Assembly (NCBI RefSeq): GCF_001552785.1
Contig: NZ_KQ959495.1
Coordinates: 1 to 45,000 of the forward strand
DNA: 45,000 nucleotides
Source of the DNA: Atopobium deltae
GTDB lineage: Bacteria; Actinomycetota; Coriobacteriia; Coriobacteriales; Atopobiaceae
Reading direction: 5' to 3'
The notes below the pieces were generated by a model. That model searched no databases and was not told the origin of the DNA. It worked only from the letters and a program-made list of their open reading frames with translations. The position numbers and the translations under genes were made by a program. Of this stretch, positions 1-45,000 are shown in pieces. Numbering within the stretch: the first letter of the stretch is position 1; each line of letters starts with the position of its first letter.

Positions 1-263
1 CCTTAAGCTCATCAGCGATTTTTGCTTTTAGCTGATTATGCTCAGCCTTTGTTTTTTATTAGTGGGTTGTCAATCAGTTTAATTGGCAAGCCGTGCTCCG
101 CCAACGCATCTGCTGTACACTTATCTTTTTTATAATCGTGAAGCTGTTGATCATTAAGCTCATCTAAATTAAAAATTGAGTTATCCACTTCAGGCGCTTC
201 ACCCGTAAGTACCCATTGCGGATCGCGATATTTAAGTTTACGCTCAAGCAGACTGTGCTCACT
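1..263 (-). pseudogene. Broken 3' part of an unrecognised gene, running off the left edge
   Basis: On the minus strand a frame stays open from 263 down to about 42 after an in-frame stop at 264-266, giving a hydrophilic peptide with the segments RDPQWVLTGEAPEVDN and DALAEHGLPIKLIDNPL. It has no credible Met start or ribosome binding site. The frame is interrupted by a stop near 42, but removing one base from the A-run (T-run on the plus strand at 52-57) restores a sensible reading, KAEHNQLKAKIADELK, to the window edge. This looks like a decayed or mis-sequenced gene whose 5' end is already lost. I do not recognise the family. Confidence 0.35.
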
Positions 264-707
264 TTAACGGCGCTTATTGCTGTGCTTTAACGACGATCTT
301 CTCGCATATTTTTGTGTGTCGTGGCATTGCATCAATATGCTCGTGGCGCGCTGTTCCGCTGCTTGTGGTGTTGCTGCTGCCGCTAAAAGCACTGCCGCTA
401 AAAGCGCCACCGCTTATAGCGTTGCCGCTGCCACTAAAAGGCGTGAAAAAAATTGTTAGATTCGTGTTGGTATAAACGTTTATGATACAAGCGTTCCTGT
501 GAACGAGTGTGTGGTGACGCCGCATAGCGCTTGCCAACACACAAAGACGCACGGTACACAAAACGCATGGCAGGGCTCGTACATGTGAATTATTTCAAGA
601 GTATGAGGACAATGGGGTAAAGTATGCTATCCTTGCAGAGCAAAACCTTTCCTGCTTCGGGTGCAACCTTCACGTCCCGGAGCCATTAGCCCAGAGGAGG
701 TGACAAT
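264..707. other. Spacer of 444 bases: short tandem repeats, then the rpsF leader
   Basis: No convincing gene. The stretch 379-442 is a degenerate array of the unit GCCGCTAAAAGC (clear copies at 379 and 394, degraded ones to 442). Both strands read open there only because of the repeat: a Gly/Ser-rich frame on minus and an Ala-rich one on plus, neither with a good ribosome binding site. From about 600 the sequence is the untranslated leader of rpsF, ending in AGAGGAGGTGACA before the ATG at 708. GC-rich segments at 650-690, with CCGG-type pairing, could be an S6:S18 autoregulatory leader, but I cannot draw a secure structure. Confidence 0.5.
379..442. repeat. Degenerate tandem repeat, unit GCCGCTAAAAGC
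   Basis: Two exact 12-base copies at 379-390 and 394-405 are followed by two diverged copies, giving a simple-sequence patch in the otherwise geneless spacer upstream of rpsF. Similar but sequence-unrelated private repeats occur in many other spacers of this window. Confidence 0.6.
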
Positions 708-1001
708 ATGAAGGCTTATGAATTGTTGTTTTTCGTCGATCCCTCTTCAAATGAAGAGGTACGCGCTGGCATTATGAAGCGTGTTGAGGTGGCCATTACC
801 GAAAACGGAGGTCAGGTCGACAGCGTCGATGACTGGGGTAAGCGTAAGCTTGCTTTCGAAATCGATAAGCTCAACGAGGGTGACTATACACTCATTAACT
901 TCCATGCAGACCCAACTCAAATTGCAGAGCTTGATCGTATTCTCCGCATTAACGATGCGGTGAAGCGTCATATGGTTGTACGCCGCCCTGATAAGGACTA
1001 G
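708..1001 (+). CDS. rpsF: 30S ribosomal protein S6
   Basis: A 97-residue S6 protein, the usual length for the family. It opens with MKAYELLFFVDP, the first beta strand of the S6 ferredoxin-like fold, and contains WGKRKLAFEI and the basic end KRHMVVRRPDKD. S6 binds S18 and the central domain of 16S rRNA in the small subunit. The start has a near-perfect Shine-Dalgarno (GAGGAGGTGACA). It is the first gene of the conserved rpsF-ssb-rpsR-rplI operon, 43 bases ahead of ssb. S6 with S18 represses this operon in several bacteria, so the leader upstream may carry the control element (inference). Confidence 0.97.
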   Translation: MKAYELLFFVDPSSNEEVRAGIMKRVEVAITENGGQVDSVDDWGKRKLAFEIDKLNEGDYTLINFHADPTQIAELDRILRINDAVKRHMVVRRPDKD

Positions 1002-1044
1002 TACTGGAAGGTGGGTTTATCCCACAAAGAGAGGTTGTGATCAC

Positions 1045-1491
1045 ATGAGCATTAATCGCGTGCTTCTTAGCGGAAACCTTACGCGCGACCCTGAATTAAA
1101 AGCAACAGCTGGCGGAACGCAGGTTTTGTCTTTTGGCCTTGCCGTTAACGACCGCCGTCGTAATTCGCAAACGGGTGATTGGGAAGACTATCCCAACTTT
1201 ATTGACTGCGTCATGTTTGGTGCTCGTGCCGAAGCAGTATCTCGTTTTATTGCAAAAGGCGCCAAGGTTGCCATTGAGGGGAAGCTTCGTTATAGCTCGT
1301 GGGAGCGCGACGGTCAGCGTCGCAGCAAGCTCGAGGTTATCGTTGATGAGATTGAATTCCTCTCTCGAGGCCAGCAGGCGGGCACATCTGGATCGTTTGC
1401 CGCCTCTACTCCATCGGCTCCTGCAGCACCAAGGCCGCAGCAAGCACCTCCAACTGCCGCAGACTATGCCGATGAGGATATTCCGTTTTAA
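1045..1491 (+). CDS. ssb: Single-stranded DNA-binding protein SSB
   Basis: A 148-residue SSB that coats single-stranded DNA at forks and repair sites. The N-terminal OB fold begins SINRVLLSGNLTRDPELK and includes SFGLAVNDRRR. After about residue 110 comes a flexible Ala/Pro/Gln/Ser linker, and the protein ends in the acidic tip DYADEDIPF, the docking peptide for partner proteins. The frame is open from 976, but the ATG at 1045 is chosen because it starts at the conserved MSINR and lies after the rpsF stop with GAGAGGTTGTGATC upstream. The position between rpsF and rpsR is the classic bacterial order. Confidence 0.97.
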   Translation: MSINRVLLSGNLTRDPELKATAGGTQVLSFGLAVNDRRRNSQTGDWEDYPNFIDCVMFGARAEAVSRFIAKGAKVAIEGKLRYSSWERDGQRRSKLEVIVDEIEFLSRGQQAGTSGSFAASTPSAPAAPRPQQAPPTAADYADEDIPF

Positions 1492-1551
1492 AAACGTTGG
1501 TGGTCGAAGGGCACTTGTGCTCAAGATCACTACATGAAAGGTAAATAGGAC

Positions 1552-1818
1552 ATGGCTACTGATTTTCAACACCAGCCGCGTCGTAAGTACTGCCAGTTCT
1601 GCAAGGAAGATGCAAAGTTTATTGACTATAAAGACGTGCAACTTCTTCGCAAATATATGACGGATCGTGGAAAGATTAAACCCCGTCGTGTTACTGGCGC
1701 TTGCACGCAGCACCAGCATGATATCGCGCTTGCCATCAAGCGCGCCCGCGAGATGGCCCTTGTGCCATACACCGTTCCTGTGGTATCTAGCCGCGGCGGC
1801 CGCCGTGAGCGTAACTAG
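1552..1818 (+). CDS. rpsR: 30S ribosomal protein S18
   Basis: An 88-residue S18, partner of S6 on the 30S platform. Diagnostic segments are [17 protein letters not shown], with the Cys pair seen in many S18 proteins, and the basic patch [17 protein letters not shown]. It ends in a Gly/Arg-rich tail, SRGGRRERN. It is the third gene of the operon, 60 bases after ssb, with an AAGGTAAATAGGAC leader giving a modest ribosome binding site. Confidence 0.97.
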
Positions 1819-1873
1819 CCCGCAATTCGTAACCAAAAATCGCACACCATGTGCGATTGTGTAAGGAGTGTCC

Positions 1874-2452
1874 ATGAAAGTCATCCTTTTGGGTGAGCTG
1901 AGGGGCAAAGGTGGCGAAGGCGACGTCGTAGACGTTGCACAGGGCTATGCGGAGAACTTCTTGTTCCCAAACCGTATGGCTCTCGCTGCGACCCCAGGCA
2001 ACATCAAACAGCTTGAAGAGCGCCGTCACAACATTGCAAAGCGTGAAGAGAAGCGCATTGCCACGGCTGAGCAGACGAAGAACGCTCTTGAGGGTAAAAA
2101 TGTACAGATCGCCGTCAAGGTTGGCGAAGAGGGTCAATTGTTTGGCTCTGTCACCAATGCCATGATTGCCGATGCTGTAAAAGAGCAGTTGGATATTGAG
2201 ATTGATCGTAAGCGCATTGAGCACCACACCATCAAGGTTGCTGGTGTTCATGAGGTTGTTATTAACCTGTACCGCGAGATCAGCGCAAAATTGCAACTGA
2301 TCGTTGGCGGTGCTTCTGCGCAGGCTGCCGAGAAGACCGACGAGGTTGTCGAGTCTGTCGAGGCCAATGACGCCGCTGCCGAGACTGCCGCCGATGAGGT
2401 TATCGAGTCCGTTGAGGCTGCTGACACCGCTTCAGAAGCAAGTGATGAATAA
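1874..2452 (+). CDS. rplI: 50S ribosomal protein L9 with acidic C-terminal tail
   Basis: A 192-residue L9, which binds 23S rRNA near the L1 stalk. The N-domain starts MKVILLGELRGKGGEGDVVDV and shows the Gly/Lys pattern of the family, followed by the long connecting helix (KQLEERRHNIAKREEKR) and the C-domain (HTIKVAGVHEVVINLY) to about residue 145. The last 40 or so residues are an extra acidic tail of two imperfect repeats built on DEVVESVEA and DEVIESVEA, absent from the 150-residue standard protein. ATG 1874 is preferred over GTG 1868 because AAGGAG overlaps the latter and sits 5 bases before the former. Confidence 0.95.
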   Translation: MKVILLGELRGKGGEGDVVDVAQGYAENFLFPNRMALAATPGNIKQLEERRHNIAKREEKRIATAEQTKNALEGKNVQIAVKVGEEGQLFGSVTNAMIADAVKEQLDIEIDRKRIEHHTIKVAGVHEVVINLYREISAKLQLIVGGASAQAAEKTDEVVESVEANDAAAETAADEVIESVEAADTASEASDE

Positions 2453-2555
2453 GCAGTTGAATAAGCGCTTGTTTTTATAAACGAACAGCTGTTTCAACAA
2501 TTTTCATCAGTGTGACAATAGGTAGGTAGAAGCAAGTCTATTGAGTTTTTAACAA

Positions 2556-2597
2556 ATGCCCCGCTCGTACGTGCATGTATAAGCGGGGCATATTTTT
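2556..2597 (+). terminator. Rho-independent terminator after rplI
   Basis: A perfect 10-base stem, ATGCCCCGCT (2556-2565) paired with AGCGGGGCAT (2582-2591), is followed by a run of T at 2593-2597. It lies 100 bases after the rplI stop and closes the rpsF-ssb-rpsR-rplI transcript, so dnaB needs its own promoter. Confidence 0.9.
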
Positions 2598-2940
2598 GTA
2601 TAGATTCTAGAACAAGCCGTTTACCTGCATAAATAATGATTATGCAGGTAGAAGTGGGTAAAGTTTAGGTAAAATTCAAGAAAAGTGCTCTATCGCGAAA
2701 AACTTTTAAAATTGTCGAAAACTTTTTTGTTCGCCAGCAAAAAATTGTTGAAAACGTCGAAAACTTACGTTTGCAAGGGTAGACGCCGCCCGCTCTCTAC
2801 AATCGCATTGTTGAAACTTGTCTCGAACCGTTTCTGCACAAAATGATACTTGCATTTGGTTTACCATTCTGGTCAAGGAAAGTTTTTAAGCGCTGTCTGG
2901 AAGAGATGTCTAAGGAAGACAGGCTAAAAAGGAGATGACA
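2598..2940. promoter_or_regulatory. dnaB upstream region with inverted repeat and GAAAACTT repeats
   Basis: With the 3' spacer of rplI this is a geneless stretch of nearly 490 bases. It holds an 11-base perfect inverted repeat, TACCTGCATAA (2622-2632) with TTATGCAGGTA (2640-2650), then an AT-rich patch with repeated GAAAAC-type words: CGCGAAAAACTT near 2694, GTCGAAAACTT at 2714-2724 and 2756-2766, and TTGTTGAAAAC at 2745. The last two lie back to back. These could be binding sites governing dnaB. No confident -35/-10 pair was found. The stretch ends in AAAAAGGAG before dnaB. Confidence 0.4.
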
Positions 2941-4350
2941 TTGCCCACAGCAACACCATATAACGATCGGCCCACAAGTCACGCACCCGCGCCAACGCCC
3001 CCCGAGGCTGGCGTAAAAATGCCGCAGGACTCCTCTGCCGAAGCGGCCGTGCTTGCTGCTATGCTCATCTCTGCGGACATTTTGGAAGAGTGCCTTTCCT
3101 TTTTAAAGAGCGACGACTTCTATGCCCCTTCTCATCAGCTTATTTTTACAGCAATGCAGCAGTTGCACGATACGGGTCGTCCTGTTGATGCTATCTCGGT
3201 GGCAGACAATTTAAAAAGCAACAACCAGCTTGACCGTATTGGTGGCCCTTCCTACCTGGTTGACTTAAGCTCAAACACCCTGTCGCTTGCCTCGTGGAAG
3301 TATCACAGCGAAATTATTCGTCGCAACGCCACGTTGCGCGAGATTATTAAAACTTCGTCGCAAATTACCGCGCTCGCGTTTAGTGCGCCAGAAGATACAA
3401 AAGAAGTGGTAAACGACGCAGAACAGATGCTTTTAAATGTGACCAACCGCGCCATCCGTTCTACCTATTCGGGCATCTCGGATGTCATGGAGGAGTTGTT
3501 TGAAGAACTGGATGAGCAGTCGCGCAACCAGACGGATATTCTCGGCATAAAAACGCGCTTTCCTGGTATCGACCGCGCGCTGTTAGGTATGCGTCCTGGG
3601 CAAATGATTGTTATTGGTGCTCGTCCTGGTGTGGGAAAGACATCGTTTTGTTTGAATCTTGCTGTTAACGCCGCCGCCGAAGGCGCATCCGTTGCGCTCT
3701 TCTCGCTCGAAATGAGTAAAAAAGAAATTGCCCAGCGCTTGTTGTCGGCGCAAGCAAAAATTAATCTGCAGGCAATCCGTTCGGCAAACATCAAGGACGC
3801 GATGTGGCCACAAATTGTACAGGCTACGTCGGAGTTATCGGCACTCGATATCATGATTGACGACACCCCTGGCACCACCGTTACCGAAATTCGTGCAAAA
3901 GCCCGCCGCATGCTGCATGGCAAGAAAAACGGCATTGTGATCATCGACTATCTGCAGCTTGTGTCTCCTCCTTCTGCGGGGCGCCGTGCCGACAGCCGCG
4001 CAACGGAAGTTTCCGAAATGTCGCGTGGCATCAAAATTATGGCTAAGGATCTCGAAGTTCCCGTCGTCGCGCTTTCGCAGCTCAACCGTCAGGTTGCCGA
4101 CCGTAAGGGTCAGCGCCCACAGCTGAGTGACCTGCGCGAATCTGGTTCTATTGAGCAGGACGCCGACATCGTTATTCTTCTCGACCGCTCAATGACCGCT
4201 GAAGAAGCCGCACGCGATGATCGCCCGAAGGAAAATGTCACCGACTTTATTATTGCGAAGAACCGTTCTGGCCCGCTGGCTATCGTGCATTTGGTGTTTA
4301 TGCCTGCCTCAACAAAATTCGTGGAGCTCGCGCAAGATTACGAGAATTAA
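2941..4350 (+). CDS. dnaB: Replicative DNA helicase DnaB
   Basis: A 469-residue hexameric helicase that unwinds the fork 5'-3' and recruits primase. The N-terminal DnaB domain (PQDSSAEAAVLAAML) spans about residues 25-130. The RecA-like motor begins near 200, with Walker A GARPGVGKTS around residue 226, SLEMSKKEIAQR, and Walker B VIIDYLQLV. The C-terminal segment has LSQLNRQV and SDLRESGSIEQDADIV, with arginine residues typical of DnaB. The TTG at 2941 is chosen because AGGAG ends at 2934, 6 bases before it; an in-frame ATG at 2935 touches the Shine-Dalgarno and is unlikely. No intein is present. Confidence 0.95.
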   Translation: MPTATPYNDRPTSHAPAPTPPEAGVKMPQDSSAEAAVLAAMLISADILEECLSFLKSDDFYAPSHQLIFTAMQQLHDTGRPVDAISVADNLKSNNQLDRIGGPSYLVDLSSNTLSLASWKYHSEIIRRNATLREIIKTSSQITALAFSAPEDTKEVVNDAEQMLLNVTNRAIRSTYSGISDVMEELFEELDEQSRNQTDILGIKTRFPGIDRALLGMRPGQMIVIGARPGVGKTSFCLNLAVNAAAEGASVALFSLEMSKKEIAQRLLSAQAKINLQAIRSANIKDAMWPQIVQATSELSALDIMIDDTPGTTVTEIRAKARRMLHGKKNGIVIIDYLQLVSPPSAGRRADSRATEVSEMSRGIKIMAKDLEVPVVALSQLNRQVADRKGQRPQLSDLRESGSIEQDADIVILLDRSMTAEEAARDDRPKENVTDFIIAKNRSGPLAIVHLVFMPASTKFVELAQDYEN

Positions 4351-4424
4351 TATATCGACTGCCTGCGCATTGCTATACTAAAAGTCTGAAGTTAAAAACA
4401 GGTTTATGTTGTTGTGTCACGGGC

Positions 4425-4536
4425 GCAGGTTGCCTTAAGCAACCTGCGGTATGGCAGCGCGCATATGCGACCTGCTGTATAATAACCTGCTGCAAAACAA
4501 CCTGCGGTATAAAATCTTATACAACCTGCTGTATAA
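4425..4536. repeat. Array of AACCTGC(G/T)GTATAA repeats with a palindrome, upstream of purA
   Basis: The 205-base spacer between dnaB and purA contains a perfect inverted repeat, GCAGGTTGC (4425-4433) with GCAACCTGC (4439-4447). Its right arm begins a run of five related direct units of the form AACCTGCGGTATAA, at about 4441, 4469, 4484, 4499 and 4523. The array stops 20 bases before the purA start. It could be a multi-site operator for purine control or simply slippage-amplified sequence; the irregular spacing does not decide. Confidence 0.7.
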
Positions 4537-4555
4537 AAACTATTGAGGAGCGCAT

Positions 4556-5836
4556 ATGTCTGCATCAGTATTGGTGGGAACCCAGTGGGGCGACGAAGGT
4601 AAAGGCAAGGTCACCGACCTGATTTCGGGCGATTTTGACGTTGTCTGTCGATATGCTGGTGGCGCTAATGCGGGCCACACGGTCATTGCCAACGGACATA
4701 AGCTCGCACTGCACCAGGTGCCTTCGGGCGTGATGTATAAGGGAACTTATCCCGTCATTGGCAACGGTTGCATTGTTGACCCCGAGGTTCTTCTCGGCGA
4801 GATCGACATGCTCGAGCAGCAGGGTATTTCCTGCAAGGATTTGAAGATTTCGGGCAACGCGCACATCGTGATGCCGTACCACAAGGACCTCGATGGCGCC
4901 CACGAAAAGAAGCTCGGCAAAAATCTGATCGGCACGACCAAACGCGGCGTTGGCCCCACCTACATGGACAAGATGAACCGCACGGGTCTGCGCATTCAGG
5001 ACATGCTTGATGAGAAGATCTTTCGCGAGAAACTGGATGCGGCGCTCGCATATACCAATCCCATTCTCGAGAAGGTCTACGAGCTGCCGACCTATACCAC
5101 TGATCAAATCTGCAAAACCTACTTGCCCTACGCTGAGCGCATTCGCCCCTACATTGTCGAAAGTTCGCTTTTCTTAAACGAGCAGCTTGAGGCAGGTAAA
5201 AATATCCTCTTTGAGGGCGCGCAGGCAACGATGCTCGATATTGACCACGGTACCTACCCCTTCGTGACATCGAGTAACTGCACAGCCGGTGGCGCAGTCA
5301 CTGGCTCAGGCGTTGGCCCTACGCAAATCAAACGCGTGCTCGGCATTGCAAAAGCTTATCTTACACGCGTTGGCTCAGGCCCGTTCCCCACGGAATTGTT
5401 TGACGAGACGGGCGATCTTCTCGGCGAAGTGGGCCATGAGTATGGCGTTACCACGGGTCGTAAGCGTCGTTGCGGCTGGTACGATGCGGTGGTTGTCAAT
5501 TATGCAGCTCGCGTCAACGGCCTGACCGATCTCGCGATTACCAAGCTTGATGTGCTTGGCTGCGTGGACGAGATTAAGGTGTGTGTCGCATACGAGTGCA
5601 ACGGTCGCCGCTACACGACGGTTCCCGAGCATCAGAGCGTCTTTTATCACGCAAAACCTGTGTACGAAACGCTTCCTGGCTGGAAGATGGACATTTCGGG
5701 CGTGCGAAACTTTTATCAGCTTCCTCGAGAGGCGAAAGACTATATCGATTTTCTCGAGCAGCTCGCAGGCGTTCGCATTTCCATTATCACGGTTGGTCCC
5801 GACCGAGAACAAACCATCGATCGCTACTGGAACTAA
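4556..5836 (+). CDS. purA: Adenylosuccinate synthetase
   Basis: A 426-residue PurA that joins IMP and aspartate using GTP to give adenylosuccinate, the first step from IMP to AMP. The GTP loop GTQWGDEGKGK places the catalytic Asp at residue 13, and GGANAGHTV places the catalytic His at 41, the same numbers as in the E. coli enzyme. IGTTKRGVGPTY, FEGAQATMLDIDHGTYPFVTSS and the closing VTTGRKRRCGWYD are all present, and length is normal. The ATG at 4556 has GAGGAG upstream. It opens the purine block and is followed after 101 bases by the degV-purD gene. Confidence 0.97.
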   Translation: MSASVLVGTQWGDEGKGKVTDLISGDFDVVCRYAGGANAGHTVIANGHKLALHQVPSGVMYKGTYPVIGNGCIVDPEVLLGEIDMLEQQGISCKDLKISGNAHIVMPYHKDLDGAHEKKLGKNLIGTTKRGVGPTYMDKMNRTGLRIQDMLDEKIFREKLDAALAYTNPILEKVYELPTYTTDQICKTYLPYAERIRPYIVESSLFLNEQLEAGKNILFEGAQATMLDIDHGTYPFVTSSNCTAGGAVTGSGVGPTQIKRVLGIAKAYLTRVGSGPFPTELFDETGDLLGEVGHEYGVTTGRKRRCGWYDAVVVNYAARVNGLTDLAITKLDVLGCVDEIKVCVAYECNGRRYTTVPEHQSVFYHAKPVYETLPGWKMDISGVRNFYQLPREAKDYIDFLEQLAGVRISIITVGPDREQTIDRYWN

Positions 5837-5937
5837 TACGCGTGGGGCTAAAGAGCGCACCACGCAGCACAAAATGCACTCAGCATGAAAGATGTCTATG
5901 AACTAATACATACGAAAGAGAAGCGGAAGTAAGAACT

Positions 5938-8232
5938 GTGACTGAGGTTACGACTCAAAAAATGCACCCCACGGCCTCTTTTGCGATTGTTACCGATACA
6001 GCGTGTGACCTGAGCGAAGAGTGGCTTGCTCAAAAAAACGTCGCCCTTGCGCCTATGTACATCCACATGGGTGGTAAGACGATGCGAGATTACATTGATA
6101 TTGCGGCGCCAGATTTTTATTTAGCCGCAGCTCAAGCGCGTAAGCAAGCGACTACGAGTGCGCCGTCGGCCGAAGAATATAAAAAGATTTTTCAAGACCT
6201 GTTAGATCAGGGCTATGCCAACATCGTGTCGGTCCACCTTTCGAGCAAGGTCAGTGCCTCGCATGGCATGGCTTGCGTTGCGATTCGCGAGCTTGATGCT
6301 GCCGAGAAGATCGTGGCGCTCGATTCAAAAACCATGTCAGCAGCCGAAGGCTTTATTGTCGAGGATCTCGTGGCTTCTCGAGAAAACAACGTAAGTTTTG
6401 CCGACGCGCTTGTCCACGCGCACAAAATTATTAAAGCAACACGCCTTTTTGTAGTTCCTGCTCGTGGCACTGTGCTGGGAAATAACGGCCATCGTTCGTG
6501 CGGTGTTCGCGGCAAAACACGTGCACTATTGAGCAATTTCTCGAGGAATCGCACACTTTTTGAAATTGATGAGGAAGGCCGCTTCTTCCGTATTGCTTCG
6601 AGCGAGGTACTGGTCCGCCTTGCAGGAGATATCGTCCGCGAGATGAGTCTGTATTCGCAAAAGGTCGGCCCGCTCGCGTATGCCGAAATCAGCTCGGGCA
6701 TGCCCCGCGACCTCGAAATTACCGAGAAACCCATGGACACCAACGAGTTCGAGAAGCGCCGCATTCGTATTTCAAACGTCTCAGCCGCAACAGCGGTACA
6801 CCTTGGTGTCAGTGCCGTTGGTGTGGCATTTTTGCCGGACGGTCTTATCGGCATGGCGCATGAAGATGCGGCCCAGCGCCGCGAAGCTGAGGTTGTGGTG
6901 CGCACTGCCGAGAAGGTTGCAGCTGCCGATAAATCCGCGGACAAGAAGATCAACATCTTGCTCCTTGGTTCGGGCGGACGCGAGCATGCCTTGCTCACCA
7001 AATTGCAAGCTTCTCCTCGCGCAGGAAAATGCTATGTTTGCCCTGGTAACGGAGGGATGTGGACCATCGCGCGCAAAGCCGATTTCGATGCGGCCAACCC
7101 ACAAGCGGTAGTCGAGTTTGCACGCACTCACGACATAGATCTTGTGGTTATCGGTCCCGAGGCGCCGCTCGTGCAAGGTGTTGCTGACGTCGTACACGAG
7201 GCAGGCATTGCTGTCTTTGGTCCTACCCGCGCCGCCGCTCAGATGGAAGGCTCCAAGCGTTTTGCAAAAGAAATTATGCAGCGTGCTGGCGTTCCTACGG
7301 CTGCCTATCAAGCCTTTACCGATGAGGCGGCGTGCCAGGAATATGTCGCGACCCAACCAACCCCGCTTGTTGTGAAGGCAGATGGTCTTGCTGCAGGTAA
7401 GGGTGTCATTATCGCACAAACTGCCGATGAGGCTTACGCAGCGGTTCACGAGTGCTTCACCGCTTTTGGCAACGCTGGTCAAACGGTGGTTGTCGAAGAA
7501 TTTCTCAAAGGGCCAGAATGCTCGCTGCTGACGCTCACTGATGGTAAGACCGTCATTCCTCTTGCCACTGCGCAAGATCACAAGCGCGCGCTCGAGGGCG
7601 ATACGGGCCCCAACACAGGCGGCATGGGCGTGTATTCACCCGTACCTTTTGTGACTGATGATGAAATGCAGCAGATGATCTCGATTCAAAAGCGCGTGGT
7701 TGCTCAACTGGCGTCCGAGGGTATCACCTATAAAGGTTGCCTCTACGGTGGCTTTATGCTTACCAAAGACGGTCCCAAGGTGCTGGAATTTAACGCGCGC
7801 TTTGGCGACCCCGAGACGCAGGTCATTTTGCCTCGCATGCAGGCCGATCTCCTTGACATTTTTATGCATATTGATGCAGACACACTCGATGAGGTTTCTG
7901 TCGCGTGGGACGATCGCTGGGCCGTTTCGGTAGTGCTCACCGCCGCAGGTTACCCAGGTGCTTACAAAAAGGGTGACGTCATCTCGGGCATCGAGCAGGC
8001 CAGTGCGTTGCCAGATGTGCTTATCTACCAGGCTGGTACAAGCCTTAATGAGAAAGACGAGCTTGTCACAGCGGGGGGACGCGTGATTAACGTGACAGCG
8101 CTGGGCGACAGCTTCGAGCAGGCTCGCGAGAAGGCCTATGCGGCATGCGAACTCATTCACTTTGTAGGAAAAACCTATCGTTGTGACATCGGTCTTCGGG
8201 CCTTGCGCGGACGCCGCGCGTGGGAGGTGTAG
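5938..8232 (+). CDS. purD: DegV-PurD fusion: fatty-acid-binding DegV domain joined to phosphoribosylamine-glycine ligase
   Basis: A single uninterrupted 764-residue frame. Residues 15 to about 325 are a DegV/FakB-type domain: FAIVTDTACDL, TTSAPSAEEYKKIFQDLLDQG, IVSVHLSSKVSASHG and a late AATAVHLGVSAVGVAF. A short Ala/Lys linker (KVAAADKSADKK) leads into a full PurD of about 425 residues: ILLLGSGGREHAL, IGPEAPLVQGVADV, the ATP-grasp segment VVKADGLAAGKGV, TGGMGVYSP and EFNARFGDPETQV. PurD makes glycinamide ribonucleotide from phosphoribosylamine, glycine and ATP. DegV domains bind a fatty acid and usually present it to a kinase; why it is fused here is unknown. The start is GTG 5938 with GGAAG 8 bases upstream; ATG 5962 is an alternative. 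The two domains are normally separate proteins. Confidence 0.9.
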   Translation: MTEVTTQKMHPTASFAIVTDTACDLSEEWLAQKNVALAPMYIHMGGKTMRDYIDIAAPDFYLAAAQARKQATTSAPSAEEYKKIFQDLLDQGYANIVSVHLSSKVSASHGMACVAIRELDAAEKIVALDSKTMSAAEGFIVEDLVASRENNVSFADALVHAHKIIKATRLFVVPARGTVLGNNGHRSCGVRGKTRALLSNFSRNRTLFEIDEEGRFFRIASSEVLVRLAGDIVREMSLYSQKVGPLAYAEISSGMPRDLEITEKPMDTNEFEKRRIRISNVSAATAVHLGVSAVGVAFLPDGLIGMAHEDAAQRREAEVVVRTAEKVAAADKSADKKINILLLGSGGREHALLTKLQASPRAGKCYVCPGNGGMWTIARKADFDAANPQAVVEFARTHDIDLVVIGPEAPLVQGVADVVHEAGIAVFGPTRAAAQMEGSKRFAKEIMQRAGVPTAAYQAFTDEAACQEYVATQPTPLVVKADGLAAGKGVIIAQTADEAYAAVHECFTAFGNAGQTVVVEEFLKGPECSLLTLTDGKTVIPLATAQDHKRALEGDTGPNTGGMGVYSPVPFVTDDEMQQMISIQKRVVAQLASEGITYKGCLYGGFMLTKDGPKVLEFNARFGDPETQVILPRMQADLLDIFMHIDADTLDEVSVAWDDRWAVSVVLTAAGYPGAYKKGDVISGIEQASALPDVLIYQAGTSLNEKDELVTAGGRVINVTALGDSFEQAREKAYAACELIHFVGKTYRCDIGLRALRGRRAWEV

Positions 8233-8237
8233 CGGCT

Positions 8238-9065
8238 ATGACAACACATGACGAGAAGCTCGACGAGCTGGCGCAGGAGTCGCAGCTGCCGCAAGAATCG
8301 GTGCGCCACCCGCACGCGTCGTATCAGCAGACGCCGCACCAGCAGCCGACGCGCCACCTGTCTGGCACACCGCTTAAGCGCAAACTGGTGCTGGGTGACA
8401 CCGACCCGCATGATGCGGCGTTGCACGAAACCGTGCTTTCGGAGAACCGCATTTGGGATGGGAAGATTTTTTCGGTTGATCGCCTGAAAGTTGCCATACC
8501 CACAGGCGAAGAATCGATCCGCGACGTCGTGCGTCACACGGGTGCCGTTGCTGTCGTGGGTCTGACCGACGAAGGCTATATTTGCTTGGTGCGCCAGTAT
8601 CGTGTGGCGCTCGATCGCGTTACGGTGGAAATTCCCGCAGGCAAGCTCGAGCCTGGGGAAGATCCCTTAGCCGCTGCCCGTCGCGAATTGCTTGAAGAGA
8701 CGGGGATGGAAGCAGCACACATTGCATATTTAACAACCATTACGAGTTCGGTGGGCTTCTCGGATGAGCTCGTGCACATTTATATGGCAACAGGCCTTCA
8801 TTTTGTGGCATCTCATCCTGATCCTGAAGAGTTTATCAACGTTGATCTTGTCGAGTTGAGCGATCTTGTTGATGCTGTTTTGGATGGACAGATTGAAGAC
8901 GCCAAGACGGTAGTCGGGGCTCTTATCTGCGATGCCGTTGGACACAGACTTGCGCTGCAAGAGACGATCGATGTAGATGCTGACGCGCCCGCCGTTGCGG
9001 ACACACCACGAGCCGCAACGGCGTCACAAGAGGTGATCGATGTGGAGGAGCATGGCCGTTCATAA
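8238..9065 (+). CDS. Nudix hydrolase, ADP-ribose pyrophosphatase type
   Basis: A 275-residue protein with a complete Nudix box, GKLEPGEDPLAAARRELLEE followed by TGMEA, at about residues 134-158. Before it come GAVAVVGLTDEGYICLVRQYR and EIPAG, the pattern of ADP-ribose pyrophosphatases (NudF/MutT family), which split ADP-ribose or related nucleoside diphosphates to AMP plus phosphosugar. About 55 low-complexity Gln/His/Pro/Arg-rich residues precede the catalytic domain, and an acidic Ala-rich tail follows it, so the protein is longer than the usual 180-210 residues. It starts 5 bases after the degV-purD stop with GGAGG inside that gene's end, so the two are probably cotranscribed. The substrate is inferred only from family. 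Confidence 0.85.
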   Translation: MTTHDEKLDELAQESQLPQESVRHPHASYQQTPHQQPTRHLSGTPLKRKLVLGDTDPHDAALHETVLSENRIWDGKIFSVDRLKVAIPTGEESIRDVVRHTGAVAVVGLTDEGYICLVRQYRVALDRVTVEIPAGKLEPGEDPLAAARRELLEETGMEAAHIAYLTTITSSVGFSDELVHIYMATGLHFVASHPDPEEFINVDLVELSDLVDAVLDGQIEDAKTVVGALICDAVGHRLALQETIDVDADAPAVADTPRAATASQEVIDVEEHGRS

Positions 9066-9978
9066 GTTCAACAAAGATAAATTTTTGAGCGGAGACGAGG
9101 CGGAAGAGCTCTTCTCGACGCTCGACGAGACGGGCCACCCCAACATCAAGGTCGCGCGCGAGCAGCACGAACGCCGTGCCCATAAGCAGGCTCCTCGCGA
9201 AATCGACCCGCTTTCGAACGAGGATCCTTCGGGCGCCACCACCGACCGTACGATTCGCCGCACTGCTGTTGCCTTCGTGCTCATCACGCTTGCGGTCATC
9301 ATGCTTGCTCAAACGTCGTGCGGTGTCATTCGCCGCGTTTCAACAGCGCATCTTTCAAAAGAGGTGAGCGTTACCAGTGTGTCGCGCTCCCTGCAAAACG
9401 GTATCGAATGGGGCAACGGCTACACCTCGTTCCCCGGCGAGTTTAGCGTGGAACAGGCTGACGAGAATAGCGGCATTGTGGAAGTGTCGGTCGTGGATGT
9501 TTCGTCGGCTAATGCTGCGGAATGTTTTTCATCTTCGCAGGTGCAAGCCTCGGCGCTCTCTATCAACGCGCTGCTTAACCCTAACATTCACGCCGTCATT
9601 TATCACGTTAAGGTGCGCACGGACGACCAGGGTAATTTCCTGCACAATACGATGTTTGGTTTCTTGCGCCCCGTGGGCACCCTGCGCAGCTTTATGACCT
9701 TTGTCTGGACTAAAAACACCTCTGAGCAGGGCGTTAATTTTACCTGCCGCATTACGGGTCTCGACGAGCAAACGACGGCTGGCATTCGCAAAAAGCTGCA
9801 GGCAAACCTTGTCTTAAGCGACATTTTGGCACCCCCAGGCACCAAGCCGGGCACCAAGGCAAAGAATGACAAAGTAAGCGCCGCCGATGGCAAGGAAAAC
9901 ACAGCCGACGATAAGTCAAAAGACGCTGACACCAAGTCTGCCGAGAAGATCAACGGATCGGATGCAGCTACAAACTAG
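9040..9978 (+). CDS. Single-pass membrane protein of unknown function
   Basis: A 312-residue protein I do not recognise. The first 65 residues are charged and soluble, then one hydrophobic helix (TAVAFVLITLAVIMLAQTS, about residues 74-92) is followed by an outward-facing domain of about 170 residues (NGIEWGNGYTSFPGEFSVEQ, NPNIHAVIYHVKVRTDDQG). The end is a Lys/Asp/Ala-rich disordered tail (KAKNDKVSAADGKENTADDK). The ATG at 9040 has the excellent ribosome site AAGAGGTGATC and overlaps the Nudix gene by 26 bases; ATG 9052 is an alternative. It shares the Nudix transcript. Its stop codon interlocks with that of the convergent pdxK in the palindrome CTAG (9975-9978). Confidence 0.8.
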   Translation: MWRSMAVHKFNKDKFLSGDEAEELFSTLDETGHPNIKVAREQHERRAHKQAPREIDPLSNEDPSGATTDRTIRRTAVAFVLITLAVIMLAQTSCGVIRRVSTAHLSKEVSVTSVSRSLQNGIEWGNGYTSFPGEFSVEQADENSGIVEVSVVDVSSANAAECFSSSQVQASALSINALLNPNIHAVIYHVKVRTDDQGNFLHNTMFGFLRPVGTLRSFMTFVWTKNTSEQGVNFTCRITGLDEQTTAGIRKKLQANLVLSDILAPPGTKPGTKAKNDKVSAADGKENTADDKSKDADTKSAEKINGSDAATN

Positions 9979-10847
9979 CACATCAACGCCGTCAGCTCTC
10001 CAAGTGTGGTTTCAAAACTGACACCGCGCTGCTGGTAGTTGGGCTGCTTAAGCGTCTTTTGCATCGCATGACGAACGGTGTCGCTGGCAAATTGTGCTGC
10101 CGTCTGCAAATCACGCTCGTTCATAATCGCCGCGATGCAGCATGAAGCAAACAGATCGCCCGTGCCGTGAAGCATAAAGGGAAGCAGCTCAGAGCTGACC
10201 TCGACCAGATCAAAATCTTTTCCTGCAAGATAATTGCGAATTTTGCCGTCGCCCTTAACAATGCCCTTGAGCACCACATTGTGCGCACCAAGACCAATGA
10301 GCGAATCCATGATCTTATCGATAGCTTCTTTTGAAGGATTGCTTCCAGGATAGTCCATGCTCGCCAAAAACGCCGCCTCGGTCATGTTGGGCGTCAGCAG
10401 GTCGGCGCCATCTACCAGCTCGCGCATGGCACAACAAAGCTCATCGGTATAGGTTGGATAGATTTTGCCCGCGTCTCCCATGACAGGATCAACAAAACGC
10501 AAAGCCTCAGGGTATTCTCGGTAGAGGCGCTGAATGATCGAAACCTGCTCGGCCGATCCCAAAAATCCAGAATAGACGCCGTCGAGATCGACGTTCTCCT
10601 GCTTCCACGCGTCGAGATAGTCCGAAAGCATGGATGTGGTGTCGTGCATATAAAAGACCTCGTACGCGGTGTGGGCCGAGAAGAGCGACGTGGGCACGGG
10701 ACACACATCGCAGCCCGCCGCACTTAACACGGGGATGGCAACGCCGAGCGAGCACTTTCCGTAGCCGCACAAATCGTGTACCGCCGCAATGCGCGGGATA
10801 TAATCGGTGGGTTTTTTATACAACTGCACTTGTGATGCCAACAACAT
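9975..10847 (-). CDS. pdxK: Pyridoxal/pyridoxamine kinase
   Basis: A 290-residue ribokinase-fold kinase that phosphorylates the vitamin B6 aldehyde, alcohol or amine in salvage of pyridoxal phosphate. The N-terminus RIAAVHDLCGYGKCSLGVAIPVLSA, the middle segments FVDPVMGDAGKIY and LTPNMTEAAFL, and the late anion-hole motif HGTGDLFAS with its catalytic Asp are those of PdxK/PdxY enzymes. The start is the ATG at 10847 with AAGGAGGACGC upstream; the frame stays open further 5' over purE by chance. It is the only minus-strand gene inside the purine block and is divergent from purE, with whose promoter its ribosome site overlaps. Confidence 0.92.
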   Translation of the reverse strand: MLLASQVQLYKKPTDYIPRIAAVHDLCGYGKCSLGVAIPVLSAAGCDVCPVPTSLFSAHTAYEVFYMHDTTSMLSDYLDAWKQENVDLDGVYSGFLGSAEQVSIIQRLYREYPEALRFVDPVMGDAGKIYPTYTDELCCAMRELVDGADLLTPNMTEAAFLASMDYPGSNPSKEAIDKIMDSLIGLGAHNVVLKGIVKGDGKIRNYLAGKDFDLVEVSSELLPFMLHGTGDLFASCCIAAIMNERDLQTAAQFASDTVRHAMQKTLKQPNYQQRGVSFETTLGELTALMC

Positions 10848-10856
10848 GCGTCCTCC

Positions 10857-10884
10857 TTGACTATAACTATGGTAGGGATATACA
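10857..10884 (+). promoter_or_regulatory. Candidate promoter of purE
   Basis: TTGACT at 10857-10862 and TATACA at 10879-10884 are separated by 16 bases, facing purE, whose start is 39 bases further on. The -35 box lies within the pdxK ribosome binding region, so purE and pdxK transcription may interfere with each other. Confidence 0.55.
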
Positions 10885-10922
10885 AGGGTACACCAAACTA
10901 GCAATGAAGAAAGGCTTTTGGT

Positions 10923-11516
10923 ATGGATCAGCAACAAAACCAACAGTTTATTCGGTTCACTCAGTCCGCCGCCGAGAATGACTGCGCGACCGCGCAGGTC
11001 GAGAAGGGCCGCGAGGTTGAGAAGCCCGCTGAGGACGCGCTGCAGCAGCACTCCGACACCACGCCGCTCGTTGGCATCATCATGGGCTCGAAGTCCGACA
11101 TGCCCACCATGGAAGCGTGCACCAAGCAGCTCAACGAATTTCATGTGCCCTACGAGCTGATTATTGCGTCTGCGCATCGTACACCCGATAAGGTGCATAC
11201 CTGGGCTGCAGGCGCTGCCGATCGCGGACTTAAAGTCATCATCGCTGCTGCAGGTAAAGCGGCGCACTTGGGTGGCGTTGTTGCCGCATTTACCCCGCTT
11301 CCCATCGTGGGTGTTCCCATGAAAACATCCGACTTAGGAGGCATGGATTCGTTACTTTCCATGGTGCAAATGCCTTCTGGGGTACCTGTGGCTTGCGTGG
11401 CCATTGGAGGCGCAAAAAATGCAGCTATTTATGCGACGCAAATTTTAGGAGCGACACTTCCCGAATATCGTAGGGTTATTGAGGACTTTAAAAAAGCCAT
11501 GGCTCAAGACGCATAA
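10923..11516 (+). CDS. purE: N5-carboxyaminoimidazole ribonucleotide mutase
   Basis: A 197-residue PurE, which moves the carboxyl group of N5-CAIR to give CAIR in IMP synthesis. The core starts near residue 48 with [28 protein letters not shown], the loop [19 protein letters not shown] and [16 protein letters not shown] follow, ending with the helix [16 protein letters not shown]. Normal PurE is about 160 residues, so roughly 45 Gln/Glu/Ala-rich residues at the N-terminus are an addition with no recognisable fold. Similar polar N-terminal additions occur on PurM and the Nudix protein here. The start has AAAGG 8 bases upstream. purK is not nearby. Confidence 0.94.
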
Positions 11517-11551
11517 TAAGTTTTACAGTAGAACCCTACGAGGAGAATACC

Positions 11552-12001
11552 ATGCAAAAAGCAGCGTTACTTACACAGATTAAGGATGCCATGAAGGCCC
11601 GCGACAAAGTGAGGCTTTCTATTTTGCGTCAGATCAATCAAGCGATTAAGCAAATCGAAGTCGACCAACGTCGAGAAGTGACCGAGGCTGATGTTGATGC
11701 ATGCACAAAAAAGCTTTTAAAGGTGACGCGCGAGGAGCTTGATGCCCTGAATAAGGCAGATGCGCAGTCGCATGCCGATCGCATAGCGGATCTCTTTCAG
11801 CAGGCAGATATTTTAAGTTCGTTGTTACCCACACAGCTCGAAGGAGCAGCGTTGGCGCAGCAAATCGACGAACTTATCGACAGCCTACAAGCAACAACAA
11901 AGCGCGACATGGGTAAACTCATGGGGGCGCTTTCGAAGCAAACCAACGGTAATTTTGATAAACCCGCTGCCGCAGCGTATTTGGGCAGCAAACTCGTTTA
12001 A
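11552..12001 (+). CDS. yqeY: GatB/YqeY domain protein
   Basis: A 149-residue stand-alone YqeY protein: helical bundle beginning QIKDAMKARDKVRLSILRQI, and the small C-terminal domain with TTKRDMGKLMGALSKQTNG and FDKPAAAAYL. The same domain forms the tRNA-binding tail of GatB in the tRNA amidotransferase; the free-standing protein may act on aminoacyl-tRNA, but its role is not established. It lies 35 bases after purE with CGAGGAG before the ATG, probably on the same transcript, and 19 bases ahead of the sortase gene. Confidence 0.9.
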   Translation: MQKAALLTQIKDAMKARDKVRLSILRQINQAIKQIEVDQRREVTEADVDACTKKLLKVTREELDALNKADAQSHADRIADLFQQADILSSLLPTQLEGAALAQQIDELIDSLQATTKRDMGKLMGALSKQTNGNFDKPAAAAYLGSKLV

Positions 12002-12020
12002 AAACCCATGAGGAGTGGTT

Positions 12021-12959
12021 ATGGCACGGCACTTCGAATCCGATCCGAATGAGTCAACCGCACTGCGCTTTGAGCAGCGTGGCGCGCAAGCCAGTGCGCA
12101 AACTGGTGCGCCCGCATCACAGCTCGGCGCGAAACAAAATGCATATCTGTCGGGTGATCTTGGTAAGGATTCAAGCAAGGGAGCTGGCAAAAGGCCAGGT
12201 AAAAAGAAGCGTTCCATTTCGAGCATCATCTCCAACCTCATGCTTGTTATCGGCATTGTGCTCTTAGCCGTTGCAGGATTTATGTGGGGTAAAGCTCAAT
12301 GGGATTATCACGAGCAGGATAAAACAAATCAAAAACTGGCGACCTATGCCCAGCTTCCCGAAAAAGGCGGTCCTCCCAAGGTTGACTGGAAGGGCCTAAA
12401 GGCGGTCAACAAAGATGTCGTCGGCTGGATTCAAGTTCCACACACCGTCATTAATTACCCCGTCTACCAGGGAGCCTCCAACGATACCTATCTCAACACC
12501 ACAGCGGAAGGCGTGCACGGCGTTGGCGGTCAAATCTTTTTGGATTACGAAAACAAAAAACCTGGCATGCTTGACCAGCAGACGCTTATTTATGGACACC
12601 ACCTTAAAAATGGCACCATGTTTAAGCAGATTGCCGACATGGATAAGCAGGAGTTCTTTAACTCAATTGACACACTGTGGTATGTGACCGAGACGGGTAT
12701 CTACGAGCTTGAGCCGCTCTTCTTGTACTACACCACAGGAGAAGATACCACCGTACGTCAGTTTAATTTCGAAAACGAAGAAGCATTCCAAAACTTCTTA
12801 AAAGAGAAGCTCGCGAAGGCGCAAACCAAGCGTAAAGATGCGGAAAAACTATTGCCCTCTGTTAAACATGTGCTAAGTTTAGGCACTTGTGACTATATTG
12901 AAGGATACGGACGTACTATTCTTGTATGTGCGATTAAGAGTGAGGTACACCCCTCCTAG
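12021..12959 (+). CDS. srtB: Class B sortase
   Basis: A 312-residue membrane-anchored transpeptidase that joins surface proteins to the cell wall. A polar N-terminus of about 70 residues precedes one transmembrane helix (SNLMLVIGIVLLAVAGFMWG), then the catalytic domain: VVGWIQVPHTVINYPVYQG, LIYGHHLKNGTMFKQI with the catalytic His near 191, SLGTCDY with the nucleophile Cys near 289, and GYGRTILV with the conserved Arg near 297. The N-terminal helix and the spacing fit class B. The ATG at 12021 follows AGGAG by 5 bases. No substrate gene is adjacent; two sorting-signal proteins lie 6 and 15 kb downstream. The name srtB reflects class, not a proven substrate. Confidence 0.9.
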   Translation: MARHFESDPNESTALRFEQRGAQASAQTGAPASQLGAKQNAYLSGDLGKDSSKGAGKRPGKKKRSISSIISNLMLVIGIVLLAVAGFMWGKAQWDYHEQDKTNQKLATYAQLPEKGGPPKVDWKGLKAVNKDVVGWIQVPHTVINYPVYQGASNDTYLNTTAEGVHGVGGQIFLDYENKKPGMLDQQTLIYGHHLKNGTMFKQIADMDKQEFFNSIDTLWYVTETGIYELEPLFLYYTTGEDTTVRQFNFENEEAFQNFLKEKLAKAQTKRKDAEKLLPSVKHVLSLGTCDYIEGYGRTILVCAIKSEVHPS

Positions 12960-12966
12960 ACCCTCG

Positions 12967-13065
12967 CAGGCTTGTTGTGAGAACCGTCGAGGTTGTTGCG
13001 GAACCGCCAGAACCTTTGCGGTGATGTTGCAGAATCTCCGCAGTATTCTCGTCAGGCTTGTTGTG
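12967..13065. repeat. Repeat-filled spacer before purF
   Basis: CAGGCTTGTTGTG occurs twice exactly (12967-12979 and 13053-13065), and between the copies lie looser repeats of the type GTTGCGGAACC / CCTTTGCGGTG / GTTGCAGAATC. There is no gene here. It is followed by TTGAAGGAGCGC and the purF start. Confidence 0.6.
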
Positions 13066-13096
13066 TTTATTCGATGCGTGTTGAAGGAGCGCTTGC

Positions 13097-14572
13097 ATGC
13101 AAGATCTCCAGCTCAGGAATAGACAATGCGATCCATTCGAGCAGGATATGCTGCACGATGAGTGCGGCTTGTTTGGAATTTGGGCACCTGGACGTGATGT
13201 GGCACGTCTTACCTATTTTGGTATTTTTGCTTTACAGCATCGCGGTCAGGAATCTGCCGGTATTGCCGTCGGCGATGGTCAGACGGTACTCGTACGTAAA
13301 GATTTAGGGCACGTCAATCAGGTCTTTTCGGATGCTGATCTTACGGCTATGCCTGGAAAAACTGCCGTTGGGCATGTGCGGTACGGCACCAGTGGTGCCA
13401 AAAGTTGGGAAGCAGCACAGCCTCATCTTGCGGCCATTGATGCAACCATTATTGCACTTGCCCATAACGGGACACTTGTGAACACCGACGATGCGCGCCG
13501 TGAGCTCATGGAGCTAGGCGTGCATTTTCGTTCGAATACTGACTCGGAAGTGGCCGCCAAGCTCGTTGGCTATTACACACAGCAAACGCATCACTTACGA
13601 CAGGGTATTGCCAAAACGATGAGCCTTATCGAGGGTGGTTATGCCATGGCGCTCGTGCGCGAAAATGCATTGTATGCATTTCGTGATCCCAACGGTATTC
13701 GTCCGCTGGTCATGGGTACTATTTCTGCGACCAAAACCGCTCCGCAGGCGTGGGTTGTTGCAAGCGAAACCTGCGCGCTCGATATTGTAGGGGCGCAGTA
13801 CATCCGCGATGTTCGTCCTGGCGAGATTGTGCGCTTCTCGGATGAAGGAATGATCTGTGAGCAGGGCATTGCTCCTCGGCAGCCCGCGGAATGCATTTTT
13901 GAAGCGGTGTATTTTTCTCGTCCTGACACACGCATTCAAAATCGCTCGGTCTACTCGATGCGCTATGATATGGGAAGGCGCCTTGCGCAAGAAGCTCCCG
14001 TTGATGCTGACATCGTCATCGGCGTTCCCGATTCGGGCCTGCCACCAGCCGAAGGTTTTGCGCGCGAGTCGGGCATTCCTTTTGGCGAAGGCTTTGTAAA
14101 AAACCGCTATATTCAACGAACCTTTATTCAACCCACCGATGAACAGCGCAAACTCGGTGTTCGCCTTAAGCTCAACGCGCTGCCCGATAACGTATGCGGA
14201 AAGCGCGTGGTCATGGTTGATGACTCCATCGTGCGCGGCACGACCTCCATGCAAATTGTGCGCATGCTCAAGGATGCGGGTGCAACCGAGGTGCACGTGC
14301 GCATCAATTCCCCCGAGGTGGCGTGGCCCTGTTTTTATGGCATCGATACCGACGTGCAGTCGCAGCTCATTTCGGCACGCGCCAGCGTTGACGAGGTCTG
14401 CCGCTACATTGGAGCCGACTCACTTGCGTTTTTATCGGTCGACGGCCTGCTGGACTGCGTTCCCAAAACGGGCTATTGCACCGCCTGCTTTACTGGGCGC
14501 TATCCCGTTCGCATTCCCGACAGCTTTGCCGCTGGGAAGTTTATAGAAACTCGCACACCCGTGTACTACTAA
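13097..14572 (+). CDS. purF: Amidophosphoribosyltransferase
   Basis: A 491-residue PurF catalysing the committed step of purine synthesis, glutamine plus PRPP to phosphoribosylamine. A 22-residue propeptide ending LHDE precedes Cys23 (CGLFGIW), which should become the N-terminal nucleophile of the glutaminase after self-cleavage. Glutaminase motifs YFGIFALQHRGQESAG, GHVRYGTSG and LAHNGTLVN follow. The phosphoribosyltransferase half has IGVPDSG, FGEGFVKNRYIQRTFI and the PRPP loop VVMVDDSIVRGTTS. CYCTACFTGRYP-like cysteines near the end (GYCTACFTG) suggest the iron-sulfur type found in Gram-positive PurF. AAGGAG lies 7 bases before the ATG. Confidence 0.96.
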   Translation: MQDLQLRNRQCDPFEQDMLHDECGLFGIWAPGRDVARLTYFGIFALQHRGQESAGIAVGDGQTVLVRKDLGHVNQVFSDADLTAMPGKTAVGHVRYGTSGAKSWEAAQPHLAAIDATIIALAHNGTLVNTDDARRELMELGVHFRSNTDSEVAAKLVGYYTQQTHHLRQGIAKTMSLIEGGYAMALVRENALYAFRDPNGIRPLVMGTISATKTAPQAWVVASETCALDIVGAQYIRDVRPGEIVRFSDEGMICEQGIAPRQPAECIFEAVYFSRPDTRIQNRSVYSMRYDMGRRLAQEAPVDADIVIGVPDSGLPPAEGFARESGIPFGEGFVKNRYIQRTFIQPTDEQRKLGVRLKLNALPDNVCGKRVVMVDDSIVRGTTSMQIVRMLKDAGATEVHVRINSPEVAWPCFYGIDTDVQSQLISARASVDEVCRYIGADSLAFLSVDGLLDCVPKTGYCTACFTGRYPVRIPDSFAAGKFIETRTPVYY

Positions 14573-14651
14573 CCGCCTGTGCGTGTACCAGCGCTTATCC
14601 GCTGTACGCGCATCCGTGTCCGCCACTCATGCCTTTAAGGAGAAGATCGTC

Positions 14652-15818
14652 ATGTCCGAGCAGTGCCAAGCCGAGAAGACCGCGCAGGTTGAGACGACTG
14701 AACAGCCCACCGCGTCCGCTCAGCCCACTTTGACCGCGCGCCACGAGAGTTCTTCCACGCAGCCCGATCACATTACCTACGCCAACGCGGGAGTCGATGT
14801 TGACGAAGGTGCTCGTGCGGTCGATGCCATCAAAGAAGCGGTAAAGCGTACGAGCCGCCCCGAAGTTATCGGCGGACTCGGCGGCTTTGGCTCCTGTTTT
14901 TCGATGAAGGCCTTCAAAGACATGGAGGATCCCGTTCTTGTTTCGGGAACGGATGGCGTGGGTACTAAACTTGCGATCGCGCAGTTGCTGGATCGCCACG
15001 AGACTGTTGGTGAAGACCTGGTAGCCATGTGCGTTGATGACGTCGTGCCCGTCGGCGCCGAACCGCTCTTCTTTTTGGATTATGTAGCCATCGGCAAACT
15101 GCGCGCGCAGCACGTTGCCACCATTGTGAGTGGCATCGCGAATGGCTGCAAAAAAGCTGGTTGCGCCCTTGTTGGAGGCGAAATGGCCGAGCATCCGGGT
15201 GTTATGAACCCCAATGACTACGATCTTGCGGGTTTCGTGGTGGGCGTGGTCGATCGTCCTTATATGCTTGGTCCCGAGCGGGTGCAGCAAGGCGACGTTA
15301 TTATCGGCCTGGCAAGCTCGGGCCTTCACTCAAATGGCTATTCCTTGGTTCGTAAAGCTGTCATCGAGAAGAAAACCCTCGAGGAACTCACGGCTCCGCT
15401 CGACGAGTTGGGTGGCGAATCGATTGCTGACGCTGCACTCAGGCCAACGACCATTTATACAGATGGCTTGCTCCGCGTACTAAAGGCAGGAGCGCCCATT
15501 CATGCCATGGCGCACATTACGGGTGGTGGCATTACCGAAAATCTGAATCGCGCGCTGTCGACCTCGCTTGATGCTGTGGTGTATAGAAGCAGACAGTCCG
15601 AGCTCTGGAATATTCCGCCTATTATCTCGTATGTAGTCCGCGCCGCACAGCTCACCGATGACGAGGCTTATAAGACCTTTAACATGGGTGTGGGCATGAG
15701 CCTTTTGTGTGCCTCCAACGCTGCCAAGCAGGTGCTTGAACTTTTAGCAGCCGAAGGTTTTGAAGCCTTTATCATGGGCGAATGCGTTGCTGGTACGGGT
15801 AAGGTGGTGTATCGATGA
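14652..15818 (+). CDS. purM: Phosphoribosylformylglycinamidine cyclo-ligase
   Basis: A 388-residue AIR synthetase that closes the imidazole ring using ATP. The core begins near residue 38 (HITYANAGVDVDEGARAVD) and includes IGGLGGFGSCFSM, LVSGTDGVGTKLAIA, MCVDDVVPVGAEPLFFLDY, GGEMAEHPG, GLASSGLHSNGYSL and AHITGGGITENLNRAL, the usual PurM path. The family is about 345 residues, so a 35-40 residue Gln/Thr/Ala-rich N-terminus is extra. ATG 14652 has AAGGAG 9 bases upstream; the open frame before it is not needed. Its TGA overlaps the purN ATG (ATGA at 15815), so the two are translationally coupled. Confidence 0.96.
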   Translation: MSEQCQAEKTAQVETTEQPTASAQPTLTARHESSSTQPDHITYANAGVDVDEGARAVDAIKEAVKRTSRPEVIGGLGGFGSCFSMKAFKDMEDPVLVSGTDGVGTKLAIAQLLDRHETVGEDLVAMCVDDVVPVGAEPLFFLDYVAIGKLRAQHVATIVSGIANGCKKAGCALVGGEMAEHPGVMNPNDYDLAGFVVGVVDRPYMLGPERVQQGDVIIGLASSGLHSNGYSLVRKAVIEKKTLEELTAPLDELGGESIADAALRPTTIYTDGLLRVLKAGAPIHAMAHITGGGITENLNRALSTSLDAVVYRSRQSELWNIPPIISYVVRAAQLTDDEAYKTFNMGVGMSLLCASNAAKQVLELLAAEGFEAFIMGECVAGTGKVVYR

Positions 15819-16426
15819 GCATAAAGCTGGGTGTGTTGCTTTCGGGAAGTGGCACCAACTTGCAGGCTCTTATCGACGCTATTCGTTGTGGCGGGTTGGA
15901 TGCGTCTATCGAGCTCGTGGTGTCTTCCCGTCCGAACGCTTACGGGCTTCAGCGGGCGCGCGCCGCACACATTCCCACCCTCGCACTGAGCACTCAGGAC
16001 TATGCCGACCCCATTGCTGCTGATGCAACCATTGCGCAGGAGCTTATAAAATACCAGGTAGATTATGTTGTGATGGCGGGATACATGCGCATGGTGCATG
16101 CGCCCATTTTGAAGCGCTTTCCCGCGCGGGTGATCAACATTCATCCGGCGCTTCTTCCGAGCTTCAAGGGAGCGCATGCTATCAAGGAGGCGTATGACGC
16201 GGGCGTGAAGGTGACGGGTGTGACGATTCATTTTGCCGATGATCGCTATGACTGTGGCCCCATTATTGCGCAGCAGGCTTTAGTGGTTGATCAGTCGTGG
16301 AGCCTCGAGGAACTCGAGGAGCACATTCACGCTATTGAGCACGTGCTTTATCCGAAGATGTTGCAGCTTTTTGCCACCAAGCGTGTCGAGTTCAATGAAG
16401 CTACACATAAGGTGTTTATTCGGTAA
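15815..16426 (+). CDS. purN: Phosphoribosylglycinamide formyltransferase
   Basis: A 203-residue GAR transformylase using 10-formyltetrahydrofolate. It starts KLGVLLSGSGTNLQALIDAI and contains the folate and catalytic segment RVINIHPALLPSFKG with the catalytic Asn and His at about 107 and 109, then VTIHFADDRYDCGPII with the catalytic Asp near 145. Length is normal. It is coupled to purM by the ATGA overlap and ends the plus-strand purine block, converging on crcB. Confidence 0.96.
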   Translation: MSIKLGVLLSGSGTNLQALIDAIRCGGLDASIELVVSSRPNAYGLQRARAAHIPTLALSTQDYADPIAADATIAQELIKYQVDYVVMAGYMRMVHAPILKRFPARVINIHPALLPSFKGAHAIKEAYDAGVKVTGVTIHFADDRYDCGPIIAQQALVVDQSWSLEELEEHIHAIEHVLYPKMLQLFATKRVEFNEATHKVFIR

Positions 16427-16443
16427 AGCCGTTTCGGCGGCAT

Positions 16444-16508
16444 CGCGGTTAGACCGCGCGTCCAGCCCCGACAGACTGCGGCTAGACGATGCGCGCGGCT
16501 AGACGATA
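16444..16508. repeat. Hairpin and 18-base tandem repeat between purN and crcB
   Basis: CGCGGT-TAG-ACCGCG (16444-16458) can form a short GC hairpin with no T run. GCGGCTAGACGAT then occurs at 16478-16490 and 16496-16508, an 18-base period. The second copy supplies the crcB stop codon (16499-16501), so the duplication reaches the coding end. Confidence 0.6.
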
Positions 16509-16879
16509 CGGGCAGCAAGATGTCCTATCCAGCATGCCACAAGCGCACCGACTACATTAGCAACCATGTTGACGCTTGCTACCAAGTAGGCGCCGTTTTC
16601 GTATAACGAAATTGTCTCGTTGCTAAAAGTCGAGAAGGTCGTGAGGCCGCCTAGCATACCCGTTGTCAAAAACGTTTGCACCAGGCTCGAGAGTTTGAAC
16701 TGCGGTGCAAGACCCATGATGAAGCCGATTGCAAACCCGCCTACTATATTCACGATGAGCGTGCCCCACGGAAGGAAGCACTTGTCGGCGGGAAAAGCGC
16801 TCGAGATCAGATAACGTGCCACAGCCCCCAGTGCTGCTCCTGCTGCAACAAGCAGTATCTTTTGTAAGGACTCATTCAT
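16499..16879 (-). CDS. crcB: CrcB/Fluc fluoride channel
   Basis: A 126-residue, four-helix membrane protein that exports fluoride as a dual-topology dimer. Family landmarks are AGAALGAVARYLI, the segment GTLIVNIVGGFAIGF with the conserved Asn, and GMLGGLTTFSTFSNE, the phenylalanine/threonine track of the pore. Length is standard. The start is the ATG at 16879, eight bases inside the end of the upstream acyltransferase, so the genes are probably coupled. The longer open frame 5' of it is only the overlap with that gene. A single crcB is consistent with a homodimer. Confidence 0.92.
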   Translation of the reverse strand: MNESLQKILLVAAGAALGAVARYLISSAFPADKCFLPWGTLIVNIVGGFAIGFIMGLAPQFKLSSLVQTFLTTGMLGGLTTFSTFSNETISLYENGAYLVASVNMVANVVGALVACWIGHLAARIV

Positions 16880-18077
16880 GCGGCACGACCTTGTTCTGTG
16901 ATATGACCTCTTGCCCTGTAATCTTGTCACTCTCGGCGGTCTTATCTTGTCTAGCGGTCTTAGGGGCGCCAAAGCCACAAACTCCACCAAACGCCTTGTT
17001 ACACGCTGCCTGACAGGGCTTCAGCAGCACATAATCGCAGATGGTTGACACTAGCAGTGCCAGGCAATAGGTGCCAATGACAGCTGTTATCCAAAGTGGG
17101 AGGCGCAATGCAAAAGGCATGGGAATTTCTGGGACAAGTAAGCCTCGCGCCTGGAGACGCGAAAAAACAAAATTGATCGAGACGTAGTTGAACAAATAAA
17201 TAGAATAGGATCGATGTGCCACAAAAGCTATACCTTTTTGCATGGGCGCTGCTGTAATGCGAATCTTATCGAAGAGATGAAACAGTGCAATGGTGGTAAA
17301 GAACCAAAGGTAACTGGGGTCTTCTCGCTGATAGCCATAAGCCGAGGCAATGCCTCCCAAAAGCCAAAGCACAAGTCCTGCCTCACAAAGACGCCGCAAA
17401 GTTTTTTCGGAGAAAAGTTCGGGAAGTCGTTTTACAAAATAACCGAGGCAGAAATAGACAAAGTAGCTTCCTGGAACTACTTGTGGAGGAGCGAGTATCG
17501 AAATTGTATTTATAAGGGTGATGAGACCTTCGCGCTGTATCCACGTAGCCATAGAAGAGAAGCTGGTAACAATAATGCCCCAAACCATGGCGACGCTTAC
17601 GAGTAAAAAGAGGCGACGTAGTTGTTTGGTATCAAGCGATTCAAACATTTTGTAGAGCCACGGCGCAAGCATTAAGAAGGGGATAAGTGCTCCCGCAAAC
17701 CACCAGCCACCTGAAATAAGTTGATACCACCAGCGAATAAGGTTGCCAGCCGAAAGCGTTGTTTCCCCTTGTCTGATGGCATAAAAATACAGAAGTGTGC
17801 CGTATACAAGAAGGGGTAGCGAAATAGTGAGGAATTTTTTCCAGAGGTAGGTGATGTATGAGCCCTTGAGTTCTCGAATGGCAAAGTATCCCGAGAGTGC
17901 AAAAAAGATGGGATCACAAATGATGATAATTTCTGCAACCATGCCACCTATGTTAAAGCCTCGTACTGGCGTGAGGTAGGGAGTGCTATGGATGGCTACT
18001 ACCAAAAACATTGCTAGCGCGCGTAAGAGATCCCATTGTGTTAAACGTTGTTTTGCCATGTTTGCTCTATTTGCCAT
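16872..18077 (-). CDS. Membrane acyltransferase, acyltransferase-3 family
   Basis: A 401-residue polytopic protein with about ten hydrophobic helices. It opens with RLTQWDLLRALAMFLVVAIHS, the Arg and His signature of the acyltransferase-3 family (OafA/WecH type), followed by DPIFFALSGYF and later HRSYSIYLFNYVSI. Such enzymes transfer acetyl or other acyl groups to sugars or peptidoglycan at the membrane; the target here is unknown. The start at 18077 (MANRANMAK) is chosen for TAAGG 9 bases upstream, with MAKQR six codons later as an alternative. It forms an overlapping pair with crcB. Confidence 0.88.
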   Translation of the reverse strand: MANRANMAKQRLTQWDLLRALAMFLVVAIHSTPYLTPVRGFNIGGMVAEIIIICDPIFFALSGYFAIRELKGSYITYLWKKFLTISLPLLVYGTLLYFYAIRQGETTLSAGNLIRWWYQLISGGWWFAGALIPFLMLAPWLYKMFESLDTKQLRRLFLLVSVAMVWGIIVTSFSSMATWIQREGLITLINTISILAPPQVVPGSYFVYFCLGYFVKRLPELFSEKTLRRLCEAGLVLWLLGGIASAYGYQREDPSYLWFFTTIALFHLFDKIRITAAPMQKGIAFVAHRSYSIYLFNYVSINFVFSRLQARGLLVPEIPMPFALRLPLWITAVIGTYCLALLVSTICDYVLLKPCQAACNKAFGGVCGFGAPKTARQDKTAESDKITGQEVISQNKVVPHE

Positions 18078-18183
18078 GAACCATACCTTAATCGCAAGAG
18101 TTGTAGAAAGGTTATGCAGGCTATGCCTGTGAGTAGTTGGTGTATCTGTGTGTTGTAAGTACATCTTATAGTGCATCTTGTTC

Positions 18184-18235
18184 GGATGCTAGGTGGGCAC
18201 GAGCCACTTGGATGCTAGGTGGGCACGAGCCACTT
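18184..18235. repeat. Two perfect 26-base tandem copies
   Basis: The 26-base unit beginning GGATGCTAGGTGGGCACGAG is present at 18184-18209 and again, identically, at 18210-18235. Each copy contains GTGG..CCAC dyad symmetry. It lies upstream of the acyltransferase gene and downstream of the dipeptidase terminator, so it could act as a duplicated operator or be a recent slippage event. Confidence 0.85.
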
Positions 18236-18247
18236 GTAAAAGTGTAA

Positions 18248-18279
18248 CAAAAACCCCCCCGAAGCATCGAGGAGGTCTT
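18248..18279 (-). terminator. Rho-independent terminator of the C69 dipeptidase gene
   Basis: Read on the minus strand, ACCTCCTCGATGCTTCGGGGG forms a GC-rich stem closed by CCTCC/GGGGG, followed by a TTTTTGTT tract. It lies just beyond the stop of the dipeptidase gene. Confidence 0.75.
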
Positions 18280-18306
18280 TGTCCGTGCGTTGTATGTAGT
18301 CAGACC

Positions 18307-20472
18307 TTAGCGACCTGCGCGCTGCTTGCGCTCGTAAGCGTACAGCGTTGCTGCTACACCAAGCATGCCAGCAGCACAAACGGCAGCTACGTTAAAGCTG
18401 TCGCCCGTCTTGGGCATGGTCTTCTTGGAGGACTTGCCCGAATCAGGCTTAGTGGTCTTGCCGGGCTTGACGTCAGTCTTGCCAGGCTTGGCGTCAGCGG
18501 CCTTAACCGTGACGTTAAAGTCTTTGCGGGTCGTCTTACCATTAACCGTGTTGGTGGCTACGACGTAGTACTTATAGGTACCAGGCTTAGCAGGAGCATC
18601 AAACTTGGCGTTCGAGCCCTCGGCAACCTTCACATCGCCCTCGGCGGCATACCAAGTGTAGGTGATCTTCTTGGCGCTCTTCGCGTCGCTGTCGATAACC
18701 TGAGCAAGTGCGGTGGCCTGAATCTTCTCGCCTGCCTTTACCTCGCTCACGCTATCAAAACTGTGGATGTCGGGAGCATTGAGCTGTTCAGCAACGCCCG
18801 CGCTGTAACGCAGAGGCTCTTTGAGGTCGTTTTTGGTGGCATTAAAGTCGCTGGCCACAAAACTACCAGGAGCAACCTTACCCTCACGCAGGGCGAGGAG
18901 CCAAGTCCTCATTTCGCCCAACAGCTTGTAGGCCTTCTCGTAAACCTGCTGAGAAATGGCTGCATGAGCGGCATTCGCGAGTTCGGAGCGTTTAGCGGCA
19001 TCGGTCGTCTTCATCTTGGCATCGATGGCCTTGTGCTGTTCGATGACCTGCTTCTGCAAAGCGTCGAGGTACTGACGAACGGGCTTTGCGATGGCCTTGC
19101 GCTTGTTGTAAGCCAAGGTGTTGATGTTCATGATGGTGTAGTCCAAAGAACCATCATCAAGACTGGCGTCCATAGCGGCGTCAACACTGTCGTTGCGTTC
19201 GCTGTTACCAACGGGCTTCTCGCTCCACTGACCATTGGTGGGGAAGAGCTTCGTGTCAACTTTGGTGAGAAGGGCGGAGTAGCTCGGTACAAAGACACCA
19301 AACTCGCCGCGGGAGAGGTTCTGCCACTGGATGGTGGCGATGTCGGAGCTCAGGCCCTTGCGGATTTGGAACATGTGAGCCTCGACGGTGCGGTTGTTAC
19401 CGATGGCATAGACGGGGTTTTGGTTCGCGTCGATGCCGGGCAGGCCTTCACCGCGAGTGCAGGTTGCACGCTGGGCCTCAAACAGGGTGATGCCCGTCTT
19501 GCCAGGAGTGAAGAACAACTGCGGGTCGGTAACAGCGGTGACACCCTTGCCATTGGTGTAGGTGAATTCGCCAGCCTGCAAGGGTTTGCCAAAGTAGGCA
19601 CGGCCCTGAGCATAACGAGTCCACTGCGAAGCACCGGGGTTCTCGAGACCGTAGGAAGAAGCGATGTCAAAGGTACCGTCATCGAAGGTAACCTTGCTAC
19701 CAGCATCTTCGGCAGTTTTTACCAGATTGGCAGAGTGCAGGCACTCGTTCTCGTCGTCGATGTTGACCTTGAACTTCAGACGACCAATGTTGGGGTTGAC
19801 CGAAACCTTATCGGCGGCAACCTTGGTCAGGTTTACAGCGGTCCACTGGTGGCCTGAAACCATCGAGAAGAGCCAAGTTTCTTTAGCGTCAGCAATGATG
19901 ACCTGGTTGTTGTCGTAAGCACCGTGCTTCTCGATAATAGAACCGAGCAGTTTTACGCCCTCGCGCGCGGTCTTGGAGCAACCAAGCACGATGTCGGGAA
20001 TGGTATACTCGCCGATGCCCGAGGGATCATTGCTGTTGGCGTTGCCCGTGGGGTCTGCTGCGTCGATCTTCTCGTTTTGGTCGGTGGTCAGGGTGGCCGA
20101 GCAGCTTACGCCATGCTCGTTGGTGCCGGCCTCGGGATACGCGTCAGTGCGATTGTCCCAGCCAGAAGGCAGGTCGCGTACATAAGTGTAGCGATAGGTC
20201 TTGCCAGTGTAGGTCCACTTGAAGTTGGACTCGTCGGACGAGAAGGTCGGGTTCTCGCGAGGCTCCTGCACACCAAAGGCCTTGGGATGGCGAGGTGCGT
20301 AGTCCTCGGAGCGACCAACATACACGTCACCCGTGTCGGTCAGCTTGGGACCGACCCAAATTTGCGTGCACGCAAGTGCGTCAAGAGGAACTGCCATCAG
20401 CAGTGCCGTACCAAGGGCAACGGCTTTGCCGACAATTTTAAGAAGCCCTCTTGTGCGTTTTGGTGTATTCAT
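18307..20472 (-). CDS. Cell-wall-anchored C69-family dipeptidase
   Basis: A 721-residue secreted peptidase. A signal peptide (LLKIVGKAVALGTALLMAVP) ends at DALA, leaving Cys as the new N-terminal residue (CTQIWVGPKLTDTGD), the nucleophile expected for the Ntn-hydrolase family C69. The catalytic region runs to about residue 510 (VYVGRSEDYAPRHP, TNEHGVSCSATLT, AIGNNRTVEAHMFQI). A PKD/Ig-like domain of about 85 residues (KITYTWYAAEGDVKVAEGSN) follows, then a Lys/Pro/Asp spacer and the sorting signal MPKTGDSFN, a hydrophobic helix and a KQRAGR tail. Wall anchoring of a C69 enzyme is unusual but clear here. ATG 20472 has AAGGAG 8 bases upstream. Confidence 0.92.
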   Translation of the reverse strand: MNTPKRTRGLLKIVGKAVALGTALLMAVPLDALACTQIWVGPKLTDTGDVYVGRSEDYAPRHPKAFGVQEPRENPTFSSDESNFKWTYTGKTYRYTYVRDLPSGWDNRTDAYPEAGTNEHGVSCSATLTTDQNEKIDAADPTGNANSNDPSGIGEYTIPDIVLGCSKTAREGVKLLGSIIEKHGAYDNNQVIIADAKETWLFSMVSGHQWTAVNLTKVAADKVSVNPNIGRLKFKVNIDDENECLHSANLVKTAEDAGSKVTFDDGTFDIASSYGLENPGASQWTRYAQGRAYFGKPLQAGEFTYTNGKGVTAVTDPQLFFTPGKTGITLFEAQRATCTRGEGLPGIDANQNPVYAIGNNRTVEAHMFQIRKGLSSDIATIQWQNLSRGEFGVFVPSYSALLTKVDTKLFPTNGQWSEKPVGNSERNDSVDAAMDASLDDGSLDYTIMNINTLAYNKRKAIAKPVRQYLDALQKQVIEQHKAIDAKMKTTDAAKRSELANAAHAAISQQVYEKAYKLLGEMRTWLLALREGKVAPGSFVASDFNATKNDLKEPLRYSAGVAEQLNAPDIHSFDSVSEVKAGEKIQATALAQVIDSDAKSAKKITYTWYAAEGDVKVAEGSNAKFDAPAKPGTYKYYVVATNTVNGKTTRKDFNVTVKAADAKPGKTDVKPGKTTKPDSGKSSKKTMPKTGDSFNVAAVCAAGMLGVAATLYAYERKQRAGR

Positions 20473-20795
20473 ACACACTGCTCCTTATCTAGAGGATTAA
20501 TACACATACGGACGAGCCTTTAAAGGTTTGCTTTGCTTTGGCTGCGCGGGTTCGTTGTTGCATAACCCGCTCACACGAACGTAACGCGAACGCACGTTGG
20601 CGTATGCAAATAGATGTATATACCTGCGGGCTTACCTGCGCTTTTATTATAAACAAACCTCATAAGGCTATCGATGAATATCTTAGCATGTGAGGCGAGA
20701 AAACCCAATAAATTAAAAGGAGTATACCGTTCGCGGAAGGTCAGCGTATGTTGGTTTCCGAGCAGCGGAATATAACATAAGCTAAAACAAGTATA
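20473..20795. other. Spacer between dipeptidase and ABC remnant
   Basis: No gene in 323 bases. It contains a 7-base inverted repeat GCGGGTT/AACCCGC (20546-20552, 20564-20570), a doubled TTACCTGCG-type word near 20618-20640, and a perfect palindrome AGTATA-T-TATACT at 20790-20802 that overlaps the end of the ABC remnant. The dipeptidase promoter should lie here on the minus strand, but no strong -35/-10 pair stands out. Confidence 0.5.
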
Positions 20796-21083
20796 TTATA
20801 CTCTTCGGGTATTCAAGGATCTCATGATCCAATACGTTTTGAACAGACAGAACAGACGGTAGTTTTGAACAGCGATAGCGATTGTCGATTTCCCCGAGCC
20901 AGAGTGTCCTAGCAGCGCATAAGAGCGATTTTGCGTCAGCTCAAACGAAAGATCCAATAAGACCTTCTTGTCGCCGTAGGAAAAACTGACGTGGTTAAAA
21001 GCAATGTCGTAGTTATCAAACTGCGTGCGTGTTCCATAACTGAGCTGGTCAGACTGCATTTCGTCGTAGAGTTTCTCGAGCAT
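20796..21083 (-). pseudogene. Remnant of an ABC exporter ATPase
   Basis: A 95-residue frame that covers only a slice of an exporter-type ABC subunit. Linker and early nucleotide-binding domain are clear (IAFNHVSFSYGDKKVLLDLSFEL) with an intact Walker A, LLGHSGSGKSTIA. Immediately afterwards the sequence jumps to VQNYRLFCLFKT, which may be a damaged Q-loop, and ends. The transmembrane domain is absent upstream, as are the signature motif, Walker B and H-loop downstream. It is therefore a fragment left by deletion, not a working transporter. A Met start exists but no good ribosome site was seen. Confidence 0.75.
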
Positions 21084-21280
21084 TGTACGGCGTTACGTTT
21101 TACCGACGCAAGCGTCGGTAGGCACTGCTATACACTAGTTAGGGAAGACTAACTTAAAAATTTTCAAATGAGTGCGCTACACTATACAGGTTTATAAAGC
21201 ATTTTTAGTATGCATACGTTTAGTATGCGCATGATCTAGATCTCGCACAACACATCATGATTCGCCGCGAAAGGACTTGC
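21084..21280. promoter_or_regulatory. MFS upstream region with two dyads and a repeat
   Basis: TACCGACGC (21101-21109) and GCGTCGGTA (21112-21120) form a perfect 9-base dyad with a 2-base centre and no flanking T run, so it looks more like an operator or transposon scar than a terminator. It is followed by AGTTAG/CTAACT near 21136-21155 and by a doubled TTTAGTATGC word near 21208-21228. These may control the MFS gene, which starts at 21281. Confidence 0.45.
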
Positions 21281-22486
21281 ATGACCAGCGTAAATACCGC
21301 GACCATCACAGAGAACAAAACCACTGCAGCACAAAGTAAGCCAACGCAAAACAAAACGCAGCAACTCTTTTTGCTGACGCTTATGGCAAGCATTACGTTT
21401 ATGGCAATCCTTTGCGAGTTGGTGCCTTCGGGCATCCTGCCGCTTATCGCCGATGCCTTCGAGGTGCGCCTAGCCGTTTGCGGAAGCCTGGTAGGAGGCT
21501 ATGCCATTGCGTCAGCTCTGTGCGGTTTGCCGCTGGTGAGCCTTACGGTTGAGTGGGAGCGCAAAAAACTGCTCCTTACGCTTCTAAGCATTTTTGCCCT
21601 TTCGAACCTTGGCATGGCGCTGGTTCCTTCGTTTGTGCTGCTCTTGGTCTGTCGTGTCATCGGTGGTGCATGTGCGGGAACCCTGTGGCCTATGATCACC
21701 GCCTATGGCATGCAGCTTGCTGAGGATGGCAAGCAAGGTCAAGCTGTCACCATTATTATGTCGGGCATTACGGTGGGCATGTCGGTGGGACTTCCTCTGC
21801 TTACTGCTATAGGCATACAGTTTGGATTTCGCGCCGAGTTTCTTGTCATGGGCTGTGCCATCGCGGGGATCGCACTGTTGTGTTTTCGCTTTTTACCAGC
21901 GGTTTTGGGCGAGAAACGCAGCAAAGCAAATTCCATTGTCACCATCCTGCACAATAAGGGCGTGCTGCTCGTGCTTGCACTCACGTTTTTGGCGGTGGGC
22001 GCGAACTACGGTGCATATACCTTTGTAACGCAGCTGGTCAGCGCCAGCTCGTATCCGAGTATTGGGACGGCGCAACTCTTTTTTGGTGTTGGTTGCGTCA
22101 TTTCGGTTTTACTCACGCTACGCTTTATTGATGGGCACCTCCTGCCGATAATGGAGGGCATGTTTGCAAGCGGCGTCGTTACCATGGGGCTTTTTGCCAT
22201 AACACAGCAGGATCTGTTGCTGCACGGTGCCTTCTTTTTGTGGGGACTTGGTTTCGGTTCGCTCAGTAGCATTTTTCAGACGGCAACTGCGCATCAGGTG
22301 CGTGAGGGAGTTGCTATTGCCAACGCGCTGCAATCTGCCTCGTTTAACTGCTCCATCATGCTTGGCACAACGGGCGCGGGCATTCTTTTGGAGCAGCTTG
22401 GTGTGCAGGCGGTCGTTATCGCAGCTGCAGGAATTTTGGGAGCAGGCTTGCTGTTCATGTTGGTCAATCGCAGATTTTTAGCGTAG
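21281..22486 (+). CDS. MFS transporter, drug/sugar efflux type
   Basis: A 401-residue major facilitator with twelve predicted helices. The first helix LTLMASITFMAILCELVPSG and the text GILPLIADAFEVRLAVCGSLVGGYAIASAL match the DHA1 efflux group (AraJ/YdhP-like), and VCRVIGGACAGTLWPMITAYG is the conserved helix-five region. Such proteins export drugs, sugars or arabinose-like compounds by proton antiport; the substrate cannot be read from sequence. ATG 21281 is chosen for AAAGGA six bases upstream. Its neighbours are unrelated and it appears monocistronic. Confidence 0.88.
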   Translation: MTSVNTATITENKTTAAQSKPTQNKTQQLFLLTLMASITFMAILCELVPSGILPLIADAFEVRLAVCGSLVGGYAIASALCGLPLVSLTVEWERKKLLLTLLSIFALSNLGMALVPSFVLLLVCRVIGGACAGTLWPMITAYGMQLAEDGKQGQAVTIIMSGITVGMSVGLPLLTAIGIQFGFRAEFLVMGCAIAGIALLCFRFLPAVLGEKRSKANSIVTILHNKGVLLVLALTFLAVGANYGAYTFVTQLVSASSYPSIGTAQLFFGVGCVISVLLTLRFIDGHLLPIMEGMFASGVVTMGLFAITQQDLLLHGAFFLWGLGFGSLSSIFQTATAHQVREGVAIANALQSASFNCSIMLGTTGAGILLEQLGVQAVVIAAAGILGAGLLFMLVNRRFLA

Positions 22487-22556
22487 GATTCGTGACGGTA
22501 GTCGTGTTGGGGTGGGTCAGCTAGCGGTTTTCTGTATCTTGATTTAAAATAAACTA

Positions 22557-22587
22557 TATAGAGCTATAGAGCAAGTCTGTATAGAGC
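22557..22587. promoter_or_regulatory. Three direct TATAGAGC repeats upstream of mgtA
   Basis: TATAGAGC occurs at 22557, 22565 and 22580, the first two adjacent and the third shifted by 15. They lie in an AT-rich stretch about 60 bases before the mgtA start and are candidate operator half-sites or part of the promoter. No Mg2+ riboswitch-like fold was recognised. Confidence 0.4.
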
Positions 22588-22648
22588 AATTCGGCGTATG
22601 ACGTTGTCGTATGCCGTTGGTGTTTTATGCGTCCAAGGAGTTGATTGC

Positions 22649-25537
22649 ATGAAAAAGCACAACATCCACGGCATTCGTGCTGCTCGCAGTATCCATGACA
22701 TCCGTAGTGCCCGCGCTACTCGTAATGCCAGCGCCCTGCGAAGCACACGAGATTCCAACAGCAAAATCAACGCCAAGATTGGCAGCAACGCCAGCGCCAA
22801 GGTCAGCACCAAACAAAATTTCGCCGCCACAAGCACCAATTACAAGCAGCGCCTTCACTTTGTGGCAACGCATACCGCCAACGACGTACTCGCGTACACC
22901 TCCAGCAACGACGCAGGTCTGCAAGAAGTACAGGTCTACGAGCATCGCAAGCGCTGGGGGAGCAACAACATTGCACACAAGCAAAAGATACCTGTGTCCA
23001 AGCGCTTAGCTGAAGCTTTTATCAACCCCTTTACAGCGATTTTGTTTTGCCTTGCCAGTGTGTCAACGGTGAACGATATTATCTTCCCTCTCTTTGGGCT
23101 GTTCGGAGCCACACCGCAAGATTTTAACTGCGTGAGCGTCGTTATTATCGTTAGCATGGTTACAATTTCGGGTCTGCTGCGCTTTGTACAAGAAACAAAA
23201 AGTTCGCGCGCTGCCGAGAAACTCTTGGCGATGATCACCACCACCGCGACCGTCAAGCGCGCAGGAGAACTCCAAGAAGTACAGCTCGATGACGTGGTTG
23301 TGGGCGACATTATTCGTCTGGGTGTGGGCGACATGCTTCCCGCTGACGTGCGCTTTTTGGCCACCAAGGACCTGTTTGTCAATCAAGCGAGCCTGACAGG
23401 CGAAAGTGAACCGCAAGAAAAAACTTCTCACAAGCTCAAAAAAGAAAACTCTGCCTTGGGCTATGGCAACCTTGGATTTATGGGAACCAATGTTATTTCG
23501 GGCGGCGGCGAGGCTGTCGTGGTCGCCGTGGGCAAAAAGACGATGTTTGGCTCGATGACCGAAACCATGGCGCAAGATGCTCCCGAAACAAGTTTTGCCA
23601 AAGGCGTCAACGAGGTCAGCTGGGTGCTCATTCGCTTTATGATGGTGATGGTGCCGCTCGTGTTTGTTATCAACGGCTTCACCAAGGGCAACTGGGTGAG
23701 CGCGTTTTTGTTTGCCATCTCGGTTGCTGTGGGTTTAACCCCCGAGATGCTGCCCATGATTGTGGCAACCTGCCTGGCTAAAGGCGCCATCAAAATGAGC
23801 CAAAAGCAAACCATCGTCAAAAATCTTAATTCGATCCAGAGCTTTGGCGCCATGGATGTGTTGTGTACCGACAAGACCGGCACACTGACACAAAACAAGG
23901 TGGTGCTTGAGTATCACCTGAATATCCATGGCGAGGATGACCTCAGTGTCTTGCGCCACGCCTACCTCAACAGCTACTTCCAAACGGGTTACAAAAACCT
24001 GATGGATATGGCGATTATCCAAAAAACGGAAGAGGAAGAGACAAAAGATCAAAGTCTTATCGACCTGTCGGAGCACTATGTCAAGGTGGACGAGATTCCC
24101 TTTGACTTTGTGCGCCGCCGTCTTTCCATTGTTGTCGAAGATCGGAAGAAAAATACCCTCATGGTTACCAAGGGTGCCGTGGAAGAGATCTTGTCCATTT
24201 GTTCGCAGGCGCAGGATGGCGAGACGTTGCTTCCCATCAATGATGAGCTGCGCCAAAAAGTGGTGGCTATGTCACAGGAGCTTAACGAGAAGGGCTTCCG
24301 TGTGTTGGGCCTTGCCAAGAAGGATAACCCCTCGCCCGTAGGGGCCTTTAGCGTCAAAGACGAGTGCAACATGGTGTTTTTGGGCTACCTTGCGTTTTTG
24401 GATCCGCCAAAGGAATCGACTCGCGCTGCGTTGCAGGCGTTGAAGAGCCATGGTGTGGTTACCAAAATTTTGACGGGTGATAACGAGAAGGTCACGCGCA
24501 CGATTTGTCAGCAGGTGGGCCTGGAGGTCTCGGGCATGCTGATGGGCGAAGAAGTTGACAGCTTAAGCGACGAGGGGTTGTGCGAGCGTGCGCAAGTGTC
24601 GCAGGTATTTGCCAAGCTCACGCCCGATCAAAAAGCGCGTATCGTGCGTGTGCTGCGCGAACGTGGGCACACGGTGGGCTACATGGGTGATGGCATTAAC
24701 GATGCAGCTGCCATGAAAGAAGCCGACATTGGTATTTCGGTGGATGATGCCGTGGATATCGCAAAAGAATCGGCCGATATTGTGCTTTTGCAAAAGGATT
24801 TAACCGTGCTCGAGGAAGGTATTATCGAGGGGCGTAAAACCTACGCCAACATGGTGAAGTACATCAAGATGACGGCATCGTCCAACTTTGGCAACATGTT
24901 TTCGGTGTTGGCAGCTTCGGCGTTTTTGCCGTTTTTACCCATGCAGTCGTTGCATCTGATTATTTTGAGCCTTATTTACGACCTGTCGTGCACAGCCATC
25001 CCCTGGGATAACGTTGACCCCGAACTTATCGTGCGCCCGCGGTCGTGGGATGCGCGTTCGGTGGGCTCCTTTATGGTATGGTTTGGACCCACGAGCTCAC
25101 TCTTTGACTTTATGACCTACCTGGTGCTCTACTTTATTTTGTGCCCCATGGTGGTTTCGGACGGGGTGCTCTTTGGAGACCTTGCGCGGGTCTATTCGGG
25201 CGCTACGTTGGAGCAGCTGCAGCTTGCCTACATTGCGCTGTTCCAAACAGGATGGTTTGTTGAGTCGATGTGGAGCCAAACGCTGGTCATTCATATGATT
25301 CGTACCGCGCGCCTGCCCTTTATACAAAGTAAGGCCTCTGGTCAGCTGAGCTTTTTGACAGCCTGTGGGATGCTGGCGCTTACCTGCGTCCCCTTCTTGC
25401 CTTTTGCGTCGGCTATTGGCCTATGCGCCCTGCCGCCCGTCTATTTCGTATATTTGCTTGTATGCGTGGTGCTATATATGGTGTGTGTGACGCTCGTCAA
25501 ACACTTTTATATAAAGGCACATGGGGAGCTGCTGTAG
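22649..25537 (+). CDS. mgtA: Magnesium-translocating P-type ATPase
   Basis: A 962-residue class IIIB P-type ATPase importing Mg2+. The phosphorylation motif DKTGTLTQNK has its Asp near residue 408. The actuator motif LTGESEPQEK, the nucleotide-binding KGAVEEI, TGDNEKVTR and the hinge MGDGINDAAAMKEADIGIS are all intact, and VGLTPEMLPMIV is the membrane ion-site segment typical of MgtA/MgtB. A basic N-terminus of about 65 residues (repeated HGIRAARSIHDIRSARATR-like text) precedes the first homologous segment, giving more length than the usual 890-910. The ATG at 22649 has AAGGAG 8 bases upstream. Confidence 0.95.
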   Translation: MKKHNIHGIRAARSIHDIRSARATRNASALRSTRDSNSKINAKIGSNASAKVSTKQNFAATSTNYKQRLHFVATHTANDVLAYTSSNDAGLQEVQVYEHRKRWGSNNIAHKQKIPVSKRLAEAFINPFTAILFCLASVSTVNDIIFPLFGLFGATPQDFNCVSVVIIVSMVTISGLLRFVQETKSSRAAEKLLAMITTTATVKRAGELQEVQLDDVVVGDIIRLGVGDMLPADVRFLATKDLFVNQASLTGESEPQEKTSHKLKKENSALGYGNLGFMGTNVISGGGEAVVVAVGKKTMFGSMTETMAQDAPETSFAKGVNEVSWVLIRFMMVMVPLVFVINGFTKGNWVSAFLFAISVAVGLTPEMLPMIVATCLAKGAIKMSQKQTIVKNLNSIQSFGAMDVLCTDKTGTLTQNKVVLEYHLNIHGEDDLSVLRHAYLNSYFQTGYKNLMDMAIIQKTEEEETKDQSLIDLSEHYVKVDEIPFDFVRRRLSIVVEDRKKNTLMVTKGAVEEILSICSQAQDGETLLPINDELRQKVVAMSQELNEKGFRVLGLAKKDNPSPVGAFSVKDECNMVFLGYLAFLDPPKESTRAALQALKSHGVVTKILTGDNEKVTRTICQQVGLEVSGMLMGEEVDSLSDEGLCERAQVSQVFAKLTPDQKARIVRVLRERGHTVGYMGDGINDAAAMKEADIGISVDDAVDIAKESADIVLLQKDLTVLEEGIIEGRKTYANMVKYIKMTASSNFGNMFSVLAASAFLPFLPMQSLHLIILSLIYDLSCTAIPWDNVDPELIVRPRSWDARSVGSFMVWFGPTSSLFDFMTYLVLYFILCPMVVSDGVLFGDLARVYSGATLEQLQLAYIALFQTGWFVESMWSQTLVIHMIRTARLPFIQSKASGQLSFLTACGMLALTCVPFLPFASAIGLCALPPVYFVYLLVCVVLYMVCVTLVKHFYIKAHGELL

Positions 25538-25671
25538 GAGGGCGTCGCGTTGCAGTCTACACGACTCGTTGCGTACAGCGCACCGCTCGCGCCCCCTTTA
25601 GAACAGGCAGAAAGCCCGACCGCCGCAATAATAAGACCGCAAACAAGCGCGGGGTAGAGAAGTTTTTTCAT
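25507..25671 (-). CDS. Tiny lipoprotein ORF overlapping the mgtA end
   Basis: A 54-residue frame with a textbook lipoprotein signal: MKKLLYPALVCGLIIAAVG then LSAC, the lipobox with its Cys at 23, followed by SKGGASGALYATSRVD. GGAG stands five bases before the ATG. The mature part of only about 32 residues is short, and the last 10 codons lie antisense to the mgtA 3' end, so it may be a truncated lipoprotein whose remainder was lost when mgtA arrived, or a genuine small surface peptide. There is no homology I can name. The signal sequence is too good to be a likely chance frame. Confidence 0.6.
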   Translation of the reverse strand: MKKLLYPALVCGLIIAAVGLSACSKGGASGALYATSRVDCNATPSYSSSPCAFI

Positions 25672-25828
25672 GGTGGCTCCATTCGTATCGTGCCTTTATA
25701 TGTGCTTTCGTGCCTAAACTTATGCAATCCATACCCAAAAAAGAGATCAACTCGCAAGTGATTTCTTATGAAGAAGTGGGTATATATGGGGTACCGATTT
25801 GCTGTTGAAGTTACACAAAGGAGTCACT

Positions 25829-26245
25829 ATGAAGGCTGGAATCTTTTATTTCACCACCTCTGGCAACACCGAGTCCATTGCCGACGGGCTTGAAGAAGTC
25901 CTGCAAGAAGAGGGTGTCGAGGTCATCAAGAAGGCTTTTGACGAGGCCGATGCAAGCGATTTGGATGAGCTCGATCTGGTCGCGCTTGGCACGCCAGCAC
26001 AGGGCTCCGAAGAAGTGGACGAGAGCGAGTTTAAACCCTTTTATGACGAGAATATCGACGTATTGAGGGACAAAAAACTCTTCTTGTTTGGTTCCTACGG
26101 CTGGGGCGGCGGCGAGTTTCTCGACATCTTCGCTGATGAAGTCAAGGGGGACGATATGAACGTAGTCGCTGTCTTTGCTTACAACGAGGCACTTGACGAC
26201 GACGGGAAAGAGCAGTTGAGCCAAACCGTTAAGGACATTTTGTAA
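25829..26245 (+). CDS. Flavodoxin
   Basis: A 138-residue short-chain flavodoxin carrying FMN as a low-potential electron carrier. The FMN phosphate loop FTTSGNTESIADGL follows the first strand MKAGIFY. LGTPAQGSEEVDE is the second flavin loop and LFGSYGWGGGEFLDIF the third, with its stacking aromatic. ATG 25829 follows AAAGGAG; the frame extends upstream without meaning. It appears monocistronic, with divergent spacing to the small lipoprotein frame. Confidence 0.93.
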   Translation: MKAGIFYFTTSGNTESIADGLEEVLQEEGVEVIKKAFDEADASDLDELDLVALGTPAQGSEEVDESEFKPFYDENIDVLRDKKLFLFGSYGWGGGEFLDIFADEVKGDDMNVVAVFAYNEALDDDGKEQLSQTVKDIL

Positions 26246-26341
26246 CGTACGCTGTGTCTCGCTTTAGGAATTTTTTACAGTGCGGCGCTTTTTGCGTACG
26301 CGTGTATAGTTTATGCTGTATCTGTCGTAAACAATGTATAG

Positions 26342-26383
26342 AAGCATACGTAGAAGCAACGGGTAGAAAAAGCATACGTAGAA
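26342..26383. repeat. Pair of AAGCATACGTAGAA repeats before licD
   Basis: The 14-base word occurs exactly at 26342-26355 and 26370-26383, 28 bases apart, directly upstream of the licD ribosome site. It may be a tandem duplication or a paired operator. Confidence 0.6.
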
Positions 26384-26399
26384 CCTAGGAGTTCATGCC

Positions 26400-27539
26400 A
26401 TGGGATCCTTTATACAGCACGTTATTGATCATCTTCCGTCATCGAAGCGTGCTGTTCGCAACGTGCATACAAAACTTGATCGTTTGGAGCAGCAGGTCAG
26501 TGGGCTCCAAGCTATGCTCGCGTTGCAAGAATCCCTCATGCATGAGCAGCTCCAACAGCTGCAGCGCTACGAGCAGCTCCAGCAAGAGCTTCGCACGGAA
26601 GTACTTACCAATCGCGCGCAAGCGTCGCTGTTTGATTGGTCGCTTTTTCGCCGCGATGGAGAAGATGATCGCTCCGCTCAGCAGCGATTTTTTGCGCAGC
26701 TGCCGCAGGCTACGGGAACAGTGCGTTTGATCCAGCGTGGTTGTGCAGGGTTATTGCAGGAATTTGCTGCTATTGCTCACAAGCATCAGCTGCCCTACTG
26801 GGTCGATTTTGGAACGCTGCTTGGTGCTGTGCGCCACCAAGGTTTTATTCCCTGGGATGACGATGTCGACTTAAGCATGATGCGCGACGACATTACCCGT
26901 CTCTGCGCGCTTTTGAAGGACGATCCCGAGCTGGTGCAGCGTTACCGCGTCACGCTCATCTACGATCCCTATGCTTGCTGCCGCCAGTTGCGTTTCCGTT
27001 ATGCAGATGACAAGAACCCCTGTTTTCTCGACATCTTCTTTTATGACTACAAGGGCGCTTGGTCATCGCAGGAGCGCGATTGCTTTATTGAACTCAGACG
27101 CCAATTAAAAGCAGATCTGCACTCGTTGAGTTTTTATAACGAATGGTGTGAGCAGGGGTATTGGCCCGTTGGTCATCCTCACACCGACGAGGTCGAAGCC
27201 GTGTTTGCGAAATATCAGCGTTTGGTCCATAAGGAAGGAATTCTTGCCGAGAAGACCACCTCGCAAGGCATTGTGTGCGGCCTGGATAATGTTGATGGTG
27301 AGTGCGCCTACACGGTGGCAAACGATGACATTTTCCCGTTGCAAACCATGCGCTTTGAGAGCTTTGAAGTTTTGGCTCCAGTGCATGTCGAGGCGGTGCT
27401 CGCGCAGCTGTACGGGGATATCTATCAGCTGCCCGACGACATCATTTCGCATTTTCAGCATATCGACCGCGCGGCGCTGGAGGATCCAGCGCAGGCTCGT
27501 GTTATTGAAGAGGGCATCGCAAGCAATCCCTGGATATAG
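26400..27539 (+). CDS. LicD-family phosphotransferase with coiled-coil N-terminus
   Basis: A 379-residue protein. Residues 24-75 are a coiled coil rich in Gln and Leu (LQQLQRYEQLQQELRTEVL). The LicD nucleotidyltransferase-like domain follows, with YWVDFGTLLGAVRHQGF and the metal motif IPWDDDVDLSM, then FLDIFFYDY. LicD proteins attach phosphocholine or similar head groups to teichoic acids or polysaccharides. The acceptor here is unknown and no choline kinase or transporter neighbours it. ATG 26400 follows AGGAG by 8 bases. It is convergent with the LPKTG surface gene. Confidence 0.9.
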   Translation: MGSFIQHVIDHLPSSKRAVRNVHTKLDRLEQQVSGLQAMLALQESLMHEQLQQLQRYEQLQQELRTEVLTNRAQASLFDWSLFRRDGEDDRSAQQRFFAQLPQATGTVRLIQRGCAGLLQEFAAIAHKHQLPYWVDFGTLLGAVRHQGFIPWDDDVDLSMMRDDITRLCALLKDDPELVQRYRVTLIYDPYACCRQLRFRYADDKNPCFLDIFFYDYKGAWSSQERDCFIELRRQLKADLHSLSFYNEWCEQGYWPVGHPHTDEVEAVFAKYQRLVHKEGILAEKTTSQGIVCGLDNVDGECAYTVANDDIFPLQTMRFESFEVLAPVHVEAVLAQLYGDIYQLPDDIISHFQHIDRAALEDPAQARVIEEGIASNPWI

Positions 27540-27564
27540 ATCTAGCAGAGGATGAAAAAGAGGA

Positions 27565-27606
27565 TAAAAAAGTTCGAGGGCTCGAGCATGTGCTCGAGCC
27601 CTCGAA
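27565..27606 (-). terminator. Long perfect-stem terminator for the LPKTG gene
   Basis: TTCGAGGGCTCGAGCA (27573-27588) pairs perfectly with its complement at 27591-27606 across a 2-base loop. On the minus strand it is followed by a T run (the A run at 27566-27571), so it ends the minus-strand surface gene. On the plus strand it has no T run but may still slow licD read-through. Confidence 0.85.
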
Positions 27607-27652
27607 TCAGTTATGCGCTCGTTATGTGTGATCGCTATGCAACTGGCTGCTA

Positions 27653-28765
27653 TTAGTGCTTTTTAAGGGCGCACGCTGCGGCGAGCAGTGTGGTGCCCAA
27701 GCTCGCTACACCAAACAGAGAAGAGGCAAGTGCTGCGGGGTCACCCGTTTTTGGAAGAGCGTGCTTCTTAGCAGGGGAGACCTTCTTGGCAGCTGGTTTT
27801 GCGGGCGCTGTAGGCGCTGTAGGCGTCGTCGGCGTCGAAGGATCCGGATCGGCGGGCGTAACTTTGCGGCCAAGCTCAACCCTCCAACCATCGAGGTCGT
27901 TGCCGCTCACAGTCAGGGTATAGCGCTTTGCGAGCTCGTCTTTGTTGTTGCCCGCGAACTCGGCGTGCAGCTTGTAAGCAATATAGCGGCCTGTGTAGGG
28001 GTTAAACATCTCCATGTTGTTTTGCTCGAGCGCACGCTTAAAGGATCCTTTGCGAGGCTTCCCAGCCCATAGATCGACAGGGCCTTCCGCGAAGGGAAGT
28101 GTGCTTTCGATCACGCGTCTGTTGTTGATACTCTTGTAAGGATACTCGCTTTTGCCATCCTTGATCCTCTCGAGCGTGTAGCGAATCGCGATTTTGCCCT
28201 CGTCCTCCTTAAGAATGGCGTCGCCCTTCTTGACGGCCGCCGTGGTCTGCGTCTGCATATTTTGCGAGAAGAGCACATCGAGCTCTTGCTTCTTGGGGTC
28301 TTTGGCCAGCGCGACACCATAAATCTTGTTGCCCTTGTGAATAGGGAGAATGACGCCGTTAATGTCGCAGTCGGTGTAGGTCATATTGTCCTGTGCGACG
28401 ATCTTATCGGTAGGAACAACGAGGTCAGTGGCCTCGCCAATTTTGCCCTTGTACTGCTTCTGGACGTAGGCGCGAACCTTTTTGCCTTCGGGATTCGTGC
28501 CCGTAAAGGTGATGAAGTAGGGGAACGAAACCTCTTTGCCCTCATCAGCGGGGTTGTAGTAGCCCGTCTTTTTGTCGTAGTGATGCCAATGAAATTTGAT
28601 GGTCTGGGATTTTTGCGCTCCTGCACGCGCGGCAGGTGCTGGCTCGCCAGCGGTGGCCGTCGTCAAAAATGCAGGCACCAGTCCGACGAAAAGACCTGCG
28701 GTTACAAGTAACGTGACACAGAACGCAAGATAGCGTTTGCACAAACGCTGGGGTTGATGCTTCAT
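27653..28765 (-). CDS. LPKTG-anchored surface protein of unknown function
   Basis: A 370-residue secreted protein. The signal peptide (YLAFCVTLLVTAGLFVGLVP, cleavage near ATAGEP) leads into a domain of about 250 residues (TIKFHWHHYDKKTGYYNP, PYFITFTGTNPEGKKVRAY, ESTLPFAEGPVDLWAG) that I do not recognise. A Pro/Thr/Ala/Lys-rich stalk follows, then the sorting signal LPKTGDPAA, a hydrophobic helix and KKH. It should be fixed to peptidoglycan by a sortase. The start is the ATG at 28765 with AGAAGGGAA before it. It is an adhesin or host-interaction candidate, but that is inference. Confidence 0.88.
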   Translation of the reverse strand: MKHQPQRLCKRYLAFCVTLLVTAGLFVGLVPAFLTTATAGEPAPAARAGAQKSQTIKFHWHHYDKKTGYYNPADEGKEVSFPYFITFTGTNPEGKKVRAYVQKQYKGKIGEATDLVVPTDKIVAQDNMTYTDCDINGVILPIHKGNKIYGVALAKDPKKQELDVLFSQNMQTQTTAAVKKGDAILKEDEGKIAIRYTLERIKDGKSEYPYKSINNRRVIESTLPFAEGPVDLWAGKPRKGSFKRALEQNNMEMFNPYTGRYIAYKLHAEFAGNNKDELAKRYTLTVSGNDLDGWRVELGRKVTPADPDPSTPTTPTAPTAPAKPAAKKVSPAKKHALPKTGDPAALASSLFGVASLGTTLLAAACALKKH

Positions 28766-29162
28766 ACAAGTTCCCTTCTGGATAGGATATATAAACGAAG
28801 CTGCTTTGCACATGAACGCATGCCACATCCAGCGCTAGGCTCGAGGTTCAAGTGGCTAGAAAAAACATTCAAAGCAGCGATATGCACGTCACAGCCTTCT
28901 TATTCGCCTAGTATATATTAACTGTTATTAAAAGACAAGTTTTACAAAATAAGGGCAGACTCATCGAAAATAGAAATTTGGAACCCGCTTGCACACATGC
29001 ATATACCACTTACATGCCGTTTTCATACCGCTTACAGAAAACATGTAAAAGGCTTTCAACAAAGTCTGCCATGCGCATAGGAGGTGTTCGAGCCGTGTCC
29101 TATACTGGTGCTAGCGAGCAGCTTTATGTTCTGTAAAACTCTAACTAACGAGGGAGTGTTCT
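28766..29162. promoter_or_regulatory. Divergent spacer with ATACC(A/G)CTTACA repeats
   Basis: 397 geneless bases separate two divergent envelope genes. ATACCACTTACA (29003-29014) and ATACCGCTTACA (29025-29036) are 22 bases apart, two helical turns, so a regulator could bind both on one face. An AT-rich tract with TATATATTAA near 28912 may hold the minus-strand promoter, and GAGGGAGTG before 29163 is the ribosome site of the plus-strand gene. Confidence 0.45.
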
Positions 29163-30938
29163 ATGGAGAGCGAAGTTCACAACGACGAAGCTACAACCCC
29201 GCAAGAAAACTCAGCTTCTGCCGATAAGCCCGACGAGGCCGCCACCAAATCAACCACGGCCGAGGACACTAAGAAATCCAGCGAAACTGTCACAGTCACG
29301 CCCGACGCACCAAGCGCAAAACCTAAGGTGACGGTTGCGACCAGCCAGTCTTCGACCAACCCGTCTTCAGCCAACGACTTGATCAAAACGCTGCAAGGTT
29401 TTATACAGCGCTATTCAAAGAACTTCCTCTACGAAAAGCTGCTCATGGGGCTTTACGGGCTTGCCGTAGTGCTCTTCCTGTTTATTATGATGCAAATCTC
29501 AAAACTGCAAAACACATCGTCATCAGGCTCATTTATGCAGGCGATTGGAAAATCCCTCGATACCACACGCACGATAACAGGGGCCTTTGGTTTCTTTACC
29601 TTTGTACTCTGGGTAGCCGTTGCTATTCTGGGTCTTTCCGTATACAACAGATGTATCCTGCGTAACGATAGATCAAAAACGTTCCTTGCCCCCAGCATTT
29701 TGGGTCTGGCGGGACTCGTTGTGGTGCACTCGCAAAACCTGACGCTTTCAAAAGCCATGCGCTTTTTGAGCGGATTTTCAAACCTTAACTTTGGCGAAAT
29801 CCTTGGCGGCGGTGCCGAAGTTTCGACGCTTTCAGAAGGCAGTGCAAACATAATGATGGTGTTGTACCTCATAGGTTTTGCCCTGCTCATCGCTGCCATC
29901 GTGTTTTACTTCCGCTTTATTAAAACCACTAACGAAAACACCGTTGCCCAAAGCGACGAAGAGATTGCCGAAGCGCTTAAGACGGGTAAAGCCAACGCGC
30001 AAAAAGCTATGGCTGCAGGCGTTGATCTGGCCGAGAAGGGCGCGCAAAAGGCAAAAGAGGTTATGCAAAGCCAAGAGGTGCAAAACGTTGTCAAGACGGG
30101 CAAACAAACCGTCGCCAAGAATAAGAAGACCATCGTGCTTGCGATAGCCGCAGTGGCTGTCGTCCTCGTTGGTATTCTCGGTTTTACCTTAATTGGTGCG
30201 ATGCTCAAGCCCGATGCCGTAGTAAGCATGAAGGACATGCAGATCGTTTTAAACATAGAAGGCAAAAGTGGCTATGGCAAAGCTACAGCAGAAGTCATGG
30301 GCGAGCCTCTTGTGACAGAGATTAAGGATCCCAAACAAACTGCACAAATTCAAAAAGCGGTACACGAGTACGATATTAAGATCAACAAGAGTGAAAAACT
30401 GAAGAACGGCGACGAGATTACGGTTACAGCTGTGGTCAAAGACAGCTCTCTGAATTTGAAGTTCGACACAAAAGAGCTCAAAAAGACAGTGACGGTTGAG
30501 GGTCTAGAAGAGATTGTTAATTCCGCAAAGGAGCTCGACACCAAGGTGCGCGAGCGTATGACACAAAAGGCAAAGACCGATATTGGCGAGAGCATCCGCT
30601 CAGATATTAAGAATTTAAAGGTCGAGAAGCTAAAGACCTTTGAGCGCCCCATTCCAGAAGCGGAGCTTGAAAAAGAGTATTCAAATCAGCCCTTTACGAT
30701 TCTTGAGGCCTATAAGGTCACGTTTGACGAGAAGAAATTCAAGCTATCTACCAGCGATCCTGAAGAGTTTGAGCCAAGAGAAAGAGTCTATGTCTATGAA
30801 TTCTCTGGTTTTAGAAAGAAGGGGTCGGCTGTGGACTTTGACTTCGGTAGAGCTACGTGGAAAGACAGCTTGGGCAAAGATGTTATGACAGACCTTGAAA
30901 ACAGGTACCAGGTAGAAGGCTATACGGTCGTCGAGTAA
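29163..30938 (+). CDS. Multi-pass membrane protein with extracytoplasmic repeat domain
   Basis: A 591-residue protein of unknown function. Residues 1-85 are disordered Ser/Thr/Asp-rich sequence; three or four transmembrane helices follow (LLMGLYGLAVVLFLFIMM, FTFVLWVAVAILGLSVY, MMVLYLIGFALLIAAIV), then an Ala/Lys helix and a further membrane helix near 330 (TIVLAIAAVAVVLVGILGF). The rest lies outside and resembles domains of zinc-ribbon/YvbJ-like Gram-positive surface proteins: LNIEGKSGYGKATAEV, KLKNGDEITVTAVV, KKTVTVEGLEE, ending ILEAYKVTFDEKKFK. A role in envelope sensing is a guess. GAGGGAGTG precedes the start. Confidence 0.82.
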   Translation: MESEVHNDEATTPQENSASADKPDEAATKSTTAEDTKKSSETVTVTPDAPSAKPKVTVATSQSSTNPSSANDLIKTLQGFIQRYSKNFLYEKLLMGLYGLAVVLFLFIMMQISKLQNTSSSGSFMQAIGKSLDTTRTITGAFGFFTFVLWVAVAILGLSVYNRCILRNDRSKTFLAPSILGLAGLVVVHSQNLTLSKAMRFLSGFSNLNFGEILGGGAEVSTLSEGSANIMMVLYLIGFALLIAAIVFYFRFIKTTNENTVAQSDEEIAEALKTGKANAQKAMAAGVDLAEKGAQKAKEVMQSQEVQNVVKTGKQTVAKNKKTIVLAIAAVAVVLVGILGFTLIGAMLKPDAVVSMKDMQIVLNIEGKSGYGKATAEVMGEPLVTEIKDPKQTAQIQKAVHEYDIKINKSEKLKNGDEITVTAVVKDSSLNLKFDTKELKKTVTVEGLEEIVNSAKELDTKVRERMTQKAKTDIGESIRSDIKNLKVEKLKTFERPIPEAELEKEYSNQPFTILEAYKVTFDEKKFKLSTSDPEEFEPRERVYVYEFSGFRKKGSAVDFDFGRATWKDSLGKDVMTDLENRYQVEGYTVVE

Positions 30939-30991
30939 GCTTTTGTCGCAACTCGTGTCAGCATTTCATCGGGGTTGTTGAGTTACAGCAG

Positions 30992-31026
30992 GGAAGCGTC
31001 GTACAACAGTGCGGCGCTTCCTTTTT
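30992..31026 (+). terminator. Rho-independent terminator
   Basis: GGAAGCGTCG (30992-31001) pairs with CGGCGCTTCC (31012-31021) with one mismatch, followed by TTTTT. It closes the preceding membrane-protein gene. Confidence 0.85.
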
Positions 31027-31209
31027 GCGTTGTGAAGGAGGTTGTGCTGCAGGCACGCTGTAGCCAAGCCGCAAAATGCATAAAAATACAGTTTACCGAC
31101 GATTTTATCGACTCTAAAAATTTTAAAGCTCCTTTTGTAGCAACACTAAACATTGGGTTCATAATTAGGTACACTAAGCGTAAGAACCTGTATGAACAAG
31201 GAGGTTGCT

Positions 31210-32583
31210 ATGGCTCTATCGAATGAAACTATACTCCAACAGGCCGAGGCCTATATGGATACAGCTATCGATTTTTTGAATAGAAAAATTGCTATGAAGG
31301 CTGTTTCCGCTGACGGCATTGCGGCCGAGCACATGAAAAAAGACGCGGAATTTGTCGCCAAAGAGCTCGCGCGCGTGGGCGTCGATTCCAAGGTTGTGCA
31401 GTCCCGTAACGAGGACGGCTCTGCTGGCGCCTGGGAAGTTATCGGTCAGAAGATCGTAGACCCCAAGGCAAAGACCGTGCTTCTGTATGCGCACCACGAC
31501 GTTATGCCTGCACCCAACGATGATGGCGCTTGGGAGACCGATCCGTTTGTTGGCACCATCAAGGGCGATCGCCTGTATGGTCGCGGCGCTTCTGATGACG
31601 GTTCAGGCATTGCTATTCACCTTGGCGCACTCGCCATTTTGGGCGATAAACTCGGTGTCAACGTCAAATTCTTTATCGAGGGTGAAGAGGAGGTTGGCTC
31701 CGAGAGCTTCATCCCCTTTGTAAAGGAGCATCCCGAGTTCTTTAATGCTGACGTTATGATCGTTGCTGACTCGGGCAACTGGACAGCCGAGATCCCCAGC
31801 TTGACCACCTCGCTGCGTGGTAACACCACCATTGACGTTACTGTTCGTGTTATGGAAAGCCCGCGCCACTCTGGTGCATACGGCGGCGCCGTTCTGGACG
31901 CTAACACCATGGCAGCTCTTCTCATCTCCTCGATGTACAACGAGGACGGCGAGTTGGCAGTCGACGGTGTTAAGTCGCAAGAGGTTGTCGGCGGCCTGCA
32001 GCAAGATCTTGATGAGGAGCAGTTGCGTCGCGATGGCTCTATCCTGTCGTCCGTCAAGCTTCCGGGCACGGGCTCACTGGCTTCTCGTCTGTGGGTAAAG
32101 CCGAGTGTTACCGTCATTGGTTTTGACGCACAACCCGTGGAAGGTTCCTTTAATGTCATTGCGCCTTCCTGCACCTTTAGACTTTCTCTGCGCACCGCTC
32201 CTTCGCAGGATCCCGCCGAGGCGCAAAAGGCCTTGGGCGAGTTCATGGTCGCACACGCGCCCTTTGGCTGCGAGGTAACCTGGAAGCCCATCGATGCGGG
32301 TCGCGGTTGGGCCATGGATGCACACAGTGAGGTAACGCAAATTGCCGAGAAGTCCCTCGAGGACGCATTTGGCTGCGCTCCCATCAACCAGGGCCAGGGC
32401 GGCTCGATCCCCTTCATCCCTGATCTGTGCGCTATGTATCCTCAGTATCATGTTTTGGTGACGGGTCCCGAGGATCCTAAGGCCAACTGCCATAGCCCCA
32501 ACGAGTCGCAATCGCTGCCCAGCCTGCGCAAGCTTATTGCTGCCGAGGCCATGATGCTGCGCGACTTCGCAAACATTAAGTAA
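31210..32583 (+). CDS. M20-family dipeptidase
   Basis: A 457-residue zinc dipeptidase of the PepV/carnosinase branch of M20. Metal and catalytic motifs are LLYAHHDVMPAP, with the His ligand and catalytic Asp, GRGASDDGSGIAIHL with the bridging Asp, and FIEGEEEVGSES with the general-base Glu pair. PRHSGAYGGAV starts the lid domain, and NCHSPNESQSLPSL near the end holds the last ligand region. It hydrolyses dipeptides in the cytoplasm. The ATG at 31210 has AAGGAGG five bases upstream; the earlier Met six codons before it has no ribosome site. Confidence 0.92.
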   Translation: MALSNETILQQAEAYMDTAIDFLNRKIAMKAVSADGIAAEHMKKDAEFVAKELARVGVDSKVVQSRNEDGSAGAWEVIGQKIVDPKAKTVLLYAHHDVMPAPNDDGAWETDPFVGTIKGDRLYGRGASDDGSGIAIHLGALAILGDKLGVNVKFFIEGEEEVGSESFIPFVKEHPEFFNADVMIVADSGNWTAEIPSLTTSLRGNTTIDVTVRVMESPRHSGAYGGAVLDANTMAALLISSMYNEDGELAVDGVKSQEVVGGLQQDLDEEQLRRDGSILSSVKLPGTGSLASRLWVKPSVTVIGFDAQPVEGSFNVIAPSCTFRLSLRTAPSQDPAEAQKALGEFMVAHAPFGCEVTWKPIDAGRGWAMDAHSEVTQIAEKSLEDAFGCAPINQGQGGSIPFIPDLCAMYPQYHVLVTGPEDPKANCHSPNESQSLPSLRKLIAAEAMMLRDFANIK

Positions 32584-32604
32584 CTTCGTAGAGAAGATCG
32601 TAGG

Positions 32605-32640
32605 TAAAGTGCTGCTGGCGTTATCGCCCGCAGCGCTTTA
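32605..32640. terminator. Hairpin after the dipeptidase gene
   Basis: TAAAG-GCTGC pairs with GCAGCGCTTTA, with an inner GGCG/CGCC stem and TTAT loop. The T content after it is weak, so termination is probable but not certain. Confidence 0.55.
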
Positions 32641-32763
32641 CTTACTGTTTGGGTACTGCTCGCGCCATTCGGTTTAGACAGCTGTCCGATGCGCGTTATT
32701 GCAATGTGCAACGAATTTGCGCGTTCTGGCGCGAGACGAATTCGAAATGAGAGAAGTTTTTTC

Positions 32764-33336
32764 ATGAGATTACTAGAAGAGAAAATTTTGCAAGATGCGC
32801 AGATACTTCCCCGCAACATCTTGAAGGTTGACAGCTTTCTAAACCACCAAGTGGATCCACAACTCATGATGGCGATGGGCCAAGACATGGCAGACCACTT
32901 TGCCACGTCAGGTGCCACTAAGGTGCTCACTCTTGAGGTTTCGGGCATTACACTCGCGATGGCCGCTGCCTTTTACCTACGCGTTCCCATGATTTTTGCC
33001 AAGAAGATCGCCTCGGTCACCCTGACCCATGACGTTTACTCGAGCGTCGTGGAGTCCTATACCAAAAAGCGCTCATACGAGATCAAAGTCGACAAGCAAT
33101 TTTTAACGCCTGACGATAAGGTCCTGATCGTCGACGATTTTCTCGCCACGGGAGCTGCGCTTAAAGGCCTGACAAACATTTGCGAACAGGCAGGTGCGGC
33201 CGTGGTTGGGTATGGCATTGCTATCGAGAAGGTCTTTCAAACTGGCGGCAATCGCCTCAGGGAGCTTGGCTTTGATGTGTATAGCCAAGCTCGCATCAGC
33301 GAATTTGTTGACGGAAGCGTCAAGTTTGAGCATTAA
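32764..33336 (+). CDS. xpt: Xanthine phosphoribosyltransferase
   Basis: A 190-residue purine salvage enzyme making XMP from xanthine and PRPP. It begins MRLLEEKILQDAQILPRNIL, as in Gram-positive Xpt, and carries KVDSFLNHQVDPQLM, KVLTLEVSGITLA, and the PRPP loop VLIVDDFLATGAAL near residues 120-133. The ATG at 32764 is chosen because it gives the family's exact length; the upstream frame is spurious. The ribosome site is weak (GAGAGAAG). No guanine riboswitch with its conserved loops was recognised in the 180-base leader, though many xpt genes have one. Confidence 0.93.
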   Translation: MRLLEEKILQDAQILPRNILKVDSFLNHQVDPQLMMAMGQDMADHFATSGATKVLTLEVSGITLAMAAAFYLRVPMIFAKKIASVTLTHDVYSSVVESYTKKRSYEIKVDKQFLTPDDKVLIVDDFLATGAALKGLTNICEQAGAAVVGYGIAIEKVFQTGGNRLRELGFDVYSQARISEFVDGSVKFEH

Positions 33337-33434
33337 GGCCCGAGCAAGACCTGAAGCGGACGACTTCGCTAAGACCTGCGCGCGCCTTATGACAGACAGC
33401 CCGCCCCCCAAGCTGCTTGCTTCTGTGGTTGCTA

Positions 33435-34217
33435 TTACAGCTGCCCGTAGTAAGCGTTTGCTCCATGCTTTCTAAAGTAATGCTTGTCGAGATAGTACTG
33501 AGGAATCTCTTGTTGTGCGCCGCGCCTCAGTGTTTCTGTCCGCTCAGCCATTTCACAAACAGTTTCGATCACTTTGCCTACCTCGACCGATTTTATCGCC
33601 GAGGATCCCCACGAAAACGTTCCGTGATTGCGAACAAGCACGCCTGGCGTTGCCACAGGATCAATGTTTCTTGTGGTAAACGTTTCTACGATGACATGAC
33701 CGGTGTTCTTCTCGTACGCCTCTTCTACCTCGGTCTGCGTTAAATCACGCGTACAGGGGATGGGGCCGTAAAAATTATCGGCATGCGTGGTTCCATACAC
33801 GGGGACATCTCGGCCTGCCTGCGCCCATGCTACGCCTTGGATGCTGTGGGTATGTGTAATGCCTACGACCTGCGGGAAAGCTGCATACAGCACCACATCA
33901 GTAGGCAAATCGGAGGACGGACGAAGCCTTTGGTCGCCAATAATGCGCCCTTGTGTGTCGCAGACAACCATGTCGGCTGGCTTCATTGCCTTGTACGATA
34001 CGCCGCTTGGTTTAATGACGATAACCCCGAGGTCACGGTTAATTTCGGCAACGTTTCCCCAGGTGAGCGTCACGAGACCCAGTTTTGGAAGCATGCAGTT
34101 TGCTTCGCAGACGCGCTGCTGCATGTCGAGCACTTCTCGAGAAGCTAAAACGCGCGGATCGATGGTCGATGCTGTTGTGCCAGTCGATCCACATGAGCCT
34201 TGCTTAGTTAAACTCAT
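33435..34217 (-). CDS. ulaF: L-ribulose-5-phosphate 4-epimerase of the ascorbate pathway
   Basis: A 260-residue class II aldolase-fold epimerase converting L-ribulose 5-phosphate to D-xylulose 5-phosphate, the last step of ascorbate catabolism. LGLVTLTWGNVAEIN and KPSGVSY form the phosphate site; ITHTHSIQG and VRNHGTFSWG carry the zinc His ligands; THADNFYGPIP is the family loop. About 25 extra Ser/Thr-rich residues precede the core of the usual 228-230-residue enzyme. ATG 34217 has AAGGAGG six bases upstream and lies 14 bases inside the end of ulaE, so the two are coupled. It is the last gene of the ula operon. AraD is the alternative name. Confidence 0.92.
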   Translation of the reverse strand: MSLTKQGSCGSTGTTASTIDPRVLASREVLDMQQRVCEANCMLPKLGLVTLTWGNVAEINRDLGVIVIKPSGVSYKAMKPADMVVCDTQGRIIGDQRLRPSSDLPTDVVLYAAFPQVVGITHTHSIQGVAWAQAGRDVPVYGTTHADNFYGPIPCTRDLTQTEVEEAYEKNTGHVIVETFTTRNIDPVATPGVLVRNHGTFSWGSSAIKSVEVGKVIETVCEMAERTETLRRGAQQEIPQYYLDKHYFRKHGANAYYGQL

Positions 34218-35064
34218 AGCCGGCCTCCTTGAAAATCGGCATGATGAATCCCAGCGCATCCTTAACCTCGGCCACGGGGTCATCGGACGTCTCGCTCCAC
34301 ATTTCGAGCATGAAGTTTCCTTCGTAGTCCAAACGCTTCAGCGTCTTAAAACAGCCGAGAAAATCGACGCAGCCCGAGCCCCAAGGCACTTCTTTAAACT
34401 TACCAGGAAAGTCAGGCGTTACCTTGAGCGTGTCCTTAACATGAATGCCGGTGATTTCGTTAATGCCCAACTCCAGCTCTGCAAGCGGATCGTTAGCGGG
34501 CCACGCGCACAAGTTTCCTAGATCGGGATATACCTGCAGCCACGGCGAGTGGATTTGGCGCTTAATGGTGTTGAATTTTGTGATCGAATTGATGAAGGGG
34601 TCGTCCATGATCTCGATCGCAAGCATGACTTCAGCGGCGGCTGCCATTTCCGTTGCTTTCTGAAGATTCTCGATAAAATACGCGCGGCTCAAGGAGGTCT
34701 TCTCTTCATAGTAGACATCATATCCCGCAAGCTGGATAGTACGTATGCCTAATTGCGCAGCTAAATCAACGGCTTGCTGCATGATGCGCATGCCCTGCGC
34801 ACGCACCATAGGATCGGCTGAGCCAAAAGGATAACGCCTGTGCCCACTCAGGCACATGGAACGCATGGCAACACCTTCATCGAAGATGGCATCGAGCACT
34901 TCTTTTCTCTGCTCACGAGTCCACGAAAGACGGCCAAGGCGCTCATCACTTTCGTCTACGGACATTTCGACAAAATCAAATCCTAAGGAACCTGCGATGG
35001 AGAGGCGTTCTTTCCAACTGATATTTTTTGGCAGGGCCTTTTCATAAATTCCTAAACGAGCCAT
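34204..35064 (-). CDS. ulaE: L-xylulose-5-phosphate 3-epimerase (L-ribulose-5-phosphate 3-epimerase)
   Basis: A 286-residue TIM-barrel epimerase that interconverts L-xylulose 5-phosphate and L-ribulose 5-phosphate. It begins LGIYEKALPKNISWKERL, as in E. coli UlaE, and has FVEMSVDESDERLGRL, MCLSGHRRYPFGS, AIEIMDDPFINS, VYPDLGNLCAW and IHVKDTL, which contribute the metal ligands and catalytic Glu residues; length is typical. The ribosome site is weak (GATAGGG). The 257-base gap to ulaD is filled with repeats, yet the gene order argues for one transcript. Confidence 0.94.
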   Translation of the reverse strand: MARLGIYEKALPKNISWKERLSIAGSLGFDFVEMSVDESDERLGRLSWTREQRKEVLDAIFDEGVAMRSMCLSGHRRYPFGSADPMVRAQGMRIMQQAVDLAAQLGIRTIQLAGYDVYYEEKTSLSRAYFIENLQKATEMAAAAEVMLAIEIMDDPFINSITKFNTIKRQIHSPWLQVYPDLGNLCAWPANDPLAELELGINEITGIHVKDTLKVTPDFPGKFKEVPWGSGCVDFLGCFKTLKRLDYEGNFMLEMWSETSDDPVAEVKDALGFIMPIFKEAGYEFN

Positions 35065-35091
35065 GTTATAACCCTATCTCGTACGAACTTA

Positions 35092-35190
35092 CCTACTGTT
35101 ACATGCGGCGTCGCCTGCGATGTTACCCGCGGTTACTTACGGCGTTACCCGCGGCGTTACCCGCGGCGGTTACCCGCGACAATACAAATA
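35092..35190. repeat. Tandem GTTACCCGCGGC repeats between ulaD and ulaE
   Basis: At least four near copies of GTTACCCGCGGC (about 35122, 35144, 35155 and 35168) are flanked by degraded copies (GTTACATGCGGC, GTTACTTACGGC, ATACCTGCGGC). They occupy the middle of the 257-base gap, the longest inside the ula operon. Beyond it lies a GAGCCTC/GAGGCT hairpin near 35263-35281. The repeats could form RNA structure or be neutral expansion. Confidence 0.75.
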
Positions 35191-35321
35191 CCTGCGGCAA
35201 TGCAAACAAATGGGCCCATGATCAATCCCATGCGGCGGGAGATACATTGGGCCCAGGTGTTGAGCCTCTGACATGAGGCTTCTATCTCATTGAGTCTTCT
35301 AAGCTGACCTCTTGGCTGAGG

Positions 35322-35960
35322 CTATGACCACAGCTCAGCGATTTTTGCTTGAAATGCGTTCGCGGCAGCACAAGGATCGGCCGCTGCCGTCATGCCACGA
35401 CCAGCAATGAAGCAATAGACGTCGATTCCTTCAAACAGATCGAGAGTATCTACCGAAAGGCCGCCAGTGACGGATACCTTAAATCCCATGTCGATAAGTT
35501 TTTGGACGCGATCAAGGTCTTTTTGGCCCCAAGTTTGACCAGCAAGCAACGCATCGCGGCTCTGGTGATAAATAGTATGATCAATGCCAGCATCAAGCCA
35601 AGCTTGCGCTTGCTCAAAGGTCCAGTCACCATAAAGCTCTACTTGGACCGACTCAACCTCTTTGGCGGCAGCCTTCATGGTTGGAATCGTAGCGCAGCAG
35701 ATGCAGGTCATAAAGTTTGCGCCTGCAGACGCAAGATTTTTTGCAACGGTGCCACCTGCATCGGCGCATTTTGCATCAGCAACAACAAGCTTGTTAGGAT
35801 ACAGTGCCCTAAAACATTTGACGGCCTTATCGCCTTCTTGGAGCAACAAAATTGTTCCGACTTCAAGAATGTCGACCACATCTCCTACAGCACGGATATC
35901 AGCAAGGGCAGAAGGAAGATTATTGTGATCGCAGGCAATTTGTAATAACGGTTTTGCCAT
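35322..35960 (-). CDS. ulaD: 3-keto-L-gulonate-6-phosphate decarboxylase
   Basis: A 212-residue member of the orotidine-decarboxylase superfamily turning 3-keto-L-gulonate 6-phosphate into L-xylulose 5-phosphate with Mg2+. Residues match the E. coli enzyme: Asp11 (QIACDHNN), Glu33 (ILEVGT), Asp62 and Lys64 (VVADAKCADAGG), and the His/Arg pair in TIYHQSRDA at 132 and 135. The phosphate loop SVTGGLS and AGRGMT follow. ATG 35960 has GAGG upstream. It lies 15 bases after ulaB. The hexulose-phosphate synthase family is close, but the operon settles the assignment. Confidence 0.95.
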   Translation of the reverse strand: MAKPLLQIACDHNNLPSALADIRAVGDVVDILEVGTILLLQEGDKAVKCFRALYPNKLVVADAKCADAGGTVAKNLASAGANFMTCICCATIPTMKAAAKEVESVQVELYGDWTFEQAQAWLDAGIDHTIYHQSRDALLAGQTWGQKDLDRVQKLIDMGFKVSVTGGLSVDTLDLFEGIDVYCFIAGRGMTAAADPCAAANAFQAKIAELWS

Positions 35961-35975
35961 GGATATACCTCACCA

Positions 35976-36281
35976 CTACTTTACGGGGAACTTCTCGAGA
36001 ATTGTACTTTCCTCGATCAGCTTCTTTACCTCAGGGACGCTCATGACGTTCTTGACGCCAATGACGGGCGTGCCCGAAGCAGCAACGTCGTCAAACATGT
36101 TGACAAAATTAAGGGAGGTAAAAACAACGTCATAGCTTTTGGCAATACTTTTGCCTTCAGCAATGGAGGTGTGGTGACCATCGACGACGGTATAACCAAG
36201 CTGGTTGAGTGCCTTTGTTGCGGTCTGCTGAAGCATCAGAGAAGTGCCAGAACCGTTTGCACATGAAATTAAGATACGCAC
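35976..36281 (-). CDS. ulaB: Ascorbate PTS component IIB
   Basis: A 101-residue IIB protein that passes phosphate from UlaC to incoming ascorbate. The phosphorylated Cys is residue 7 in ILISCANGSGTSLM, and HHTSIAEGKS and LNFVNMF are family features. The start is GTG at 36281, supported by AAGGAG six bases upstream. A hairpin separates it from ulaA. Confidence 0.94.
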   Translation of the reverse strand: MRILISCANGSGTSLMLQQTATKALNQLGYTVVDGHHTSIAEGKSIAKSYDVVFTSLNFVNMFDDVAASGTPVIGVKNVMSVPEVKKLIEESTILEKFPVK

Positions 36282-36343
36282 AACTATCTCCTTAGATTGA
36301 AAAAAGATACCGAAAGCGAACTAGATACAATAAAACAAACAAT

Positions 36344-36377
36344 CGCAGCACCTACCACATGCGTAGAGGGTGCTGCG
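36344..36377 (-). terminator. Intra-operon hairpin between ulaA and ulaB
   Basis: CGCAGCACC (36344-36352) pairs perfectly with GGTGCTGCG (36369-36377). On the minus strand it is followed by the T-rich ATTGTTTGTTTTATTG rather than a clean T run, so it may be a leaky terminator or an RNA-stability element that sets the UlaA to UlaB-D-E-F ratio. Confidence 0.6.
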
Positions 36378-36391
36378 ACACAAGGCAAAAG

Positions 36392-37870
36392 TTAAGCTTT
36401 CTTGTACAACTCCTTGTACTTCTCGTAATCCTCTACCTCGAGGAAGTAACCCTCGGGGTTACGACGGTACTGAAGCTGAGGAATAGCAATAAGCAAGACG
36501 ATGACAATACCAATGCCCACGAAGGGGATGAACTTCATGACGGCAGCCATGAAGGGCCAGACGGTTGCCCAGTCGAGCATGCCCAGGTAGCCACCGTATT
36601 GCGCAAGGCCAATCCAGCTTGCAAAGACAGCAGAGCCGACTACCTGCAAAATACCAGAGATGAAGGGCAGAATGATTGCTGCCTTATAGCCACCACGGTT
36701 GTTGGCAAAGACGCCGATAGCAGCGTTGTCGAAGAATACAGGAATAAAGCCTGCGATAACGATGGTGGGCGATTTGAAGAGGATGAGTGCTGCAATGGCA
36801 AGGAATTGTCCGATAGCACCAGACAAAAAGCCAATGGTCGAAGCATTGGGGGAGCCAAATGCAAAGGTAGCAGCAATGTCGATACCAGGAACAGCGCCAG
36901 GCAAAATGGTGTTAGAAATACCCTGGAACGAAACGGTCAGCTCACCAACGAAGGTGCGGACGCCGAGCTGAAGGATGGCAAGGTAAACAGCGAAGTTCAA
37001 GCAGGTCTCGATGATGTAGAAGACGAAGTCCTTCTCGGGAGCCAATGCCTTGATGCTTACGAGGTAATCTTTTCCAAGAACGGTCAGGATGATACCAAAA
37101 AAGAGAAGCATCAAAATCGAGGTAGAGACCATGTTCTCGTTAAAGATGGAAAGCCAACCAGGAAGCTGCATGTCCTCCATGCGCTTAACTTCTTTTCCAT
37201 CCTTCGCCTTGAACTTCTCGGCAAGCTTAGCAAAGAAGGTCAGACCAAACATTTGCTGGTGAGCAACGGCAAAGCCGCCGCCGTCGGTGAGGTCCTGGCA
37301 AATACCAATGGTGAGGTTCGAACCAACGGCCCAGTACAGACCAAGGATGACACTCATGATGGCCAGAACTTCCCAACGACCAATGAAGGGGTAGCAGAAC
37401 AAAATGATCCAAAATGCGGTTGAAGCCTGCTGAACCTGGACATGACCAGTGGTAAAGATCGCGCGCAGCTTCGTAATTTTGTTAAAGCGTACGAGCAAAA
37501 TGTTGATCAAAAATGCGCAGAGCAGCAGTAACATGACGTCACCGAATGCGCGACCAAAAGTCTCCTCAACGCCGGCGGTCACGGCATTTTGACCGAAATA
37601 GGGGTCGATAACCATAGCGCCGAGGTTAAAGCGATCCTTAAGACCGACCAAAATAGGACGGAAGTTTTTGACGAGGCCACCAGAACCAACGGCCAGAATG
37701 AGGTATCCGCAGGTTGCCTTGAGGAAGCCTGCCAAGCAGGAATACCAAGGTTTTTTAAGCAGGATATAACCGATTAAAACGATAAAACCAATCATGAACG
37801 CAGGTTGGGTTAGGATGTTCTTCGCAAAGAAAATCCAGGCGCTCAAAAGCGTATTGAGAAATGCATCCAT
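36392..37870 (-). CDS. ulaA: Ascorbate PTS permease component IIC
   Basis: A 492-residue membrane permease with about eleven helices that imports L-ascorbate while it is phosphorylated. Family text includes FFAKNILTQPAFMIGFIVLIGY, DPYFGQNAV, TGHVQVQQAS, DGGGFAVAHQQM and PNASTIGFL. The protein ends in a cytoplasmic tail (GYFLEVEDYEKYKELYKKA). Length is slightly above the 465 of the E. coli protein. ATG 37870 follows AAGGAGG. The gene is flanked by ulaC and ulaB as expected for a split PTS. Confidence 0.95.
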   Translation of the reverse strand: MDAFLNTLLSAWIFFAKNILTQPAFMIGFIVLIGYILLKKPWYSCLAGFLKATCGYLILAVGSGGLVKNFRPILVGLKDRFNLGAMVIDPYFGQNAVTAGVEETFGRAFGDVMLLLLCAFLINILLVRFNKITKLRAIFTTGHVQVQQASTAFWIILFCYPFIGRWEVLAIMSVILGLYWAVGSNLTIGICQDLTDGGGFAVAHQQMFGLTFFAKLAEKFKAKDGKEVKRMEDMQLPGWLSIFNENMVSTSILMLLFFGIILTVLGKDYLVSIKALAPEKDFVFYIIETCLNFAVYLAILQLGVRTFVGELTVSFQGISNTILPGAVPGIDIAATFAFGSPNASTIGFLSGAIGQFLAIAALILFKSPTIVIAGFIPVFFDNAAIGVFANNRGGYKAAIILPFISGILQVVGSAVFASWIGLAQYGGYLGMLDWATVWPFMAAVMKFIPFVGIGIVIVLLIAIPQLQYRRNPEGYFLEVEDYEKYKELYKKA

Positions 37871-37908
37871 CGTACGTGCCTCCTTTGTCTTTAACGCTTT
37901 TTGTGTAC

Positions 37909-37945
37909 TAACTCTTGCCTAACTTTTGTGTAACGCTTGCCTAAC
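37909..37945. repeat. 22-base tandem duplication between ulaC and ulaA
   Basis: TAAC-TCTTGCCTAAC (37909-37923) and TAACGCTTGCCTAAC (37931-37945) are offset by 22 bases. The second copy contains the ulaC stop codon, so the duplication touches the coding end. Confidence 0.7.
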
Positions 37946-38408
37946 GTATGCTTGCTACGAGCGCTTGAAAGTCCTCGATTGTGTGCGTGAGCTTGATCTT
38001 CTCGATAAGCTCTTCATCCATGAGAAGTTCCATCAAGCGCTGAATATTTGAAAGATGTGTGTCTGGATCTTGAGCTGCCAAGGTAAAGAACAGCTCAGCT
38101 TCAGGACGCTCGCCCGTCTTCTCGTCAAAGAACGTGACGGGCTTCTTAAACTTGGTAAAACTAATAGCCGTGCCCAATACCCCAGGATTTGAAGACATTG
38201 CGTGAGGCATGGCAATACCAGGGGCAATGACGATGTAGGGGCCATGCTCGTTGACACAGTCGATAACAGCGTCTACATACTGATCTGTTACAAAACCCTG
38301 GCGTTTAAGTGCTTCGCAGCTTATGCGAATGGCTTGCTGCCAATCTTGCGGCTGCTGCGAGGCATAGTGCACAAGCGAATTATCTAAAAAATACTGAAGC
38401 ATGCTCAT
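37941..38408 (-). CDS. ulaC: Ascorbate PTS component IIA
   Basis: A 155-residue mannitol/fructose-type IIA protein relaying phosphate from HPr to UlaB. The phosphorylated His lies in IAPGIAMPHAMSSN near residue 70, and GVLGTAISFTKFKKPV and LFFTLAAQDPDTHLSNI are usual IIA features. ATG 38408 has GAGG upstream. It lies 12 bases after ulaG. Confidence 0.94.
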   Translation of the reverse strand: MSMLQYFLDNSLVHYASQQPQDWQQAIRISCEALKRQGFVTDQYVDAVIDCVNEHGPYIVIAPGIAMPHAMSSNPGVLGTAISFTKFKKPVTFFDEKTGERPEAELFFTLAAQDPDTHLSNIQRLMELLMDEELIEKIKLTHTIEDFQALVASIR

Positions 38409-38420
38409 TGTGGCCTCACC

Positions 38421-39488
38421 TTATAAGAACGAGTCGTAGTACAGGTCGGTCTCATAATCAAAGGCATCATGAAAACCACGATCGTACATGTACTCAATAT
38501 GGTCGGTGTCACCGGGGTAGTCGTAGCGGCCGCCTACCTGCCAGATGAAGGGCTTAAATTTGTACTGCATGCGGTCACGACGATACTTCCAGAGGTAGAC
38601 AATCTCTTTTGGATCGGCCATGAAGTTGGTCCAGATGTCGTAGTGCGTCGGGATAATGACTTTGCACTGCAGGGCCTCAGCAACCTTGAGGACATCGGAG
38701 CTCGTGAGCTTATCGGTAATACCGATGGGGTTCTCGCCATATGCGACGCAAGCGATGTCGATCTGGTGCTCTTTGCCGTGCTTGACGTACATGTTTGAAT
38801 AGTGAGAGTCGCCTGAGTGATAGACGGAGCCGCCATTAGTTTTGACCAAGTAGTTCAGCGCGAGCTCATTCATGTCGCGAACGGGCTTGCCCTTGAGCGA
38901 CTCGTTGGGGTCGTCAATGGTCAAAAGCATGGTGCGGTCGAATGACTCGAGGCCGATGACCTCGACGTCCTTAACCTTGATCGACTCGTTGGGGTGAAGC
39001 ACGACAACGCGCTCGGCGGGAACGCCCCATGCGATCCATTTATCGGCAACATCCTGCGGGCCAACGAAGGTAGCGTTCGGGCAATTTCTGGTTACAACCG
39101 CTGCGGTCGTTTGGTCCAGATGGTCGGAGTGCGAGTGCGTCACGCACAAAATGTCAATGTCGCGCACCTCAAATGGATCGATGACAAATGGCTGATTGCG
39201 GCGATTTGGTTGGAGGTTGCGCACACCACTCATGCGCATCATCTGGTGACCTTTTTTCATTTCACCCTTGCCAATGGTCTGCTTGCCCGTCTGGTTCCAC
39301 ATGTCGATAACCACATTGGTTCCCTGGTCAGACTTGATCCAAAGACCCATGTTACCGAGCCACCACATCGAGAGTGTTTTCTCGGGAATCTTGGCCGCCG
39401 CAATTTCTTCAGTCAGCCAAGTTCCCCACTCGGGAAAGGTTTTGTTTAACCAAGACTCTCTCGTGATTTCGTCAATTACACGCCCCAT
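38421..39488 (-). CDS. ulaG: L-ascorbate-6-phosphate lactonase
   Basis: A 355-residue metallo-beta-lactamase-fold lactonase opening L-ascorbate 6-phosphate to 3-keto-L-gulonate 6-phosphate. The metal motif THSHSDHLD is near residues 116-124. ITRESWLNKTFPEWGTWL, MWWLGNMGLWIKS, VYHSGDSHYSNMYVKHG and FIWQVGGRYDYPGD follow the E. coli protein closely end to end. ATG 39488 has AAAGGA five bases upstream; the much longer open frame upstream crosses the promoter and is not coding. It is the first gene of the operon. Confidence 0.96.
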   Translation of the reverse strand: MGRVIDEITRESWLNKTFPEWGTWLTEEIAAAKIPEKTLSMWWLGNMGLWIKSDQGTNVVIDMWNQTGKQTIGKGEMKKGHQMMRMSGVRNLQPNRRNQPFVIDPFEVRDIDILCVTHSHSDHLDQTTAAVVTRNCPNATFVGPQDVADKWIAWGVPAERVVVLHPNESIKVKDVEVIGLESFDRTMLLTIDDPNESLKGKPVRDMNELALNYLVKTNGGSVYHSGDSHYSNMYVKHGKEHQIDIACVAYGENPIGITDKLTSSDVLKVAEALQCKVIIPTHYDIWTNFMADPKEIVYLWKYRRDRMQYKFKPFIWQVGGRYDYPGDTDHIEYMYDRGFHDAFDYETDLYYDSFL

Positions 39489-39618
39489 AGATATCCTTTC
39501 GGCCATACGATCCTTACAATTCCTGCAATCTTGCAATCGCCAAAATGTACACGCATAGACGTACATTTCTAAAACAAAAGCATGCGACTGCCCGTGCTCT
39601 AAAACACTTATTAAATTA

Positions 39619-39647
39619 ATTATATGTGCGGATAAATATGGTGACAA
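39619..39647 (-). promoter_or_regulatory. Promoter of the ula operon
   Basis: Read on the minus strand, TTGTCA (39642-39647) and a perfect TATAAT (39619-39624) are 17 bases apart, the best promoter of this region. Transcription should start near 39612, about 125 bases before ulaG. Confidence 0.8.
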
Positions 39648-39666
39648 TATGGAGTTACGTCTCTTT

Positions 39667-39734
39667 TGAGCGCTTTTGGGCGAATTATTCACATATTCGC
39701 TCATTAACGTGGTACATTCGCTCATATATATGAT
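39667..39734. promoter_or_regulatory. Probable UlaR operator cluster in the ulaG-ulaR spacer
   Basis: ATTCGCTCA occurs at 39695-39703 and 39716-39724, exactly 21 bases apart, and inverted partners lie to the left: TGAGCG at 39667 and GGGCGAAT at 39678. The cluster is upstream of the ula -35 box and overlaps a weak candidate promoter for the regulator (TTAACG 39704, TATATG 39727, 17 bases apart). The geometry fits a DeoR-family multimer that represses both directions through looping, or auto-represses itself; ligand and mode are inference. Confidence 0.6.
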
Positions 39735-39775
39735 TGTTTGCCGCTGCGAATGTTGCCAAATAAGAAGGGCATGTC

Positions 39776-40627
39776 ATGAAGCGTTCGACTGAATTTATTA
39801 GTTCACGAAGGGGTCTTATCGAGGAAGCTCTTCGGAATGCGAGCGATTATACCTTGTCAGTTGCGCAGCTTGCCGATAAGTTCGAGGTGTCTGCAATGAC
39901 CGTGCGCCGCGATCTTGATTCCCTTGCTGCCATGGGGGTGGTGACCCGCCATCACGGCTATGCCACTCTGAATAAGGACTACCAATTTAAAGATGCGCAT
40001 CCTACGAACGATAGTATCGAGAAGATCAAGATATCGATCGGTCGCATGGCAGCAAATTTTGTACGCAATAAAGATACGATTTTTATTAATACGAGCTCTA
40101 CCGCATTATATGCACTGGATGCGCTGCAAAAAAAGCGGGTCAACGTAGTGACAAATAACCTGCGCATTCATGAACAGATTCATAAAGATTCTCTCAATCC
40201 TGCCTCAACCGTCATTATTACGGGGGGAGAGCTTCGTCTGCCAAAGGAAGCGCTTACTGGTGAAGTTGCCGAGATGGCAGTATCGCGTGTGATTGCCAAT
40301 ATAGCCATCATAGGATGCTCGGGCTTTAGTCTTGCCAATGGCATAACGACAAGCAATGTGCTGGAGGCAAATATCAATCGCCTGATGATCGAACACACAA
40401 AAGGAAAAGTAGTGGTGGTGGCCGATTATCGCAAAATTTGCCACGACTCAAACTTCTTTGTTGCTGGTCGACAAGTTATCGACATGCTCATCACCGATGA
40501 ATTTGCGAACCCGCAATCAATACGCGCTATAGAAAAAGCTGGCATTGAAGTCATCCAGGTCTCCGTTGATAGGAACATCTCGCAAGATCTTGTCGACACA
40601 CATCACAGCGATGTGCGCCATACATAA
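39776..40627 (+). CDS. ulaR: DeoR-family regulator of the ula operon
   Basis: A 283-residue DeoR-type regulator. The N-terminal winged helix has LSVAQLADKFEVSAMTVRRDLDSL followed by VTRHHGYA, the family's DNA-reading helix. The effector domain, related to sugar-phosphate isomerases, has INTSSTALYALDAL, VVTNNLRIH, TGGELRLPKEALTG and VVVADYRKICHDSN. UlaR of E. coli senses L-ascorbate 6-phosphate, and divergence from ulaG supports the same role here, although the protein sequence alone would only say DeoR family. ATG 39776 follows GAAGGG. Confidence 0.88.
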   Translation: MKRSTEFISSRRGLIEEALRNASDYTLSVAQLADKFEVSAMTVRRDLDSLAAMGVVTRHHGYATLNKDYQFKDAHPTNDSIEKIKISIGRMAANFVRNKDTIFINTSSTALYALDALQKKRVNVVTNNLRIHEQIHKDSLNPASTVIITGGELRLPKEALTGEVAEMAVSRVIANIAIIGCSGFSLANGITTSNVLEANINRLMIEHTKGKVVVVADYRKICHDSNFFVAGRQVIDMLITDEFANPQSIRAIEKAGIEVIQVSVDRNISQDLVDTHHSDVRHT

Positions 40628-40719
40628 GCTGGGGCACAAGTGGAAGGGTGAAAATTGACCGATTGACCTAAAATTTTCAAAAAGTTTTGTACGCGTTACG
40701 CGCGTGAGTATCTCAATAA

Positions 40720-41300
40720 ATAGTTTTTCATTTTTTAGGAAATGATTTTTCCAAGATGCAGCGTGCGGCTGTGCTCGAGATCATTGATGAGGCTACGAAG
40801 GGCGGCACGGTTGACATCCATGATACGTCACTTCCAGACTTCTCGGAGGCAGTTCTGAACCGCACGCTTGGGTATGTATCGCGCGCGAACTATGCGCGCG
40901 AAAAGGGCGTGAGTTTACCGCCAAGATTCATGACATGCCATCGAGGCAGGATAACCGTGTGACCGAGTGCCAGGATGCAAGCCTCGTCTGGATGGCAAAT
41001 GGCATCTGGAATTGCTCGGCAGATATGATGATGGGCTTTGACCCCGAGCTGGGGGCGCTACGCAAGAGCACGACCGTCCTCCCAGACAAGGAATCGTCTG
41101 AGTCTGTGCATGTGAAGCCCGATGGCACGCCTATCACCTTCTGGCAGTGGATTGATTCTCTCGTTCCGTATGAGGGCGGGCGCGAGCTTCTGGCCAAGCT
41201 TGCAGGAGCAACCCTTCGCAACCGCGTGAACTGGCGCTGTATGGTCACCCTGTACAACAAAACAGGGCAAACGGCAAGAGCGCGTTCCTCGACCATCTGT
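40720..41300 (+). pseudogene. Frameshifted fragment of a phage/plasmid-type primase-helicase
   Basis: Two broken frames make one D5-like primase/helicase. The first (ATG 40756, KMQRAAVLEIIDEATKGG) loses frame near 40915; restoring one T of the run gives AKIHDMPSRQDNRV. The second continues ASLVWMANGIWNCSADMMM, LGALRKSTTVLPDKES, ITFWQWIDSLVPYEGGRELL and LRNRVNWRCMVTLYNKTGQ, the usual order before the helicase Walker A. A second lost base in an A run near 41271 breaks it; restoring one A gives NGKSAFLDHLY, the Walker A of superfamily 3. The homology stops near 41300 at an opposite-strand gene fragment, and the helicase C-terminus is missing. No start with a ribosome site exists. Confidence 0.7.
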
Positions 41301-41477
41301 ATGCTCAAGCAAGAAGTCCGGGTCAGAAATGATGTAGAACTGGAAAATTTCATCCCCCGCCCCGAAGTCCCCGTTTATCAGGTCGAGGTTGCGGATGGTT
41401 ATGTCGTTTGCAAGCACCATGCCGCCTACCTGCCGTGCCAAGTCCTCATAGGTCTTGATGTAGTTCGAGTAGTTCAT
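41296..41477 (-). pseudogene. 5' fragment of a small mobile-element gene
   Basis: The minus-strand start MNYSNYIKTYEDLARQVGG with GGAGG six bases upstream is a real translation start, followed by DEIFQFYIISDPDFLLEHTD, which looks like the N-terminal half of a conserved small protein of Gram-positive conjugative elements. After about 60 residues the frame runs antisense through the primase fragment to 41058 and loses all similarity, so the natural 3' half has been replaced. Its ATG overlaps the upstream gene's TGA (ATGA), showing the two were once coupled. Confidence 0.65.
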
Positions 41478-41719
41478 GAAAAGCCTCCTTTTTTCATGAG
41501 AACCCGGGAGCCGTCAGGCGACTTTTTTACTAAAGAGATGATTACCACCGTGAAGCGTTTGCCGTAGGCGAAAATCTGCATGAACTCCTTAGTCGTAGGC
41601 ATGACAAGTTCGTTTGCTGGCGGGGCTTTTGTTATCAGGAAGTTGATAGCAATTCCATTTAGCGCTATACCGCAGGCAATGAGGTAAGAGCGAATAGTGT
41701 TACGAATGATTTTTAGCAT
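41474..41719 (-). CDS. Small membrane protein of a mobile element
   Basis: An 81-residue protein with one hydrophobic segment near the N-terminus (SYLIACGIALNGIAINFLI), then TTKEFMQIFAYGKRFTVVIISLVKK. GGAGG lies upstream of the ATG at 41719, and the stop overlaps the next start. I do not recognise a function, but the coupling and style fit accessory genes of integrative elements. Confidence 0.65.
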   Translation of the reverse strand: MLKIIRNTIRSYLIACGIALNGIAINFLITKAPPANELVMPTTKEFMQIFAYGKRFTVVIISLVKKSPDGSRVLMKKGGFS

Positions 41720-41753
41720 GTGTTTTAGATACCTCCTTTTTACCTTACGCTCG

Positions 41754-41826
41754 GGTGCGAGTTTCTCGCACCGTGGGCGGGCTATGTTATATATAAAAAA
41801 CCCCTGTCCTTGCGGGCAGGGGTTTT
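41754..41826 (-). terminator. Hairpin pair ending the 383-residue gene
   Basis: AACCCCTG-CC pairs with GGCAGGGGTT around 41799-41824, and on the minus strand it is followed by TTTTTTATAT; on the plus strand TTTTC follows, so it may act both ways. A second hairpin, GGTGCGAG-TTT-CTCGCACC (41754-41772), lies beyond it. It separates the gene ending at 41865 from the 81-residue gene. Confidence 0.85.
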
Positions 41827-41864
41827 CTGTGTGGTAGTGCTGGGATTGGCTTTATGCAGTAGGA

Positions 41865-43016
41865 CTATTCGTAATGTCCGGCTTGGTCGACAACCCATTT
41901 TCTACCTGTGACCTTGTTTTCGTAGTGACCACGGTCTTCAGTGTGAGTAACTGCATCGTGGTGTACGGTCTTGTACTGCGGATAGAAGGTGTAGCTTACA
42001 GGAGTATCGGCGAGAATCATTTTCTTGGAATATGCTCTTGCTTCCGCGTCACTGCAAGCAACGTGGCCGTCGCTGAAGACATATTTGATTCCGATTTCTA
42101 CTTGTTCATCCCAAGCAGGTTTGTCGGTTACAGTAACGACGTTAGGAACCCACACCTTTTCGGTGGTGTTTTCCCAGTGACCCTTTTCAGGCACCCAGGT
42201 TTTAGCCTTTTCAGCAGGTTTGTTGTTTGCAGGAGCCGAAGGCTGGCTTGCAGACTTTGGAGCCTCTGTTACAGTAGCCTTTGCCTCAGTTTCAGTAGAG
42301 GCTTGTGCCTTTTCAGTGCTTTCAGCAACGTTTGCTTTCGCATCTTCTGAAAGGTGAGCGTTAGCCTTGGTGTTGGCTTCGACTTTGCCCAAGATTGCCT
42401 TTCCGGCATCACCCTTAAGGGAGTTGTCGCCGTTTTCGATGGCAGTCTTCGTTGTGTCGGCGATTTCCTTGATGTCCTTTTCAGTCACCTTGTCGGCAGG
42501 GATTGTCTTGTCAAGCTTGACGTTGACAGTCGCCTTATTCTCGGCATCGCCCTTCTTGTCAGTGGACTTGATGCTGACTGCGATTTCCTTGCTTTCCTTG
42601 GCAGGCTTTGCAATGGAACCGTCGTTGTTGATGACACCGGTTACGGTGACTTTGTATTCGCCAGGCGATACTTCGACTGTGTCGGTCTTCTTGCCTGAGT
42701 CTACGGCGTGGTAGAGGTCTACAGGCTCTTCACGCGTGTCGGTGCTCTGTACGTGGACGATAGCAGGAGTCGATGCCTCGGTTACTTTGTCGTCAGCTTC
42801 GACGTTGATGGTAACAGACGTCTTTTCAGTGTTAGCGGGAACTTCTGTGGTCATAGCAGATTTGCTGGACGCAGTATCAGCGGGTTTTGAGCCGAATACG
42901 CCAGTCATTCCGGCAACTAAGAGTGCAATTACGGCTATGATTGCGATGGCTACGGCAATCGCTGTTTTGGCGTGGTTTTCAGTCCACACTTTCATTGTGT
43001 TGATTACGTTTTTCAT
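41865..43016 (-). CDS. Membrane-anchored repeat protein of a mobile element
   Basis: A 383-residue protein with one N-terminal membrane helix (AVAIAIIAVIALLVAGMTG, residues 24-42), a long Lys/Thr/Ala/Glu-rich outer region with an Ig-like part (VDLYHAVDSGKKTDTVEV, GEYKVTVTGVINNDG), and a C-terminal Trp/His/Tyr region: KAKTWVPEKGHWEN, EKVWVPNVVTVTDKPAWDEQ, a Cys-containing YVFSDGHVACSDAEARAYS, and HHDAVTHTEDRGHYEN with VVDQAGHYE. Such tandem WVP..HYE motifs occur in Gram-positive conjugative elements; function is unknown. The ATG at 43016 has GGAGG 8 bases upstream; the upstream frame is noise. Confidence 0.78.
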   Translation of the reverse strand: MKNVINTMKVWTENHAKTAIAVAIAIIAVIALLVAGMTGVFGSKPADTASSKSAMTTEVPANTEKTSVTINVEADDKVTEASTPAIVHVQSTDTREEPVDLYHAVDSGKKTDTVEVSPGEYKVTVTGVINNDGSIAKPAKESKEIAVSIKSTDKKGDAENKATVNVKLDKTIPADKVTEKDIKEIADTTKTAIENGDNSLKGDAGKAILGKVEANTKANAHLSEDAKANVAESTEKAQASTETEAKATVTEAPKSASQPSAPANNKPAEKAKTWVPEKGHWENTTEKVWVPNVVTVTDKPAWDEQVEIGIKYVFSDGHVACSDAEARAYSKKMILADTPVSYTFYPQYKTVHHDAVTHTEDRGHYENKVTGRKWVVDQAGHYE

Positions 43017-43082
43017 ATTGTTTACCTCCGTGAACGATGTTCTTATATTTATGAAGCAAGTTTTTGCTTCACGCATACTCCC

Positions 43083-43148
43083 GCACTGTCGGTCAGACAG
43101 TGCTTTTTTCAGTAACGTACGGTGCCGCCGCGGGTCGGCACGTTTCTT
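43083..43148 (+). ncRNA. Two plus-strand terminator-like hairpins antisense to the leader
   Basis: GCACTGTC-GGTCA-GACAGTGC (43083-43103) followed by six T, and GTGCCG/CGGCAC (43122-43141) followed by GTTTCTTT, both face plus although all genes here are minus. They could end an antisense RNA opposite the 5' end of the 383-residue gene. No plus promoter was identified, so this is a weak call. Confidence 0.25.
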
Positions 43149-43227
43149 TGTGTATCGGAAAAACCGAGCGCAGCGAGGGAGAGAGGCCTTTTCGAAAAAC
43201 GCGAACCCGTAATCCCACTTTTGGTTG

Positions 43228-44181
43228 CTAGAAGGAACCCCTGTTTTGCTTTTTGAGTTCTTCGGCAGCGACTCCAGAATTATAGGCGGCTCTCGCGGCG
43301 GCGTCAGCGCCTCTGTTGATGGCTTGGCTGTTCGCCAGATTGACCACAAGATTTCCCATCTGGATGAGGTTGGAGGCTTTTTGCAGTGCAATCATCTTCT
43401 GCTGGTTGTGCAGGCACTGGTCGACCCCATTCTTGATGGATGACAGCTCTGTTATCACCTGCTCGCGGTACTTGTCCTCCTTGTAGGTCTTCACCATTTC
43501 CTTGACGGTGTCTGCCTCGTGGTTTTTTACATACTTTATGAACGCCGAACAGCAATCGATGGCGTAGTAGTCGGCTGGGTACCAAGAGGCGGTCTCATCC
43601 TGCATCGTGGCGACTATGGCATGAACCTCGTCTGCAAGTTCCTTGCGCCGCTGAATTATCGATTCATTGTTAGCCCTTATTGCTCTGTTCGCTTCGTCAG
43701 CATCACCTTGTTGCTTTGCGTTGTACTTGTCACGGATTATCTTTGCGCCTATGGATGCCACAACGAGGGCGCCGACTTTAAAGAGGGATAGATTAATGAG
43801 AAATGTTAAAAGCAGCGCCACAAGCAAAATCTTTCCAATTTTTAAAAATGTTTTGTTTTGCTTTACCTTTCCAAGCGCGAAAACGCCGACGGATGCCAGA
43901 GCGAAGATGAAGGTTACCGGATCGCCGCCGAGCAGGCAGATGAGGCCGGCGATTCCGGCGAATGCCATGCCAGAGACAAAAAGGCCGTACTCGGATTTGC
44001 CACTGATAGTATTCGTCTCGATAAGGTTTGGTGCAACCTCGTTTCGAAACTTACGCTCCAGCCCCCAGTACTGGTTGAGCTTGTTGCTGGCATCCTGTAG
44101 ATACCCATTGACGACATAGAGTCCATCGAGAAGTTCTGGACCCTCGGGGTATGCGATTGATGATGAGACGCTTTCACTCAT
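43228..44181 (-). CDS. Multi-pass membrane protein with helical cytoplasmic tail, mobile element
   Basis: A 317-residue protein of unknown function. Residues 65-150 hold three or four membrane segments (GLFVSGMAFAGIAGLICLLGG, TFIFALASVGVFALG, ILLVALLLTFLINLSLF, VGALVVASIGAKII). The rest is helical and charged (ADEANRAIRANNESIIQRRK, MQDETASWYPADYYAIDCCS, GVDQCLHNQQKMIALQKAS), ending in an Ala/Asn-rich tail. The ATG at 44181 has AGAGGAA. It lies between the 56- and 383-residue genes on one minus-strand transcript. Confidence 0.75.
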   Translation of the reverse strand: MSESVSSSIAYPEGPELLDGLYVVNGYLQDASNKLNQYWGLERKFRNEVAPNLIETNTISGKSEYGLFVSGMAFAGIAGLICLLGGDPVTFIFALASVGVFALGKVKQNKTFLKIGKILLVALLLTFLINLSLFKVGALVVASIGAKIIRDKYNAKQQGDADEANRAIRANNESIIQRRKELADEVHAIVATMQDETASWYPADYYAIDCCSAFIKYVKNHEADTVKEMVKTYKEDKYREQVITELSSIKNGVDQCLHNQQKMIALQKASNLIQMGNLVVNLANSQAINRGADAAARAAYNSGVAAEELKKQNRGSF

Positions 44182-44325
44182 GTAATTTCCTCTTTCTTAT
44201 AGAGTTTGATGAATCAGTTGCTCCGCCTAATCGTAAGGAAACACGACCTGTATAGGCAGAAAATAACCCATTCTATTTGTTATAACTCCTAATAAATGCC
44301 AATCGGTGCATGTGGATTCACTTCT

Positions 44326-44496
44326 CTATGAGAAGCCCGTTATAAGCAGAACAGAAACCGAAGATGAAGTCTTGGAAGTCTTGCCAACTTCATTCTTTGT
44401 CAGGAACGTCTTCTTCATAAGAGCAGCAATCCAGCTCGAATACTCCTGCTGTGTCATTACTCCGTTTGACTTGGTCTTCTTCATCGTTTCTTGCAT
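44326..44496 (-). CDS. Small hypothetical protein, first gene of the mobile operon
   Basis: A 56-residue protein starting MQETMKKTKSNGVMTQQEYS with SSWIAALMKKTFLTKNEVG in the middle. The ATG at 44496 has the strong AGGAGG 8 bases upstream and is the first start after the leader hairpin. No domain is recognised. Similar tiny Gln/Lys-rich proteins with a TQQEY segment occur beside conjugation genes, but this is only resemblance. Confidence 0.6.
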   Translation of the reverse strand: MQETMKKTKSNGVMTQQEYSSWIAALMKKTFLTKNEVGKTSKTSSSVSVLLITGFS

Positions 44497-44521
44497 ATCT
44501 ATTTCCTCCTCATCTTTCTCG

Positions 44522-44583
44522 AAAAACAAAAAACGGACGGCAAACCGATAGGATTTCTCCTAAAGGTTCACCGCCCGTTTTCC
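44522..44583 (-). promoter_or_regulatory. Leader hairpin with T run, possible attenuator
   Basis: On the minus strand a long imperfect hairpin, AAAACGGGCGG with CCGTCCGTTTT, an inner AACC/GGTT pairing and a TAGGA-TTTC-TCCTA tip, ends in TTTTTTGTTTTT. It lies about 100 bases after the promoter start and about 25 bases before the ribosome site of the 56-residue gene. This placement, inside a leader, suggests conditional termination rather than the end of a gene. Confidence 0.6.
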
Positions 44584-44687
44584 ATTCGTGCGTTATGAAC
44601 GTTGGTCGCTTTTAAGTGCTTCCCCAAACTGAAAAACAGGGTCGCTCAAGTGCGATGATCGCTCGTGAACATATCTAATTTTGTTTT

Positions 44688-44716
44688 ATTATACCACGAG
44701 TCACGTTCGCAATCAA
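44688..44716 (-). promoter_or_regulatory. Strong promoter of the mobile-element operon
   Basis: On the minus strand TTGATT (44711-44716) and a perfect TATAAT (44688-44693) are exactly 17 bases apart. Predicted transcription starts near 44681, giving a leader of about 185 bases before the first gene. Confidence 0.8.
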
Positions 44717-45000
44717 GACTTTTTAAGCCTCTAAACTGCTCAAACACAGGCTTGAAAACACCCATTTTTAATAACTCCCGACACAGGCAAGGCATCCAAG
44801 AAAGCCGGGCACAGAGAAGAAGGTAGAAAATATTTTTTTGAGAGCAGCGTGTGGAAAATGAGGTGCCAGTTTTCCACACCCCGCCCTTTCCCTGTGCCCA
44901 GCTCGTCTTCTTCGTGTGGCGAGCGGCGCGGCAGCGCCGTGAGGAACACGCTCTCTCTTTGTTCTTGAAATCAAAAGAGCGAGGAAGCCGTCTGGCTAAC
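44717..45000. other. Non-coding edge with two dyads, possible origin or transfer site
   Basis: No supported gene. GTGTGGAAAA (44849-44858) and TTTTCCACAC (44870-44879) form a perfect 10-base inverted repeat with an 11-base loop; each arm contains TTTTCCACA, one base off the DnaA box TTATCCACA. A second dyad, CGGCGC-GGCA-GCGCCG, lies at 44924-44939. Strong short dyads beside an element's operon fit an oriT or replication origin, but no relaxase or initiator gene is in view. Confidence 0.45.

Follow-up and report, generated by a model that had tools for sequence, protein, structure and literature searches.

The window, by which we mean the whole 45,000-nt stretch of DNA analysed here, is one contig of a 35-contig, 1.45-Mb genome, and that contig ends at 45000. 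Near this end lies a leader on the minus strand, with the following features in the direction of transcription:

44849 to 44879, minus strand: inverted repeat GTGTGGAAAA..TTTTCCACAC, 5′ of the promoter, in a block common to the window and both relatives described below; possibly an origin or oriT-like site
44688 to 44716, minus strand: promoter-like site with an extended −10 (TTGATT-17-TGgTATAAT), found by consensus match; TG-N-TATAAT is also present in Collinsella vaginalis and Gordonibacter
44508 to 44682, minus strand: family A leader RNA with its terminator and U-tract, conserved at a mean column identity of 94% over three aligned sequences
44665 to 44670, minus strand: GUUCAC, 5′ strand of a candidate antiterminator helix (P0) with GUGAAC at 44571-44566; invariant in all three sequences
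44597 to 44664, minus strand: structured 5′ domain with helix P1, GAGCG (44664-44660) pairing with CGUUC (44601-44597)
44530 to 44581, minus strand: terminator hairpin with an outer stem of 17 bp (arms 44581-44565 and 44546-44530), an inner stem of 5 bp and a GAAA loop
44522 to 44533, minus strand: U-tract, UUUUUUGUUUUU in the sequence

The leader starts at about 44682 and is about 185 nt long. A ribosome binding site lies at 44511-44499 and the first start codon is the ATG at 44496, 25 nt from the U-tract. The attenuator-like layout proposed in the original prediction, with promoter, leader, and hairpin plus U-tract before the first ribosome binding site, was borne out: the hairpin region folds with −39.2 kcal/mol (z = −6.6; 0 of 200 shuffles equally stable), and the layout is kept in two other genera. 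The entire leader is also more stable than its shuffles (z = −4.7; 0 of 200 equally stable). A simple terminator scan of the window returned 0 sites; interruption of the stem by an internal loop is the probable reason. The site at 44716-44688 was the sole promoter-like site on either strand between 43500 and 45000; since shuffles averaged 1.6 sites, the match by itself is at chance level and not significant, and the promoter was assigned from consensus and conservation only. With Rfam 15, no family reached its gathering score in the window. At the other loci, the C. vaginalis (L031) and Gordonibacter (L032) stretches gave tmRNA alone, and a search of nine loci at E up to 1 gave nine matches, each under its own family's cut-off.

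Behind the leader, the window carries the following genes and gene fragments:

44326 to 44496, minus strand: truncated Tn916-Xis-like gene whose first 38 codons match an 86-aa C. vaginalis protein at 97%, diverging from 44383
43228 to 44181, minus strand: 317-aa predicted membrane protein, cargo-type
41865 to 43019, minus strand: 384-aa surface-type protein with relatives near primase elements in three genomes (G098, G271 and G250; 28-32% identity, E = 3e-34 to 2e-38)
41058 to 41477, minus strand: broken copy of a small gene present in 10 fetched related elements (11 locus names, two being one place), conserved over about 73 codons
40824 to 41564, plus strand: fragment of a P4-type primase, matching the primase of the G311 element at 54% over 125 aa

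The roughly 200 nt between the broken xis and the gene for the 317-aa protein (44182-44383) had no protein-level match among the fetched loci. Relatives of the 317-aa protein were found in five other genomes of the window's family, one of them (G111) near a primase element whose primase is adjoined by a tyrosine integrase, and the other four not placed; viral contigs, genome contigs and plasmids gave none. A 343-aa Gordonibacter protein matched the G098, G250 and G271 relatives of the 384-aa protein, and its match to the window protein itself was not significant (E = 0.065). The primase fragment runs opposite to the leader operon and overlaps the end of the broken small gene. Thus, on a contig ending at 45000, the window copy is without intact mobility genes, xis being cut and the primase seen only as a fragment. 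We conclude that the window holds the remnant of an element, in which the leader would gate cargo at most. Elsewhere in the window (33435-39725), genes for PTS EIIC-GAT, PTS EIIA, an OMP-decarboxylase/HUMPS protein, a TIM-barrel isomerase, a class II aldolase and a metallo-lactamase-fold protein lie beside a DeoR regulator, a run that resembles an L-ascorbate (ula) operon.

We then examined how widely the leader is distributed. Across 140 genomes of the window's family, it was present in the window's own genome only. A class-wide search at E ≤ 1 gave some match in 170 of 396 genomes, with the window, G383 (98% identical, E = 1e-155) and G351 (81% over query positions 20-242, E = 5e-50) well ahead of the rest. 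The best match after these three was at E = 0.0016 across 38 bases. Among genome contigs, the leader pattern occurred in two stretches, from Collinsella vaginalis (NZ_LT838844.1, 98%) and Gordonibacter sp. Marseille-P4307 (NZ_UWPD01000001.1, 81%), so that the hosts of family A besides the window belong to two other families of the same order. The leader DNA had no match among plasmids and phages; in viral contigs, the terminator core was found in one stretch (L033) and the 5′-domain pattern in none. An RNA model of family A run over 33 loci recovered the three known leaders and then three weak matches (E = 0.03 to 0.3).

Identity between the window and Gordonibacter peaks in the leader and its terminator (terminator with U-tract, 58/63; 5′ domain, 73/93). 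It is lower in the promoter stretch (20/37), upstream of the promoter (101/170), around the ribosome binding site (23/33), in the first part of xis (42/110) and beyond (27/202). The RNA is therefore the most conserved part, even where the downstream genes differ. Such conservation would also suit a small RNA that has a gene of its own and works in trans, whether on transfer, on replication or on some other target, with the downstream genes living on terminator leak. The RNA is strongly folded and has its own promoter-like site and terminator, and the mobilizable island SGI1 offers a parallel: according to PMC9299015, SGI1 needs a self-encoded small RNA (sgm-sRNA), in whose transcript, within the mobilization region, the promoter is followed by a terminator-like repeat. 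Two points differ from the leader here (PMC9299015): the active SGI1 RNA is the 3′-terminal piece of a longer transcript, and the SGI1 mobilization proteins are not relaxases. However, U-tract and start codon are only 25 nt apart, which hardly allows a further promoter, so the RNA cannot be wholly separate from the gene, and the order of leader, small gene and primase recurs among elements (see below). We regard an independent small RNA as unlikely.

In C. vaginalis (L031), the leader precedes genes for an 86-aa Tn916-Xis protein, a 556-aa P4-type primase-helicase (D5_N/DUF5906), a NikA-like/MobC protein and a MobA/VirD2-type relaxase (PF03432); the relaxase and the NikA-like/MobC protein class this element as mobilizable. 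The Gordonibacter leader precedes genes unrelated to these. The proposal that the leader times mobile-element functions thus fits the C. vaginalis operon and not the window, where xis is interrupted after codon 38 and followed by genes of cargo type. A tmRNA gene lies upstream of the leader in C. vaginalis (L031:7512-7876), and in G271 a match to the tmRNA 3′ end, under its cut-off, lies upstream of the leader (L050:1-50). A search with an 80-nt tmRNA-end query for a second attachment site found no further copy in L031 or L094, and in the integrase search for C. vaginalis the one downstream open reading frame scanned, in L094, had no Pfam match. In Gordonibacter, the frame behind the leader is 38% identical over 104 aa to the C-terminal portion of a methyltransferase-like gene close by (L032:7843-8304 and 5-790), as if the element had targeted the 3′ end of that gene.

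The C. vaginalis primase gave 25 matches in 23 of the 396 class genomes (E ≤ 1e-10). Upstream DNA was read for the 12 matches at ≥41% identity, C. vaginalis included, and for G311 (L051) and G024 (L052); L053 to L063 were left out. In six of the 12 (L031, L048, L049, L064, L050 and L065), a promoter-like site, a structured leader and a long terminator stand directly before a gene, which is small and xis-like in the first five and the primase frame in L065. The other six (L042 to L047) have no such leader in the roughly 1.5 kb read; the hairpins listed there are weaker (−13 to −26 kcal/mol) and lie far upstream. The more distant G311 and G024 matches have a leader too. Pfam assigns the small gene of L031, and that of L082 (the L050 locus), to Tn916-Xis, and the one of L079 (the L048 locus) to HTH_17; elsewhere the gene was judged xis-like by eye. 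The C. vaginalis primase had no match among viral contigs. Its matches by family comprised 3 of 43 genomes in its own genus, 7 of 138 in the family of G250 and 4 of 65 in that of G331, and added only two new loci: the L067 stretch (L077) had no strong terminator in a scan, and the L066 contig (L078) holds only about 100 nt before the reading frame.

These leaders fall into further types. Type B has six members (G250, G331, G098, G311, G338 and G024). Searches found them in 3 of 137 genomes belonging to one family and, within the window's family, in 2 of 140, while G331 came from the primase search; the U-tract is lost in G338. Types C and D are the leaders of L050 and L065. An RNA model of B recovered the B leaders and their complements, followed by one match at E = 0.7, and the B leader had no match among viral contigs, plasmids and phages. 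From the results of the A and B models, types A, B, C and D are not joined by sequence, and no similarity was detectable among them. Primase loci of Streptomyces and Gordonia plasmids were covered by the A and B models only. The genome G250 has two leader elements at separate sites (L079 and L083), one of type B and one of type D. In L048, L049 and L064, CCGTGTTCATCGGGGAGTA-like repeats were seen by eye 5′ of the promoter, along with an inverted repeat around CGTTTATGAG, perhaps a replication origin or oriT.

Two readings of the leader can be weighed on this comparison. Terminators are common at the ends of elements, and the hairpin might simply end upstream transcription without regulating anything. 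However, the leaders read, of types A to D, have a promoter-like site 5′ of the terminator, placing the terminator between promoter and first gene, and we hold this explanation to be very unlikely. A riboswitch or protein-binding leader that senses host state, a reading that overlaps with attenuation, would account for the conserved stretches within the structured 5′ domain. No known class matches, however, and related elements differ in leader sequence type, which is unlike one ligand class; we consider sensing of this kind quite improbable.

Compensatory changes, which the original prediction proposed as a check on the stem, were found in both alignments. In family A, both the window and C. 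vaginalis have GAGCG:CGUUC as P1, where Gordonibacter has GCGUG:CACGU, so that two pairs differ on both sides and still pair; with three sequences only, 53 of 500 shuffles reached as many double-change pairs, and the next helix has one pair broken in one sequence. The A terminator is nearly invariant among its three sequences and therefore says little on covariation. The B terminator also holds two double-change pairs (count reached by 44 of 500 shuffles); 98.0% of its cells are paired, a share attained by 2 of 500 shuffles. In the competing B conformer the paired share is 99.4% (attained by 1 of 500; double-change count reached by 72 of 500). Within it, the helix of columns 93-99:123-129 is 100% paired and has one double change: column pair 97:125 is GC in three sequences and AU in three. 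Because column 125 also pairs with terminator column 182, one change is matched in three places. All of these divide the six sequences in the same way and may go back to one event. On this alignment RNAalifold predicted the B terminator, with covariation contributing only −1.49 of the −77.58 kcal/mol.

When leaders were folded without the 3′ arm of the terminator, the 5′ arm paired upstream in all six leaders tested. This pairing did not exceed what shuffled leaders showed (38, 10, 123, 61, 115 and 27 of 200 shuffles as high), and the same held for the best single helix (51 to 377 of 500 as high). Since shuffled leaders fold so about as often, competing-helix folding is no evidence of a switch. 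From the triple covariation in B and the invariant helix in A, we infer a candidate antiterminator.

The signal for such a switch could come from translation. The original prediction noted an 8-codon frame without a ribosome site early in the leader, and the frame MFTSDHRT is indeed present (44672-44646, minus strand), with no ribosome site seen before it. Its start and stop codons are also present in C. vaginalis, where the counterpart reads MFTSGNHT, and all six B leaders have another frame in common, the 7-codon MRG(C/Y)(Y/H/C)RE with its stop (alignment columns 38-59; e.g., L085 and L093). Attenuation by ribosome stalling on a leader peptide would predict such frames. However, the ATG of the A frame is missing in Gordonibacter, which speaks against a leader-peptide role, and the B frame is likewise without a visible ribosome site and lies inside a conserved stem, whose conservation may be why the frame persists. 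We therefore regard a leader peptide in the window as extremely unlikely, although the shared frame might encode one in B, and the signal is more likely to be an RNA or a protein.

The interpretation that we favor, with moderate confidence, is that the leader is an intrinsic-terminator transcription attenuator of excision, replication and mobilization, with a mode of action resembling that of the phage P4 or pIP501 leaders. Its anatomy, conservation, gene context and some covariation in its structure are as described above. Relatives carry the same arrangement before excision, replication and transfer genes, so the leader is probably the on/off brake of the element. Polymerase would start at about 44682, make a structured RNA of about 150 to 160 nt and mostly end at the strong intrinsic terminator. 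With only 25 nt from U-tract to start codon, the first gene and those behind it would be expressible from this promoter only by read-through. Read-through would occur when some signal favors the antiterminator fold, which in family A may form between GUUCAC near the 5′ end and GUGAAC in the 5′ arm of the terminator. In an intact relative, the gated genes would be xis, primase-helicase, mobC and relaxase, and excision, replication and mobilization would be held low until antitermination. In the window, the element that carries the leader is decayed, and cargo is the most that the leader would gate.

Attenuation of mobile-element operons is already known; the RNAs described here are without an Rfam match, and no published description of such a leader was found in the open-licence literature. 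Attenuation in Tn916 is relieved by translation-inhibiting drugs (PMC9632896). The elements studied here share with Tn916 an Xis family (Pfam Tn916-Xis) and the link between attenuation and element activation, whereas the window's family is without a conserved leader peptide. The repR leader of pIP501 is, like the present ones, a long leader with attenuation before a replication gene; according to PMC4981023, it is controlled by a convergent antisense RNA (RNAIII) from its own promoter. A consensus scan for an antisense promoter of this kind within the leader found none in the window, and looser rules gave weak opposite-strand sites in only two of eight leaders, so that antisense control of the pIP501 kind is without a convincing promoter here. 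A further precedent for the mechanism is PMC7366714.

A parallel for an RNA signal is the satellite phage P4, whose replication genes, including a P4-type primase, stay silent because transcription stops early, behind an untranslated leader (PMC4825925). By analogy with the P4 leader and its CI RNA, the terminated leader RNA might enforce termination in trans on incoming or extra copies, a special case of attenuation whose odds overlap with it. Copy number would then be fixed and same-type elements excluded, with types A, B, C and D as different specificities. Both systems have P4-type primase replication genes and, in B, the segment CCCGUGG is complementary to copies upstream and downstream, which change together (a single covarying column), much as P4 RNA segments are complementary to upstream and downstream sites; in A, such segments are short matches only, reached by shuffles. 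The presence of B and D elements together in G250 would suit different specificities, although a single genome with two leader types proves nothing. Unlike P4, the leaders here have a strong intrinsic terminator with a U-tract, they match no Rfam family above cut-off, the element has a relaxase and is not a phage satellite, and action in trans is hypothetical. We regard P4-like immunity as unlikely.

In its general form, we offer only as a tentative and rather unlikely proposal that mobilizable elements of the Coriobacteriia carry interchangeable attenuator RNAs of at least four types (A to D), each an immunity or copy-control specificity acting in trans against the excision and replication of same-type elements, which would amount to P4-like RNA immunity in conjugation-mobilized elements. 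Taken together, our results describe RNAs that match no Rfam family and stand in front of xis-like, primase and relaxase genes. They occur in three families of a single order, and these leaders are a concrete candidate for the switch that decides when the elements excise, replicate and transfer. Action in trans, if true, would constitute a natural exclusion system between elements.
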